Assembly: GCA_028714255.1 (NCBI GenBank)
Contig: JAQTMR010000016.1
Coordinates: forward strand, 1-45,870
Origin: Phycisphaerae bacterium
Lineage (GTDB): Bacteria; Planctomycetota; Phycisphaerae; Sedimentisphaerales; Anaerobacaceae
DNA: 45,870 bases
Reading direction: 5' to 3'
In this document: piece by piece, positions 1 through 45,870 of the stretch
Position numbering within the stretch: the first letter of the stretch is position 1
How the letters are laid out: each line of letters begins with the position of its first letter
Made by a program: the position numbers and the translations under genes
Notes under the pieces: model-generated
Databases searched by the model: none
What the model was told of the DNA's origin: nothing
Seen by the model: only the letters and a program-made list of their open reading frames with translations

Positions 1-238
1 GGTATTTTTTCCCGTCAGACGCTTCTAATTTCAGTCGGTGACAATTTGTCACCGACTCACTGCCTTCCTTTTTTAACCGTTCTTTCAGCTTATTCCAATA
101 CTTTCTGGCTGTTTGATAATCGGGCTGTTGTATTAACGCCTGAATAATATCCACCACCGAAAAAAACCATGTTTCCGTTTTTTCATCGTATAGACGGCGG
201 ATTTTGTATTCTTCGAAAATAGCCAAATCATTCTTCAT
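1..238 (-). CDS. BRO family N-terminal domain protein, partial (phage antirepressor-like)
   Basis: Reading the minus strand from ATG at 236-238 gives an open frame of 79 codons that runs off the window edge, so only the N-terminus is present. The protein begins MKNDLAIFEEYKIRRLYDEK and continues with TWFFSVVDIIQAL and TARKYWNKLKERL. This is the typical opening of Bro-N domains (WFSVVDVI..L, then A..YW..LK.RL), found in phage antirepressors and in many chromosomal copies of bacteria. An AGGAAG ribosome binding site lies about 6 bases upstream of the ATG. The family is thought to bind DNA. The rest of the protein is outside the window, so its C-terminal domain and role cannot be judged. It may mark the edge of a mobile or prophage-derived segment, but nothing else here confirms that. 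Confidence 0.8.
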   Translation of the reverse strand, partial: MKNDLAIFEEYKIRRLYDEKTETWFFSVVDIIQALIQQPDYQTARKYWNKLKERLKKEGSESVTNCHRLKLEASDGKKY

Positions 239-382
239 AACAACTTCCTAATTGCATTTTAGGTTTTCTGTATAGAACGGAAATAGTTTCATATTTCGTG
301 TATGTATTTCGCTCCCGGGTGCCTCACTCCTTAAGGGACGGAGAATAACAGAAAGATGGGGGAAAGGGAAGGGAAAAAGTGA

Positions 383-410
383 CCCCACGTGAAACGTGGG
401 GCTAAATATA
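383..410. repeat. Hairpin repeat, copy A
   Basis: A perfect 7-bp stem (CCCCACG / CGTGGGG) encloses the loop TGAAA and is followed by the tail CTAAATATA. The same loop and tail recur at 419-447, 15849-15876 and 16037-16064, with different but still paired stems in three of the four copies. It lies just downstream of the nrdJ stop codon in nrdJ's direction. Confidence 0.75.
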
Positions 411-418
411 AACAAGAA

Positions 419-447
419 CCCCCAACATAAAGTTGGGGGCTAAACAT
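419..447. repeat. Hairpin repeat, copy B (possible nrdJ terminator)
   Basis: A perfect 8-bp stem (CCCCCAAC / GTTGGGGG) encloses the loop ATAAA and is followed by CTAAACAT. It starts 7 bases beyond the nrdJ stop. On the minus strand there is no good run of T after the stem, so a role as an intrinsic terminator is possible but not convincing. It belongs to the same hairpin family as 383-410. Confidence 0.7.
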
Positions 448-453
448 TTTGAG

Positions 454-3400
454 TTATGAGCAGCCCATACTGTTGCCGCAGTTAAAGCATTTATAGCAGG
501 AGCCGTTTCGCACGGTAATCGAGCCGCAAATATCGCAGGCAGGGGCATCGTCCTGGAAATGTTCGAACTGGGCGTTAAACTGCTGCATAACAGCCGCATC
601 AGATTCCAGTGACTCCGCTCCGTCAGTAGAGCTTGCTTGCGGCCCTGCCACCAAAGCTCCTATTCGATTGGCTATGCTGGCCAATCTGCCCTTCGGAGCA
701 GGCACGGATTGCACGGCCTGTTTTGCCGAGCCTTCTTCCGAACGAGCCGTCTTTACTTTGGTTTTTACCGCCGTCCCCTCGGGATGTGCCATCTTTACCT
801 CAGCAATTTTATGTGCCAGGTCCTTGGTCTTTTCAACCAGTTGCTTTGCGGTGGTTGTATTTTTATTTTCTTTGGTTGCCTCTGCCGAGCGATTAGGAGT
901 ATTTTGCTCGGCATAGCCTGGTATAAACTGACAGCCCAGCCAGCAGAAAATATAATCAATCAAACTTTTCGCGAAAGGTATGTCCCGGTTCGACGTCATT
1001 CCCGCAGGCTCGAACCGTGCGTGCCTGAACTTGTCAACAAGCGTAATCAGTGGTACGCCATATTGCAGCGACATCGAAGTGCATGTCCCGATTACATCCA
1101 TAAGTCCGCCTACCGTGCTGCCCTCTTTGGCCATAGTGATAAACAACTCGCCCGGCTGACCATCATCATATAGTCCAACTGTCAGATAGCCTTCGTGCCC
1201 GGCGACAGAAAATTTATGTGTTAGACTCTGGCGGGTATCTGCCAGCCGACGCCTGAAAGGACGAGCCGGACTCGTACTTTCGGAAGCAGAAGCAGTTTTG
1301 GTTTCTTTATGCTTTTGTGTAGAGACCGGCTGCAGCATCTTGGAGCCGTCGCGATAAATCGCCACAGCTTTTAACCCGAGCTTCCATCCCTCCATATAGG
1401 CCGAGGCGATTTCCTCGGCTGTGCTTTCTTTGGACATATTGATGGTCTTACTGATAGCGCCGGAGATAAAAGCCTGAACCGCGGCCATCATTTTCAGATG
1501 TGCCAGATGACGGATATGCCTTTTACCATTCCGAGGCTTAAAAGCACAATCGAAGACTGGCAGATGGTCGGCGTTGAGTTTTTCCGCACCTTCGATGGTT
1601 TCGCTTTTGTCTATGTGGTCACAAATTGATTTGATATCGTCTGCGCTATACCCAAGCCTGTCGAGAGCCATCGCCACGGTCCTGTTAACAAGTTTGAGCA
1701 TTCCGCCGCCGGCTAACAGCTTGTATTTGACCAAAGCAATATCCGGCTCAACGCCGGTGGTATCACAATCCATCATAAAGCCGATAGTCCCCGTCGGCGC
1801 AAGAACAGTTACCTGGGCATTACGGAAACCGACTTTGGAGCCGGCGTCAAATGCCTGGTCCCACGCATCCCGAGCAGCATGGCGGATATAGTCGGGGCAG
1901 TGCGCCTCCGAAATATTAAGGACGTGCTGACGGTGCATATTTATAACCTTCAGCATCGCATCGGAATTCTTGCTGAACTCCTCGAAAGGCCCTTTGATTG
2001 AGGCAATTTCCGTACTTGTCGTATAAGCCGTCCCGGTCAGTATCGCACTAATCGCCCCGGCCAGTGCCCTTGCCTGGTCCGAATCGTAAGGAAGCGCAAG
2101 GCTCATAATTAAAGAGCCGAGATTGGCATAGCCAAGACCGAGCGGACGGAATATATGGCTGTTGATTGTGATAGCCTTGTCCGGATAGCTGCCGTTATCA
2201 ACTAAAATTTCCTGGGCAATGACAAACAGCCGAACCGCGTTCTTGAAACCGACTACATCGAAGGAGCCGTCCTCTCTGCGGAATTTCATAAGATTCAGCG
2301 AAGCCAGATTGCACGCAGAATCATCGACGAACATATACTCGCTGCACGGATTCGAGGCATTAATCGGCCCGGAATTCGGACAGGTGTGCCAGCGGTTAAT
2401 TGTGCTGTCGTATTGCAGTCCGGGGTCGCCGCAAATCCTTGTGCCTTCTGCAATCAGCTCCATTAGCTCACGCGCCGAATGCTCCTCTACCGTCTCGCCC
2501 GTCGTTACAGCATGTGTGGCCCAGGTCGCATCCTTTTCTACCGCCTGCATAAACTCATCGGTTACGCGCACGGAAAGATTGGAATTCTGAAACATCACGC
2601 TGCTGTAAGCCTGCTGATTGTAATCTCCGTCGTAGCCTGCTTCAATAAGTGCCCACGCCTTTTTCTCTTCTTCCGCTTTGCAGGTAATAAATTCCCTGAT
2701 ATCAGGATGGCCTATCTTTAACGACTGCATCTTCGCTGCCCGCCGGGTTTTACCGCCGGATTTGATTACCGCTGCTACCTGGTCATAAACCCGCATAAAA
2801 CTCAAAGGACCGGAAGGTCTGCCGCCGCCGGAAAGCTTCTCTTTACTGCTTCGCAGCGTTGAAAGGTCGGTTCCCGTCCCGGAACCCTGTTTGAACAGCA
2901 TCGCCTCGCTTGCCGCAAGGCGCATTATATCTTCCATAGAGTCCTTAACCGACTGGATAAAACAAGCCGAGGCCTGCGGATATTCGTAACTGTTTTTGCA
3001 CGCAACAGCCTCTTTGCTCTGCGAGTTCCAATGGAAATTATGCTTGCCGCCGCCAACACCATAGACGTCAAAAAGGCCTACATTGAACCACACGGGCGAA
3101 TTAAATGCCCCGTATTGGTTCACGCACAGCCAGGTCAGCTCATTGTAGAAAATTTCAGCCTCTTCGTCGGTTGAGAAGTAGCCGTCTTTTCTGCCGCGCT
3201 CGGCAATCGTTTTACAAACACGATGAACAAGCTGCTTTACTGAATGTTCCCGCTGCCCGGAATCTATATCACCATAAAAATACTTGCTCGCCACAACCTT
3301 TGTTGCCAATTGGCTCCAGCAGGCAGGAACTTCTATATTATCCTGCTCGAAAACTACTTGTCCGTTATCACCGCTAATCTTGGCCGAACGGGTCTCCCAC

Positions 3401-3543
3401 TCGAGCTGCTCAAAGGGATGAACGCCAGGCGTCGAAAAGTAATGCTCCATCCTCAAACCGGCCGAACCGCAGGGTTCTACAGCAGTTACCGGCTTCGCTT
3501 GCTTGTCTCTAAAAGGATTCTCGGGGCTGAATTTGTGCGACAT
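454..3543 (-). CDS. nrdJ: Vitamin B12-dependent (class II) ribonucleotide reductase
   Basis: This 1029-residue protein reduces ribonucleotides to deoxyribonucleotides using adenosylcobalamin as radical source, in the cytoplasm and independently of oxygen. Family hallmarks are visible: PVWFNVG near residue 150, the active-site segment NPCSEY with its cysteine at residue 400 followed by SACNLASLNL, and the barrel segment APTGTIGFMMDCDTTGVEPD near residues 582-602. The C-terminus is a cysteine-rich ribbon (CDICG...CYKCFNCG near residues 1003-1025), typical of long planctomycete and alphaproteobacterial NrdJ, which probably carries the redox cysteines that regenerate the active site. A Lys/Ala-rich linker joins it to the core. 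The ATG has a strong GGAGG site 7 bases upstream. The gene is monocistronic here and divergent from uvrC. The promoter region holds two NrdR-like boxes. Identification is firm. Confidence 0.97.
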   Translation of the reverse strand: MSHKFSPENPFRDKQAKPVTAVEPCGSAGLRMEHYFSTPGVHPFEQLEWETRSAKISGDNGQVVFEQDNIEVPACWSQLATKVVASKYFYGDIDSGQREHSVKQLVHRVCKTIAERGRKDGYFSTDEEAEIFYNELTWLCVNQYGAFNSPVWFNVGLFDVYGVGGGKHNFHWNSQSKEAVACKNSYEYPQASACFIQSVKDSMEDIMRLAASEAMLFKQGSGTGTDLSTLRSSKEKLSGGGRPSGPLSFMRVYDQVAAVIKSGGKTRRAAKMQSLKIGHPDIREFITCKAEEEKKAWALIEAGYDGDYNQQAYSSVMFQNSNLSVRVTDEFMQAVEKDATWATHAVTTGETVEEHSARELMELIAEGTRICGDPGLQYDSTINRWHTCPNSGPINASNPCSEYMFVDDSACNLASLNLMKFRREDGSFDVVGFKNAVRLFVIAQEILVDNGSYPDKAITINSHIFRPLGLGYANLGSLIMSLALPYDSDQARALAGAISAILTGTAYTTSTEIASIKGPFEEFSKNSDAMLKVINMHRQHVLNISEAHCPDYIRHAARDAWDQAFDAGSKVGFRNAQVTVLAPTGTIGFMMDCDTTGVEPDIALVKYKLLAGGGMLKLVNRTVAMALDRLGYSADDIKSICDHIDKSETIEGAEKLNADHLPVFDCAFKPRNGKRHIRHLAHLKMMAAVQAFISGAISKTINMSKESTAEEIASAYMEGWKLGLKAVAIYRDGSKMLQPVSTQKHKETKTASASESTSPARPFRRRLADTRQSLTHKFSVAGHEGYLTVGLYDDGQPGELFITMAKEGSTVGGLMDVIGTCTSMSLQYGVPLITLVDKFRHARFEPAGMTSNRDIPFAKSLIDYIFCWLGCQFIPGYAEQNTPNRSAEATKENKNTTTAKQLVEKTKDLAHKIAEVKMAHPEGTAVKTKVKTARSEEGSAKQAVQSVPAPKGRLASIANRIGALVAGPQASSTDGAESLESDAAVMQQFNAQFEHFQDDAPACDICGSITVRNGSCYKCFNCGNSMGCS

Positions 3544-3571
3544 TTACGCGCCTCCGTGCGAAAAATAACAA

Positions 3572-3620
3572 CCACAACATATAGTAAAATGATTAAAAAA
3601 TAAACCAGATATTGTTACAA
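3572..3620 (-). promoter_or_regulatory. Predicted nrdJ promoter with two NrdR-like boxes
   Basis: On the minus strand a -35 TTGTAA (3615-3620) and a -10 TTTAAT (3592-3597) are separated by 17 bases. Two sequences resembling the NrdR box (consensus ACACWATATATWGWGT) flank them: ACAATATCTGGT (3604-3615), abutting the -35, and ACTATATGTTGTG (3573-3585), just past the -10. Their central ATAT cores are 30 bp apart, about three helical turns, as in known tandem NrdR sites. The expected role is repression by the ATP/dATP-sensing repressor NrdR. The nrdR gene is not in the window. This is a pattern match by eye. Confidence 0.55.
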
Positions 3621-3810
3621 AACTCGCAAAATCTGTATCGGCAAGTTAATTGCAATTTGATTAAGTGTAAAGAACTAATTCGGAATTTTTCTCATAAATT
3701 TATTGTCGCTGCTGTTAGTCCTTGTAGTTACTAAAGCTACGAAGAGAAAATATTTTTTGTAAGCAACTAAGGTGTTTCAGATATTCTCAGAATGATGTTA
3801 AGATAACAGT

Positions 3811-5175
3811 ATGTCAATACAAACAGATGATAAATTCAAGGCAATCCGTGAAAAAATAAAAGGTTTTCCTGCCGGACCGGGACTTTATTTTATGAAAGGC
3901 CACGGGGACAAAGTCCTTTATATCGGCAAAGCAAAAAATCTTCGCTCGCGGGTAGCCAGCTATTTTCAAAAGGCTGCTGACATCGCTGCTTTGCGAGGTC
4001 CGAAAATAGCTGAGATGCTCTCCAAAGTTAAAGACGTTGACTTTCTCGAAACCGAAACCGAAGTCACCGCAATGCTGCAGGAAGCAAGACTGATTAAGGA
4101 CATACACCCGCCCTACAATACAGACCTCGTCGATGACAAGACCTTTCCATATTTAGAGATTACAATATCTGACGACTTCCCCGGCGTTTATATCACCCGC
4201 AAGCCGCGAGAAACCGGCAGTCGCCTATTTGGCCCCTTCGCCGGCGCAAAAGACCTGCGGGCCGTTGTGGTGGAGATGCAAAAAATATTCAAATTCCGAA
4301 CCTGCAAACTGGATATTAAAGGAGCCGACCTGAAACATAAGTTCTTTCGCCCCTGTATTTTATACAGCATAAAGCAATGCACCGCCCCGTGTGCTGCCAA
4401 AATCACCAAAAGCGAATATAAAAAAACTATCAGCGACTTTGTGAAATTCCTGCGCTCGAAGCGTTCAACCGTCCTGCGACAGTTGAAAAAACAAATGACA
4501 GGGGCCGCCGCAGAGACGAAATACGAGAAAGCCGCGATGTTTCGCGACCGTATTCGCCTGATTGAACGATTGGACCGCCGCGGCACGCCCGACGAGGATG
4601 TCCAGCCCGAAGTCTTCGCCGCCGACCCCACCGAAGCACTCGAAAAACTCCGGCTTCTGCTGCAAACATCCGAGCCAATCCGGATTATCGAGGGAATTGA
4701 CGTCGCAAATATCTCCGGAGCCGAAGCGGTAGGCTCGCTGGTTAAATTTATTGACGGCAGACCCTTTAAGACCGGCTATCGACAATTCAAAATAAAAACC
4801 GTCAAAGGAATCGACGACTATGCGATGATTGCGGAAGTAGTTAGACGCAGATACAAATACGCCCTGCACGGCGAAGAGCTTTGGCCGGACTTGATTCTAA
4901 TCGATGGCGGACTCGGACACCTCCACGCCGCCCAAACTGTTCTTAGAGAAATGAACGCTCCGGCTGTAAAAATCGCCGCAATTGCCAAACGCGAAGAAGA
5001 ACTCTATCTCCAGAACAGCACCAAACCATTAAAGCTCCCCCGTCATTCGCCCGCATTGAAGATTCTCCAATACGTCCGAGACGAAGCCCACCGTTTCGCC
5101 CAGCATTACCACCACCTCCTGCGAAGCAAAAAAATGCTGAATCCGCAGGACGGCTTGCGCCACAAAAAATCCTGA
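3811..5175 (+). CDS. uvrC: UvrC-type excinuclease subunit, short form lacking the C-terminal HhH domain
   Basis: UvrC makes the two incisions around a DNA lesion in UvrABC nucleotide excision repair. The order of domains is canonical: a GIY-YIG nuclease (GLYFMKGHGDKVLYIGKAKN, about residues 24-43), a cysteine-bearing middle (CKLDIKGADLKHKFFRPCIL), a UVR motif that contacts UvrB (YEKAAMFRDRIRLIERL, about 236-252), and an RNase H-like nuclease with D297 (EGIDVANISG), D365 (LILIDGG) and H427 (RDEAHRFA). The protein stops at residue 454, about 20 residues after that motif. Standard UvrC runs to about 600 residues and ends in two helix-hairpin-helix motifs, which are absent. No frameshifted remainder was found in the following 20 bases before the convergent neighbour, so this is a short form rather than a fresh truncation. 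No clear ribosome binding site was seen. Confidence 0.88.
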   Translation: MSIQTDDKFKAIREKIKGFPAGPGLYFMKGHGDKVLYIGKAKNLRSRVASYFQKAADIAALRGPKIAEMLSKVKDVDFLETETEVTAMLQEARLIKDIHPPYNTDLVDDKTFPYLEITISDDFPGVYITRKPRETGSRLFGPFAGAKDLRAVVVEMQKIFKFRTCKLDIKGADLKHKFFRPCILYSIKQCTAPCAAKITKSEYKKTISDFVKFLRSKRSTVLRQLKKQMTGAAAETKYEKAAMFRDRIRLIERLDRRGTPDEDVQPEVFAADPTEALEKLRLLLQTSEPIRIIEGIDVANISGAEAVGSLVKFIDGRPFKTGYRQFKIKTVKGIDDYAMIAEVVRRRYKYALHGEELWPDLILIDGGLGHLHAAQTVLREMNAPAVKIAAIAKREEELYLQNSTKPLKLPRHSPALKILQYVRDEAHRFAQHYHHLLRSKKMLNPQDGLRHKKS

Positions 5176-5196
5176 CCGAACCGTTACACTTACCTC

Positions 5197-6609
5197 CTAA
5201 GGAGTAACTTTGACGCGGTAAACCGAATTGCCCTTCGCAACCATATATTCTAATGTCCCATCAGCCAAAAATACAGGCCTGCATACAATACCGTCATACT
5301 CCGGTCCTGCCTGGTCATCAATAATCACACGCCACTTCTTTCCTTCTTGTACGACATACGCAGTATGTCTGCTGTCAGAACTAAATGCCAAAACGCCAAC
5401 CCCGTCATACTCAGGCTTGACCTGTTCATCGATAACCAAAAACCACCTGTAGTTTTTTTGTGCCGATTGTGCCTTATACGCCATCCGCTTGCCGTCAGGA
5501 CTAAAGACAAGATTGTTAACCCCGTCGTATTCTTGCCTGTTTGGGTCATCCTGGCCATCCACAACCACAAACCACTTGTAGTATTTTTGTGCCGTGTACG
5601 CCACATGTTTACCATCGGGACTAAAAATAGGACTGCCAATCACTTCGTACTCCGGCCCAGCCTGACCGTCGATAACTACAACCCACTTGAAGCCTTTTTG
5701 TGCCCCATACGCTACACGCTTGCCATCGGGACTAAAAACTATTCCTGCATTGGCATAAATACTATCATATTCCGGACTGGCTTGGCCGTTCAAAACAACA
5801 AACCACTTGCCACTTTTTTGTGCCGCATACGCTACACGTTCGCCATCCGAACTAAAAACCAGCGAATCTTTCCCGATACTGTCATACTCCGGCCCAGCCT
5901 GGCCGTCCAAAACAACAAACCACTTATTTCCTTTTTGTGCATCGTATGCCACATGCTTGCCGGTAGAACTGAAGACCGGAACACTGCTAAGCCCATCGTA
6001 TTCCGGCCCAGCTTGGCCGTCCACAACCACAACCCACTTGTCGCCTTTTAGGGCCACGTATACCACACGTCCGCCGTCAGAACTAAAGACCAAACTACCA
6101 ACTCCGTCATACTCCGGCCCAGACTGGCCATCCACAACCGCGAACCACTTGTTGCCTTTTTGGGCCACATACGCTATCCGTTTGCCGTCTGGACTGAAGA
6201 CCGGAACAGAATAAATCCCGTCGTATTCCGGCCCCGCCTGGCCATCGATAACCACGAACTGCTTGGCGCCATTTCGTACTCCATACGCCAGCCGTTTGCC
6301 GTCGGGACTGAAGGTAACTGTTCCAATCAAAATCCCATCATAAACGGACTCCGCCCGGCCATCTACGACTACGACCTGCCGTTTCCCACGCAGCTCAACC
6401 CAGGCAACACGGCAACCGTGTATGCTCTCAGACCGGGTAACTCCTCTGGCTGCGTTGGCCATACCACACAGTAGTTCCTCTTCAACTTTCCACAAATGAT
6501 TCGGCTCAGCTATTTCGTTTGGTTCTGCATACGTCGGTGAAGTAGTAATGCCGAGCATTACAAAAACCAAAACCGATATCAACCTGATTGTGTTCCTCTC
6601 TGTTATCAT
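5197..6609 (-). CDS. Secreted TolB/WD40-like beta-propeller repeat protein
   Basis: A signal peptide (hydrophobic core LISVLVFVMLGITTSPTYA, cleavage probably after YAE or nearby) precedes about ten tandem repeats of 38-42 residues. Each repeat has the form VVVDGQAGPEYDGI..LVFSPDGKRVAYVAQKGNKWF. The FSPDGKRVAY core is the PD40 (WD40-like) motif of TolB-type beta-propellers, so one or two propellers in the periplasm or at the cell surface are expected. The near-identical repeats suggest recent expansion. The start codon follows ribD by 10 bases, and its ribosome binding site (GAGGGA) overlaps the ribD stop, so it is probably translationally coupled as the last gene of the ligA-ribD operon. The ligand is unknown and nothing ties it to riboflavin synthesis beyond position. 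Confidence 0.85.
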   Translation of the reverse strand: MITERNTIRLISVLVFVMLGITTSPTYAEPNEIAEPNHLWKVEEELLCGMANAARGVTRSESIHGCRVAWVELRGKRQVVVVDGRAESVYDGILIGTVTFSPDGKRLAYGVRNGAKQFVVIDGQAGPEYDGIYSVPVFSPDGKRIAYVAQKGNKWFAVVDGQSGPEYDGVGSLVFSSDGGRVVYVALKGDKWVVVVDGQAGPEYDGLSSVPVFSSTGKHVAYDAQKGNKWFVVLDGQAGPEYDSIGKDSLVFSSDGERVAYAAQKSGKWFVVLNGQASPEYDSIYANAGIVFSPDGKRVAYGAQKGFKWVVVIDGQAGPEYEVIGSPIFSPDGKHVAYTAQKYYKWFVVVDGQDDPNRQEYDGVNNLVFSPDGKRMAYKAQSAQKNYRWFLVIDEQVKPEYDGVGVLAFSSDSRHTAYVVQEGKKWRVIIDDQAGPEYDGIVCRPVFLADGTLEYMVAKGNSVYRVKVTP

Positions 6610-6619
6610 AATAAATCCC

Positions 6620-7708
6620 TCACATATTTTTTGAAAAGCCGGCTATTCTGACATCGTCGCCGAAACGTTTAATATCAACACTATGTAAACCAACGGCTTC
6701 GCTCAATTCGGCCATACGCCCTGTTGCCTCTGCACTTCCCTGTGAGCCGAGCATTTTCGGTGCGACATAAACACAGACTTCATCGACAAGTCCCTGCCTC
6801 AGGAATGACATTATAACCGTTGGCCCGCCCTCGACAAGAATTTGTTGAACGCCCCTTTCGCCAAGCCTGCTTAATACATCCCTGAGCCTGCATTTCCCGC
6901 CAGTAGAAGCAACGGTGACAACTTCTACCCCTTTTTTCTTTAGTATCGGACTCTTTTTATTGTTTTTCTGTGTTGTGAATACGGCCACAGGCGTTTTTTT
7001 TACGGTTTTGACTAAATTGCAATCCAGCGGAATCTTTAATTGACTATCGAGTACGATTCTCAAAGGCTGCCTTCCTGTACCCGGCCTTGCCGTGAGCTTC
7101 GGGTCATCGGAGAGCACCGTATTTATCCCGACCAGAACTGCCTGTGCTCTTCTTCGCAGCTTATGCGCATCTTTTCTGCTTTTTGCGCCGGTTATCCATC
7201 GTTTTTTATCGGTTCGAGCGAGAAAGCCGTCCCTGCTTTGTGCCCACTTAATAATTATCCAGGGTCTTTTCGTCCTGGCGAACTTAAAAAATGGAGCGTT
7301 CAGCAACTGCGCCTCTTTTTTACAGACATCCATTTTAACTTCGATGCCTGCTTCTTTCAGTATTTTCAATCCTTTGCCGTTGACTTTTTTTGTAGGGTCT
7401 TTGGTCGCCGCAACTACTTTTTTTATACCTGATTTTATTATTGCATCTGTACAGGGACCTGTTTTCCCGAAATGACAGCAAGGCTCAAGCGTAACATACA
7501 TCGTCGCCCCGCGAGGCGTTCTTTTGCAGTTCTTCAGCGAGTTAATCTCCGCGTGCGGCCCGCCGAACTTCTCATGCCAGCCTTTGCCGATGATTTTGTT
7601 ATCTTTTACGATAACACATCCGACAGAAGGATTCGGCTCAACCGAACCAACACCTCGCTGCGCCAGCTCCAGCGCCATTCGCATATATTTCTCGTCTTTG
7701 TTAATCAT
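6620..7708 (-). CDS. ribD: Bifunctional riboflavin biosynthesis deaminase/reductase RibD
   Basis: RibD carries out two consecutive steps of riboflavin synthesis: deamination of the pyrimidine formed from GTP, then NADPH-dependent reduction of its ribose. The N-terminal cytidine-deaminase-like domain shows the zinc site HAE (H52) and PCCHFGKTGPC (C77 and C86). The C-terminal reductase domain starts near WIIIKWAQSRDG and contains the substrate/NADPH segments RRRAQAVLVGINTVLSDDP and ILVEGGPTVI. The length of 362 residues is normal. Its ATG overlaps the methyltransferase stop by four bases (ATGA), and the TolB-like gene follows 10 bases later. The other rib genes are not in the window. Identification is firm. 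Confidence 0.96.
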   Translation of the reverse strand: MINKDEKYMRMALELAQRGVGSVEPNPSVGCVIVKDNKIIGKGWHEKFGGPHAEINSLKNCKRTPRGATMYVTLEPCCHFGKTGPCTDAIIKSGIKKVVAATKDPTKKVNGKGLKILKEAGIEVKMDVCKKEAQLLNAPFFKFARTKRPWIIIKWAQSRDGFLARTDKKRWITGAKSRKDAHKLRRRAQAVLVGINTVLSDDPKLTARPGTGRQPLRIVLDSQLKIPLDCNLVKTVKKTPVAVFTTQKNNKKSPILKKKGVEVVTVASTGGKCRLRDVLSRLGERGVQQILVEGGPTVIMSFLRQGLVDEVCVYVAPKMLGSQGSAEATGRMAELSEAVGLHSVDIKRFGDDVRIAGFSKNM

Positions 7709-8451
7709 CTCAGTGCCGCCACCCGAAGATCACCGAAAGGCTCTTGTTCGTCAGCCTCGTCATATCGCAACAACTTAATCTTAAAACCTGTTTTTTGGAT
7801 TTCTGACAAAATACTTTTCCAGTGCGGTACTTTGCGCGTGGGCATATAATCCAAGCCATTAATCTTACGAAAACCCTCATATTCCCCTGCTCTATCATAA
7901 GGTGCATAAACAATATTATTTATAAGTTTTTGCCCCTTGCATACATCCGAAAAAATTCTTCTATTCGCCGGACTGCACATAGTCATTACGACAAAAAGCC
8001 CGCCTTTTTTCAACAACTTAAAGCTGTTTTCAAAAAACGCTTTTCTATCTTCAGGCTGGATAATACAATGCAAACAATGCCCATCTATCGCTAAATCGAA
8101 TTTCCCCATTCTTTTAACATCACCGCCGCAAATATCTGCTTGCTTAAATCTGACATTTAGACCCTTCGATTGCTCCTTCGCCATAGCAATCGCCGTCTTG
8201 CAGACATCAATACCCAATCCGCTAAAACCTTTTTTGCAAATCAATCTCAATATAGGCCCCGTACCGCAGCCCAGCTCAATTACCCTGCCGCCTTTGGGAC
8301 ACCACCGCTGACCAAGAACCTCGCTCAAAAATCGCTTTGCGCCCTTATCAATTGCCTTGCCTTTAATGCGTCGCCTCTCGCCCCAGGAACGAATGCCCTT
8401 TTTCTCCATCCTCTTGTATTCTATTTCATGTCCCTCGTATGGCTTTTTCAT
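7705..8451 (-). CDS. Class I SAM-dependent methyltransferase
   Basis: The protein of 248 residues has the Rossmann-fold signature for S-adenosylmethionine binding: motif I VIELGCGTG (residues 57-65), the acidic end of strand 2 (GLGIDV), motif for strand 4 (KFDLAIDGHCLHCI) and the post-motif LLKKGGLFVVMT. The substrate cannot be told from sequence. The start was chosen as the ATG at 8449-8451, which has an AAGG site upstream. A longer frame from a TTG at 8487 has no ribosome binding site and adds 12 atypical residues. The gene sits between a lipoprotein gene and ribD and overlaps ribD by four bases, so it is co-transcribed, but a link with riboflavin is unproven. Confidence 0.85.
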   Translation of the reverse strand: MKKPYEGHEIEYKRMEKKGIRSWGERRRIKGKAIDKGAKRFLSEVLGQRWCPKGGRVIELGCGTGPILRLICKKGFSGLGIDVCKTAIAMAKEQSKGLNVRFKQADICGGDVKRMGKFDLAIDGHCLHCIIQPEDRKAFFENSFKLLKKGGLFVVMTMCSPANRRIFSDVCKGQKLINNIVYAPYDRAGEYEGFRKINGLDYMPTRKVPHWKSILSEIQKTGFKIKLLRYDEADEQEPFGDLRVAALR

Positions 8452-8502
8452 TTTCACATCAACCTTCGACCGGACAGGCTTTACCAATCGAGAAGTATGT
8501 AA

Positions 8503-8979
8503 CTATTTTATGGAAGGTTTCGTAAATGACCAGTGAGTTTGAATAATCTTCCAGCAGTCATTTTGTTTACGATAAACTTCCGTACAATTCCATCGGGAAG
8601 CCTCCCCGTTGGTATATCCGGTATAATTAAATGTTAATACCGCGACATCCCCGCATAACTGCACTTTGGGATCTATCAATTCGTATCGCTCGACATTAAC
8701 TTCACCCCGAATGCCTTCATACAAACTCTTCAACTCATCGATTCCGTTCAATCTCTTGTCCAGAAAAGGGTCGAAATACACCACATCAGAAGCTGAAATT
8801 TCCAAAAAACCTGATGGGTCACCTTTTCCCCAACGCTCCAGGGCAGCTTTTTCCATAGCTATAATCGTTGCTGCAATTTGTTTTTCGTTCTCTGTTTTTC
8901 CATCAACCATTTGTGCCTCCTGTGTGCATCCAGCTGTTACCAATAAGCTAACCAGTATTATCCATGTTCGAATCATCAT
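8503..8979 (-). CDS. NTF2-like (SnoaL/DUF4440-type) lipoprotein
   Basis: The first 20 residues form a lipoprotein signal with lipobox LVTAGC, so the mature protein should be lipidated at Cys18 or so and sit on a membrane facing the periplasm. The rest, about 125 residues, fits an NTF2/SnoaL cone fold: an N-terminal helix (IAATIIAMEKAALERWGKGD), then alternating strands ending in WKIIQTHWSF, which is the common last strand of DUF4440 proteins. Members of this fold bind small molecules or act as isomerases; no catalytic pattern is visible. It lies 25 bases after ligA in the same operon. The function is unknown. Confidence 0.75.
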   Translation of the reverse strand: MMIRTWIILVSLLVTAGCTQEAQMVDGKTENEKQIAATIIAMEKAALERWGKGDPSGFLEISASDVVYFDPFLDKRLNGIDELKSLYEGIRGEVNVERYELIDPKVQLCGDVAVLTFNYTGYTNGEASRWNCTEVYRKQNDCWKIIQTHWSFTKPSIK

Positions 8980-9004
8980 TTGTTCCTTTTTCTTTATAGT
9001 TTTT

Positions 9005-11014
<2,010 letters not shown>

Positions 11015-11092
11015 TTATTTATACGCTGTTTCCGCCCATTTTGCAAGAGTCTGACTATCCACAGACAAAAAGCACATCTGCCAAAATGGTAT

Positions 11093-11121
11093 TTGACAAA
11101 GCTGTGAAATTTTTAGATAAT
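11093..11121 (+). promoter_or_regulatory. Sigma-70 promoter of tRNA-Asn
   Basis: TTGACA (11093-11098) and GATAAT (11116-11121) are separated by exactly 17 bases. The predicted start is near 11128, about 50 bases before the tRNA. This is the closest match to the sigma-70 consensus seen in the window and fits a stable RNA gene. Confidence 0.8.
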
Positions 11122-11179
11122 ACTTTGAAATCTATATGAAAACGGCTCTCTGAGCCGAAGTATCAATTTAGATTGCTAT

Positions 11180-11252
11180 TCCCCGATAGCTCAATTGGTA
11201 GAGCGGGCGGCTGTTAACCGCCAGGTCGTAGGTTCGAGCCCTACTCGGGGAG
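11180..11252 (+). tRNA. tRNA-Asn (anticodon GTT)
   Basis: A 73-base cloverleaf can be drawn in full: acceptor TCCCCGA / TCGGGGA with discriminator G, D arm GCTC...GAGC, anticodon stem GGCGG / CCGCC with loop CTGTTAA (anticodon GTT), five-base variable region AGGTC, and T arm GTAGG TTCGAGC CCTAC. CCA is not encoded. It decodes AAC and AAU. Its own promoter and terminator flank it. Confidence 0.97.
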
Positions 11253-11255
11253 TTC

Positions 11256-11297
11256 CAGGGCAGCAGGTCTTCTCGGCCTCGCTGCCCTGAAGTTTTT
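11256..11297 (+). terminator. Intrinsic terminator of tRNA-Asn
   Basis: A perfect 9-bp stem (CAGGGCAGC at 11256-11264 with GCTGCCCTG at 11281-11289) is followed by AAGTTTTT. It begins four bases after the tRNA, so the tRNA is transcribed alone. Confidence 0.8.
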
Positions 11298-11570
11298 GCC
11301 GGCAGGACATCCCGACTTTAAGCTTCATCTTCTTTTTAGTGTTTAGCCGATAATACAGAAACCAGCGTTAAATACTGGACAAACAAACAATTATATTATA
11401 GATTACTGAGCTTATAAAATTTGCTCTGGCTTCTGCACGGTGCCGCATAAAAACGGTTTTTTAGCGGCTTTAACGGTAATAATGCAAAATGTTTAGCGAA
11501 CAAAAGACCGATTATAGGATTGTAGGAAAATTCGGCAGTTTGTCGGACTATTTAGGTTTCTGTTGATAAT
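11298..11570. other. Intergenic spacer, no gene recognised
   Basis: This stretch between the tRNA terminator and the kinase is AT-rich and holds no convincing reading frame. A GATAAT directly abuts the kinase ATG and could be part of a promoter, but it is too close to the start to serve as its -10. No ribosome binding site precedes the kinase. Confidence 0.5.
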
Positions 11571-12434
11571 ATGGCAAAAGTTGCTCTCGACATTCGCGGT
11601 TTTAGCATAATCAGACGCATCGGAACTGGCGCGCGCAGCACGATATACCTCGCTGCCGACCAGCAGGACCATATTGAAGTTGCCCTGAAAAGGGTTATCT
11701 TCGAAAGGCCCGAAGATTCGAGAATCTTCGAACAGGTTGAGACAGAATACAAAGTGGCACGCCGGATAGACCATCCTTATATCAGAAAGTGCTACAAACT
11801 AAAGAAGGTACGCAGCATGTTCGTAGTAAAGGAACTGCTGCTTTCCATGGAATGGTTCGACGGCAAAAACCTCGAAGATGGCCCCGCCCTGAGTTTGCTC
11901 GACGTCCTGCTCGTATTCAGAATGGTCGCAAGCGGCCTGCAGGCTATGCACCAGCAGGGCTTCGTTCACTGCGATATAAAACCTAATAATATTCTTATTA
12001 ACGAAGCTGGCGCCATAAAAATTATTGACCTCGGCCAGAGCTGCAAAATCGGAACCGTAAAACCGCGTATCCAAGGTACGCCCGACTACATCGCCCCCGA
12101 ACAGGTCAAGCGTAAGGCCCTCGGACCAAAAACTGACATCTTTAATCTGGGTGCAACTATGTACTGGGCCCTTACCGGAAAACACGTCCCGACCATGATT
12201 GCTAAAAAGAACAGCCTCGGCCTGCCGATGCCGCCTCAGCCCAGACTCGCACCACACGAACTGAGAAAACAATTGCCCATAGGTATCTCGAAACTTGTAA
12301 TGGATTGCATAGAAGACGAACCTGCCAAACGTCCCCGCAATATGATGACGGTTATATCCCGACTTGACTTGCTCGTCCACAGCATATTAGCCGGACAAAT
12401 AAAAACGGATAAAGATGCCGCAGACAATAATTGA
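11571..12434 (+). CDS. Serine/threonine protein kinase (Hanks type, non-RD)
   Basis: A single eukaryotic-like kinase domain fills the 287 residues; no membrane segment or sensor domain is present, so it should be cytoplasmic. Visible motifs are the glycine loop RIGTGARSTIYLA (from residue 16), the ATP lysine K40 in VALKRV, the catalytic loop HCDIKPNN with D135, the magnesium motif DLG with D153 in place of DFG, and the activation-segment end YIAPEQ (174-179). All catalytic residues are kept, so activity is likely. The HCD triad instead of HRD makes it a non-RD kinase, which is usually not switched on by activation-loop phosphorylation. The last 20 bases overlap the phosphatase gene downstream. 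The kinase target is unknown. Confidence 0.93.
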   Translation: MAKVALDIRGFSIIRRIGTGARSTIYLAADQQDHIEVALKRVIFERPEDSRIFEQVETEYKVARRIDHPYIRKCYKLKKVRSMFVVKELLLSMEWFDGKNLEDGPALSLLDVLLVFRMVASGLQAMHQQGFVHCDIKPNNILINEAGAIKIIDLGQSCKIGTVKPRIQGTPDYIAPEQVKRKALGPKTDIFNLGATMYWALTGKHVPTMIAKKNSLGLPMPPQPRLAPHELRKQLPIGISKLVMDCIEDEPAKRPRNMMTVISRLDLLVHSILAGQIKTDKDAADNN

Positions 12435-13263
12435 TTTGCTGAACAAAGCTGCAGAAGCAAACAACACAGATAAATTCAGACGGGGCAACGTAATTTACTT
12501 GCCTGCTGACGCCCGCCTGATTGCTACAGGCGATATCCACGGACATCGAAGAAACTTCGAAAGGATAACCGCTTTTGCCGATTTAAAAAACAACCCGAAC
12601 ACGCACGTCCTCCTGCAGGAAGTTATCCACGGCGGACCCGAAGACGCAGAAGGTGGTTGTTTATCTTACAAACTGCTCTTCGATATTGCCCGTTATAAGT
12701 TAACTTTCCCGGCACAAGTCCACATCATCACGGGAAACCACGATATCGCATTTATTAACAACAGCGAAATTATGAAAGATGGAAAAGAAATGAACCTCTC
12801 GATGCACTCGGCTCTGCAGCGCGAATTCATGCAGGCGACCCCTCACATCGAACTGGCTATAAAACAACTTCTGCTTTCACAGCCATTGGCGGTAAAATGC
12901 GAAAATAGAATATGGCTGTCGCATTCGCTGCCCGCCGAACGTTTCGTCGATAAATTCGACCCCGGAATTTTAGACAGGCCATTGAATATTGATGATTACG
13001 AAAAACCTGGTTCTGCTTATCTTTTAACATGGGGAAGAAACTTCAGCAAACAAACGCTCGATGAAATGGCCGAACTTCTCGATGTTGACATTTTTATCCT
13101 CGGCCACCAGCCGCAGCAGCAGGGATGGAGCCAGGCCGGAAAAAATCTCTTAATCATCGCATCCGACCATAACCACGGCTGTTTGGTGTCGTTCGACCTG
13201 GATAAACCTTACTCCATTGAGACGCTCGTCGAATCGATAGTACCGTTGGCTTCCATATCTTGA
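12415..13263 (+). CDS. Metallophosphoesterase (calcineurin-like fold), PPP-type relative
   Basis: The 282-residue protein has the metal-binding signatures of the calcineurin-like superfamily: GDIHGHRRNF (residues 39-48), GNHD (107-110), SH (169-170) and GHQ (230-232). The second motif, normally GDxVDRG, reads QEVIHGG (68-74) at the expected distance: a Glu stands for the bridging Asp, and the Arg is lost. This departure may change metal use or substrate, or lower activity. The start overlaps the end of the kinase gene by 20 bases, so the two are co-expressed. The natural reading is that it reverses the kinase's phosphorylation, but a role as nucleotide or small-molecule phosphatase is also possible. 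Confidence 0.85.
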   Translation: MPQTIIDLLNKAAEANNTDKFRRGNVIYLPADARLIATGDIHGHRRNFERITAFADLKNNPNTHVLLQEVIHGGPEDAEGGCLSYKLLFDIARYKLTFPAQVHIITGNHDIAFINNSEIMKDGKEMNLSMHSALQREFMQATPHIELAIKQLLLSQPLAVKCENRIWLSHSLPAERFVDKFDPGILDRPLNIDDYEKPGSAYLLTWGRNFSKQTLDEMAELLDVDIFILGHQPQQQGWSQAGKNLLIIASDHNHGCLVSFDLDKPYSIETLVESIVPLASIS

Positions 13264-13287
13264 ACTCCGGGGATAATTCGATATAAT
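13260..13287 (+). promoter_or_regulatory. Promoter of the glycosyltransferase gene (near-leaderless)
   Basis: TTGAAC (13260-13265) overlaps the phosphatase stop codon and is followed after 16 bases by a perfect TATAAT (13282-13287). The ATG of the glycosyltransferase begins only 8 bases after the -10, so the predicted transcript starts at or just before the start codon. No ribosome binding site is present, which agrees with leaderless translation. Confidence 0.6.
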
Positions 13288-13295
13288 CAATTAAT

Positions 13296-14597
13296 ATGGA
13301 CTGGTATTACTACATAGCCATTTTACTGATTCTGTCACAATTGCTCTTTTGCTATCATACGGCCCGTAACTACCACTATGCGCTGACCAGATACAAAAAG
13401 AAACGCCTGACATATCGGCCGCGGACGGCTCTTATCGTCCCCTGCAAGGGCCTCGACCCGAACTTCCGGCAGAATATCGCTTCATTTTTTAATCAGGACT
13501 ACGAAAATTATCTCCTGTGGTTTGTGGTCGCCGACAAGACTGACCCCGCCTACGCCGTGCTGTGCGAATTGAAAGATAGTCTTGGCAAAACATCGAAAGC
13601 CCGCGACATACAGGTCCTGGTGGCAGGCTTCGCGCAATCCTGCAGTCAAAAAATCCATAATCTGCTCCACTGCTGCCAAAGGATTGATAGCGATGTCGAG
13701 GCCCTCGCATTTGCCGATTCCGATATCTGCATCCGAAGCGATTGGCTGAGCCAAATAGTTCATCCTCTGCGATACACCAAAACCGGCGCAACCACAGGCT
13801 ATCGCTGGTATGTACCCAAAAAGAATAATCTGGCAAGTATCGCACTCTCATCTGTGAACGCCAAAATCGCCCAGCTGCTTGGAAACTCCATATTCAACCA
13901 GGCATGGGGAGGCTCTATGGCCATCCGTGTTGACGTCTTCAAACAACTCGGCCTCGACAAAATTTGGCCTAAAACCCTAAGCGACGATTTGTCACTCAGC
14001 TACGCCGTCAAAAAAGCCCGCAAAAAAGTCGTCTTCGTTCCCGCCTGCCTCGTAGCCTCCTATGAATCCACAACTTGGCGCAAGCTTTTCGAATTCGGAA
14101 GACGGCAATTCCTGATTACACGCGTAAGCAATCCGAAAACATGGTGGTTCGGATTATTCAGCAGTCTATATTCGATATTGGGCTTATGGGGCGGTGCCGC
14201 CCTCGCCATCTACGCCGCAACTAAATTACCAGCTACCAATTACAATTCACCAATTACCAATTACCAATTCTTAATTATCGTTGCCGTCCCAATTTTATTT
14301 TTTACCGCCCAGTTCATCCGCGCCATCCTCCGCCAAAAAATGGCCTACAAATTACTCCATTTCGAGCAACGGGCGACGCCCGCCCTGAGCAAAGTCGAAG
14401 GGAGCAACGGGCCACGAACTATGAGGGTCGCCGGCGTCGCTGATATACTTTTATTCTGGCTATGGTCGCCGCTGCTGCTGTTACTTATTATCTCCTCTGC
14501 CTTTGGCAGAACTATCACCTGGCGGGGAATACGATACAAACTCCTCGGCCCGACCCAAAACATCGTCCTTAGCGAAAAAACAGAGCCGCGACAGTAA
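13296..14597 (+). CDS. Membrane glycosyltransferase family 2 (GT21/ceramide glucosyltransferase-like)
   Basis: The protein of 433 residues has an N-terminal membrane helix (YYIAILLILSQLLFCYHTA), a GT-A catalytic domain and about three C-terminal helices. The order of motifs resembles GT21 enzymes and bacterial HpnI: VPCKGLDPN, a nucleotide-binding DSD (141-143), the acid motif LSDDLSL (228-234) and an arginine-rich RRQF in the position of (Q/R)xxRW. It probably moves a sugar onto a lipid at the inner membrane. Acceptor and donor are unknown. Two blocks of repeat-derived DNA interrupt the C-terminal membrane part without breaking the frame (near 14224-14272 and 14364-14412, the second encoding ALSKVEG, a typical translation of a dispersed palindrome). 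It has its own promoter after the kinase/phosphatase pair. Confidence 0.85.
   Translation: MDWYYYIAILLILSQLLFCYHTARNYHYALTRYKKKRLTYRPRTALIVPCKGLDPNFRQNIASFFNQDYENYLLWFVVADKTDPAYAVLCELKDSLGKTSKARDIQVLVAGFAQSCSQKIHNLLHCCQRIDSDVEALAFADSDICIRSDWLSQIVHPLRYTKTGATTGYRWYVPKKNNLASIALSSVNAKIAQLLGNSIFNQAWGGSMAIRVDVFKQLGLDKIWPKTLSDDLSLSYAVKKARKKVVFVPACLVASYESTTWRKLFEFGRRQFLITRVSNPKTWWFGLFSSLYSILGLWGGAALAIYAATKLPATNYNSPITNYQFLIIVAVPILFFTAQFIRAILRQKMAYKLLHFEQRATPALSKVEGSNGPRTMRVAGVADILLFWLWSPLLLLLIISSAFGRTITWRGIRYKLLGPTQNIVLSEKTEPRQ
14224..14272. repeat. AATTACC-type short tandem repeat inside the glycosyltransferase gene
   Basis: Several near-identical units of ATTACCA or CTACCAATTACA follow one another (ACCAATTAC recurs three to four times). 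They encode a polar loop (LPATNYNSPITNYQ) between two membrane helices, so the insertion is tolerated in frame. Confidence 0.65.
14364..14412. repeat. Palindromic dispersed repeat inside the glycosyltransferase gene
   Basis: An imperfect palindrome CCCTGAGCAAAGTCGAAGGG (14383-14402) is bracketed by direct repeats GAGCAACGGGC (14364-14374 and 14402-14412), resembling an insertion with target duplication. The same family occurs at 15805-15823. Confidence 0.7.
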
Positions 14598-14650
14598 TGG
14601 AGCGGTAAATTTATATCGTTAAACTTTGTCCGACACTTCCAAAACCCTTT

Positions 14651-15220
14651 TCACTTGGACCCCCAATTCTCAAAAAATGAATCCCAAAAACTTTTCGTAA
14701 ATATCTGCCAGCCCTTTTCAATTATATTTTTGAAAAAGGTTTTTATCCCCCATTCTTTCGCAGTCGTAGCATTTCCCCCTGTTTCCTCCGCCTTGCCGCT
14801 GGTCTCTTTTGCCTCTGCATCTTTTTTCTGATCGGGGGCAGTGTCCTTCTGTGTTTTACCGGCAAAGATTTTATCAATCGTGTCAATTATATCGTTGTAT
14901 CGTTCTTTAGTATTGGGAAGTCCTAACACATCAAATAAACGGGCGCGAGGGACAATATTTGTAAGTAACGAATTGCAAACTTTCAACGTTTTTTGTTCCA
15001 AGACTCCCAAGTGTTTGTATCCAGCCAGATTTAAATACCAAAAATCTATAGACTCTATGCCAGAGTTCAGACGTTCGATGAAATCTTTGACATCCTTTTC
15101 AATCCTTTTGTTTTTGTTCGGTGAATTGCGTAAAATGTAGGCCAAACGCCCCAAGTGTTTTTGTAATAACAGCATATCTGCATAAGGTCGGTATGGTCTT
15201 GCTTTGTCTGTCTTTTTCAT
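14651..15220 (-). CDS. Hypothetical protein, 189 residues
   Basis: Not recognised. The first 110 residues are predicted helical and rich in Leu, Lys and Arg (LLLQKHLGRLAYILRN, DVKDFIERLNSGIESIDFWY). A low-complexity charged linker follows (about residues 125-150, rich in Lys, Glu, Thr, Gly). The last 35 residues are aromatic-rich and look like amphipathic helices (IKTFFKNIIEKGWQIFTKSF). No signal peptide or clear membrane span is seen. The ATG has an AGGTGA site 5 bases upstream, which supports a real gene. It follows a small membrane protein gene on the same strand by 71 bases and probably shares its transcript. It converges on the glycosyltransferase gene. Confidence 0.6.
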   Translation of the reverse strand: MKKTDKARPYRPYADMLLLQKHLGRLAYILRNSPNKNKRIEKDVKDFIERLNSGIESIDFWYLNLAGYKHLGVLEQKTLKVCNSLLTNIVPRARLFDVLGLPNTKERYNDIIDTIDKIFAGKTQKDTAPDQKKDAEAKETSGKAEETGGNATTAKEWGIKTFFKNIIEKGWQIFTKSFWDSFFENWGSK

Positions 15221-15291
15221 TTTTCACCTGTTTTCCTTCCTGTTGATCGTCCTGATAGTTTAACTCCTCACTGCCAACCGCCGTTTCCAGA

Positions 15292-15633
15292 CTACGCTTT
15301 GTCATTTGTTCTATCGCTGGAAATATGCTTAACAAACTCTTTCAAGCCCATTTGTTTTTCCCGGTCGTTTAGAGGATATTTATTTCCCGTCCATATTGTA
15401 AAATGACGGAATAGATACTCCAAAATGACACCTGTTAATAATGGCCACCACACTTTTAATATCACCGCCAACACGCTTGAGCCCATTAAGAGTGCCAACG
15501 ATGTCGTATGACATAGACGCTGGCCAGGTTTTAACTGCCCATCCTGAGACCAACCGGTCATAATCGAGAATAGATGGCGTAAGCCAAGCCAAGCTACTAT
15601 TCCTACTGCAACCCAGAAAAGTATAGACTTCAT
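15292..15633 (-). CDS. Hypothetical small membrane protein, 113 residues
   Basis: Not recognised. Residues 4-26 (ILFWVAVGIVAWLGLRHLF) and roughly 45-80 (SLALLMGSSVLAVILKVWWP, LLTGVILEYLF) form two or three membrane helices, with a charged cytoplasmic tail rich in Lys and Asp. A GGGGA site lies 6 bases before the ATG. An alternative frame inside it (15099-15335) has no such support. It probably forms a two-gene unit with the 189-residue protein downstream. Confidence 0.6.
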   Translation of the reverse strand: MKSILFWVAVGIVAWLGLRHLFSIMTGWSQDGQLKPGQRLCHTTSLALLMGSSVLAVILKVWWPLLTGVILEYLFRHFTIWTGNKYPLNDREKQMGLKEFVKHISSDRTNDKA

Positions 15634-15804
15634 AATTTCCCCTTTTTAGCAATCCCCAATAGACTTGATTTCGGCCTTTTCCATAACTCCATATCCTATT
15701 GCCAAACACCTTAAAAAGCAATATTTCATATAGTTTTCTTCTCGCCTTCGGTGTGGTGATTTTAAGAAAATCTAAAAATAACAGTGTCAATCCCGTGTTA
15801 CCCG

Positions 15805-15823
15805 TCCTGAGCTTGTCGAAGGA
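15805..15823. repeat. Palindromic dispersed repeat
   Basis: TCCTGAGCTTGTCGAAGGA is an imperfect palindrome of the same family as 14383-14402. It directly abuts the first copy of the 123-bp repeat. Confidence 0.7.
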
Positions 15824-15946
15824 ATCAGTGTCTAAAAACAGCAACCAACCTGCCGTGAAACGGCAGGCTAAATATATAAAATTCTCCGCGCAACCTGTGA
15901 TAAAAAATCCCCCCTTGGGGTGGCAAGGCCACGTGTAAATCCGTGT
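15824..15946. repeat. 123-bp direct repeat, copy 1 (with hairpin copy C)
   Basis: This segment matches 16012-16134 at an offset of 188 bp with only a few mismatches. It contains the hairpin CCTGCCG-TGAAA-CGGCAGG followed by CTAAATATA (15849-15876), then CCCCCCTTGGGG and GTGGCAAGGCCAC, and ends in AAATCCGTGT. Confidence 0.85.
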
Positions 15947-16011
15947 CTAACTTTTCTCTGCGTTCTTTGCGAACTCTCCGGTAAAAAATAAAGCAGTGTT
16001 AATCGGTATAA

Positions 16012-16134
16012 ATCAGTGTCTAAAAACAGCAACCAACCTGCCGTAAAACGGCAGGCTAAATATAAGAAACTCTCCGCGCAACCTGTGATAAAAAATCCCC
16101 CCTTGGGGTGGCAAGGCCACGTGTAAATCCGTGT
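16012..16134. repeat. 123-bp direct repeat, copy 2 (with hairpin copy D)
   Basis: Second copy of the repeat at 15824-15946. Its hairpin loop is TAAAA instead of TGAAA (stem 16037-16043 with 16049-16055), and the stem is unchanged. It continues into TCATCCGTGGTTAATTT, a motif also present near 25660. Confidence 0.85.
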
Positions 16135-16245
16135 TCATCCGTGGTTAATTTCCCCTGTCCGCCGAACGCGCCTCTTTTACCACTGTCGGCTTTCTGGTAA
16201 ACTCTATAACGTACTCGTAAGAATTTCGTAGATAGTGCAGGGTAA

Positions 16246-17400
16246 ATGTCAAATAACTCTAATTCGAAATTTGTGTCAGAAAACATCGGCTTATATGTCC
16301 ATATCCCTTTTTGCCGGACTAAGTGCCGCTACTGCAACTTCTACTCCGTACCTATTACTGAATATGATTCAGCCGCCGTCATCTCCGCGATGATTGCCGA
16401 GCTAAAGCGATACGAGCCGGACAAAAACACAAAAACCATTTACATCGGAGGCGGAAGCCCAAGCTGTCTGCCGCAGAAACTTCTGCTTCAACTGATTTAC
16501 GAAGTCACGCAACATGCCCCATCGGCAGAAGAATTCACCGTCGAAGTCAATCCCGGCCAGGTCGATGAAACGCTTCTCAATCAGTTGCGCAAAGCAGGCG
16601 TCAATCGTCTTTCAATCGGCGCCCAGTCTTTTATTCAGCAGGAATTGGCTCTCCTCGGCAGAACACATAATGTCGATTCAATATACGATTCAGTTCGATT
16701 AGGCAGGGCCGCCGGCTTCGATAATATAAGTCTCGATTTAATTTTCGCCGTCCCTTGCTCCAGTCTCGACTCATGGAAACAAAATCTCCGCCGTGCTGTC
16801 GAGTTGCAGCCCAAACACATAAGCGCTTACGCCCTGACATGGGAAGACAACACCCCCCTCGGCAGAGCCTTGGCCGCAGGTGAGATACAACAAGTCGATG
16901 AAGATACCGACCGCGAAATGTACGAACTAACTATCGACGAACTCGGAAAAGCAGGCCTCTGCCAGTACGAAATATCGAACTTCGCAAAGAAAGATTTCCA
17001 GTGCAGACACAATCTCAACTACTGGGCAAACGGCAGCTATATCGGCATCGGCCCGGCGGCGGCCTCGTATATAAACGGCCAAAGGTGCACAAATTCCGCT
17101 GATATTGGCAGGTATGTCGAAGCAATTGAAAGCGGTACAAGCCCCGCCGCGGAAACCGAAACGCTCAACAGCCTCGAACGCGCCTGCGAAACCGCCGTCC
17201 TGAACCTCCGCCGCCGACGCGGAATCGATTTAGCCGAGTTTAAAACGCGCACAGGCTTCGATGCCGCCGAGCTGTTCGCAGAACCGATTCGGATGTATCA
17301 GCAGCAGGGGTTAATTAATGCCGAAGATGGGCATGTTTTCCTTACGCGAAAGGCACTTGCAATTGCCGACTCGATTCTGTGTGACTTTGCCGCGGTTTGA
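16246..17400 (+). CDS. hemW: HemW-like radical SAM protein (coproporphyrinogen oxidase family)
   Basis: The protein starts with the radical SAM cluster site: PFCRTKCRYCNFYS (C23, C27, C30) binds a 4Fe-4S cluster and S-adenosylmethionine. The next segments, YIGGGSPSCLP and RLSIGAQSF, follow the HemN/HemW barrel, and the C-terminal part (CRHNLNYWANGSYIGIGPAA) is typical of HemW. At 384 residues it matches HemW, a heme chaperone, rather than the longer HemN oxidase, which has an N-terminal extension. HemW proteins were long misannotated as coproporphyrinogen III oxidase. The ATG has a GCAGGG site a few bases upstream. It is transcribed toward lepA, separated by a 110-base spacer with a palindromic repeat. 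Confidence 0.93.
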   Translation: MSNNSNSKFVSENIGLYVHIPFCRTKCRYCNFYSVPITEYDSAAVISAMIAELKRYEPDKNTKTIYIGGGSPSCLPQKLLLQLIYEVTQHAPSAEEFTVEVNPGQVDETLLNQLRKAGVNRLSIGAQSFIQQELALLGRTHNVDSIYDSVRLGRAAGFDNISLDLIFAVPCSSLDSWKQNLRRAVELQPKHISAYALTWEDNTPLGRALAAGEIQQVDEDTDREMYELTIDELGKAGLCQYEISNFAKKDFQCRHNLNYWANGSYIGIGPAAASYINGQRCTNSADIGRYVEAIESGTSPAAETETLNSLERACETAVLNLRRRRGIDLAEFKTRTGFDAAELFAEPIRMYQQQGLINAEDGHVFLTRKALAIADSILCDFAAV

Positions 17401-17442
17401 AGTTATAATATCTTTTTCGGTAATACTAAGAAGCCGCCTGTC

Positions 17443-17462
17443 ATTCCCGCGAAAGCGGGAAT
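17443..17462. repeat. dRS3-like palindrome
   Basis: ATTCCCGC-GAAA-GCGGGAAT is a perfect 8-bp inverted repeat followed by CCAGACG. The arrangement (ATTCCC...GGGAAT) is that of short dispersed repeats found in many bacterial genomes. It lies between hemW and lepA and could act as a transcript-end hairpin. Confidence 0.7.
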
Positions 17463-17510
17463 CCAGACGTTTTTATTGAGTTCATTTTTAGGTTTTGTTG
17501 TATATTCTAA

Positions 17511-19313
17511 ATGAGTACCGAACACATAAGAAATTTCTCGATAATAGCCCATATCGACCACGGCAAAAGTACGCTCGCCGACCGAATACTCGAGCTTACC
17601 GGCGCGGTCAATAAACGCGACAAGAAGAAGGACCAGATTCTCGACGATATGGACCTCGAACGCGAACGCGGTATCACCATAAAGGCCTCCGCGGTCACCC
17701 TCAACTACGAGTTCGAAGGCAAAACTTATATGCTCAACCTCATCGACACCCCAGGCCACGTCGATTTCCATTACGAAGTTTCCCGCGCCCTCGCCGCCTG
17801 CGAAGGCGCCCTGCTCGTCGTTGATGCCACTCAAGGCGTCGAGGCACAGACCGTCGCAAATTCGCACCTCGCTATGGAAACAAACGTCGAGCTTCTCGGA
17901 GTAGTAAATAAAATCGACCTGCCCTCCGCCCAACCGGAAATCGTCGCCGAGGAAATCGAGCACACCATCGGCATCAGAAAAAACGAGTGTTTTTATATCA
18001 GCGCAAAAACCGGAATTGGTGTCCGCGACCTTTTGGATGCGATAGTGACCTTGCTTCCGCCCCCGCCCGACAAAAACGACGAGCAAACCGCCGCACTCGT
18101 CTTCGATAGCCTCTGCGATGACTACCGAGGCGTAATCTGCTACGTCAGGGTATTCGCAGGCAAACTTAAAGTTAAACAGAAAATCCGTTTTATGGGCAAC
18201 GGCAAAACATATCTCATCACCGAGCTGGGCAAATTCGCACCAAGAATGACCCCAGTCAATGAAATGGGCTCCGGCGAGGTAGGCTATATCATCGCCAACA
18301 TCCGCGACCTCGCTGATGTCACCATCGGCGACACCATCACCGACGACGCCAAACCCGCCGACAAACCGCTCACAGGCTACAAGCCTCCTATGCAGATGGT
18401 CTTCTCCGATTTCTACCCCGGCAATAATACCGACTACCCAAAACTTCGCATCGCCTTTGAAAAATTGGCCATGAATGATGCAAGCTTCTCCTACACCGCA
18501 CACAATTCGCCCGCGCTTGGATTTGGCTTCCGCTGCGGCTTCCTCGGTCTTCTGCATATGGATATTATCCAGGAACGGCTCGAACGTGAACACAATATTA
18601 ACGTCATCCAGACCGCCCCATCCGTCAGCTACGAAGTCCTCACCAGTGACGGCAACGTAACAAGAATCGATTCCCCCGGCGAGCTGCCAGATATCACCAA
18701 AATCGAAGAACTCCGGGAACCCTTCGTTCGGCTGGAAATCATCACCTCAACCGACTCTATCGGCGATATTATGAAGCTGGCAGAAACCGTCCGGTGCAAA
18801 CTGCTCAAAACCGATTACATCAGCGGCACGCGCGTTATGCTCGAATACAAAGCCCCGCTGGCTGAAATAGTCTATGATTTCTACAGCACCTTAAAAGGCA
18901 TAAGCCATGGCTACGCGACTATGGACTACGAATTTCTCGGCTTCGAAACCAGCGACCTCGTCAAGCTCGACGTCCTCGTAAACAAAGTCGCAGTCGATGC
19001 ACTTTCTGTTATTGTCCATCGCTCAACCGCCGAGTCACGTGGCCGAAGACTCATAACCCGACTCCGCAAGGCAATCCCGCGACATCAGTTCGAAATCCCG
19101 CTCCAGGCCGCCATCGGCGGAAAAATCGTCGCACGGGAAACCGTCAAGGCATATCGAAAGGATGTCACCGCAAAACTCTATGGCGGAGATGTCACTCGTA
19201 AAATGAAGGTCCTCAAAAAACAAAAAGAGGGCAAGAAGCGAATGAAGAACATCGGCTCGGTCAACATCCCGCAGGAAGCCTTTATGAGCATCCTCGACTC
19301 TTCCGAGGATTAA
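17511..19313 (+). CDS. lepA: Elongation factor 4 (LepA), ribosome-binding GTPase
   Basis: LepA is a translational GTPase that binds the ribosome and acts in translation initiation or back-translocation. The G motifs are intact: AHIDHGKST (residues 13-21), the switch I RGITIKAS, DTPGH and VVNKIDLP. The EF4-specific C-terminal domain ends with KKQKEGKKRMKNIGSVNIPQEAF. The length of 600 residues is standard. A TATATT lies 4 bases before the ATG and no ribosome binding site is seen, so a leaderless transcript is possible, although the -35 is poor. A long antisense frame across it is a codon-usage shadow. Confidence 0.98.
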   Translation: MSTEHIRNFSIIAHIDHGKSTLADRILELTGAVNKRDKKKDQILDDMDLERERGITIKASAVTLNYEFEGKTYMLNLIDTPGHVDFHYEVSRALAACEGALLVVDATQGVEAQTVANSHLAMETNVELLGVVNKIDLPSAQPEIVAEEIEHTIGIRKNECFYISAKTGIGVRDLLDAIVTLLPPPPDKNDEQTAALVFDSLCDDYRGVICYVRVFAGKLKVKQKIRFMGNGKTYLITELGKFAPRMTPVNEMGSGEVGYIIANIRDLADVTIGDTITDDAKPADKPLTGYKPPMQMVFSDFYPGNNTDYPKLRIAFEKLAMNDASFSYTAHNSPALGFGFRCGFLGLLHMDIIQERLEREHNINVIQTAPSVSYEVLTSDGNVTRIDSPGELPDITKIEELREPFVRLEIITSTDSIGDIMKLAETVRCKLLKTDYISGTRVMLEYKAPLAEIVYDFYSTLKGISHGYATMDYEFLGFETSDLVKLDVLVNKVAVDALSVIVHRSTAESRGRRLITRLRKAIPRHQFEIPLQAAIGGKIVARETVKAYRKDVTAKLYGGDVTRKMKVLKKQKEGKKRMKNIGSVNIPQEAFMSILDSSED

Positions 19314-19366
19314 ACAGCAATCTTATTTCACTATTGATTCACCGGCTCGTACTGCATTCGCAGTTT

Positions 19367-20074
19367 TCAGATTGTTTTGCCTGCGTAGTCCTGTGCGTGG
19401 AACAGCTTGCCCGTCGTCCCGTCGTCAATCAAAACGGGAACCAATGCCCCGGGCAATACCGATTCGACCGCATTAGGCGCCTTCGGGCCGCCCAAATCCG
19501 TACGCAGCCAGCCCGGGTCCAGCAGGTTCATCAATATGCCCGTGTCCTTGAGATAGCCGACAGTGTCGAGCACGAACTTGTCCACTGCCGCCTTGGAAAT
19601 TGCGTAGGCAATCAGCTCAGGCTGGTTCGCAATGCCGGAAGTAACGTTGATTATCCGTCCCCAGCCGCGCTTAATCATCCCGGGCATCAAACGATGACAG
19701 ATACAGATAAGAGAGGTAACGTTCACCTCGAAACTCTTGCGGAAGTCCTCGGCTGGGACATTTTTCCAGTCGTCGCGGAAGGTTGTCATTACCGCCGCGT
19801 TATTATAAACGATATCGATGGCTGGGCCCGCCTCTAAGATACTTGTCAGCATTGCGTCCACCTGGTTTTGGTCGGATAGTTCAGCCGCTACTTGCCGAAC
19901 CTGCACACCTTTACCTGTCAATTCGTCCGCCAGAGCCTGCGTATGCGCCGAATCTCTGCTGTGCAGTACGATGTTACAGCCGTATTGGCTTAATCCCAGA
20001 CATACCTGCCGACCGACGCCGCGACTCGAACCGGTTACTAAGGCCCACTTACCACGAATATCTGCTTTCTTCAT
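19367..20074 (-). CDS. Short-chain dehydrogenase/reductase (SDR) family oxidoreductase
   Basis: A classical SDR of 235 residues. The cofactor motif is TGSSRGVG (residues 15-22), the structural motif is NNAAV, and the catalytic Tyr and Lys occur as YAISK, preceded by the serine in INVTSG. The sequence after the active site (LLDPGWLRTDLGG) is typical of the family. It should be an NAD(P)H-dependent alcohol/ketone oxidoreductase; the substrate cannot be inferred. A GGAG site lies about 10 bases before the ATG. The gene converges on lepA and follows rho on the same strand after a 133-base gap. Confidence 0.9.
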   Translation of the reverse strand: MKKADIRGKWALVTGSSRGVGRQVCLGLSQYGCNIVLHSRDSAHTQALADELTGKGVQVRQVAAELSDQNQVDAMLTSILEAGPAIDIVYNNAAVMTTFRDDWKNVPAEDFRKSFEVNVTSLICICHRLMPGMIKRGWGRIINVTSGIANQPELIAYAISKAAVDKFVLDTVGYLKDTGILMNLLDPGWLRTDLGGPKAPNAVESVLPGALVPVLIDDGTTGKLFHAQDYAGKTI

Positions 20075-20207
20075 TACGATTGTTCTCCTTCTATAAATCC
20101 AGTACTATTTGCCCCCGACGAAAACGCCCTTTTACACTTTTCTCCGCCGACAGTCAAGGAAATTTGCCCAACTTCTGTCCGCAGGATGCAGGTAAAAACG
20201 AATTTTT

Positions 20208-21308
20208 CTACCCCGACATACTTTTCAGAAATTCTTCGTTGGTTGGATATTTTTTCAACAACTTCTCCAGCGATTCCATCACCTCTCTCGGTTTATAACT
20301 CGACAGCACCCGCCTCATCATAGCAAGCTTTTTCATATCCTCTTCGCCGTATAAACTTTCTTCCTTTCGCGTCCCGCTCGCAGCCAGATTTATCGCCGGA
20401 AATATCCTCGCCTCGGCGAGCGAACGGTCGAGCACTATCTCGCTGTTGCCGGTGCCCTTAAATTCCTCATAAATCAACTGGTCCATCCGCGAGCCGGTAT
20501 CGACCAGTATAGTTGCGATAATCGTAACCGACCCGCCGTTCTCGACATTCCGTGCCATCCCGAAAAACCTTCGTGGTATCTCCAGCGCCCCGACCTCCAC
20601 TCCGCCCGACATAACCCTTCTCGTCCCCGACCCCCTGCGGTTAAACGACCTGCCCATCCGCGTCAGACTATCCACAAGAATCACCACATCTCTGCCGCAT
20701 TCGAGTTCAATTCTGATATTGGCAAGCATCAGCTCCGCAAGCGCGATATGCTCCTCGATACTTCCGTCAATCGTGCTTGCCAGAACCTCCGCCCCCTTTA
20801 CCTCCCGCTGAAAACTCGTCACCTCTTCGGGCCTTTCGTCTATCAATAACACGATTACGTGCGCCTTGGGGTCATCATAAATAATAGCCTCCGCTATTTG
20901 CCCAAGCAGCACCGTCTTGCCCGCCTTTGGAGGCGATATTATCAATCCCCGCGTTCCTTTTCCTATCGGCGCCGCAAGGTCAACTATCCGCATACTCTGC
21001 TGCCCACATGCCGCCAGCTTAAACCGCTTGTCAGGATTCACCGCGACAAGGTCGCTATAAGGCTTGCGTTTTTGAAACTCCTCGGGCTTCAATCCGCATA
21101 CCGACTCCACTGCCGACAATTCTTTCCTGCCCCTGACCACGCCAAACGGACCAGCCGTCACCGCCCCCTCGGCAAGTCTATACTGCCGTATCAGCCCCGC
21201 AGGCACAATCACATCGGCAGGACTCACCCGCAGCGACCTTTCAACACTAAGCAAACGTCCCGTCCCATTTCTATCAAGCTTTAAAATTCCGCTGGCAATA
21301 TCAGGCAT
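20208..21308 (-). CDS. rho: Transcription termination factor Rho, short form
   Basis: Rho is the hexameric RNA helicase that ends transcription. The 366-residue protein begins directly with the cold-shock-like RNA-binding domain ([14 protein letters not shown]...[14 protein letters not shown]), then the RecA-like ATPase: P-loop [11 protein letters not shown] (125-135), Walker [14 protein letters not shown] and the Q-loop region [12 protein letters not shown]. The N-terminal helical bundle present in E. coli Rho (about 45 residues) is missing, and the inserted acidic/basic region common in other planctomycete and actinobacterial Rho is also absent. Catalytic motifs are intact, so it should function. 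It is divergent from the ABC-F gene. Confidence 0.96.
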
Positions 21309-21400
21309 CTATATCAATTCTCCAAAAAGTTAAATCGTTTTTTAGGGAGGATTAGAAAAACATATTTATTGTATTATACAGCATCTTATCTTCATCGGGA

Positions 21401-21428
21401 TGGGCAAACCACAAAAATCCGTTATAAT
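21401..21428 (+). promoter_or_regulatory. Predicted leaderless promoter of the ABC-F gene
   Basis: A perfect TATAAT (21423-21428) ends 6 bases before the ATG at 21435, with a 4-of-6 -35 match TGGGCA (21401-21406) at 16 bases. The predicted transcript starts at the ATG, which lacks a ribosome binding site. Confidence 0.5.
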
Positions 21429-21434
21429 GTATCA

Positions 21435-23381
21435 ATGCCGATAGTAACGTTAAAGAATATACATATGTCATTCGGGCCGCAGGCGATTTTCGACCGGCTC
21501 AATTTGAAGATATATCCCGCCGAGAAGGTCGGCCTTATCGGCAGCAACGGGTGCGGAAAAACCTCACTGCTGAAAATGATTCTCGGAATTCTGCCTCCGG
21601 ACACCGGCCATGTTCAGCAAAGAAAGGCACTGCGAATCGGATACCTCCCGCAGGAGCCGGTTTTCTCCGGCGAAAAAACCGTTCTCGAAGAACTCCACGA
21701 TAGCGCACAGGAAATACTCGACCTGCAAAAAAAGCTGCACGACTCCGCGGAGACATTAAGCAAATTGCACGGCGGCGAATTAAAATCCGCAATGAAGCAG
21801 TACGACCGACTAAGCAGCGAATTTGAAATTACAGGCGGATACAGGTACGAAACGAAAATAAAAGAAATCGCCGCCGGCCTCGGCCTTGAGGAAAAACATT
21901 ATCCATTAAAAACAACACAGCTTAGCGGCGGGCAATTATCCCGATTGGGACTGGCCAAAGTCCTGCTCGCAGACGCAAACCTGCTGCTGCTCGATGAGCC
22001 GACAAACCATCTCGACTGGAACGCGACATTGTGGCTTGAAAAATTCTTAAAAAACTACAGCGGAGCTGCGCTGATTGTCAGCCACGACAGGTTTCTGCTC
22101 GATAGATTGGTCTGTAAAATCGTGGAAATCAGGGACCGCGGGGCGATTGTTTATTCGGGCAATTACAGCACTTACAGACAGGAAAAGGGCAAACGTGACC
22201 TCGAACTGGGCCGTCAGTACGAACAGCGAGTGGAGTTCATCGAAAAAACTCGCGACTTTATCGTGCGCAACATAAACCGCAAGGGGACAAAGAAAGTCGC
22301 GCAGGGCAGGCAAACCCGACTCGATAACCTTCTCAAGGCTAATCCTGACTTTCTCGAAAAACCAAAGCACACACGAGAGCTTAGTTTCAAATTTGCCGAG
22401 GTGGAAAACAGGGGCAAGCGAGTAGATGCTGCGGTAATCTGTAAAAATCTTACGAAAAGTTTCGACGGCCTGACGCTGTTTGAAAATTTAAGTTTCGAGA
22501 TTCTCACAGGCCAGCGTACAGGCATCATCGGCCCCAACGGAAGGGGCAAAACAACGCTGCTGAAACTTGCCCGTGGACAAAGAGAGCCGACATCCGGAAC
22601 AATCGCGATTAAGAAGTCACTTTACATCGGTTATCTTGACCAGGCGGGAGCGGAGCTGAACCCGGAAAATACCGTGCTTGAAGAAGCAGCGAGTGTCATT
22701 CCTGAAATGCTGCCAGAACAGATGCGCAAACGCCTCGGGGCATTTCTGTTTGTCAAAGACAATGTGTTTAAAAAGGTCGCGGACCTTAGCGGCGGAGAAC
22801 GAAATCGGCTGGCGCTTTGCAAACTCGTTTTGTCAGAACCGGAAGTTCTTATACTCGATGAGCCGACAAATCACCTTGATATCCCAAGCATCGAGGCGCT
22901 CGAAAATGCACTTCAGAATTACGCGGGGACAATCATCGTCATAAGTCACGACAGGTTTTTTCTCGACAGAGTAGTCCAGCGGCTTATTGTGCTCGGCGCG
23001 GATGAACTGGGCAAAATGACACCGGGCAGATTCGAATTTATAACCGGCTCATTCAGCCGATACGCCGAACTTTTAGAGCAAAGAGCATTAGAACGAGTAA
23101 CAGGACCGCAGGCTGCAAAGCCGAAAAGCCCAAAGCAGGATAAGCCGAGAAAGACTACCCCGCCGGAACTAAAACAATTTAATCCCTGGTCGGTGGAAAA
23201 GATTGAGCAGGCAATTGAGCAGACCGAGGCGAAAATTAAAGAGCTGCACGAAAGTTTCGGTAATGAAAAAGTCTATAAAGATTACAAACTGCTCGCCCAG
23301 GTGCAGGACCAGGTCAAAGAAAAAGAGCAATATCTCGAACTGCTCTATAGGGCTTATGAACTGAAAACAAGCAACCGTTAA
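21435..23381 (+). CDS. ABC-F family ATPase (Uup/EttA-like)
   Basis: Two ABC ATPase modules lie in one 648-residue soluble protein. The first has Walker A GSNGCGKT (36-43), signature LSGGQLSR and Walker B LLLLDEPTNHLD. The second has GPNGRGKT, LSGGERNR and VLILDEPTNHLD. They are joined by the charged linker of ABC-F proteins (about 240-320). A C-terminal coiled coil (from KIEQAIEQTEAKIKELHE on) is Uup-like. ABC-F proteins act on ribosomes or DNA, not in transport; antibiotic protection is one possible role. The start was set at ATG 21435. A TTG at 21369 gives 22 more residues, but its only GGAGG is 18 bases upstream. Confidence 0.94.
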   Translation: MPIVTLKNIHMSFGPQAIFDRLNLKIYPAEKVGLIGSNGCGKTSLLKMILGILPPDTGHVQQRKALRIGYLPQEPVFSGEKTVLEELHDSAQEILDLQKKLHDSAETLSKLHGGELKSAMKQYDRLSSEFEITGGYRYETKIKEIAAGLGLEEKHYPLKTTQLSGGQLSRLGLAKVLLADANLLLLDEPTNHLDWNATLWLEKFLKNYSGAALIVSHDRFLLDRLVCKIVEIRDRGAIVYSGNYSTYRQEKGKRDLELGRQYEQRVEFIEKTRDFIVRNINRKGTKKVAQGRQTRLDNLLKANPDFLEKPKHTRELSFKFAEVENRGKRVDAAVICKNLTKSFDGLTLFENLSFEILTGQRTGIIGPNGRGKTTLLKLARGQREPTSGTIAIKKSLYIGYLDQAGAELNPENTVLEEAASVIPEMLPEQMRKRLGAFLFVKDNVFKKVADLSGGERNRLALCKLVLSEPEVLILDEPTNHLDIPSIEALENALQNYAGTIIVISHDRFFLDRVVQRLIVLGADELGKMTPGRFEFITGSFSRYAELLEQRALERVTGPQAAKPKSPKQDKPRKTTPPELKQFNPWSVEKIEQAIEQTEAKIKELHESFGNEKVYKDYKLLAQVQDQVKEKEQYLELLYRAYELKTSNR

Positions 23382-23437
23382 CCGCTGGGGCCCAGATTTT
23401 TCAATTTCCCCCCAACCGCGAAAATATCGAGGCAATT

Positions 23438-23479
23438 GACGCAAAGCGTCATCCCGACCGCAGCGCAGTGGAGGGATCT
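23438..23479. repeat. Dispersed repeat after the ABC-F gene
   Basis: The unit has a small palindrome GACGC-AAA-GCGTC (23438-23450), then ATCCC...GGGAT as an inverted pair (23451-23477). This composition matches widespread short repeats of the type CATCCCGA..GGGATCT seen in many bacterial genomes. Confidence 0.6.
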
Positions 23480-23710
23480 ATTTTAAACTACCCGAACTCA
23501 ACTGACTATCGACTAAACTGTCTTGACATTCCTCTTCCACCAAACTAAATTATAGCTATCAAAAAGCGTTGTATATTGTTATGTTATATGAAACACCCCC
23601 AGAATAAATAGCATATGAAAAAATGTTTGAACTCCTATTCAGTCGTTAACTTAATAACAATCACTTCATTGCTTATCGTAATCTTATGCCCGAAAATGTA
23701 CGGACGTGAA

Positions 23711-23716
23711 GGAGGT
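23711..23716 (+). promoter_or_regulatory. Strong ribosome binding site that decides the start of the channel protein
   Basis: GGAGGT lies 9 bases before the ATG at 23726. The alternative ATG at 23615 in the same frame has no comparable site, so the shorter protein is favoured. Confidence 0.7.
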
Positions 23717-23725
23717 AGGGAAAGT

Positions 23726-25612
23726 ATGAATAGACAAGACAAAACATATAATAAAACACAATACGATCTGTTAAAAAAATGCTCTAAAAAGAAAGATGTC
23801 ACAGAATGGAACAATTGGAGAAAGAAAAACCCCAGGGAAAAAGTAATATTAACAGGTGTTAACTTATCTTCATTTGAATTAGTTGATGCGAACCTGGAAA
23901 ATGCAGACCTTAGGGGTGCTCAATTATTTAATACAAATCTGAGTAACACAAACCTAAGAGGGGCAAACCTAGAAGAAGCTTATCTTGTAGAAACAATTTT
24001 GAATTCAGCCGTTTTAACTAAGGTGACTTTCAAAAGTGCTATCTTGACAAGAGTAAAAGCTAATAATTCAAACTTCGATTATGCAGATTTTGAAAACGCA
24101 AGCATAAAAATACCAGAAATAGAGAACTGCACCTTTATAGGCGCAAATTTTAGTTACACTAACATCTCGGATAATTTTATTAGAAAATGCGACCTCAAAA
24201 ATTCGATTTTTATAGAAACGATAGCAAAGAATGTCGATTTTAAATATTCGGATTTTTCTAATGTAATATTTAATAATGCTAACCTTAGTCAATCAAACCT
24301 ATGGTACGCAAAATTTAATGTTGATGAAATAAAAAAAGCCAAACGGTTATTTCACGCTAAATTTTTATTAGAAGACTATAACGACTACCTTTCGTTAAAA
24401 GAGAAAGACATCCTTTTTTGTTACGAAAAGCAATATAAATGGTTACTCGAATGTTCTGAGAAAAAAGATTTATCCGAATGGAACGAGTGGAATCCACACA
24501 CAGGCTATAAACATACCGGCAGGATGATATATCTTGCAGGTGCCGATTTGGAGAAGTTGTTTTTGGAAAAAGTGCGTCTAGGAAATGCTGATTTAAGGGA
24601 AGCACGTTTCATAGGCACAAATTTAAAAGGTGCTTTGCTAGACGAAGCCAACATGGAAGGAGCATACATGAATGGTGGCCCTTGTTTAGACGGTGCGTTT
24701 TTAGATCATGCAAACTTGAAAAACGCTTGGTTAGGATCGGCGTGTTTTCGAAATGCACGTTTATTTGGAGCAGACTTAGAAAATACTGACCTGTGTGACG
24801 CAGATTTTTCTATGGCTGATTTGAGAAGGGCTAATCTTAAAAATACAAAAAGTATCTTAGCCGCAAATTTTGAGAAAGCTCGCATGGAAGCTGTCAATTT
24901 AGAAGGTGCTAATCTTTACAAATGTAATTTCTCTGGCACGGATTTTCATAGAGGTATTGTTGATGGCACAACCTCAATGTATCAGTGTCAAGTTGACAGA
25001 GAAACGGATTTTAGATGTGTTTCTTTGGATAGTATCGGGATAGATTCAACAACGAAAAGGTTACTAGAATATAATATCAGAAGAAAGAATTGGAGTGATT
25101 GGTATTGGCAAACAACCTATGAAGAAGGAAAAAAATTCCATTCAGATCATGGCCCCAAAAAAGAAATTATGTGGAAAAATATAACTCGTTTTATAATTAC
25201 TTTGCCAGTTAGGGGATTTTGGTGGATAAGTGATTACGGTACTAATCCGCTTAGAATTCTGAAGGTTTCTATTGCAATCTGGTTTGTGTTCACTTTAATT
25301 TATTTTAGCTTTCCTAAATGCATAGAGAATCTTTGCATGAAGGATCTTACCGTTCGAAAAGGCAAAATTTGCAGTATACCTACAAGAATGCAACTGTTTT
25401 GGCGTTCAGCGTACTTTTCTGCATCTACAATGATAATATTTGGCAGTGGGGACATGTATCCCAAACCATATGGTAAAGCTCAGCTTATTGTAATTGTACA
25501 AGGGTTTATTGCTTATTTCTTGCTCGCTGAATTAGTTACCTTTCTCGGCATTCTTTTCACAAGTGGTGGTCCATTTTTGATTTATATGTATCCTCATGCT
25601 GGTTTCCCATAA
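23726..25612 (+). CDS. Pentapeptide-repeat protein fused to a two-helix ion channel pore
   Basis: This 628-residue protein has two blocks of pentapeptide repeats (A(D/N)LxX; roughly residues 40-200 and 260-430), which fold as a right-handed beta-helix. Its C-terminus is shaped like a two-TM channel: helix RILKVSIAIWFVFTLIYF (509-528), a pore loop TMIIFGSGDMYP (568-579), and helix IVIVQGFIAYFLLAELVTFL (586-605). SGD stands where potassium channels have GYGD, so ion selectivity may differ. A motif LLxxCSxKKDxxEWNxW occurs before each repeat block (15-31, 240-256), and a third weaker copy is at 446-461. The 23615 start would add a signal-like segment that would put the repeats outside and invert the pore; channel topology and the GGAGGT site favour 23726. 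Codon use is more AT-rich than the neighbours, which hints at transfer. Confidence 0.8.
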   Translation: MNRQDKTYNKTQYDLLKKCSKKKDVTEWNNWRKKNPREKVILTGVNLSSFELVDANLENADLRGAQLFNTNLSNTNLRGANLEEAYLVETILNSAVLTKVTFKSAILTRVKANNSNFDYADFENASIKIPEIENCTFIGANFSYTNISDNFIRKCDLKNSIFIETIAKNVDFKYSDFSNVIFNNANLSQSNLWYAKFNVDEIKKAKRLFHAKFLLEDYNDYLSLKEKDILFCYEKQYKWLLECSEKKDLSEWNEWNPHTGYKHTGRMIYLAGADLEKLFLEKVRLGNADLREARFIGTNLKGALLDEANMEGAYMNGGPCLDGAFLDHANLKNAWLGSACFRNARLFGADLENTDLCDADFSMADLRRANLKNTKSILAANFEKARMEAVNLEGANLYKCNFSGTDFHRGIVDGTTSMYQCQVDRETDFRCVSLDSIGIDSTTKRLLEYNIRRKNWSDWYWQTTYEEGKKFHSDHGPKKEIMWKNITRFIITLPVRGFWWISDYGTNPLRILKVSIAIWFVFTLIYFSFPKCIENLCMKDLTVRKGKICSIPTRMQLFWRSAYFSASTMIIFGSGDMYPKPYGKAQLIVIVQGFIAYFLLAELVTFLGILFTSGGPFLIYMYPHAGFP

Positions 25613-25659
25613 AAAGTCTTGTGACAAAACAACGACAAAATTTCCAGCGTCCTCTTTTA

Positions 25660-25733
25660 ATCCGTGGTTAATTTTTTTGTACTTTTTTGTGCCCAAAAAA
25701 ATCAGTGAAATCCGTGAAATCTGTGGCTAATTA
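25660..25733. repeat. ATCCGTG-type dispersed repeat
   Basis: Units ATCCGTGGTTAATTT, ATCAGTGAA, ATCCGTGAA and ATCTGTGGCTAATT follow each other. The same words appear at the ends of the 123-bp repeats near 15940 and 16130, so this is another copy of the same dispersed family. Confidence 0.65.
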
Positions 25734-25765
25734 AATTTCAATCAAATGCGCAGGGGGGTGCAAAA

Positions 25766-25860
25766 TTGTTGTAAGTTTGGTATCAGTTTTTGCATGTTTT
25801 GTATAAGTTTTGATAAGTTTGGCTATGTTTTTGTAAGTTATTGTAAGTTTTTGCACGTTT
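25766..25860. repeat. 10-bp periodic T-rich array
   Basis: Nine consecutive 10-base blocks (25771-25860) carry GTTT, or a one-base variant of it, at nearly the same phase, for example GTATAAGTTT, TGATAAGTTT, TTGTAAGTTT, TTGCACGTTT. The period equals about one turn of B-DNA. Confidence 0.75.
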
Positions 25861-25941
25861 CAAAACATGAACATGCGCAATTGATGCTATCCCATTTTAC
25901 TCATCTTACCTATTTTGTCGTAGCAAAGACGGGCTTTTGCG

Positions 25942-26988
25942 CTATTCTACATCTGCGATATCGCCCTGTGCCTCGCCGACAAGGTAAATTTTGTTTTTTC
26001 CGCTGCGTTTTGCTTCCAATAAAGCCTTGTCGGCTTGGTTGAAAAGCTCGTCGATATTCGAGCCGTCGCGAGGGAAGCTCGCAAGTCCGCCGCTGATAGC
26101 GAGAACGCCTTTGCCTTCCGGGCCAAGCAGGTGCAGCTCAGCCTTGCTTAATTGTTTTCTGAATCGTTTGGCTATAAAAATCGCCTCTTTCGGATGGTCA
26201 GCCATCTCCGAGCGGCGTTCGGCCTCTTCCTTAGATAGTTCTCTTCGCGGGTCGTCCCAGAAAACGACGGCGAACTCGTCGCCGCCGACTCTGCCGACAA
26301 CGTCGTGGCTCCGGCAGCACTTCTGCATCAAAACAGCGGCTTCTTTTAAGATTTCGTCGCCTGCGGAATGGCCATATACATCGTTATAATGCTTAAAGTT
26401 ATCGATATCGAAAATAAGCAGCGTTACCCTTTTATTTTCGCTGCGTGCGCGGGCTATAATCTGTTTCGAAAATTCCCAGATATATCTTCTGTTCTTTAGG
26501 CCCGTAAGCTCGTCTTCGGTCGCCATTTTTTCGAGCTGACTTATTCTGCCGCCAACTATGTTATCAGCAGCTAATCGGCCATTACCTCCATCAGATGGTG
26601 AAACGGCCTCGCAGAATTTGCTTGTCTGGACGGGGCAAATCAAATAATCGTCGGCCAGCGTTGTGCCGTTGCAAGCGGAGCTAACCATTTCCATAGCGGC
26701 AGGCTCCTCATAGACCTGCGCAAGGAGGATAATCTTCGCGTTGCAGTTAGCCTGTCGCAGAGATTTCAGAATCGAGGCTAATTTAGCAGGAGCCGCGGAC
26801 ATCATAACCGCGATAGCCGAGAAGCTGTTTTCCCCGGCCAACTCGATTGCGTCGGGCATATCGGCGCGTATTTCGCACGGCAGACGGCGAATAGCATCGG
26901 CATCGAGGAAAATATTGTTAACATCGCCTATCAGCAGGATTTTGTGAGCGCCCATCCGTGGGAAATCCGGTATGTTAGAAATTGCCAT
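25942..26988 (-). CDS. Diguanylate cyclase (GGDEF) with degenerate receiver-like N-terminus
   Basis: The C-terminal half makes cyclic di-GMP from two GTP. Its markers are DELTGLKNRRYI, FDIDNFKHYND and the active loop GGDEF near residues 233-237. An inhibitory I-site RSHD sits exactly five residues before GGDEF, so product feedback is expected. An insertion rich in charged residues (DPRRELSKEEAERR) follows. The N-terminal 130 residues begin HKILLIGDVNNIFLD and alternate strands and helices like a response-regulator receiver domain, but no clear phospho-acceptor Asp pocket is seen. No membrane segments occur, so it should be cytoplasmic. No partner gene is adjacent. Confidence 0.92.
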   Translation of the reverse strand: MAISNIPDFPRMGAHKILLIGDVNNIFLDADAIRRLPCEIRADMPDAIELAGENSFSAIAVMMSAAPAKLASILKSLRQANCNAKIILLAQVYEEPAAMEMVSSACNGTTLADDYLICPVQTSKFCEAVSPSDGGNGRLAADNIVGGRISQLEKMATEDELTGLKNRRYIWEFSKQIIARARSENKRVTLLIFDIDNFKHYNDVYGHSAGDEILKEAAVLMQKCCRSHDVVGRVGGDEFAVVFWDDPRRELSKEEAERRSEMADHPKEAIFIAKRFRKQLSKAELHLLGPEGKGVLAISGGLASFPRDGSNIDELFNQADKALLEAKRSGKNKIYLVGEAQGDIADVE

Positions 26989-27179
26989 TTAAGCTAAGTC
27001 CCAAACACATCGCACAACTTCAGCCTTATTAGATTAGTCCCGTAAGAATATGTAACAAAAGGCGCAACAGGCCAAAAATGGTAAACAATCATCTAATATG
27101 ATAGCAAAATCCGACGGCAAAGTCAACCTGAATATGAACAGTTCAGAAGCCAGGAATTTGGAAAAGGCGGCAGAATTAA

Positions 27180-29048
27180 TCAATCTTTGGGCAGGTTCTC
27201 GAGGTTCTTTTTGGCCTGCTCGGTGCTGAAACTATCGGGATATAAGCTGATAAAATCGGTTAAAAAAGCCCTTGCTTCAGCTAAATACTTTTTCTTATGT
27301 TCCGGGTTCGACTCGCTCTGATACAGGCCAATCTTCAAACGGGCCAATTCGTACAGAGCCTGCATTCCGCCATCGCTGTCGCGGAATTTTTTGTGCAATT
27401 TGGACAGTTTCTCGGCCCGCAACTGCTCATCAGCGATGAGCCTTACCTGGGCCAGCAGGACATTATCGCGGAGGGGGTCGTCGCCGGCCATTTGCTCGAG
27501 CAATTCATCGAGGCTGCTGGCGTAATCATCCGCGGCGTGCGGGTTCAGCATAACAAATCTCGCCAGTCGCTGTTCGGCGCTCGGCTCGTCGGTTCGATTC
27601 TCCGTTCCTATCAGGCTGCGCAGCTGATATAACTTTGTCTGCAGCTCGGTCAGCTTAAAAGCCGTCATTGCCGAATCTGCAGACGGCTGAAACAAGCTGA
27701 AAAATGTGTCGTTCTGCGTCCGTTCTTCCGCGAGCAGTTTCAGCTTTTCGACAGCCATAGTTTGCGCTTCGGCAAGGAGTTTGTCGGCCTGTTTGAAGTC
27801 GCCCCGGCCCGCCAGATACTTCGCGAGGCGCCATCTCGCCTCCAGTGATTCGGCGCTGTCGGCAAATTCGGTGTAGAGCCATTCCCAGACGCCCTGCGAG
27901 CGTTCGTACGGGTAGTCACTGTAAAAATGCAATACTTCCTTCTGCTCAAACATCTGGATATCGGGGCTGTATTCACTCAGAATCGCTTTGTAGTAGAGTG
28001 CTATGGGCATCCGCCTGCTGGTGGGACGCCGGTTTGTAAAGATATCGTACTGTACGGACAGCCAGAGTTTTTTCGCCTGATAATTCAGTTCCGGCGGCAC
28101 AGCCAACCACCACGGCCAGCGGCCTCGGCTCACCTCGTCACGAAGCTTTTCTTTCAATTTCGCACGAAGCGGTATCGGCTCGCTGGGGTAAAACGACATC
28201 TCAAGATACCTTTTCACCCTCGAAGAAGGACTTGTAATCATTTCGTCCAGCGATTCTTTTATACTGTGGTCGTGAAATTCGACTGCCTGTTCGGGATTGT
28301 TCTTGGCCACGTAAAGCTGGTAGTCCAATTCATCAAAGCTTATTCTCATTTCGAAGGTTACCACGGCCAGCAAAAGAATGACGCTCGTAACAATCCATAT
28401 CACTCCTGGTCGATAACGCGTGAAATGTCCTATCCCAAGAACTATTCCCGCGATGCCTATGCCGACAAGCCAGGCACAAATCCAAGGCGTGAAAGAAAAT
28501 CCCCACTTAACCGGCTCCACTCCTTTTATGCCGCCGAAGTATGCCCAGAAAGCAAGCTGCGGCGCCGTGCATAATACTATGGCGACAAACCGTGAACGAA
28601 AACGGAGCGGACGACACGCCGAGGCGATACAACTGACCAAAAGACAAACTGCAAAGGCCGGTAAATTGGCGGCAAAAAAGACCAGGAATATGAACGGCAA
28701 ACTGTGCTTAAAACTCATAAGCTGCGAAATAAGCACCGGCACTATCGCCATAATGCCCATCAGCAGGCCCAGCACAAGAATCTGCCACGGGTATTCGAAT
28801 ATGCTCACTCCGCTTACGACAGATTGACCCAGATTCCAGAGCCTGGGAGAAATTACCGCCTGAAAGTCGAACGACCAGAATGACCCGGTCAATACTTTCG
28901 ACCAGAATGATGCGTTTGCGCCAAAAGCGACGACTGCGAGAAGCCAGCACCGCTGAACATTGTCATGGCTGTAGCGCAGCGTAGGCCCCACCGACAGAAA
29001 AGTCTTCGAAACCGTTTTGGAGCCGTTTTTAACCTGTTTATCTTCCAT
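27180..29048 (-). CDS. Membrane protein with C-terminal TPR-like helical repeats
   Basis: This 622-residue protein has about six to seven membrane helices in the first 270 residues (for example ILVLGLLMGIMAIVPVLIS, FIFLVFFAANLPAFAVCLL, GVIWIVTSVILLLAVVTF). A large soluble region of tandem helical hairpins follows (ARWRLAKYLAGRGDFKQADK; ALYELARLKIGLYQSE; FISLYPDSFSTEQAKKNLEN). These are TPR-like, as in YbgF/BamD-type tails that scan periplasmic proteins. The combination is common in planctomycete genomes, but no function is known. It follows ahcY by 69 bases on the same strand. The start ATG agrees with the first charged segment before helix 1. Confidence 0.7.
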   Translation of the reverse strand: MEDKQVKNGSKTVSKTFLSVGPTLRYSHDNVQRCWLLAVVAFGANASFWSKVLTGSFWSFDFQAVISPRLWNLGQSVVSGVSIFEYPWQILVLGLLMGIMAIVPVLISQLMSFKHSLPFIFLVFFAANLPAFAVCLLVSCIASACRPLRFRSRFVAIVLCTAPQLAFWAYFGGIKGVEPVKWGFSFTPWICAWLVGIGIAGIVLGIGHFTRYRPGVIWIVTSVILLLAVVTFEMRISFDELDYQLYVAKNNPEQAVEFHDHSIKESLDEMITSPSSRVKRYLEMSFYPSEPIPLRAKLKEKLRDEVSRGRWPWWLAVPPELNYQAKKLWLSVQYDIFTNRRPTSRRMPIALYYKAILSEYSPDIQMFEQKEVLHFYSDYPYERSQGVWEWLYTEFADSAESLEARWRLAKYLAGRGDFKQADKLLAEAQTMAVEKLKLLAEERTQNDTFFSLFQPSADSAMTAFKLTELQTKLYQLRSLIGTENRTDEPSAEQRLARFVMLNPHAADDYASSLDELLEQMAGDDPLRDNVLLAQVRLIADEQLRAEKLSKLHKKFRDSDGGMQALYELARLKIGLYQSESNPEHKKKYLAEARAFLTDFISLYPDSFSTEQAKKNLENLPKD

Positions 29049-29117
29049 AGCTTTGCTTGAAGGAAGAATTTAAAGTTTAATATACGCATACCGAGCGAGA
29101 CGCCGGTCGCGACATTT

Positions 29118-30377
29118 TTATGTCCCCTCGCCGCTGCTGGCAAGATAAATGACTTGTTCAGGCGTCAGCTTGTCTATTGAAATAGACATTGATTTCATCT
29201 TGAGTCGGCTGACCTGCTGCTCTATCACCATCGGGACATCGTGCACCGCTACGGCAAGCTTGCCCGCCTTTTTCATTACATATTCGGCTTCGAGGGCCTG
29301 CGTGGAAAAGCTCATATCCATTACGCTTGCGGGATGTCCCTCGGCGGCCGCGAGATTAATCAGCCGGCCATCGGCCAGCAGGTAAATCCGTCTGTTATTT
29401 TTCATAACATATTCATCAACGTGCCTACGAACGCCACAGTTGACCTTTTTGCTCAGTTTCTTCAAAGCAGGTATGTCTATTTCAACATTGAAATGTCCGC
29501 TGTTTGCCACAACGGCTTTGTCTCTCATCACGCGGAAATGCTCGGCTCTTAAAACGCTCTTATTGCCCGTCAGTGTTACGAACAGGTTACCTATTTTTGC
29601 GGCCTGTGCCATCGGCATAACATCAAATCCGTCCATCGCCGCCTCAAGCGCCTTGACCGCATCGACTTCCGTAACAATAACAATGGCTCCCATACCTCTT
29701 GCCCGCATGGCAAAACCCCTGCCGCACCAACCGTAACCTGCCACGACAACTTTCTTGCCCGCTATAAGTAAATCCGTCGCCCGGATAATCCCGTCAACTG
29801 TCGATTGTCCCGTCCCGTAGCGGTTATCGAAAAGGTGTTTGGTCGCAGCGTCATTTACGGCAATGACCGGGAATTTCAGCCTGCCCGAATTAGCCATCGC
29901 CCGCAGCCGGATAACGCCGGTGGTGGTTTCTTCCATACTCGCAATAACTCTGCCGCCATCTTTCTTCCTGCTTTGATGCAGCTCATTTACCAAATCGGCG
30001 CCATCGTCGAATGTGATGACCGGCTTGTGGTCAATCGCCGAGTGTATATGTTTGTAATACGTCGCCCTGTTCTCGCCGCAGATGGCAAAGACCGGTATCT
30101 GAAAATCCTTTACCAGCGAAGCTGCCACGTCATCCTGAGTGCTCAGCGGATTGGAAGCGCATAAAACAGCATTTGCCCCGCCAGCCTTTAACGCCCTCAT
30201 AAGATTGGCTGTTTCTGCGGTTACATGCAGACAGGCCGAAACGTTCAGGCCCTTTAACGGCTTTTGTTTGGCGAATCGCTCGCGTATCTGTGCAAGTACC
30301 GGCATATCACTGTCGGCCCATAAAATCCGCCTCTTACCCTCAGATGCCAATGATAAATCAGCTACGTCATACTTCAT
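29118..30377 (-). CDS. ahcY: Adenosylhomocysteinase
   Basis: This enzyme hydrolyses S-adenosylhomocysteine to adenosine and homocysteine with bound NAD, removing the product inhibitor of methyltransferases. The 419-residue protein shows the family's substrate segments ([30 protein letters not shown]), the NAD-binding fold ([20 protein letters not shown]) and SGHFNVEID. The C-terminus is slightly shorter than in eukaryotic forms. An AAAGGG site lies near the ATG. It has its own promoter (30408-30442), downstream of the homocysteine methyltransferase gene, so it may be read both from that operon and alone. Together the two genes turn S-adenosylhomocysteine back into methionine. Confidence 0.96.
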
Positions 30378-30407
30378 TTATTAACCCTTTCAAAAATGCA
30401 GATAGAA

Positions 30408-30442
30408 GCGGTAACTATACCGCCCAAAGACGGACTTTGCAA
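30408..30442 (-). promoter_or_regulatory. Promoter of ahcY with an inverted repeat over the -10
   Basis: On the minus strand TTGCAA (30437-30442) and TATAGT (30414-30419) are 17 bases apart. The -10 is embedded in the perfect inverted repeat GCGGTA-TAGT-TACCGC (30408-30423), which could be an operator. The start site predicted near 30407 leaves about 30 bases of leader, too short for a riboswitch. Confidence 0.6.
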
Positions 30443-30472
30443 CCTTTTATTTCCCGCCGGGCAGACAGCAGC

Positions 30473-31372
30473 CTACCTTAGCTTACTGTTCACAGCCGCG
30501 ATGTGTTCCGGCGACGTTCCGCAACAGCCGCCGATGATATTTACGCCTGCCGAATGTATCTTCTGTGCCGCCGCGGCAAAATCTTCAGGTGAAACCTTAT
30601 AAACGGCTTTGCCGGCGACGAGTTCGGGCTTGCCCGCATTTGGTTCGGCAAAAACCAATACTTTTTTATCGAGGGTGCCTGCAACAGAGACGAACTTTTT
30701 TGCTAATTCTATATATTCATCGAGCGCAGCGTTACCGCAGTTAAAGCCGACAGCATCTGCACCTGATGAAACCATTTTCGCAACCGCAGATTCGACATCA
30801 ACACCCATCATCGTTCTAAACCCGCCTGCGACCTTATCGAAAGCCGCTGACGCGAAAACAGGTAAATTGCCGCAGACAGCCTTAACGGCTTCGATTGCGA
30901 TTGTCACCTCATCAAGGGCCGTCATCGTCTCAATTATGAAACCATCCACCTCGCCCGCCAGAAGCGCTTCTACCTGCTCGATGAAAGCTTCTTTCAGTTC
31001 TTCAGGCTCGAGATTTCCCAGGGGCTTCAGGAGGCCGCCGCTCGGACCGATGTCACCCAGCACATATCCCTGCTGGCCGGCGGCCCGGCGAGCCGTTTGC
31101 GCCGCGGCGGTATTTATCTGTCTGACTTTGTCGCCGAGGCCGTGACGGGCCAAAGCAAATTTGTTGGCCCCGAATGTATTGGTCAAAACCGCATCGCTGC
31201 CCGCCTGAAAATAAGCACGGTGAATCTCGAAAATAACATCGGGCGAATCGATATTCAGATAGTCATTGCACTTGCCCGGCTCAATACCACGGGCAATCAA
31301 TTGTGTCCCCATCGCGCCATCCAATAAAAAAACGCCTTTGGTTATTCTCTCTTTTAAACTTATTTTGGCCAT
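30473..31372 (-). CDS. Homocysteine S-methyltransferase family protein (MetH N-domain/BHMT-like)
   Basis: The 299-residue protein is a single methyltransferase barrel that transfers a methyl group to homocysteine to give methionine. The start LDGAMGTQLIARGI is the family signature. Zinc ligands are the cysteine in VGFNCG and the pair in IIGGCCGTSP. It lacks the folate, cobalamin and activation domains of full MetH, so either it uses another methyl donor (betaine, S-methylmethionine) or the other MetH domains are encoded elsewhere. It precedes ahcY on the same strand (95-base gap with an ahcY promoter) and lies 12 bases after the lipoprotein gene upstream, so it is the last gene of a longer transcript. 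Confidence 0.9.
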   Translation of the reverse strand: MAKISLKERITKGVFLLDGAMGTQLIARGIEPGKCNDYLNIDSPDVIFEIHRAYFQAGSDAVLTNTFGANKFALARHGLGDKVRQINTAAAQTARRAAGQQGYVLGDIGPSGGLLKPLGNLEPEELKEAFIEQVEALLAGEVDGFIIETMTALDEVTIAIEAVKAVCGNLPVFASAAFDKVAGGFRTMMGVDVESAVAKMVSSGADAVGFNCGNAALDEYIELAKKFVSVAGTLDKKVLVFAEPNAGKPELVAGKAVYKVSPEDFAAAAQKIHSAGVNIIGGCCGTSPEHIAAVNSKLR

Positions 31373-31384
31373 AAACTTTGCCCT

Positions 31385-32254
31385 TTATTGGGGTTGTTCG
31401 ATAATCTTACCATTAACAATTTTATAAATATGCCTGAAACCTTCCGGTTTGAGACGATTAAAGATGAGATTTCTCAGCTTTTGAGTAAAATCCGCCGGCT
31501 TTGCAGACTCAAGGTTAAAACTAACGCTAATGCAATCTCCCGCTCTTTCGGCGGCGGGGCTGGTAATCTTTACGCTGCGCGGGACAAAAAAGTTCTCGGA
31601 TATTTCTTTATATTTATCCAGTTCCGCGACAGCAACTTTGCGGCCGGTCACGTCGAAATATTCGATTTTTCTAACCAGATAATCGCAATTATTGACATAT
31701 ATTTTTCTGGTTTTAACACCAGCCTGCTGTTTTGTGAGCACGTCAAAGGCCCCTTCCTTCGACAAAGACCAGCCCTGTTCATCCTGCATTGCAATAAGGC
31801 CCAAAGCTTCAAGAACCAGCCTCGGATTAATCATCAACTTTTCAAAACTGCCTTGTCCTGCACACGCTCCCCACCAATAACTGCTGATTTCTTTTAGTTT
31901 TATCGCGAGCCAAAACTGGCCTTCGTTCGAGCCGAAGACAATCCCCTTCGGGTCAAAAGCAACATCACCCTGCACATAAATTTCCGCCGGCGGATTCACC
32001 CACAGCTTCACCGTGAAATTCACTTTTTCAGTTTTTTTGTCCGCAGCGTAATACCGCAGGAGACAACTGCCGGCGGCTTTGAACTGCACGGCGTTTTCCA
32101 ATTGCAGATGCAGTACAGATAACGAGTCCGCAATAGATTCCTTGCCCGGACATACCCGCACCGGCTTTTTCATCCGGGCGGAGCAGCCGGTAAAGATTAG
32201 TATCGCCGCCGCGAAAGCAGCAAATAATCGAAGGTTAGTATTTTGGTAAGCCAC
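31385..32254 (-). CDS. Lipoprotein, LolA/DUF4292-like
   Basis: A lipoprotein signal with lipobox LIFTGC places the mature protein (about 265 residues) on a membrane. The body has alternating beta-strands with paired aromatic residues (NFTVKLWVNPPAEIYVQGDVAF; EGQFWLAIKLKEISSYWWG; RKIYVNNCDYLVRKIEYFD), a pattern like LolA/LolB and DUF4292 lipoprotein carriers. No specific residues can be named, so the call rests on general layout. It is followed 12 bases later by the homocysteine methyltransferase gene and preceded by a 162-residue unknown protein with a 3-base gap, so the three genes are one unit. The ligand is unknown. Confidence 0.65.
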   Translation of the reverse strand: MAYQNTNLRLFAAFAAAILIFTGCSARMKKPVRVCPGKESIADSLSVLHLQLENAVQFKAAGSCLLRYYAADKKTEKVNFTVKLWVNPPAEIYVQGDVAFDPKGIVFGSNEGQFWLAIKLKEISSYWWGACAGQGSFEKLMINPRLVLEALGLIAMQDEQGWSLSKEGAFDVLTKQQAGVKTRKIYVNNCDYLVRKIEYFDVTGRKVAVAELDKYKEISENFFVPRSVKITSPAAERAGDCISVSFNLESAKPADFTQKLRNLIFNRLKPEGFRHIYKIVNGKIIEQPQ

Positions 32255-32257
32255 TTC

Positions 32258-32746
32258 TTATAAATCCGTTTGCAGAATTTCGCCAATCTGGCCTGTCAGC
32301 TGTTTGATTTGTTCGTCATCGAGCCTGGGGTTTTTGACCTCGACGAACTCTTTCTCGCCGGTTATTCTCAATCGCCAGATTTCCATGCCGTCTTCAGTTC
32401 TGGAAGAATCGTATTTCAATCGTCTTTTTCGCATCAAGACCAATGCGAGCACAAAGCGGAAATTTATTCTCTCCTGCTCTGTTTCTTTTTCCAGCCTCAT
32501 GAAAAAGGCCATCAGCATCTCATCATCGACAAATTGGTGCTTTTTCTCGTCGGGCTGCGGCAGTCTCGTCTTCCAGTAGCAGAACACATTCGGCTTTTCA
32601 GCCAGCCAGTACTCTTCGCAAAAATCCCGCCGAACCAGTCCTTCAGCGGTTTCCACCAGGGCGGCAAAATATTCTTCGCCGTATCCGATTTTCTTCTCTG
32701 TGCCGCAACATTGACCAAGCGGTTTGTTTATTTCCCAATCACTCAT
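32258..32746 (-). CDS. Hypothetical protein, 162 residues
   Basis: Not recognised. The sequence is acidic and soluble, with an N-terminal Cys pair (GQCCGTEKKIGYGEEYFAAL) and another Cys in DFCEEYW, then aromatic and charged segments (FVLALVLMRKRRLKYDSSR; MEIWRLRITGEKEFVEVKNP). The C-terminal helix is EQIKQLTGQIGEIL. The N-terminal cysteines could bind metal. It lies between the ComEA-like gene (19-base gap) and the lipoprotein gene (3-base gap) and is clearly part of that operon. Confidence 0.65.
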   Translation of the reverse strand: MSDWEINKPLGQCCGTEKKIGYGEEYFAALVETAEGLVRRDFCEEYWLAEKPNVFCYWKTRLPQPDEKKHQFVDDEMLMAFFMRLEKETEQERINFRFVLALVLMRKRRLKYDSSRTEDGMEIWRLRITGEKEFVEVKNPRLDDEQIKQLTGQIGEILQTDL

Positions 32747-32765
32747 TTTTTCTCTTCTTTAGATT

Positions 32766-33131
32766 TCATTCAAACTTCAGATATTCGCATATACCCGCTG
32801 CTGTTTTGGGCCCTATGCCCCTGATTTTCTGTAAATCGTCACAAGTCCGAAAGGCTCCGGCGGTTTCCTCGCTGAAATTTTCGCGGTAATCTACTATCGC
32901 CTTTGCCCGTCCATCGCCTATGCCGGGCAATCTTATCAAACTTGCCTGCGGCGCATAATTCGGATTTATTCGGTCTTCCAACCTGATTCGGCCCTGCTGT
33001 GAGAATGCGGCAAGACCGGAAACCGCAAAACAAACAGCCAAGCAGAAAGCTATACCCAGCGCTAAATAAAATGCAAATGATTGAATCCTGTTCTGCAACG
33101 GAGCTTTTGGGATTAAACTATCGTTTGCCAC
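32766..33131 (-). CDS. ComEA-like helix-hairpin-helix protein with N-terminal membrane anchor
   Basis: The 121-residue protein has one membrane helix (FYLALGIAFCLAVCFAVSGL, about 24-43), then a helix-hairpin-helix pair: LIRLPGIGDGRAKAIVDYRE and KIRGIGPKTAAGICEYL. This is the DNA-binding domain of ComEA, the periplasmic DNA receptor in natural transformation. Anchored HhH proteins of this kind also occur in non-competent bacteria. The gap from the GH10-like gene is 14 bases, so it shares that transcript. No other competence gene (comEC, pilins) is in the window, so a DNA-uptake role is only possible. Confidence 0.85.
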   Translation of the reverse strand: MANDSLIPKAPLQNRIQSFAFYLALGIAFCLAVCFAVSGLAAFSQQGRIRLEDRINPNYAPQASLIRLPGIGDGRAKAIVDYRENFSEETAGAFRTCDDLQKIRGIGPKTAAGICEYLKFE

Positions 33132-33145
33132 GGTTAATTTTCAAC

Positions 33146-34621
33146 TCACCTTTTAACTATAGCGCTGCGCAGCTTATCCATAGTTTGAAACGATTCTCTG
33201 GGTTCAAGCCCGGCTGTCAACAGCCCGCTGCCGGCTATCACACTATCGGCTGTATCGGTAAGGTTAGAATACGTTATCCTCTCGACAAATGGCTTACTAA
33301 GAGCTATCTTATAAAATTGCTCAATCCATTGTCCCTGCCGCGACTGGTCCCATTCCTCATGCCAGATGCCGGCAGCTTCGCCGTCATATAAACCGCTGCC
33401 ATTCCGGCTCGGAACTTCCACCTCGGTTATATATAAGGGTTTGGCCACGGCTGCAAAATAATCGAGGACCGCCGATATCTGCATCATATCCCTGATATGC
33501 ATACCGGCCTCGTTCTTGCCGAACTGCATAGCCAATCCGAACGCATCAAAGCTAATCCCGCTCTGAACCACCATATCCACATATACTAACGGCGGAATAG
33601 TGCCGGGTGTCGTGGCGTAATACTCGCCCCATAGATTGTTGATTTCTACTATTTTCAGCGCCCTGTCGCTTCCTTGTTTCACCGCCATATTGGCCGCACG
33701 CGTCATTTCGAGAACCTGCTCGAAGCTGAAGCCAAAGCAATTAAACGCATTAAGTCCGCTCACAACTCGCCATGCATGAATAGTGTTCGAGTAGCGGGTA
33801 ACTATATTCGAAACAAATCGATAGGCAGCTTCGCGAATCTTTTCGAAACCGATTCCGTCGCGGAGCAGCCAGGCGGGTAAATACTCCTTCGAAAAACGCA
33901 GCAGCGGCCCTGCCCCGATTGCCAACTTCTTTTTACCAAGCGCGTCAGTGCAGGCGTCAATCGCTGAAAAATCGTAAGTGCCTTTTTCAGATTCTATCTT
34001 TGCCCAGTTTATAGGTATCATAGCAAAGCCAAACAATTTGAGCAGTTTCTCAAGATACCCCGGGTTGGCAATCGCCCTGGTATCTATTCGGCAGCCAAGG
34101 CAGCCTCGGCCGAAACCACGGCTCTTGTTTCTTGTATCGAAAACCAGGCTGGCCTGCTTGCCCGCTAATTTTTCGGAGAGAATTATGGCTCGCTCGAGCG
34201 ATTCGTCTGCTAATTTAGATGCCGCTGGTGCGTCAGAAATGCTTTGAAGTGCCTGGATAAATAAATCCTGCGCTTCTTTGGAGAAATCAGCTAAATCATC
34301 CGGGCGGCCGAAAAACGCCCAATCCTCCCGCTTGTTAATGATTTGCATCAGCTTCGCCCGTGCTATCTCGACATTCAAATTATAGGGCTGCTCTCTTTCA
34401 GGCAGGCAGGTTGTCGGCAAAAGCACCTTGCCGAACCCATCGATAGGCCACAGCAGAGCCAATCCCGCTGTCTCCATGCTGGGCTTCTCGCATTCGATAA
34501 TACCATTTTTGAACGTAATCTGCGCCCGGCGAATGGCAATGCCATCGCCTCCGAAAAGATACGCTCCGGACAACGTAAATTTGTTTACGAGCTTACCGTT
34601 TTTAAAAACCTGAAATTTCAT
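33146..34621 (-). CDS. GH10 (endo-1,4-beta-xylanase)-like protein lacking the acid/base glutamate
   Basis: The 491-residue protein has an unusual N-terminal domain of about 190 residues followed by a TIM-barrel-like domain whose order of motifs is that of GH10 xylanases (NWAKIESEKGTYDF; LAIGAGPLLRFSKEYLPAWL). The nucleophile segment is kept (LYITEVEVPS, with E400 and E402). In the acid/base segment, normally WDVVNE, the protein reads WRVVSG (284-289), with glycine at the place of the catalytic Glu. No signal peptide is seen. It may have lost hydrolase activity or changed its reaction. It starts a minus-strand unit of five genes running to the homocysteine methyltransferase. Confidence 0.75.
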   Translation of the reverse strand: MKFQVFKNGKLVNKFTLSGAYLFGGDGIAIRRAQITFKNGIIECEKPSMETAGLALLWPIDGFGKVLLPTTCLPEREQPYNLNVEIARAKLMQIINKREDWAFFGRPDDLADFSKEAQDLFIQALQSISDAPAASKLADESLERAIILSEKLAGKQASLVFDTRNKSRGFGRGCLGCRIDTRAIANPGYLEKLLKLFGFAMIPINWAKIESEKGTYDFSAIDACTDALGKKKLAIGAGPLLRFSKEYLPAWLLRDGIGFEKIREAAYRFVSNIVTRYSNTIHAWRVVSGLNAFNCFGFSFEQVLEMTRAANMAVKQGSDRALKIVEINNLWGEYYATTPGTIPPLVYVDMVVQSGISFDAFGLAMQFGKNEAGMHIRDMMQISAVLDYFAAVAKPLYITEVEVPSRNGSGLYDGEAAGIWHEEWDQSRQGQWIEQFYKIALSKPFVERITYSNLTDTADSVIAGSGLLTAGLEPRESFQTMDKLRSAIVKR

Positions 34622-34730
34622 TTTCTTCTCAACGCAAATTTACCCGCAGTGTTTAACTTGACCATCGGATTATAACAGGTATATCCTTTAAGGCAATCAA
34701 ATTGTAACCGGGCCGGATTATACGATACGA

Positions 34731-35957
34731 TTAGCTTGCCTGAACAGGCCCAATTGAAACCTGTGTGAAATCGCCAAGATTGAATTGTTTTATAAGCGAA
34801 TGAACATCGTCAATGGTAACAGCTTTTATGGCGCTGATGTCCTCTTCAACGGTGCGATACTGCTGTAAATATGTCCAGTTAAAACCCAAATCAATCAGCC
34901 GACCCATCGGCAGTTCGTTCTTTATCACCAAGGCACTCAATATTTTGTTTTTCGCTGTTTTCATTTCCTCTTTGGTTACGCCGCTGCCGGCGAGATTCTC
35001 GAAAATACCCTTAACGGTATCGAGCACTTTGCTGACGTTTTCACTGCAGCAGCTGATATAACTGCAAAATATTCCTGTGCCGTCCATAGCTCCGAACTGC
35101 ATCACCGCCGCTTCTGCCAGGGCCTTGTCAACCAGTTCCCAGAAAAACTTCGACCCGACACTATCGCCGACGATAGTTGCCAGCAGTGTGGCGGCAAATC
35201 TTCTCTGGTCATGGGCCGCTACCGCCGGGGACATCAGGCATATATGCTCACGGGCCAGATTTGATTTTTCAATTCGTTCCTTCTTTTTGCTGCCCTGCGA
35301 ATCTTCCAGCTTTCTGGATGCAGGCTGCTTTTGCCACTTTTCGCATGCGCTTTCGACAATGCTACTAATTTGCTCCCAGTCGAAGTTGCCCGCAACGGCC
35401 GCTGTCATATTGTTCGGCGCGTAGCGGCCGGCAAAATAGTCCCGCATCTGTTCGGCCGTCAGGTTAGTGATACTTTCTTCACTACCCAGGACACTGTTGC
35501 CGCAGGGATGGCCGTCAAAATGCAGCGTCCTGCATCTGTCCATCACGTCAAAGTTGGGCAGGTCCTTATACATCGCGATTTCTTCTTTAATTACGTTTTT
35601 CTCGATATCGAAATCTTCATTTCTCAGCGCCGGCCGCATCAGCTCTGTCCATAATTTCGTTACCTCGACTAAATACTCCGGCAAAATGGCTGCATAAAAA
35701 ACAGTATTTTCTTCACTGGTAAAGGCGTTGAATTCCGCCCCTGCCCTGTCAAACGCTTCGCTGACTTCGAACGTGCTTAGCTTTTCAGTGCCTTTGAAGA
35801 GCATATGTTCGAGGAAATGTGACACGCCGTTTATTTGATTTGTTTCGTCTCTGGAACCGGTTTTGACGAAAAAGCCTACCGCCGCTGATTTGGCAGATTT
35901 ATTGACCTCGCCGATAACAGCCAGTCCGTTCGCTAATATCTTCTTCTTAAATTCCAT
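34731..35957 (-). CDS. M16 peptidase, catalytic subunit
   Basis: This 408-residue protein carries the inverted zinc motif HFLEH (H47, E50, H51) of the insulinase/mitochondrial processing peptidase family, together with the later Glu in a VIKEEIAMYKD segment, so it should bind zinc and cleave peptides. It has the two-domain length of an M16B half-enzyme. The RGLxY-type pair expected in its second domain is absent (KFFWELVDKALAEAAVM at that place). The gene is 8 bases after its paralogue, which lacks the zinc motif but keeps the R/Y pair, so the two most likely form a heterodimer. No signal peptide is visible. Confidence 0.93.
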   Translation of the reverse strand: MEFKKKILANGLAVIGEVNKSAKSAAVGFFVKTGSRDETNQINGVSHFLEHMLFKGTEKLSTFEVSEAFDRAGAEFNAFTSEENTVFYAAILPEYLVEVTKLWTELMRPALRNEDFDIEKNVIKEEIAMYKDLPNFDVMDRCRTLHFDGHPCGNSVLGSEESITNLTAEQMRDYFAGRYAPNNMTAAVAGNFDWEQISSIVESACEKWQKQPASRKLEDSQGSKKKERIEKSNLAREHICLMSPAVAAHDQRRFAATLLATIVGDSVGSKFFWELVDKALAEAAVMQFGAMDGTGIFCSYISCCSENVSKVLDTVKGIFENLAGSGVTKEEMKTAKNKILSALVIKNELPMGRLIDLGFNWTYLQQYRTVEEDISAIKAVTIDDVHSLIKQFNLGDFTQVSIGPVQAS

Positions 35958-35965
35958 ATTTTGCT

Positions 35966-37195
35966 TTACTTAACTTTTACTTCTTTCGGGCCTATTGTCA
36001 CCACCGTAAAATCTTCGAACCGCTCACGCCGCAGAAATTCCAGAACCGAGTCAACGGTAGTTTGTTCTATTTTATTTTTAATCTCCTCCAGGCTCCGTAC
36101 CCTGCCCAGTATATAGTAGTCACCCCCAATTCCGCCGGCTCTGCTGGCCGAGGATTCACTTTGCAAAACCAGCGCGCTTTTAAGCCCGACCTTGGCACGT
36201 TCGATTTCGTCTTCGCTGATTCCGTCGGCGAGCCGATTGAATTCAGCGGTTATTACATCGAGCGTTTCCTGACTCTTATCCGGCGTTGTACCCGCATAGC
36301 AGGCAATACCTGCCGCCTCTTTCAAGCTGTGATACGAAGCCCTGATTGCGTAGCACAGGCCCCGTTTTTCTCTTACCTCTGTAAATAGTCTCGCGCTCAT
36401 TCCGCCTGAAAGAACCGATACCGCAACCCTCGCATTGTAGTAGTCTTCATCAGTCGGCTTGACCGTCTCGGTCATCAGGCCGATATGTACCTGCGCGCCG
36501 TCATTGTGCAGATGGGTATAGCCCGGCTTGTTCTGCACGATAGCAACGTCCTGCTGAGAACCATTTTTCGCGTTGGAAAACAGACTTTCCATTTGCGCAA
36601 CGACAGCATCGAAATCATATTTGCCCGCGACCGCGAAAATTGTCTGCGGCAGATTAAAATCGTCATTTATGATTTGTTTGGTTTTCTCTGTCGTGAGGGT
36701 TTTTAATTCCGCAATTTCGCCCAGCGTGCTGCGTCCCAAAGGACTCGGATAGAATTTCTCCCGCAGCTTCAACATAACCTTGTGCCGGGGGTCATCGTCC
36801 AAAGCGAGCACGCCGTCGATTGCCAATTGTTTCGCTAATTCGAATTGTTCATCTTTCAGACCGGCTCGCAGAATTACATCGGCATATAATTTTATAGCTT
36901 CGGCGAGATTGCCCGCTTCCAGAACAGCCCCGATGGTTATATGAGAACTGCCGACCGAACCGGAGCGATGCAGGCCGAGGCCGTCAAGAGCGTCGCTAAG
37001 TTCTCTGGTGTTTTTGTCGCCTGCTCCTCTGAAAATCCAGTCAACAATGACACTACCGGCCCCGCAGCAGCCCTGCGGAAGCCTGGCCGCTCCTGCCGGC
37101 AGCATAAAGTCGAACGCTACCGAGCCGACCGCTTCCATCGGCTCACCAAGAACGACCATTCCGTTCTTTAAGATATGTTTATCGAGTCTTTCCAT
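35966..37195 (-). CDS. M16 peptidase, non-catalytic partner subunit
   Basis: The 409-residue protein is a paralogue of the gene that follows it. At the place of HxxEH it reads VIVDW (about residue 49-53), so it cannot bind zinc. It keeps the R/Y pair in EKRGLCYAI (near residue 280), which in known heterodimeric M16B enzymes helps hold the substrate in the partner's active site. Length and fold are otherwise normal. It precedes the catalytic subunit by 8 bases. Loss of the zinc site is an established feature of partner subunits, so this is not a dying gene. Confidence 0.9.
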   Translation of the reverse strand: MERLDKHILKNGMVVLGEPMEAVGSVAFDFMLPAGAARLPQGCCGAGSVIVDWIFRGAGDKNTRELSDALDGLGLHRSGSVGSSHITIGAVLEAGNLAEAIKLYADVILRAGLKDEQFELAKQLAIDGVLALDDDPRHKVMLKLREKFYPSPLGRSTLGEIAELKTLTTEKTKQIINDDFNLPQTIFAVAGKYDFDAVVAQMESLFSNAKNGSQQDVAIVQNKPGYTHLHNDGAQVHIGLMTETVKPTDEDYYNARVAVSVLSGGMSARLFTEVREKRGLCYAIRASYHSLKEAAGIACYAGTTPDKSQETLDVITAEFNRLADGISEDEIERAKVGLKSALVLQSESSASRAGGIGGDYYILGRVRSLEEIKNKIEQTTVDSVLEFLRRERFEDFTVVTIGPKEVKVK

Positions 37196-37283
37196 CGTTG
37201 TCAGCTCTTATAAATTACGTGAAAAAGTGATTCTACCAGTAAAAGATTATATTTTCAAAGGAGTGTTTCAAAAAATCCTTGTG

Positions 37284-37595
37284 TTAATGAACCCCCAGCT
37301 CTTCTATTTGCTTCATTAAATTACGGTAAGTATCGGCAACAAGATAGGTAAATAAGATAGTAAACGCAATAACAATCACCGTAACGACAACTCTGGTAAT
37401 TATTTTATAACGCGGATTGAACCATACCATCGGCAGAGCAAAGGGGCCCAGCACGATTAGTGCAACTACAACAGCAGATGTGGAAAAATACCATTTAGAT
37501 TTGGATTTGCCGCCCTTTTCAAGAAACTCCCCGCAGTGACGGCACTTTATTGCCTCATCCTGAATTTCTTCCGCACAAAACGGACATTTTTTCAC
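37284..37595 (-). CDS. Zinc-ribbon membrane protein
   Basis: A small protein of 103 residues begins with a zinc ribbon ([20 protein letters not shown]; four cysteines) followed by a short basic linker and two membrane helices ([19 protein letters not shown] and [19 protein letters not shown]). Proteins with this layout are common and of unknown role; the ribbon may sense metal or bind protein or RNA. A homologous family is known as zinc-ribbon domain-containing proteins. It lies between smc and the M16 genes and appears to be transcribed alone or behind smc. Confidence 0.75.
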
Positions 37596-37621
37596 AATTT
37601 ACCCTCTCGCAAAACTCAATA

Positions 37622-37663
37622 CGAGTCACGAGTCACGAGCGACGAGCGACGAGCGACGAACTA
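37622..37663. repeat. 7-bp tandem repeat at the end of smc
   Basis: Six heptamers follow in register: CGAGTCA, CGAGTCA, CGAGCGA, CGAGCGA, CGAGCGA, CGAACTA. The last unit contains the smc stop codon (minus strand). The period of seven bases is exact. Confidence 0.8.
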
Positions 37664-40600
37664 TGCCACCGCAGCGGTTTCTTCGTCAACCTGGTCGAAC
37701 CTGACGCTTATCTTCTTGCTCACACCTCTCGTCTGCATCGTTATGCCGAACAGCACCTCCGCAACACTCATCGTGCGCTTGGAGTGCGTGATTACCACAA
37801 ACTGTGATTCTTTTTGGAATTCCCGCAGCAGCATATTGAAACGCTCGTTGTTCGCCTCGTCCAGCGGGGCATCGACCTCATCGAGGAAACAGAAAGGCGA
37901 CGGCTTTGCCTTGAAAACCGAAAACAATAGTGCAATCGCCGTCAACGCCTTTTCGCCGCCGCTCAATAGGGATATGCCCATTGTTTCTTTGCCGGGCAGT
38001 TTCGCTATTACTTCTATTCCCGCTTCGAGTATATCTTCGGCGTCCTCAAGGACTATATCGGCTTTGCCACCGCCGAACAGCTTGCGGAAGACCTGCTGGA
38101 AGTGAGTCCTGATTAGCTCGAAAGTTTCTTTGAACTTTTCCCTGCTTTTCGTATTAAGATGGCCTATCAACTGCTGCAGTTGAGCTTTGCTCTTGTTCAA
38201 ATCCTCGACCTGAGCGCTTAAAAACTCATTTCGTTTTTCAAGCTCGTCCTGCTCAGTGATTGCATCCACATTTACGTTGCCCAACCGTTCAATTTTGCCC
38301 CGAAGCTGTGTTATTTCCTCTTTTACCTCGTCCCAGTTCACCTGGCTCTGCTCGTAATTTTCATAGGCGGCTGCCAAATCCATTTGCAGCTCATCGCGAA
38401 CCCGTTCAACAAGGTCCTCTGCCTTTACTTCCAACTGGCTCAATTCTATTTTAAGTGCGCTAATGGCAGACTCAACTTCGCTTTGCTCGGACCTTCTCTG
38501 GCGAAGCAATTGTTCCGTCCGGTTTCGCTCTTCGAGCAGTTCTTCCACTTTTTCCTGAAGCAGGGAGCTACTTTGCTGGTTTTTCTCTTTTTCAACAAAC
38601 AGCTCCGAGACCATCGCTTCGCTTTCGAGAATATCTCTCTGCGCCTGCTGTGATTGTTCGCTGCAGCTTTGTATTTCCGCCTGTGCCGTCTCGGCAGCCG
38701 TTTGGTTTTCCTGTATTTGGCTTTGCAGGCTCGCAATCGCCTGCTTCGATGCCTTGATTTGTTCGGCAATCTGCCCCAGAGCGACCCTTAAATCGGCAAA
38801 TCTGTCCGTTTGACTTTGCTGTTCAGCTTTCTGTTCGGCAAATCTTGCCTCAAGCTCTTCTATGTGTTTCGTCCGCTGGTTGTCAACCTCTTCGAGCTCC
38901 TGCAGTTTCTGTTTCGAGTCGTATTCTTTCTGCACGGACTGTGCAATCTGCGCCTCCAGCAGGCCGATTTCACTGGCGAGCAAAGGCTGCTCTTCGCTTA
39001 GCCGTTTTATATCCTGTTCGTAAATCGCCAGCTTCGAGCCTACCTGCATCTTTTCTGTGTTGGCCTCATAAACGGCGGTGCGCAGTTCCCTGCACAATTT
39101 AGTCAGATGTTCATTCGTGTGGGTACTCTTCTCGATTTGTCCCTCAAGTTCCGCAATCTCCGTCGAGACCGCAGCAATCATTTCATCCAACTGGCGAAGT
39201 CGGCTCTTTCGTGATATCAGGCCGGCAGCCTTTCCTAAAGGCCCGAGTCTTATCGCTCCGCCTGCGCTTAAAATTTCGCCCTTTAGGGTAACGAATTTAT
39301 AATCGCCGCTGATTTTTCCAGCCAATTCTATCGCCGAGTCAATCGAGTCAACAACTATCGTTTTGCCGAGCAGCTTCCAGACTAATGGTGCGTATTTGCT
39401 TTCGCCTTTCACGAACTCGGCGAGCCTGCCTTTTATCTGCGGGAATCCCGACAAATCCTTTTTGTCCACAAACGGCTCTATTCTATCTGCGCTTATGAAA
39501 TTGACTCTGCCTTCGAGTTTTTCGATTGTTTCTTTATCAGCCAACAGTACGCTTGTGCTGCTGATTACCAGTGCGTCGGTTATGCCTTCGAGCGATGCTT
39601 CGACCGCATTGGCGTATTCGACGTCGGCTGCTATTGTCTCAGCGAGTATCCCCTGCACGTAACCGAATTTATCACGGTTTTGCAGAATGTTTTTAACCGC
39701 GTTATTAAGGCCTTCGCGCCTTGCTTCCATATCCGTTAATACCGACAATTCGCTGTTCAGTGCGCTGCGCTCTTCTTTTTTCTGTGCCAGCTTTTTGCTA
39801 TCTGCCGTAATCAGGCTGTTGGTTTCTTCTGTTTGATTGTGCTTGGAGTCCAGACTCTGCTGCAATTCGCTCAGGACCTTATCGATATCAGCCATTCGGG
39901 CTGTGTGCTGTGCCTTTTCCGCGAAGAGTTTTTCGAGTTCCGCCCTGCTGGCCTCGGCTCTGCCGGACAAACGCTCTTTCTGGCTGGATAAATTACTGCG
40001 ATGAATGCAGATGCTCTGCACCTCGTTATGAAGCTGCGCCGTCCTTCGGACTATATCGACAACACCTGATTTTTCATCCTCGAGGTCCGCGTCGAGAGAG
40101 GCACATTCAGCATCTATTTCCTGGATTGTCTTTTGAAGCTGTTCTGCTTCGAGCTTTTTTTCTTCGAGCATTTTTTCGCCATTTGTCAGCTCGATTCCGT
40201 ATTGTTCCAAATCGGACTCGAAGAGATTTTTCTGCTCCTGCAGCTTTTCGATTCTTTTCTCAGCATCTTCTTTCCTTTGCTGCAGTTCCGCGATTCGGGT
40301 TTTTAGAAATTCAATCCGCTGCAAATTCTGCTCGATTTTGCTTTGCACGGCGACGAGGCAGTTGCCCGCATGGCTCAAATCATTTTCTGTTTCTATTATT
40401 CTCTGGCCCAATTCGCTTATTAGGGTGTCGTTTTTCGACACCTCGGCGACTACGCCTGCGAGCTGGTCTTCGAGCCGTCCAAGGCCGGTTCTTTTCTCCG
40501 CGTTTTGGGTGCGGTTCTTTGCGTATTCAGCGAGCGAGTAATTTACCTGCAGCTCTTTTAGTCTGCCGGAGTATTGAAGGTAGTTTCTGGCCTTGCCGGC

Positions 40601-41236
40601 CTGCAATTTTATGCTGCGAAGCTGTTTTTGCACTTCGCTTAAAATATCCGCAAGCCTAAGCAGGTTCTGCTCGGCGTATTCGAGTTTGCGAAGCGCCTCT
40701 TTCTTATGCGCCTTATATTTGCTTACCCCGGCCGCTTCTTCGAATATGGCCCTTCTCTCTGTTTTCGAGGAATTTAACAGCTGGCCTACCTGTCCCTGCT
40801 CGATAATCGAGTAGGCCTTTACGCCCACGCCGGTGTCCATAAATAATTCGCGAATGTCCTTCAGCCGGCAGATTTTGTTGTTTATACGGTATTCGCTTTC
40901 CCCGCTTTTATAAATCCTGCGCGTAATCTGCACCTGGTCGGTGTCGATTGGTAACTGCCTGCTGCCGGAGCCATCGGGATTTGACATAAACAGGCTCACT
41001 TCCGCCGAGCCCGCTGGTTTTCTGCTGCTGCTACCGCTGAATATCACGTCGGCCATTTGCTCGCTTCGAAGGCTCTTGACGCTTTGGTCACCAAGCACCC
41101 ACTTTACCGCATCGACTACGTTGCTTTTTCCGCAGCCGTTGGGTCCGACAATGGCGGTTATCGGCGAATCAAAGGTCAATTCTACCTTGTCGGCAAAGCT
41201 CTTAAAACCATCGAGAACGATTTTTTCAAGTCTCAT
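37661..41236 (-). CDS. smc: Chromosome segregation/condensation ATPase SMC
   Basis: SMC is the core ATPase of the condensin-like complex that organises and segregates chromosomes with ScpA and ScpB. The 1191-residue protein has Walker A GPNGCGKS (31-38), two long coiled coils (about 170-490 and 660-1000) around a hinge (about 500-660), and the C-terminal signature LLSGGEKALTAIALLF with Walker B FCFLDEVDAPLDEAN. The start was set at the ATG 41234-41236, which has GGGAG 5 bases before it and the family start MRLEKIVLDGFKSF. The longer frame to a GTG at 41308 adds 24 unrelated residues. The ScpA and ScpB genes are not in the window. Confidence 0.97.
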   Translation of the reverse strand: MRLEKIVLDGFKSFADKVELTFDSPITAIVGPNGCGKSNVVDAVKWVLGDQSVKSLRSEQMADVIFSGSSSRKPAGSAEVSLFMSNPDGSGSRQLPIDTDQVQITRRIYKSGESEYRINNKICRLKDIRELFMDTGVGVKAYSIIEQGQVGQLLNSSKTERRAIFEEAAGVSKYKAHKKEALRKLEYAEQNLLRLADILSEVQKQLRSIKLQAGKARNYLQYSGRLKELQVNYSLAEYAKNRTQNAEKRTGLGRLEDQLAGVVAEVSKNDTLISELGQRIIETENDLSHAGNCLVAVQSKIEQNLQRIEFLKTRIAELQQRKEDAEKRIEKLQEQKNLFESDLEQYGIELTNGEKMLEEKKLEAEQLQKTIQEIDAECASLDADLEDEKSGVVDIVRRTAQLHNEVQSICIHRSNLSSQKERLSGRAEASRAELEKLFAEKAQHTARMADIDKVLSELQQSLDSKHNQTEETNSLITADSKKLAQKKEERSALNSELSVLTDMEARREGLNNAVKNILQNRDKFGYVQGILAETIAADVEYANAVEASLEGITDALVISSTSVLLADKETIEKLEGRVNFISADRIEPFVDKKDLSGFPQIKGRLAEFVKGESKYAPLVWKLLGKTIVVDSIDSAIELAGKISGDYKFVTLKGEILSAGGAIRLGPLGKAAGLISRKSRLRQLDEMIAAVSTEIAELEGQIEKSTHTNEHLTKLCRELRTAVYEANTEKMQVGSKLAIYEQDIKRLSEEQPLLASEIGLLEAQIAQSVQKEYDSKQKLQELEEVDNQRTKHIEELEARFAEQKAEQQSQTDRFADLRVALGQIAEQIKASKQAIASLQSQIQENQTAAETAQAEIQSCSEQSQQAQRDILESEAMVSELFVEKEKNQQSSSLLQEKVEELLEERNRTEQLLRQRRSEQSEVESAISALKIELSQLEVKAEDLVERVRDELQMDLAAAYENYEQSQVNWDEVKEEITQLRGKIERLGNVNVDAITEQDELEKRNEFLSAQVEDLNKSKAQLQQLIGHLNTKSREKFKETFELIRTHFQQVFRKLFGGGKADIVLEDAEDILEAGIEVIAKLPGKETMGISLLSGGEKALTAIALLFSVFKAKPSPFCFLDEVDAPLDEANNERFNMLLREFQKESQFVVITHSKRTMSVAEVLFGITMQTRGVSKKISVRFDQVDEETAAVA

Positions 41237-41328
41237 TTTTCTCCCAACTCTTAGTTTCGGTAATTGATATTGCGCAGCCGCCCTACTCCATTTTTGGGCA
41301 ATACGCACTATTACTATCGGCCGATAAC

Positions 41329-42960
41329 CTATTTTCTCTTGATAATTAGGTCGATTTTTGGCATGGGTCCGGCCTTGAACTCAGCTTCCACCGCCGACTT
41401 TTCACACATCTGCTTCAAAAGGGTAATTGCTTCGGCATAAGAAACGTTTAATCCTCGACGCTCCTGCTCGCTTCTTTTAAGCGGCTCTTCACACAGTGTC
41501 TGGATAATGTCGCCAAGTTCAAATGAGCTCTTCAATTGAACCATTACATTGGGCCGTTTGGGGTGTTTGCGGATTATTGAAACATACCCCTGACCTGCCG
41601 GGGCATTTATTGTTATATTGCCGTCGGAAGATTGTATAAAGATATCCTTGTGGCAGTATATAGGAGCGCCGAATAATACGATTTGCGGCTGGCCGCTGCG
41701 TGAAACAAAAATCCCCTTGTGTTCGGTCTGCGTAATTCGCTCAAGATAAAAACTACTCGCAATCAGCTTTTGTGTTATCGAAATATCGTCTAATTTTCTT
41801 AGATTTTCGTATGCCGCCAATCTGATATCGAAATCAGCGTCCCGCAGTAAATTTCGCGATATCGCAATTGCATCGTTCCGGCTGGCTGATGTAGTAATAG
41901 CATCCAACGCCTCGATTCGATAGGCTGAATCTTTATCCGACGCTATTTCTCTAAGGGTATTCAACCCCTTGTCATTGCCCAGATTAAGAATGCATCTGGC
42001 TGCACCCAGACGCACCTTCTGCTGCGATGAATTCAGCAGCGCTGTCACCTTGCTGATACTTTCATTGCCTATGGCCTCGAGAGCCGTCTCAGCAGCAAGC
42101 TTGTCTTTTGAAACGGCCAGTTTTCTGACAAAATTGTTTATTCTCTCTTTTGTAACTTCAGGTGTTTCAGTAAGGTATATCGCCCTGACTATCGACGCAA
42201 ATCTTCGCTTTTGTTCTTTGTATGCGTCAGGTACTTTTAATTCAATCTGGCTGGGCGAAACCGCCCTGGCTATGCCGGTACCAAAGCGTCCGTTTAATTT
42301 GTTAGAAATAAGACTTGCGACTTTATAGTCCGGCTGACGAAGCCCAAGGTTCAGTTCGTACTCGTCGAGAACCCTTGCCCCGCCCAGGATATAACCCATC
42401 TTTTTATCCGTTTCCTCGGAAGTCAGGGTATCTATAAAGACAGGTCCTTTCGCTGTGGCGAGAACTTTCATAGCTAAACCGAACCCGCCTACTGCTTTAA
42501 GTTCAGCACCATACAACCAGCCTCCTTCCAGAGAGAGTGTTTGCGTGCCGGGCAAGGTAATCACCTTTACATCGAAATATTGGCCCCTCGGAACCGCTGT
42601 CGGCATAATCCCCTGAACCACTACCACCGCCGTATCGAGACTGTTAATAAGCTCGTTGATATCCACCTTATCTTCAGACAATTGCTGCAGGATATATTGT
42701 TTAAGATAGTCTCTAACCTGAGTCGGACATTCCCCGGAACCAGTTCCATTTAATCCGCCTACCAGGCCATACCCCTCGACTACGATTGATTCAAAGGGGG
42801 ACGCCTCAGTCAGTTCTCCTATTGTAGTGCCAAGTTTTATTTCCGACGTGAGGCCCTTTGGCTCTTTATCGACCACAGCCGGTTCACTGCAGCCGGCTGC
42901 CAAAAAAACAAAAAACAATACGCCTCTCAAGCAAGGCTGCTTTAAGTCATTAATATCCAT
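41329..42960 (-). CDS. FlgI-like (flagellar P-ring fold) lipoprotein with inserted HEAT repeats
   Basis: A lipoprotein signal (LFFVFLAAGC) precedes a region matching FlgI, the P-ring protein of the flagellar basal body: VVEGYGLVGGLNGTG (near 60-75), TLSLEGGWLYGAELKAVGG and GARVLDEYELNLGLRQPD, followed by GRFGTGIARAVSPSQIELKVP. Where FlgI continues, about 130 residues of short helical repeats appear (EALDAITTSASRNDAIAIS; LRDADFDIRLAAYENLRKL), typical of HEAT repeats. The C-terminus is a separate beta-rich domain. The protein is lipidated and isolated from flagellar genes, unlike FlgI, which is soluble in the periplasm. It lies 92 bases upstream of smc on the same strand. Function is unknown; a ring-forming envelope protein is a fair guess. 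Confidence 0.75.
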   Translation of the reverse strand: MDINDLKQPCLRGVLFFVFLAAGCSEPAVVDKEPKGLTSEIKLGTTIGELTEASPFESIVVEGYGLVGGLNGTGSGECPTQVRDYLKQYILQQLSEDKVDINELINSLDTAVVVVQGIMPTAVPRGQYFDVKVITLPGTQTLSLEGGWLYGAELKAVGGFGLAMKVLATAKGPVFIDTLTSEETDKKMGYILGGARVLDEYELNLGLRQPDYKVASLISNKLNGRFGTGIARAVSPSQIELKVPDAYKEQKRRFASIVRAIYLTETPEVTKERINNFVRKLAVSKDKLAAETALEAIGNESISKVTALLNSSQQKVRLGAARCILNLGNDKGLNTLREIASDKDSAYRIEALDAITTSASRNDAIAISRNLLRDADFDIRLAAYENLRKLDDISITQKLIASSFYLERITQTEHKGIFVSRSGQPQIVLFGAPIYCHKDIFIQSSDGNITINAPAGQGYVSIIRKHPKRPNVMVQLKSSFELGDIIQTLCEEPLKRSEQERRGLNVSYAEAITLLKQMCEKSAVEAEFKAGPMPKIDLIIKRK

Positions 42961-43113
42961 ATAGCAAAATCCCCAAAAAGGACTAAAACTGTTTCAAATA
43001 CTATGTTTTGCCGGATTTTTAGTCAAGCCCTATCTTGGTCGGTAAAGAAGGCAGGTATAATTAGTGGAATAGTCCGTTTGGCCTTTGGTGGTCAGCCGGT
43101 GTATGCCCAAATA

Positions 43114-43150
43114 AAAATGGCTGCGAGTGGTCAGCACTCACAGCCATTTT
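43114..43150 (-). terminator. Intrinsic terminator after the PEP-CTERM gene
   Basis: A perfect outer stem AAAATGGCTG / CAGCCATTTT and an inner GAGTG / CACTC pair form one long hairpin. On the minus strand it ends in ATTTTTATTT. It lies 26 bases beyond the stop of the PEP-CTERM gene. Confidence 0.8.
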
Positions 43151-43176
43151 ATAATTTGGTTTATCTGCGTTTTTTG

Positions 43177-43872
43177 TTACCGCTTGCGCTTTTTAATAAG
43201 AATCATACTGCCCAATCCAAGTAATGCCATCGTTGCAGGTTCAGGAACTGGAGTGTACTCATACGCAACAGTAATCATACCATCTGTCTGGCCCAGTGTG
43301 TACTGGCTCGGGCCAAAGCCGCCGGTCGTAGAGACAAAAGTCGAAACGCTTGTACTAAGCCAAATGTCAAAGTAAGTTCCTGCCCCTGTGAAAGAAGTCA
43401 GGACAGATGCGTTCGTGCTACTGGTTAAGCCGCTGTCGCTTCCCGTACCGCCGGCAACCGAAAAAGAGTCAGTACCCATATAGTCAGCATCTCCGTCATT
43501 GTCGGCGTCGACTGAACCTGAGCCCGTCTGCAACGGTACCACTGTAACAGCCAAAGTGCCGCTTAATGCGTCTATAGTAACCTCGGCTCCAATGCCTAAT
43601 GTCACAGTCGATGCAGAGCCTTCGTTGTCCCAATCAATTAGACCGGCGTAGGTGTCAGAGTCCAAAGTCAGAGTCACTGCCGTCAACGTACCCAGCGAAG
43701 GGTCGAATTTTGGCAACGAAACACCGGCCCATCCAGCCGCAGAACCGACATTGGTCGGCCCATACGAATCCGAATATGAAACTATCGCGGCATCAGCGGT
43801 GCCTATTAAGCTTAAGGCTACTACTAAAACTAATGTTAACATCCCCCCGACATTGTGTGTCTTTTTCATCAC
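43177..43872 (-). CDS. PEP-CTERM sorting domain surface protein
   Basis: A signal peptide (GGMLTLVLVVALSLIGTADAA) and a C-terminal sorting signal (VPEPATMALLGLGSMILI followed by KKRKR) frame a 175-residue body rich in Ser, Thr, Gly and Asp (TLTLDSDTYAGLIDWDNEGS). PEP-CTERM proteins are cut by an exosortase at the envelope, often when made for extracellular matrix or surface display. No exosortase gene is nearby. The body has a beta-sandwich look common to planctomycete PEP-CTERM proteins. Its promoter and terminator are both visible, so it is a single-gene transcript. Confidence 0.9.
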   Translation of the reverse strand: MMKKTHNVGGMLTLVLVVALSLIGTADAAIVSYSDSYGPTNVGSAAGWAGVSLPKFDPSLGTLTAVTLTLDSDTYAGLIDWDNEGSASTVTLGIGAEVTIDALSGTLAVTVVPLQTGSGSVDADNDGDADYMGTDSFSVAGGTGSDSGLTSSTNASVLTSFTGAGTYFDIWLSTSVSTFVSTTGGFGPSQYTLGQTDGMITVAYEYTPVPEPATMALLGLGSMILIKKRKR

Positions 43873-43931
43873 TATCCCCTAAAAAAATGAATTTGCTGTT
43901 TGGAATTCTCACCCCGTTTGACGATGACATT

Positions 43932-43960
43932 ATTATATCCGAAGACCTACCCCGGTTCAA
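43932..43960 (-). promoter_or_regulatory. Promoter of the PEP-CTERM gene
   Basis: On the minus strand TTGAAC (43955-43960) and a perfect TATAAT (43932-43937) are separated by 17 bases. The start predicted near 43925 gives a leader of about 53 bases with AGGGGA before the ATG at 43872. Confidence 0.75.
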
Positions 43961-44105
43961 GTTTTATCTGCCTAAAAGCCTGTTTTTTTTAGTTATTTGA
44001 CAGTATAAGGCCTATGAATAGTAATATTATAGGGCAAATCGGGGAAATTTTTTCGCTATTATGGATATGTTTTTGCAGAAAAATATGGAACCAAACAGCA
44101 TAGAA

Positions 44106-44525
44106 TTACTCACCGGTTATCTGGCATACGACCGTTCTTGTTCTCGGTCTGGTATCAAAATCTATGAGGACAATTTGCTGCCAAGTACCCAGTGTAAGCC
44201 GGCCATCTACAACAGGCACGTTCAGCGAAGGCCCCAACAGCGCAGCCCTTACATGGGAATGACCGTTGTCATCGTGCCAGGTCTCTTCGTGCTCATACTC
44301 ACCGGCCTGCGGCGCAATTTTTTCAAATGCCGCGGCTATATCGCAATTTACCAACCCGGGCTCATATTCGATGGTTGTAATCCCAGCCGTGGAACCGACA
44401 TTGAAAAGAGTAACGATTCCTGAAAGTATTCCTGATTGAGCGACAGCAGCGGTTGCCTCTTCTGTAATATTGATGATATCGCAGTTGCCACGCGTTTTTA
44501 CCTTTATTTCTTTTGTTTTGACCAT
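44106..44525 (-). CDS. yjbQ: YjbQ family protein (UPF0047, secondary thiamine-phosphate synthase)
   Basis: The 139-residue protein fits the whole length of the YjbQ family. The family core is plain: HDDNGHSHVRAALLGPSLNV, then GRLTLGTWQQIVLIDFDTRP near the C-terminus. The His/Asp-rich loop is thought to bind metal. YjbQ of E. coli has weak thiamine-phosphate synthase activity and its main role is unsettled. No thiamine genes are nearby. The gene is divergent from the rRNA operon, with the 16S promoter about 160 bases away. Confidence 0.93.
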   Translation of the reverse strand: MVKTKEIKVKTRGNCDIINITEEATAAVAQSGILSGIVTLFNVGSTAGITTIEYEPGLVNCDIAAAFEKIAPQAGEYEHEETWHDDNGHSHVRAALLGPSLNVPVVDGRLTLGTWQQIVLIDFDTRPRTRTVVCQITGE

Positions 44526-44686
44526 TTATTACCCTGCCTAAAAAGCCTCAATTCAGTCAAGGTATCGAACATAAACGGTTTTTGCAAGCAGACAATCAAA
44601 AGGAAAGGCTTTATAGTGCTTTTTTACGCCCCCACAGGCTCTGGGAGGAAAACTGAAAAAAATTTTATTTTTTTTGACTTCTCCTA

Positions 44687-44714
44687 TTGACGACATCATT
44701 ATTTAGGTTAGAAT
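44687..44714 (+). promoter_or_regulatory. rRNA operon promoter
   Basis: TTGACG (44687-44692) and TAGAAT (44709-44714) are 16 bases apart, preceded by an A/T tract (AAAAAAATTTTATTTTTTTT at 44656-44675) that could serve as an UP element. The predicted start near 44721 leaves a leader of about 260 bases before the 16S gene. A second TTGACT at 44674 may be an alternative -35. Confidence 0.6.
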
Positions 44715-44787
44715 AGCGGAATTGTAGTGGCCAAGCGAGATATAAGCATCGTAGCTTGGCCTCTGATTTTTCGTCAAAATACAAAAA

Positions 44788-44900
44788 GCTCTTTGACAAG
44801 TTAACAGTTAAGCCAAATTAGCAGCGAAAGTGCAACTCTGGCAGTAAATATGCTTTACTGCCGTGAGTTTTACAATGTTTTTTGTTTTTCAGCACTTTCG
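44788..44900 (+). promoter_or_regulatory. rRNA leader: boxA-like element and nested hairpin
   Basis: GCTCTTTGACA (44788-44798) resembles the boxA antitermination element of rrn leaders. It is followed by an outer pair CGAAAGTGC (44825-44833) / GCACTTTCG (44892-44900) that encloses AACTC / GAGTT and the hairpin GGCAGTAAA-TATGC-TTTACTGCC (44840-44862). The structure probably acts in antitermination or pre-rRNA processing. Confidence 0.6.
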
Positions 44901-44983
44901 GTGCATATGCCAAAGTGTTTGAGCCTTTTCTCGACGAAATCCCTCTCTGTTTGCCTTCGGGCATCAGATTGGGTTCGACGAAT

Positions 44984-45870
<887 letters not shown>

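What the first reader, a model, noticed from the sequence alone, without database searches (positions are those of the whole stretch)
23726..25612. Pentapeptide-repeat ion channel with a nonstandard pore
A beta-helix of two repeat blocks is joined to a TM-pore-TM module whose filter reads FGSGD rather than the potassium-type GYGD. The gene is AT-rich against its neighbours. Pentapeptide repeats as cytoplasmic domains of a channel could sense ligands or bind DNA-like partners. Two possible starts differ by a signal-like segment, which would flip the topology.
Basis: partly seen in the sequence, partly recalled or inferred. Interest (0 to 1): 0.65.

Follow-up and report, generated by a model that had tools for sequence, protein, structure and literature searches.

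The report
Pentapeptide-repeat channel with altered pore
This gene of a Sedimentisphaerales-type planctomycete encodes a membrane channel of the potassium-channel fold attached to two stacked pentapeptide-repeat domains, an architecture shared with the anti-phage channel HalA, but its ion filter has changed in a way not found in any of the relatives examined.

Summary
The ORF 23726-25612 is intact: two pentapeptide beta-helix blocks, each with its own helical cap, joined to TM-pore-TM. The short start is best supported (strong SD, family-like N-terminus). The gene belongs to an unnamed family of single-block pentapeptide-repeat channels, common in its order and patchy elsewhere. Relatives carry potassium-type filters (TMTTLGFGD and near variants); this copy reads TMIIFGSGD and has also lost two conserved inner-helix glycines. 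Divergence is confined to the membrane part: pore identity to the family is 0.40 against 0.61-0.77 for other members, while the linker is ordinary (0.54 against 0.56). The same genome has a canonical paralogue. The only solved structure found matching both repeats and membrane part is HalA, the DNA-gated channel of Hailong anti-phage defence (9nyi, Z 12.7). It is not Hailong: the HalA score is far below cut-off and no HalB was found in the genome. Relatives occur as cargo in a Pectobacterium conjugative element, a Mu-like phage and a Salinivibrio defence-like stretch. Most likely: a HalA-like repeat-gated channel or effector family, of which this is a diverged, no longer strictly K+-selective member. 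Defence role, gating and conductance are inferred.

The parts
23726..25612 (+). Pentapeptide-repeat channel gene, 628 aa, preferred start
   Evidence: open frame; Pfam Pentapeptide E 2e-47; family alignment
23615..23725 (+). Alternative 37-aa N-terminal extension with hydrophobic signal-like stretch (max KD15 2.67), probably not translated
   Evidence: no SD before ATG 23615; extension not conserved as a feature in relatives
23708..23715 (+). Shine-Dalgarno-like GAAGGAGG, 10 nt before ATG 23726
   Evidence: sequence
23753..23827 (+). Helical cap 1 (QYDLLKKCSKKKDVTEWNNWR), aa 10-34
   Evidence: AlphaFold2 of block 1, pLDDT about 93; conserved cap motif
23843..24316 (+). Pentapeptide beta-helix block 1, aa 40-197; the extra block, not seen in other full-length family members
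   Evidence: AlphaFold2, Pfam, alignment
24425..24490 (+). Helical cap 2 (QYKWLLECSEKKDLSEWNEW), aa 234-255
   Evidence: AlphaFold2, alignment
24527..25045 (+). Pentapeptide beta-helix block 2, aa 268-440
   Evidence: AlphaFold2 pLDDT about 95; PDB pentapeptide folds Z 20-27
25046..25138 (+). Conserved linker helix (LLEYNIRRKNWSDWYW), aa 441-471; looks like a third cap
   Evidence: invariant R/N/W positions; ordinary conservation in this copy
25157..25240 (+). Interfacial slide-type helix, aa 478-505
   Evidence: AlphaFold2; 10 of 19 members hit the Kir (IRK) membrane model
25247..25309 (+). TM1, aa 508-528
   Evidence: AlphaFold2, alignment
25385..25432 (+). Pore helix, aa 554-569
   Evidence: AlphaFold2, alignment
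25433..25453 (+). Filter I-I-F-G-S-G-D (aa 570-576); family T-T-L-G-F-G-D
   Evidence: alignments and survey
25475..25561 (+). TM2 / inner helix, aa 584-612; conserved Gly replaced by Ala at 596 and 601
   Evidence: AlphaFold2

Best explanation
The protein is a membrane channel subunit of the potassium-channel fold. Its pentapeptide beta-helices probably hang in the cytoplasm and probably form a tetrameric collar that gates the pore, as in HalA. The family looks like a partly mobile, HalA-like sensor or effector channel that acts without HalB, probably in stress or phage response. This copy gained a second beta-helix block and lost the potassium filter and the inner-helix glycines, so I infer that it is non-selective, weakly conducting, or works as a modifier of the canonical paralogue rather than as a K+ channel. 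Shown: repeats, TM-P-TM homology, filter and glycine changes, pore-specific divergence, paralogue, mobile-element carriage of distant relatives. Inferred: tetramer, cytoplasmic side, gating by the repeats, phage or stress role, altered conductance.
For: Family alignment with invariant pore and linker residues; 18 of 19 members hit Ion_trans_2; the profile finds K2P, Kir and NaK pores in the PDB. HalA 9nyi is the one listed hit spanning repeats and membrane part: Foldseek E 8.9e-05, Z 12.7, 281 of 333 residues, model 261-613. Window copy departs at T570I, T571I, L572F, F574S, G596A, G601A, all conserved in 30-31 of 31 relatives. Pore identity 0.40 against 0.61-0.77; linker 0.54 against 0.44-0.63. 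End branch 2.86 against a median of 0.31. Canonical paralogue at G000:C3. Relatives as cargo: Pectobacterium ICE between TIGR03747 and RAQPRD genes; Mu-like phage contig with GemA, Mor and terminase; Salinivibrio near ThsB-like TIR and HNH genes. Gene GC is below flank GC in those hosts.
Against: No direct evidence of conductance, oligomer or defence. No PADLOC match. No recurrent partner gene among neighbours. In several Sedimentisphaerales the gene sits in a fixed chromosomal place near ispE and a SpoVG-type gene, which suits a housekeeping channel better than a mobile effector. The HalA match is by architecture at low identity (10%) with rmsd 8 A.
Confidence: 0.45

Rival explanations
1. Decaying duplicate. 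After duplication the pore came under relaxed selection, and the copy is on its way to becoming a pseudogene with no channel function.
For: Pore-only acceleration and very long branch; no orthologue with two blocks or this filter found; many short C-terminal remnants of the family in related genomes, e.g. seven matches in G003.
Against: 628 codons are intact, with a strong SD, while the next frame has 52 stops; linker and cap motifs are at family-typical conservation; G573, G575 and D576 are kept.
Confidence: 0.25
2. Silent or regulatory subunit. The copy co-assembles with the canonical paralogue (L006) into heterotetramers and changes selectivity or gating.
For: Both copies in one genome; linker and cap motifs kept while the pore changed.
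Against: Different contigs, no co-localisation; co-assembly not testable here; the two have diverged strongly in TM1 as well.
Confidence: 0.15
3. Ordinary housekeeping K+ channel of planctomycetes with ligand-sensing repeats; the altered filter is a tolerated variant.
For: TLGFGD in relatives is a potassium-type signature; two relatives have GFSD variants (L018, L021); conserved chromosomal place in several genomes.
Against: Loss of the filter threonine, the aromatic position and both inner-helix glycines together is far beyond family variation; carriage of relatives on a phage and an ICE.
Confidence: 0.15

Closest known systems
HalA, effector of the Hailong anti-phage system (PDB 9nyi; NCBIfam NF051894)
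   Same: Pentapeptide-type beta-helix joined to a TM-pore-TM channel in one chain; same order of parts.
   Different: HalA model score 20.7 bits against a cut-off of 250; no HalB in this genome; here the beta-helix is doubled and the filter altered relative to its own family.
Ion_trans_2 (PF07885) two-TM potassium channels, NaK, K2P, Kir
   Same: TM-P-TM fold; relatives keep TLGFGD.
   Different: Filter IIFGSGD, inner-helix Gly to Ala twice, long pentapeptide part; the window copy misses the Pfam cut-off.
Pentapeptide repeat proteins of the Qnr/MfpA/HetL type
   Same: Right-handed quadrilateral beta-helix (Z 20-27).
   Different: Those are soluble; here fused to a channel. No equivalog cut-off is reached.
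HglK, membrane pentapeptide protein of Anabaena (reviewed in PMC8145042)
   Same: Pentapeptide repeats plus membrane helices.
   Different: HglK has four N-terminal TM regions and C-terminal repeats (PMC8145042); here repeats are N-terminal to a TM-P-TM module.

Membership tests
Hailong HalA | Score above the curated HalA cut-off (NF051894, 250 bits) | tested here: not met
   20.7 bits, repeats only
Hailong HalA | Partner nucleotidyltransferase HalB (NF051895) | tested here: not met
   No match at E<=0.001 in the genome (98.9% complete), none adjacent in the window
Hailong HalA | Beta-helix plus TM-P-TM in one chain | tested here: met
   9nyi Z 12.7, 281 of 333 aligned over model 261-613
Hailong HalA | Binding of oligodeoxyadenylate that shuts the channel | not testable with these tools
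   needs binding and flux assays
Potassium channel (Ion_trans_2) | TM1 - pore helix - filter - TM2 | tested here: met
   alignment and AlphaFold2; relatives match Pfam Ion_trans_2
Potassium channel (Ion_trans_2) | Pfam gathering score 22.5 | tested here: not met
   12.4 bits for this copy
Potassium channel (Ion_trans_2) | Filter T-x-G-[YFL]-G-D | tested here: not met
   I-F-G-S-G-D
Potassium channel (Ion_trans_2) | K+-selective conductance | not testable with these tools
   needs electrophysiology
Pentapeptide repeat superfamily | At least eight tandem pentapeptides forming a beta-helix | tested here: met
   PF00805 E 2e-47; both blocks fold
Qnr/MfpA gyrase protectors | Curated Qnr or MfpA score | tested here: not met
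   62 bits or less against cut-offs of 240 and more

The most novel reading that the evidence does not exclude
A HalB-free, single-gene relative of HalA in which doubled pentapeptide helices sense a nucleic acid or other ligand directly and open a pore that has abandoned potassium selectivity, acting alone or as a modifying subunit of the canonical paralogue.
Probability: 0.18. Interest if true: 0.78.

Novelty: new variant of a known kind. Interest (0 to 1): 0.52.

Why it matters
It shows that the HalA architecture, pentapeptide beta-helix on a potassium-type pore, is a wide family outside Hailong, present in planctomycetes and carried by a conjugative element and a Mu-like phage. That makes single-gene, HalB-free channel effectors directly testable. 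The window copy is a natural experiment on what remains of such a channel when the filter and inner-helix glycines are lost while the putative gating part is kept.

Tried and rejected
PADLOC gave no hit for the gene or its relatives. E. coli genomes: no match to the Pectobacterium gene. Plasmid and phage tblastn mostly matched pentapeptides only; one Acaryochloris plasmid protein covers the membrane part. Searching HalA across 392 genomes of the phylum at E 1e-10 found nothing, but nothing rang in the controls either, so it shows no absence. A recurrent partner gene was looked for among neighbours and not found, with only the top 25 Pfam families shown. Full-length AlphaFold2 gave poor confidence for block 1 because relatives align to block 2 only; folding block 1 with its own alignment resolved it. 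The empty site could not be shown: gene order around the ABC-F and GGDEF genes differs in relatives, or the contig ends. Rfam: no RNA in 23300-26100. The Hailong paper itself was not held; what I say of its mechanism comes from the 9nyi title, PMC13275509 and my own knowledge. The first scan of viral contigs with the window sequence alone found nothing.

Full report
What is there. The frame from ATG 23726 to the stop at 25612 is open for 628 codons; the next frame holds 52 stops. Pfam finds pentapeptide repeats at E 2e-47 in 11 stretches. They form two blocks. Each block starts with the same helical motif, QYDLLKKCSKKKDVTEWNNW and QYKWLLECSEKKDLSEWNEW, and a third, looser copy (LLEYNIRRKNWSDWYW) leads into the membrane part. 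AlphaFold2 gives a beta-helix for block 1 when folded with its own alignment (pLDDT mostly 80-94) and for block 2 in the full-length model (about 95), followed by a slide-type helix, TM1, pore helix and TM2. The models were guided by an alignment of relatives, so the pore fold is partly inherited from them.

Start. GAAGGAGG lies 10 nt before ATG 23726; nothing of the kind precedes ATG 23615. Most relatives begin 0-50 residues before the cap with a hydrophilic N-terminus; three (L053, L064, L069) have a hydrophobic stretch far upstream, and L053 and L069 also have a later hydrophilic ATG. L064 is an exception that I could not resolve.

Family. Searching the organism's order and the GTDB genomes gave a family of mostly 300-470 aa proteins: one repeat block, the conserved linker, TM-P-TM. 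Named records are mostly Phycisphaerae and Sedimentisphaerales, with outliers in Desulfobacteraceae, Kiritimatiellae, Salinivibrio, Pseudomonas and Pectobacterium. Eighteen of 19 aligned members hit Ion_trans_2 at E<=0.01 and ten also the Kir membrane model; the window copy reaches only E 0.15. The profile picks up K2P, Kir and NaK pores in the PDB.

What is odd about this copy. In 33 distinct members with the linker motif, 26 filters read TMTTLGFGD; others are TMTTLGLGD, TMTTVGFGD and TQTTLGFGD; two read TLGFSD (L018, L021); L101 is truncated before the filter. The GTDB scan used a filter pattern as one of its two baits, which favours canonical filters, but the second bait (the linker) and the profile search of the order do not. 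The window reads TMIIFGSGD. Of 68 positions conserved in at least 87% of 31 relatives it departs at 19, and these cluster in the filter and inner helix: T570I, T571I, L572F, F574S, G596A, G601A. Pore identity to the family is 0.40, where the 26 nearer members range from 0.61 to 0.77; the linker is 0.54, within 0.44-0.63. Its end branch is 2.86 against a median of 0.31. The stretch between TM1 and pore helix carries net +4 and three cysteines, where relatives lie between -3 and +1 with one cysteine at most, and the usual charged C-terminal tail is replaced by a hydrophobic one. No other full-length member with two blocks was found. The same genome carries a canonical 373-aa paralogue on contig C3. 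The gene has GC 0.35 in a 0.48 background; the paralogue has 0.43.

Closest structure. Foldseek and VIA-align list many pentapeptide folds, and one entry that spans repeats and membrane part: HalA bound to oligodeoxyadenylate (9nyi; E 8.9e-05; Z 12.7, rmsd 8.0, 281 of 333 residues, model 261-613). HalA is the ion channel blocked by the poly-dA adducts of HalB (PMC13275509). The window protein is not HalA by family score (20.7 bits against 250), and the genome has no HalB match at E<=0.001. In eight genomes holding relatives only short sub-cut-off fragments matched HalB. So it resembles HalA in architecture; membership is not met.

Where relatives live. In Pectobacterium aroidearum L6 the gene lies between TIGR03747 and RAQPRD genes of an integrative conjugative element. 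On IMG/VR contig L168 it lies behind GemA and Mor and ahead of the terminase small subunit, as cargo of a Mu-like phage. In Salinivibrio siamensis it lies among a ThsB-like TIR gene, an HNH gene and a P-loop ATPase. Against this, in several Sedimentisphaerales the gene sits in a fixed place near ispE and a SpoVG-type gene.

Mechanism. I think it most likely that the repeats form a cytoplasmic collar that gates the pore on binding a ligand, and that the family serves phage or stress response; this copy has given up strict K+ selectivity or conductance. The repeat and pore homology, the residue changes and their pore-specific pattern are shown. Oligomer, side, ligand, conductance and biological role are inferred. 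A decaying duplicate and a silent partner of the paralogue remain real alternatives.

Noticed in passing
window 25613-25940, core about 25690-25917: AT-rich GTAAGTTT-rich dispersed repeat just 3' of the gene, with about 25 long copies elsewhere in the genome at 71-84% identity, several near contig ends and one 3.4 kb from the paralogue (L006:9585-9788); no Rfam match.
   Followed up: partly
G003:C1, G047, G039, G104, G019, G057, G106: Short in-frame remnants of the C-terminal end of the channel family, seven matches in G003 alone, suggesting frequent loss of these genes.
   Followed up: no
L018 and L021: Two relatives carry TLGFSD, with the second filter glycine replaced by serine: further filter variation within the family.
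   Followed up: no
L168:4401-5531 (IMGVR_UViG_3300035532_000270): Canonical pentapeptide-repeat channel as cargo of a Mu-like phage, next to a 146-aa and a 340-aa gene without PHROG or Pfam match.
   Followed up: partly
L087:5425-6522 (Pectobacterium aroidearum L6): Canonical pentapeptide-repeat channel inserted between conjugation genes of an ICE; in Pectobacterium sp. PL152 (L093) the corresponding gene appears split over frames.
   Followed up: partly
L037, L040, L041, L046, L050: Channel gene in a conserved block with ispE, a SpoVG-type gene, an AMMECR1-type gene and a DedA-like membrane gene (names by my reading of the sequences).
   Followed up: no
L064:5128-6522 (Sedimentisphaerales): Single-block member whose upstream ATGs include a hydrophobic N-terminal stretch; the one relative for which a signal-like start is not readily excluded.
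   Followed up: no
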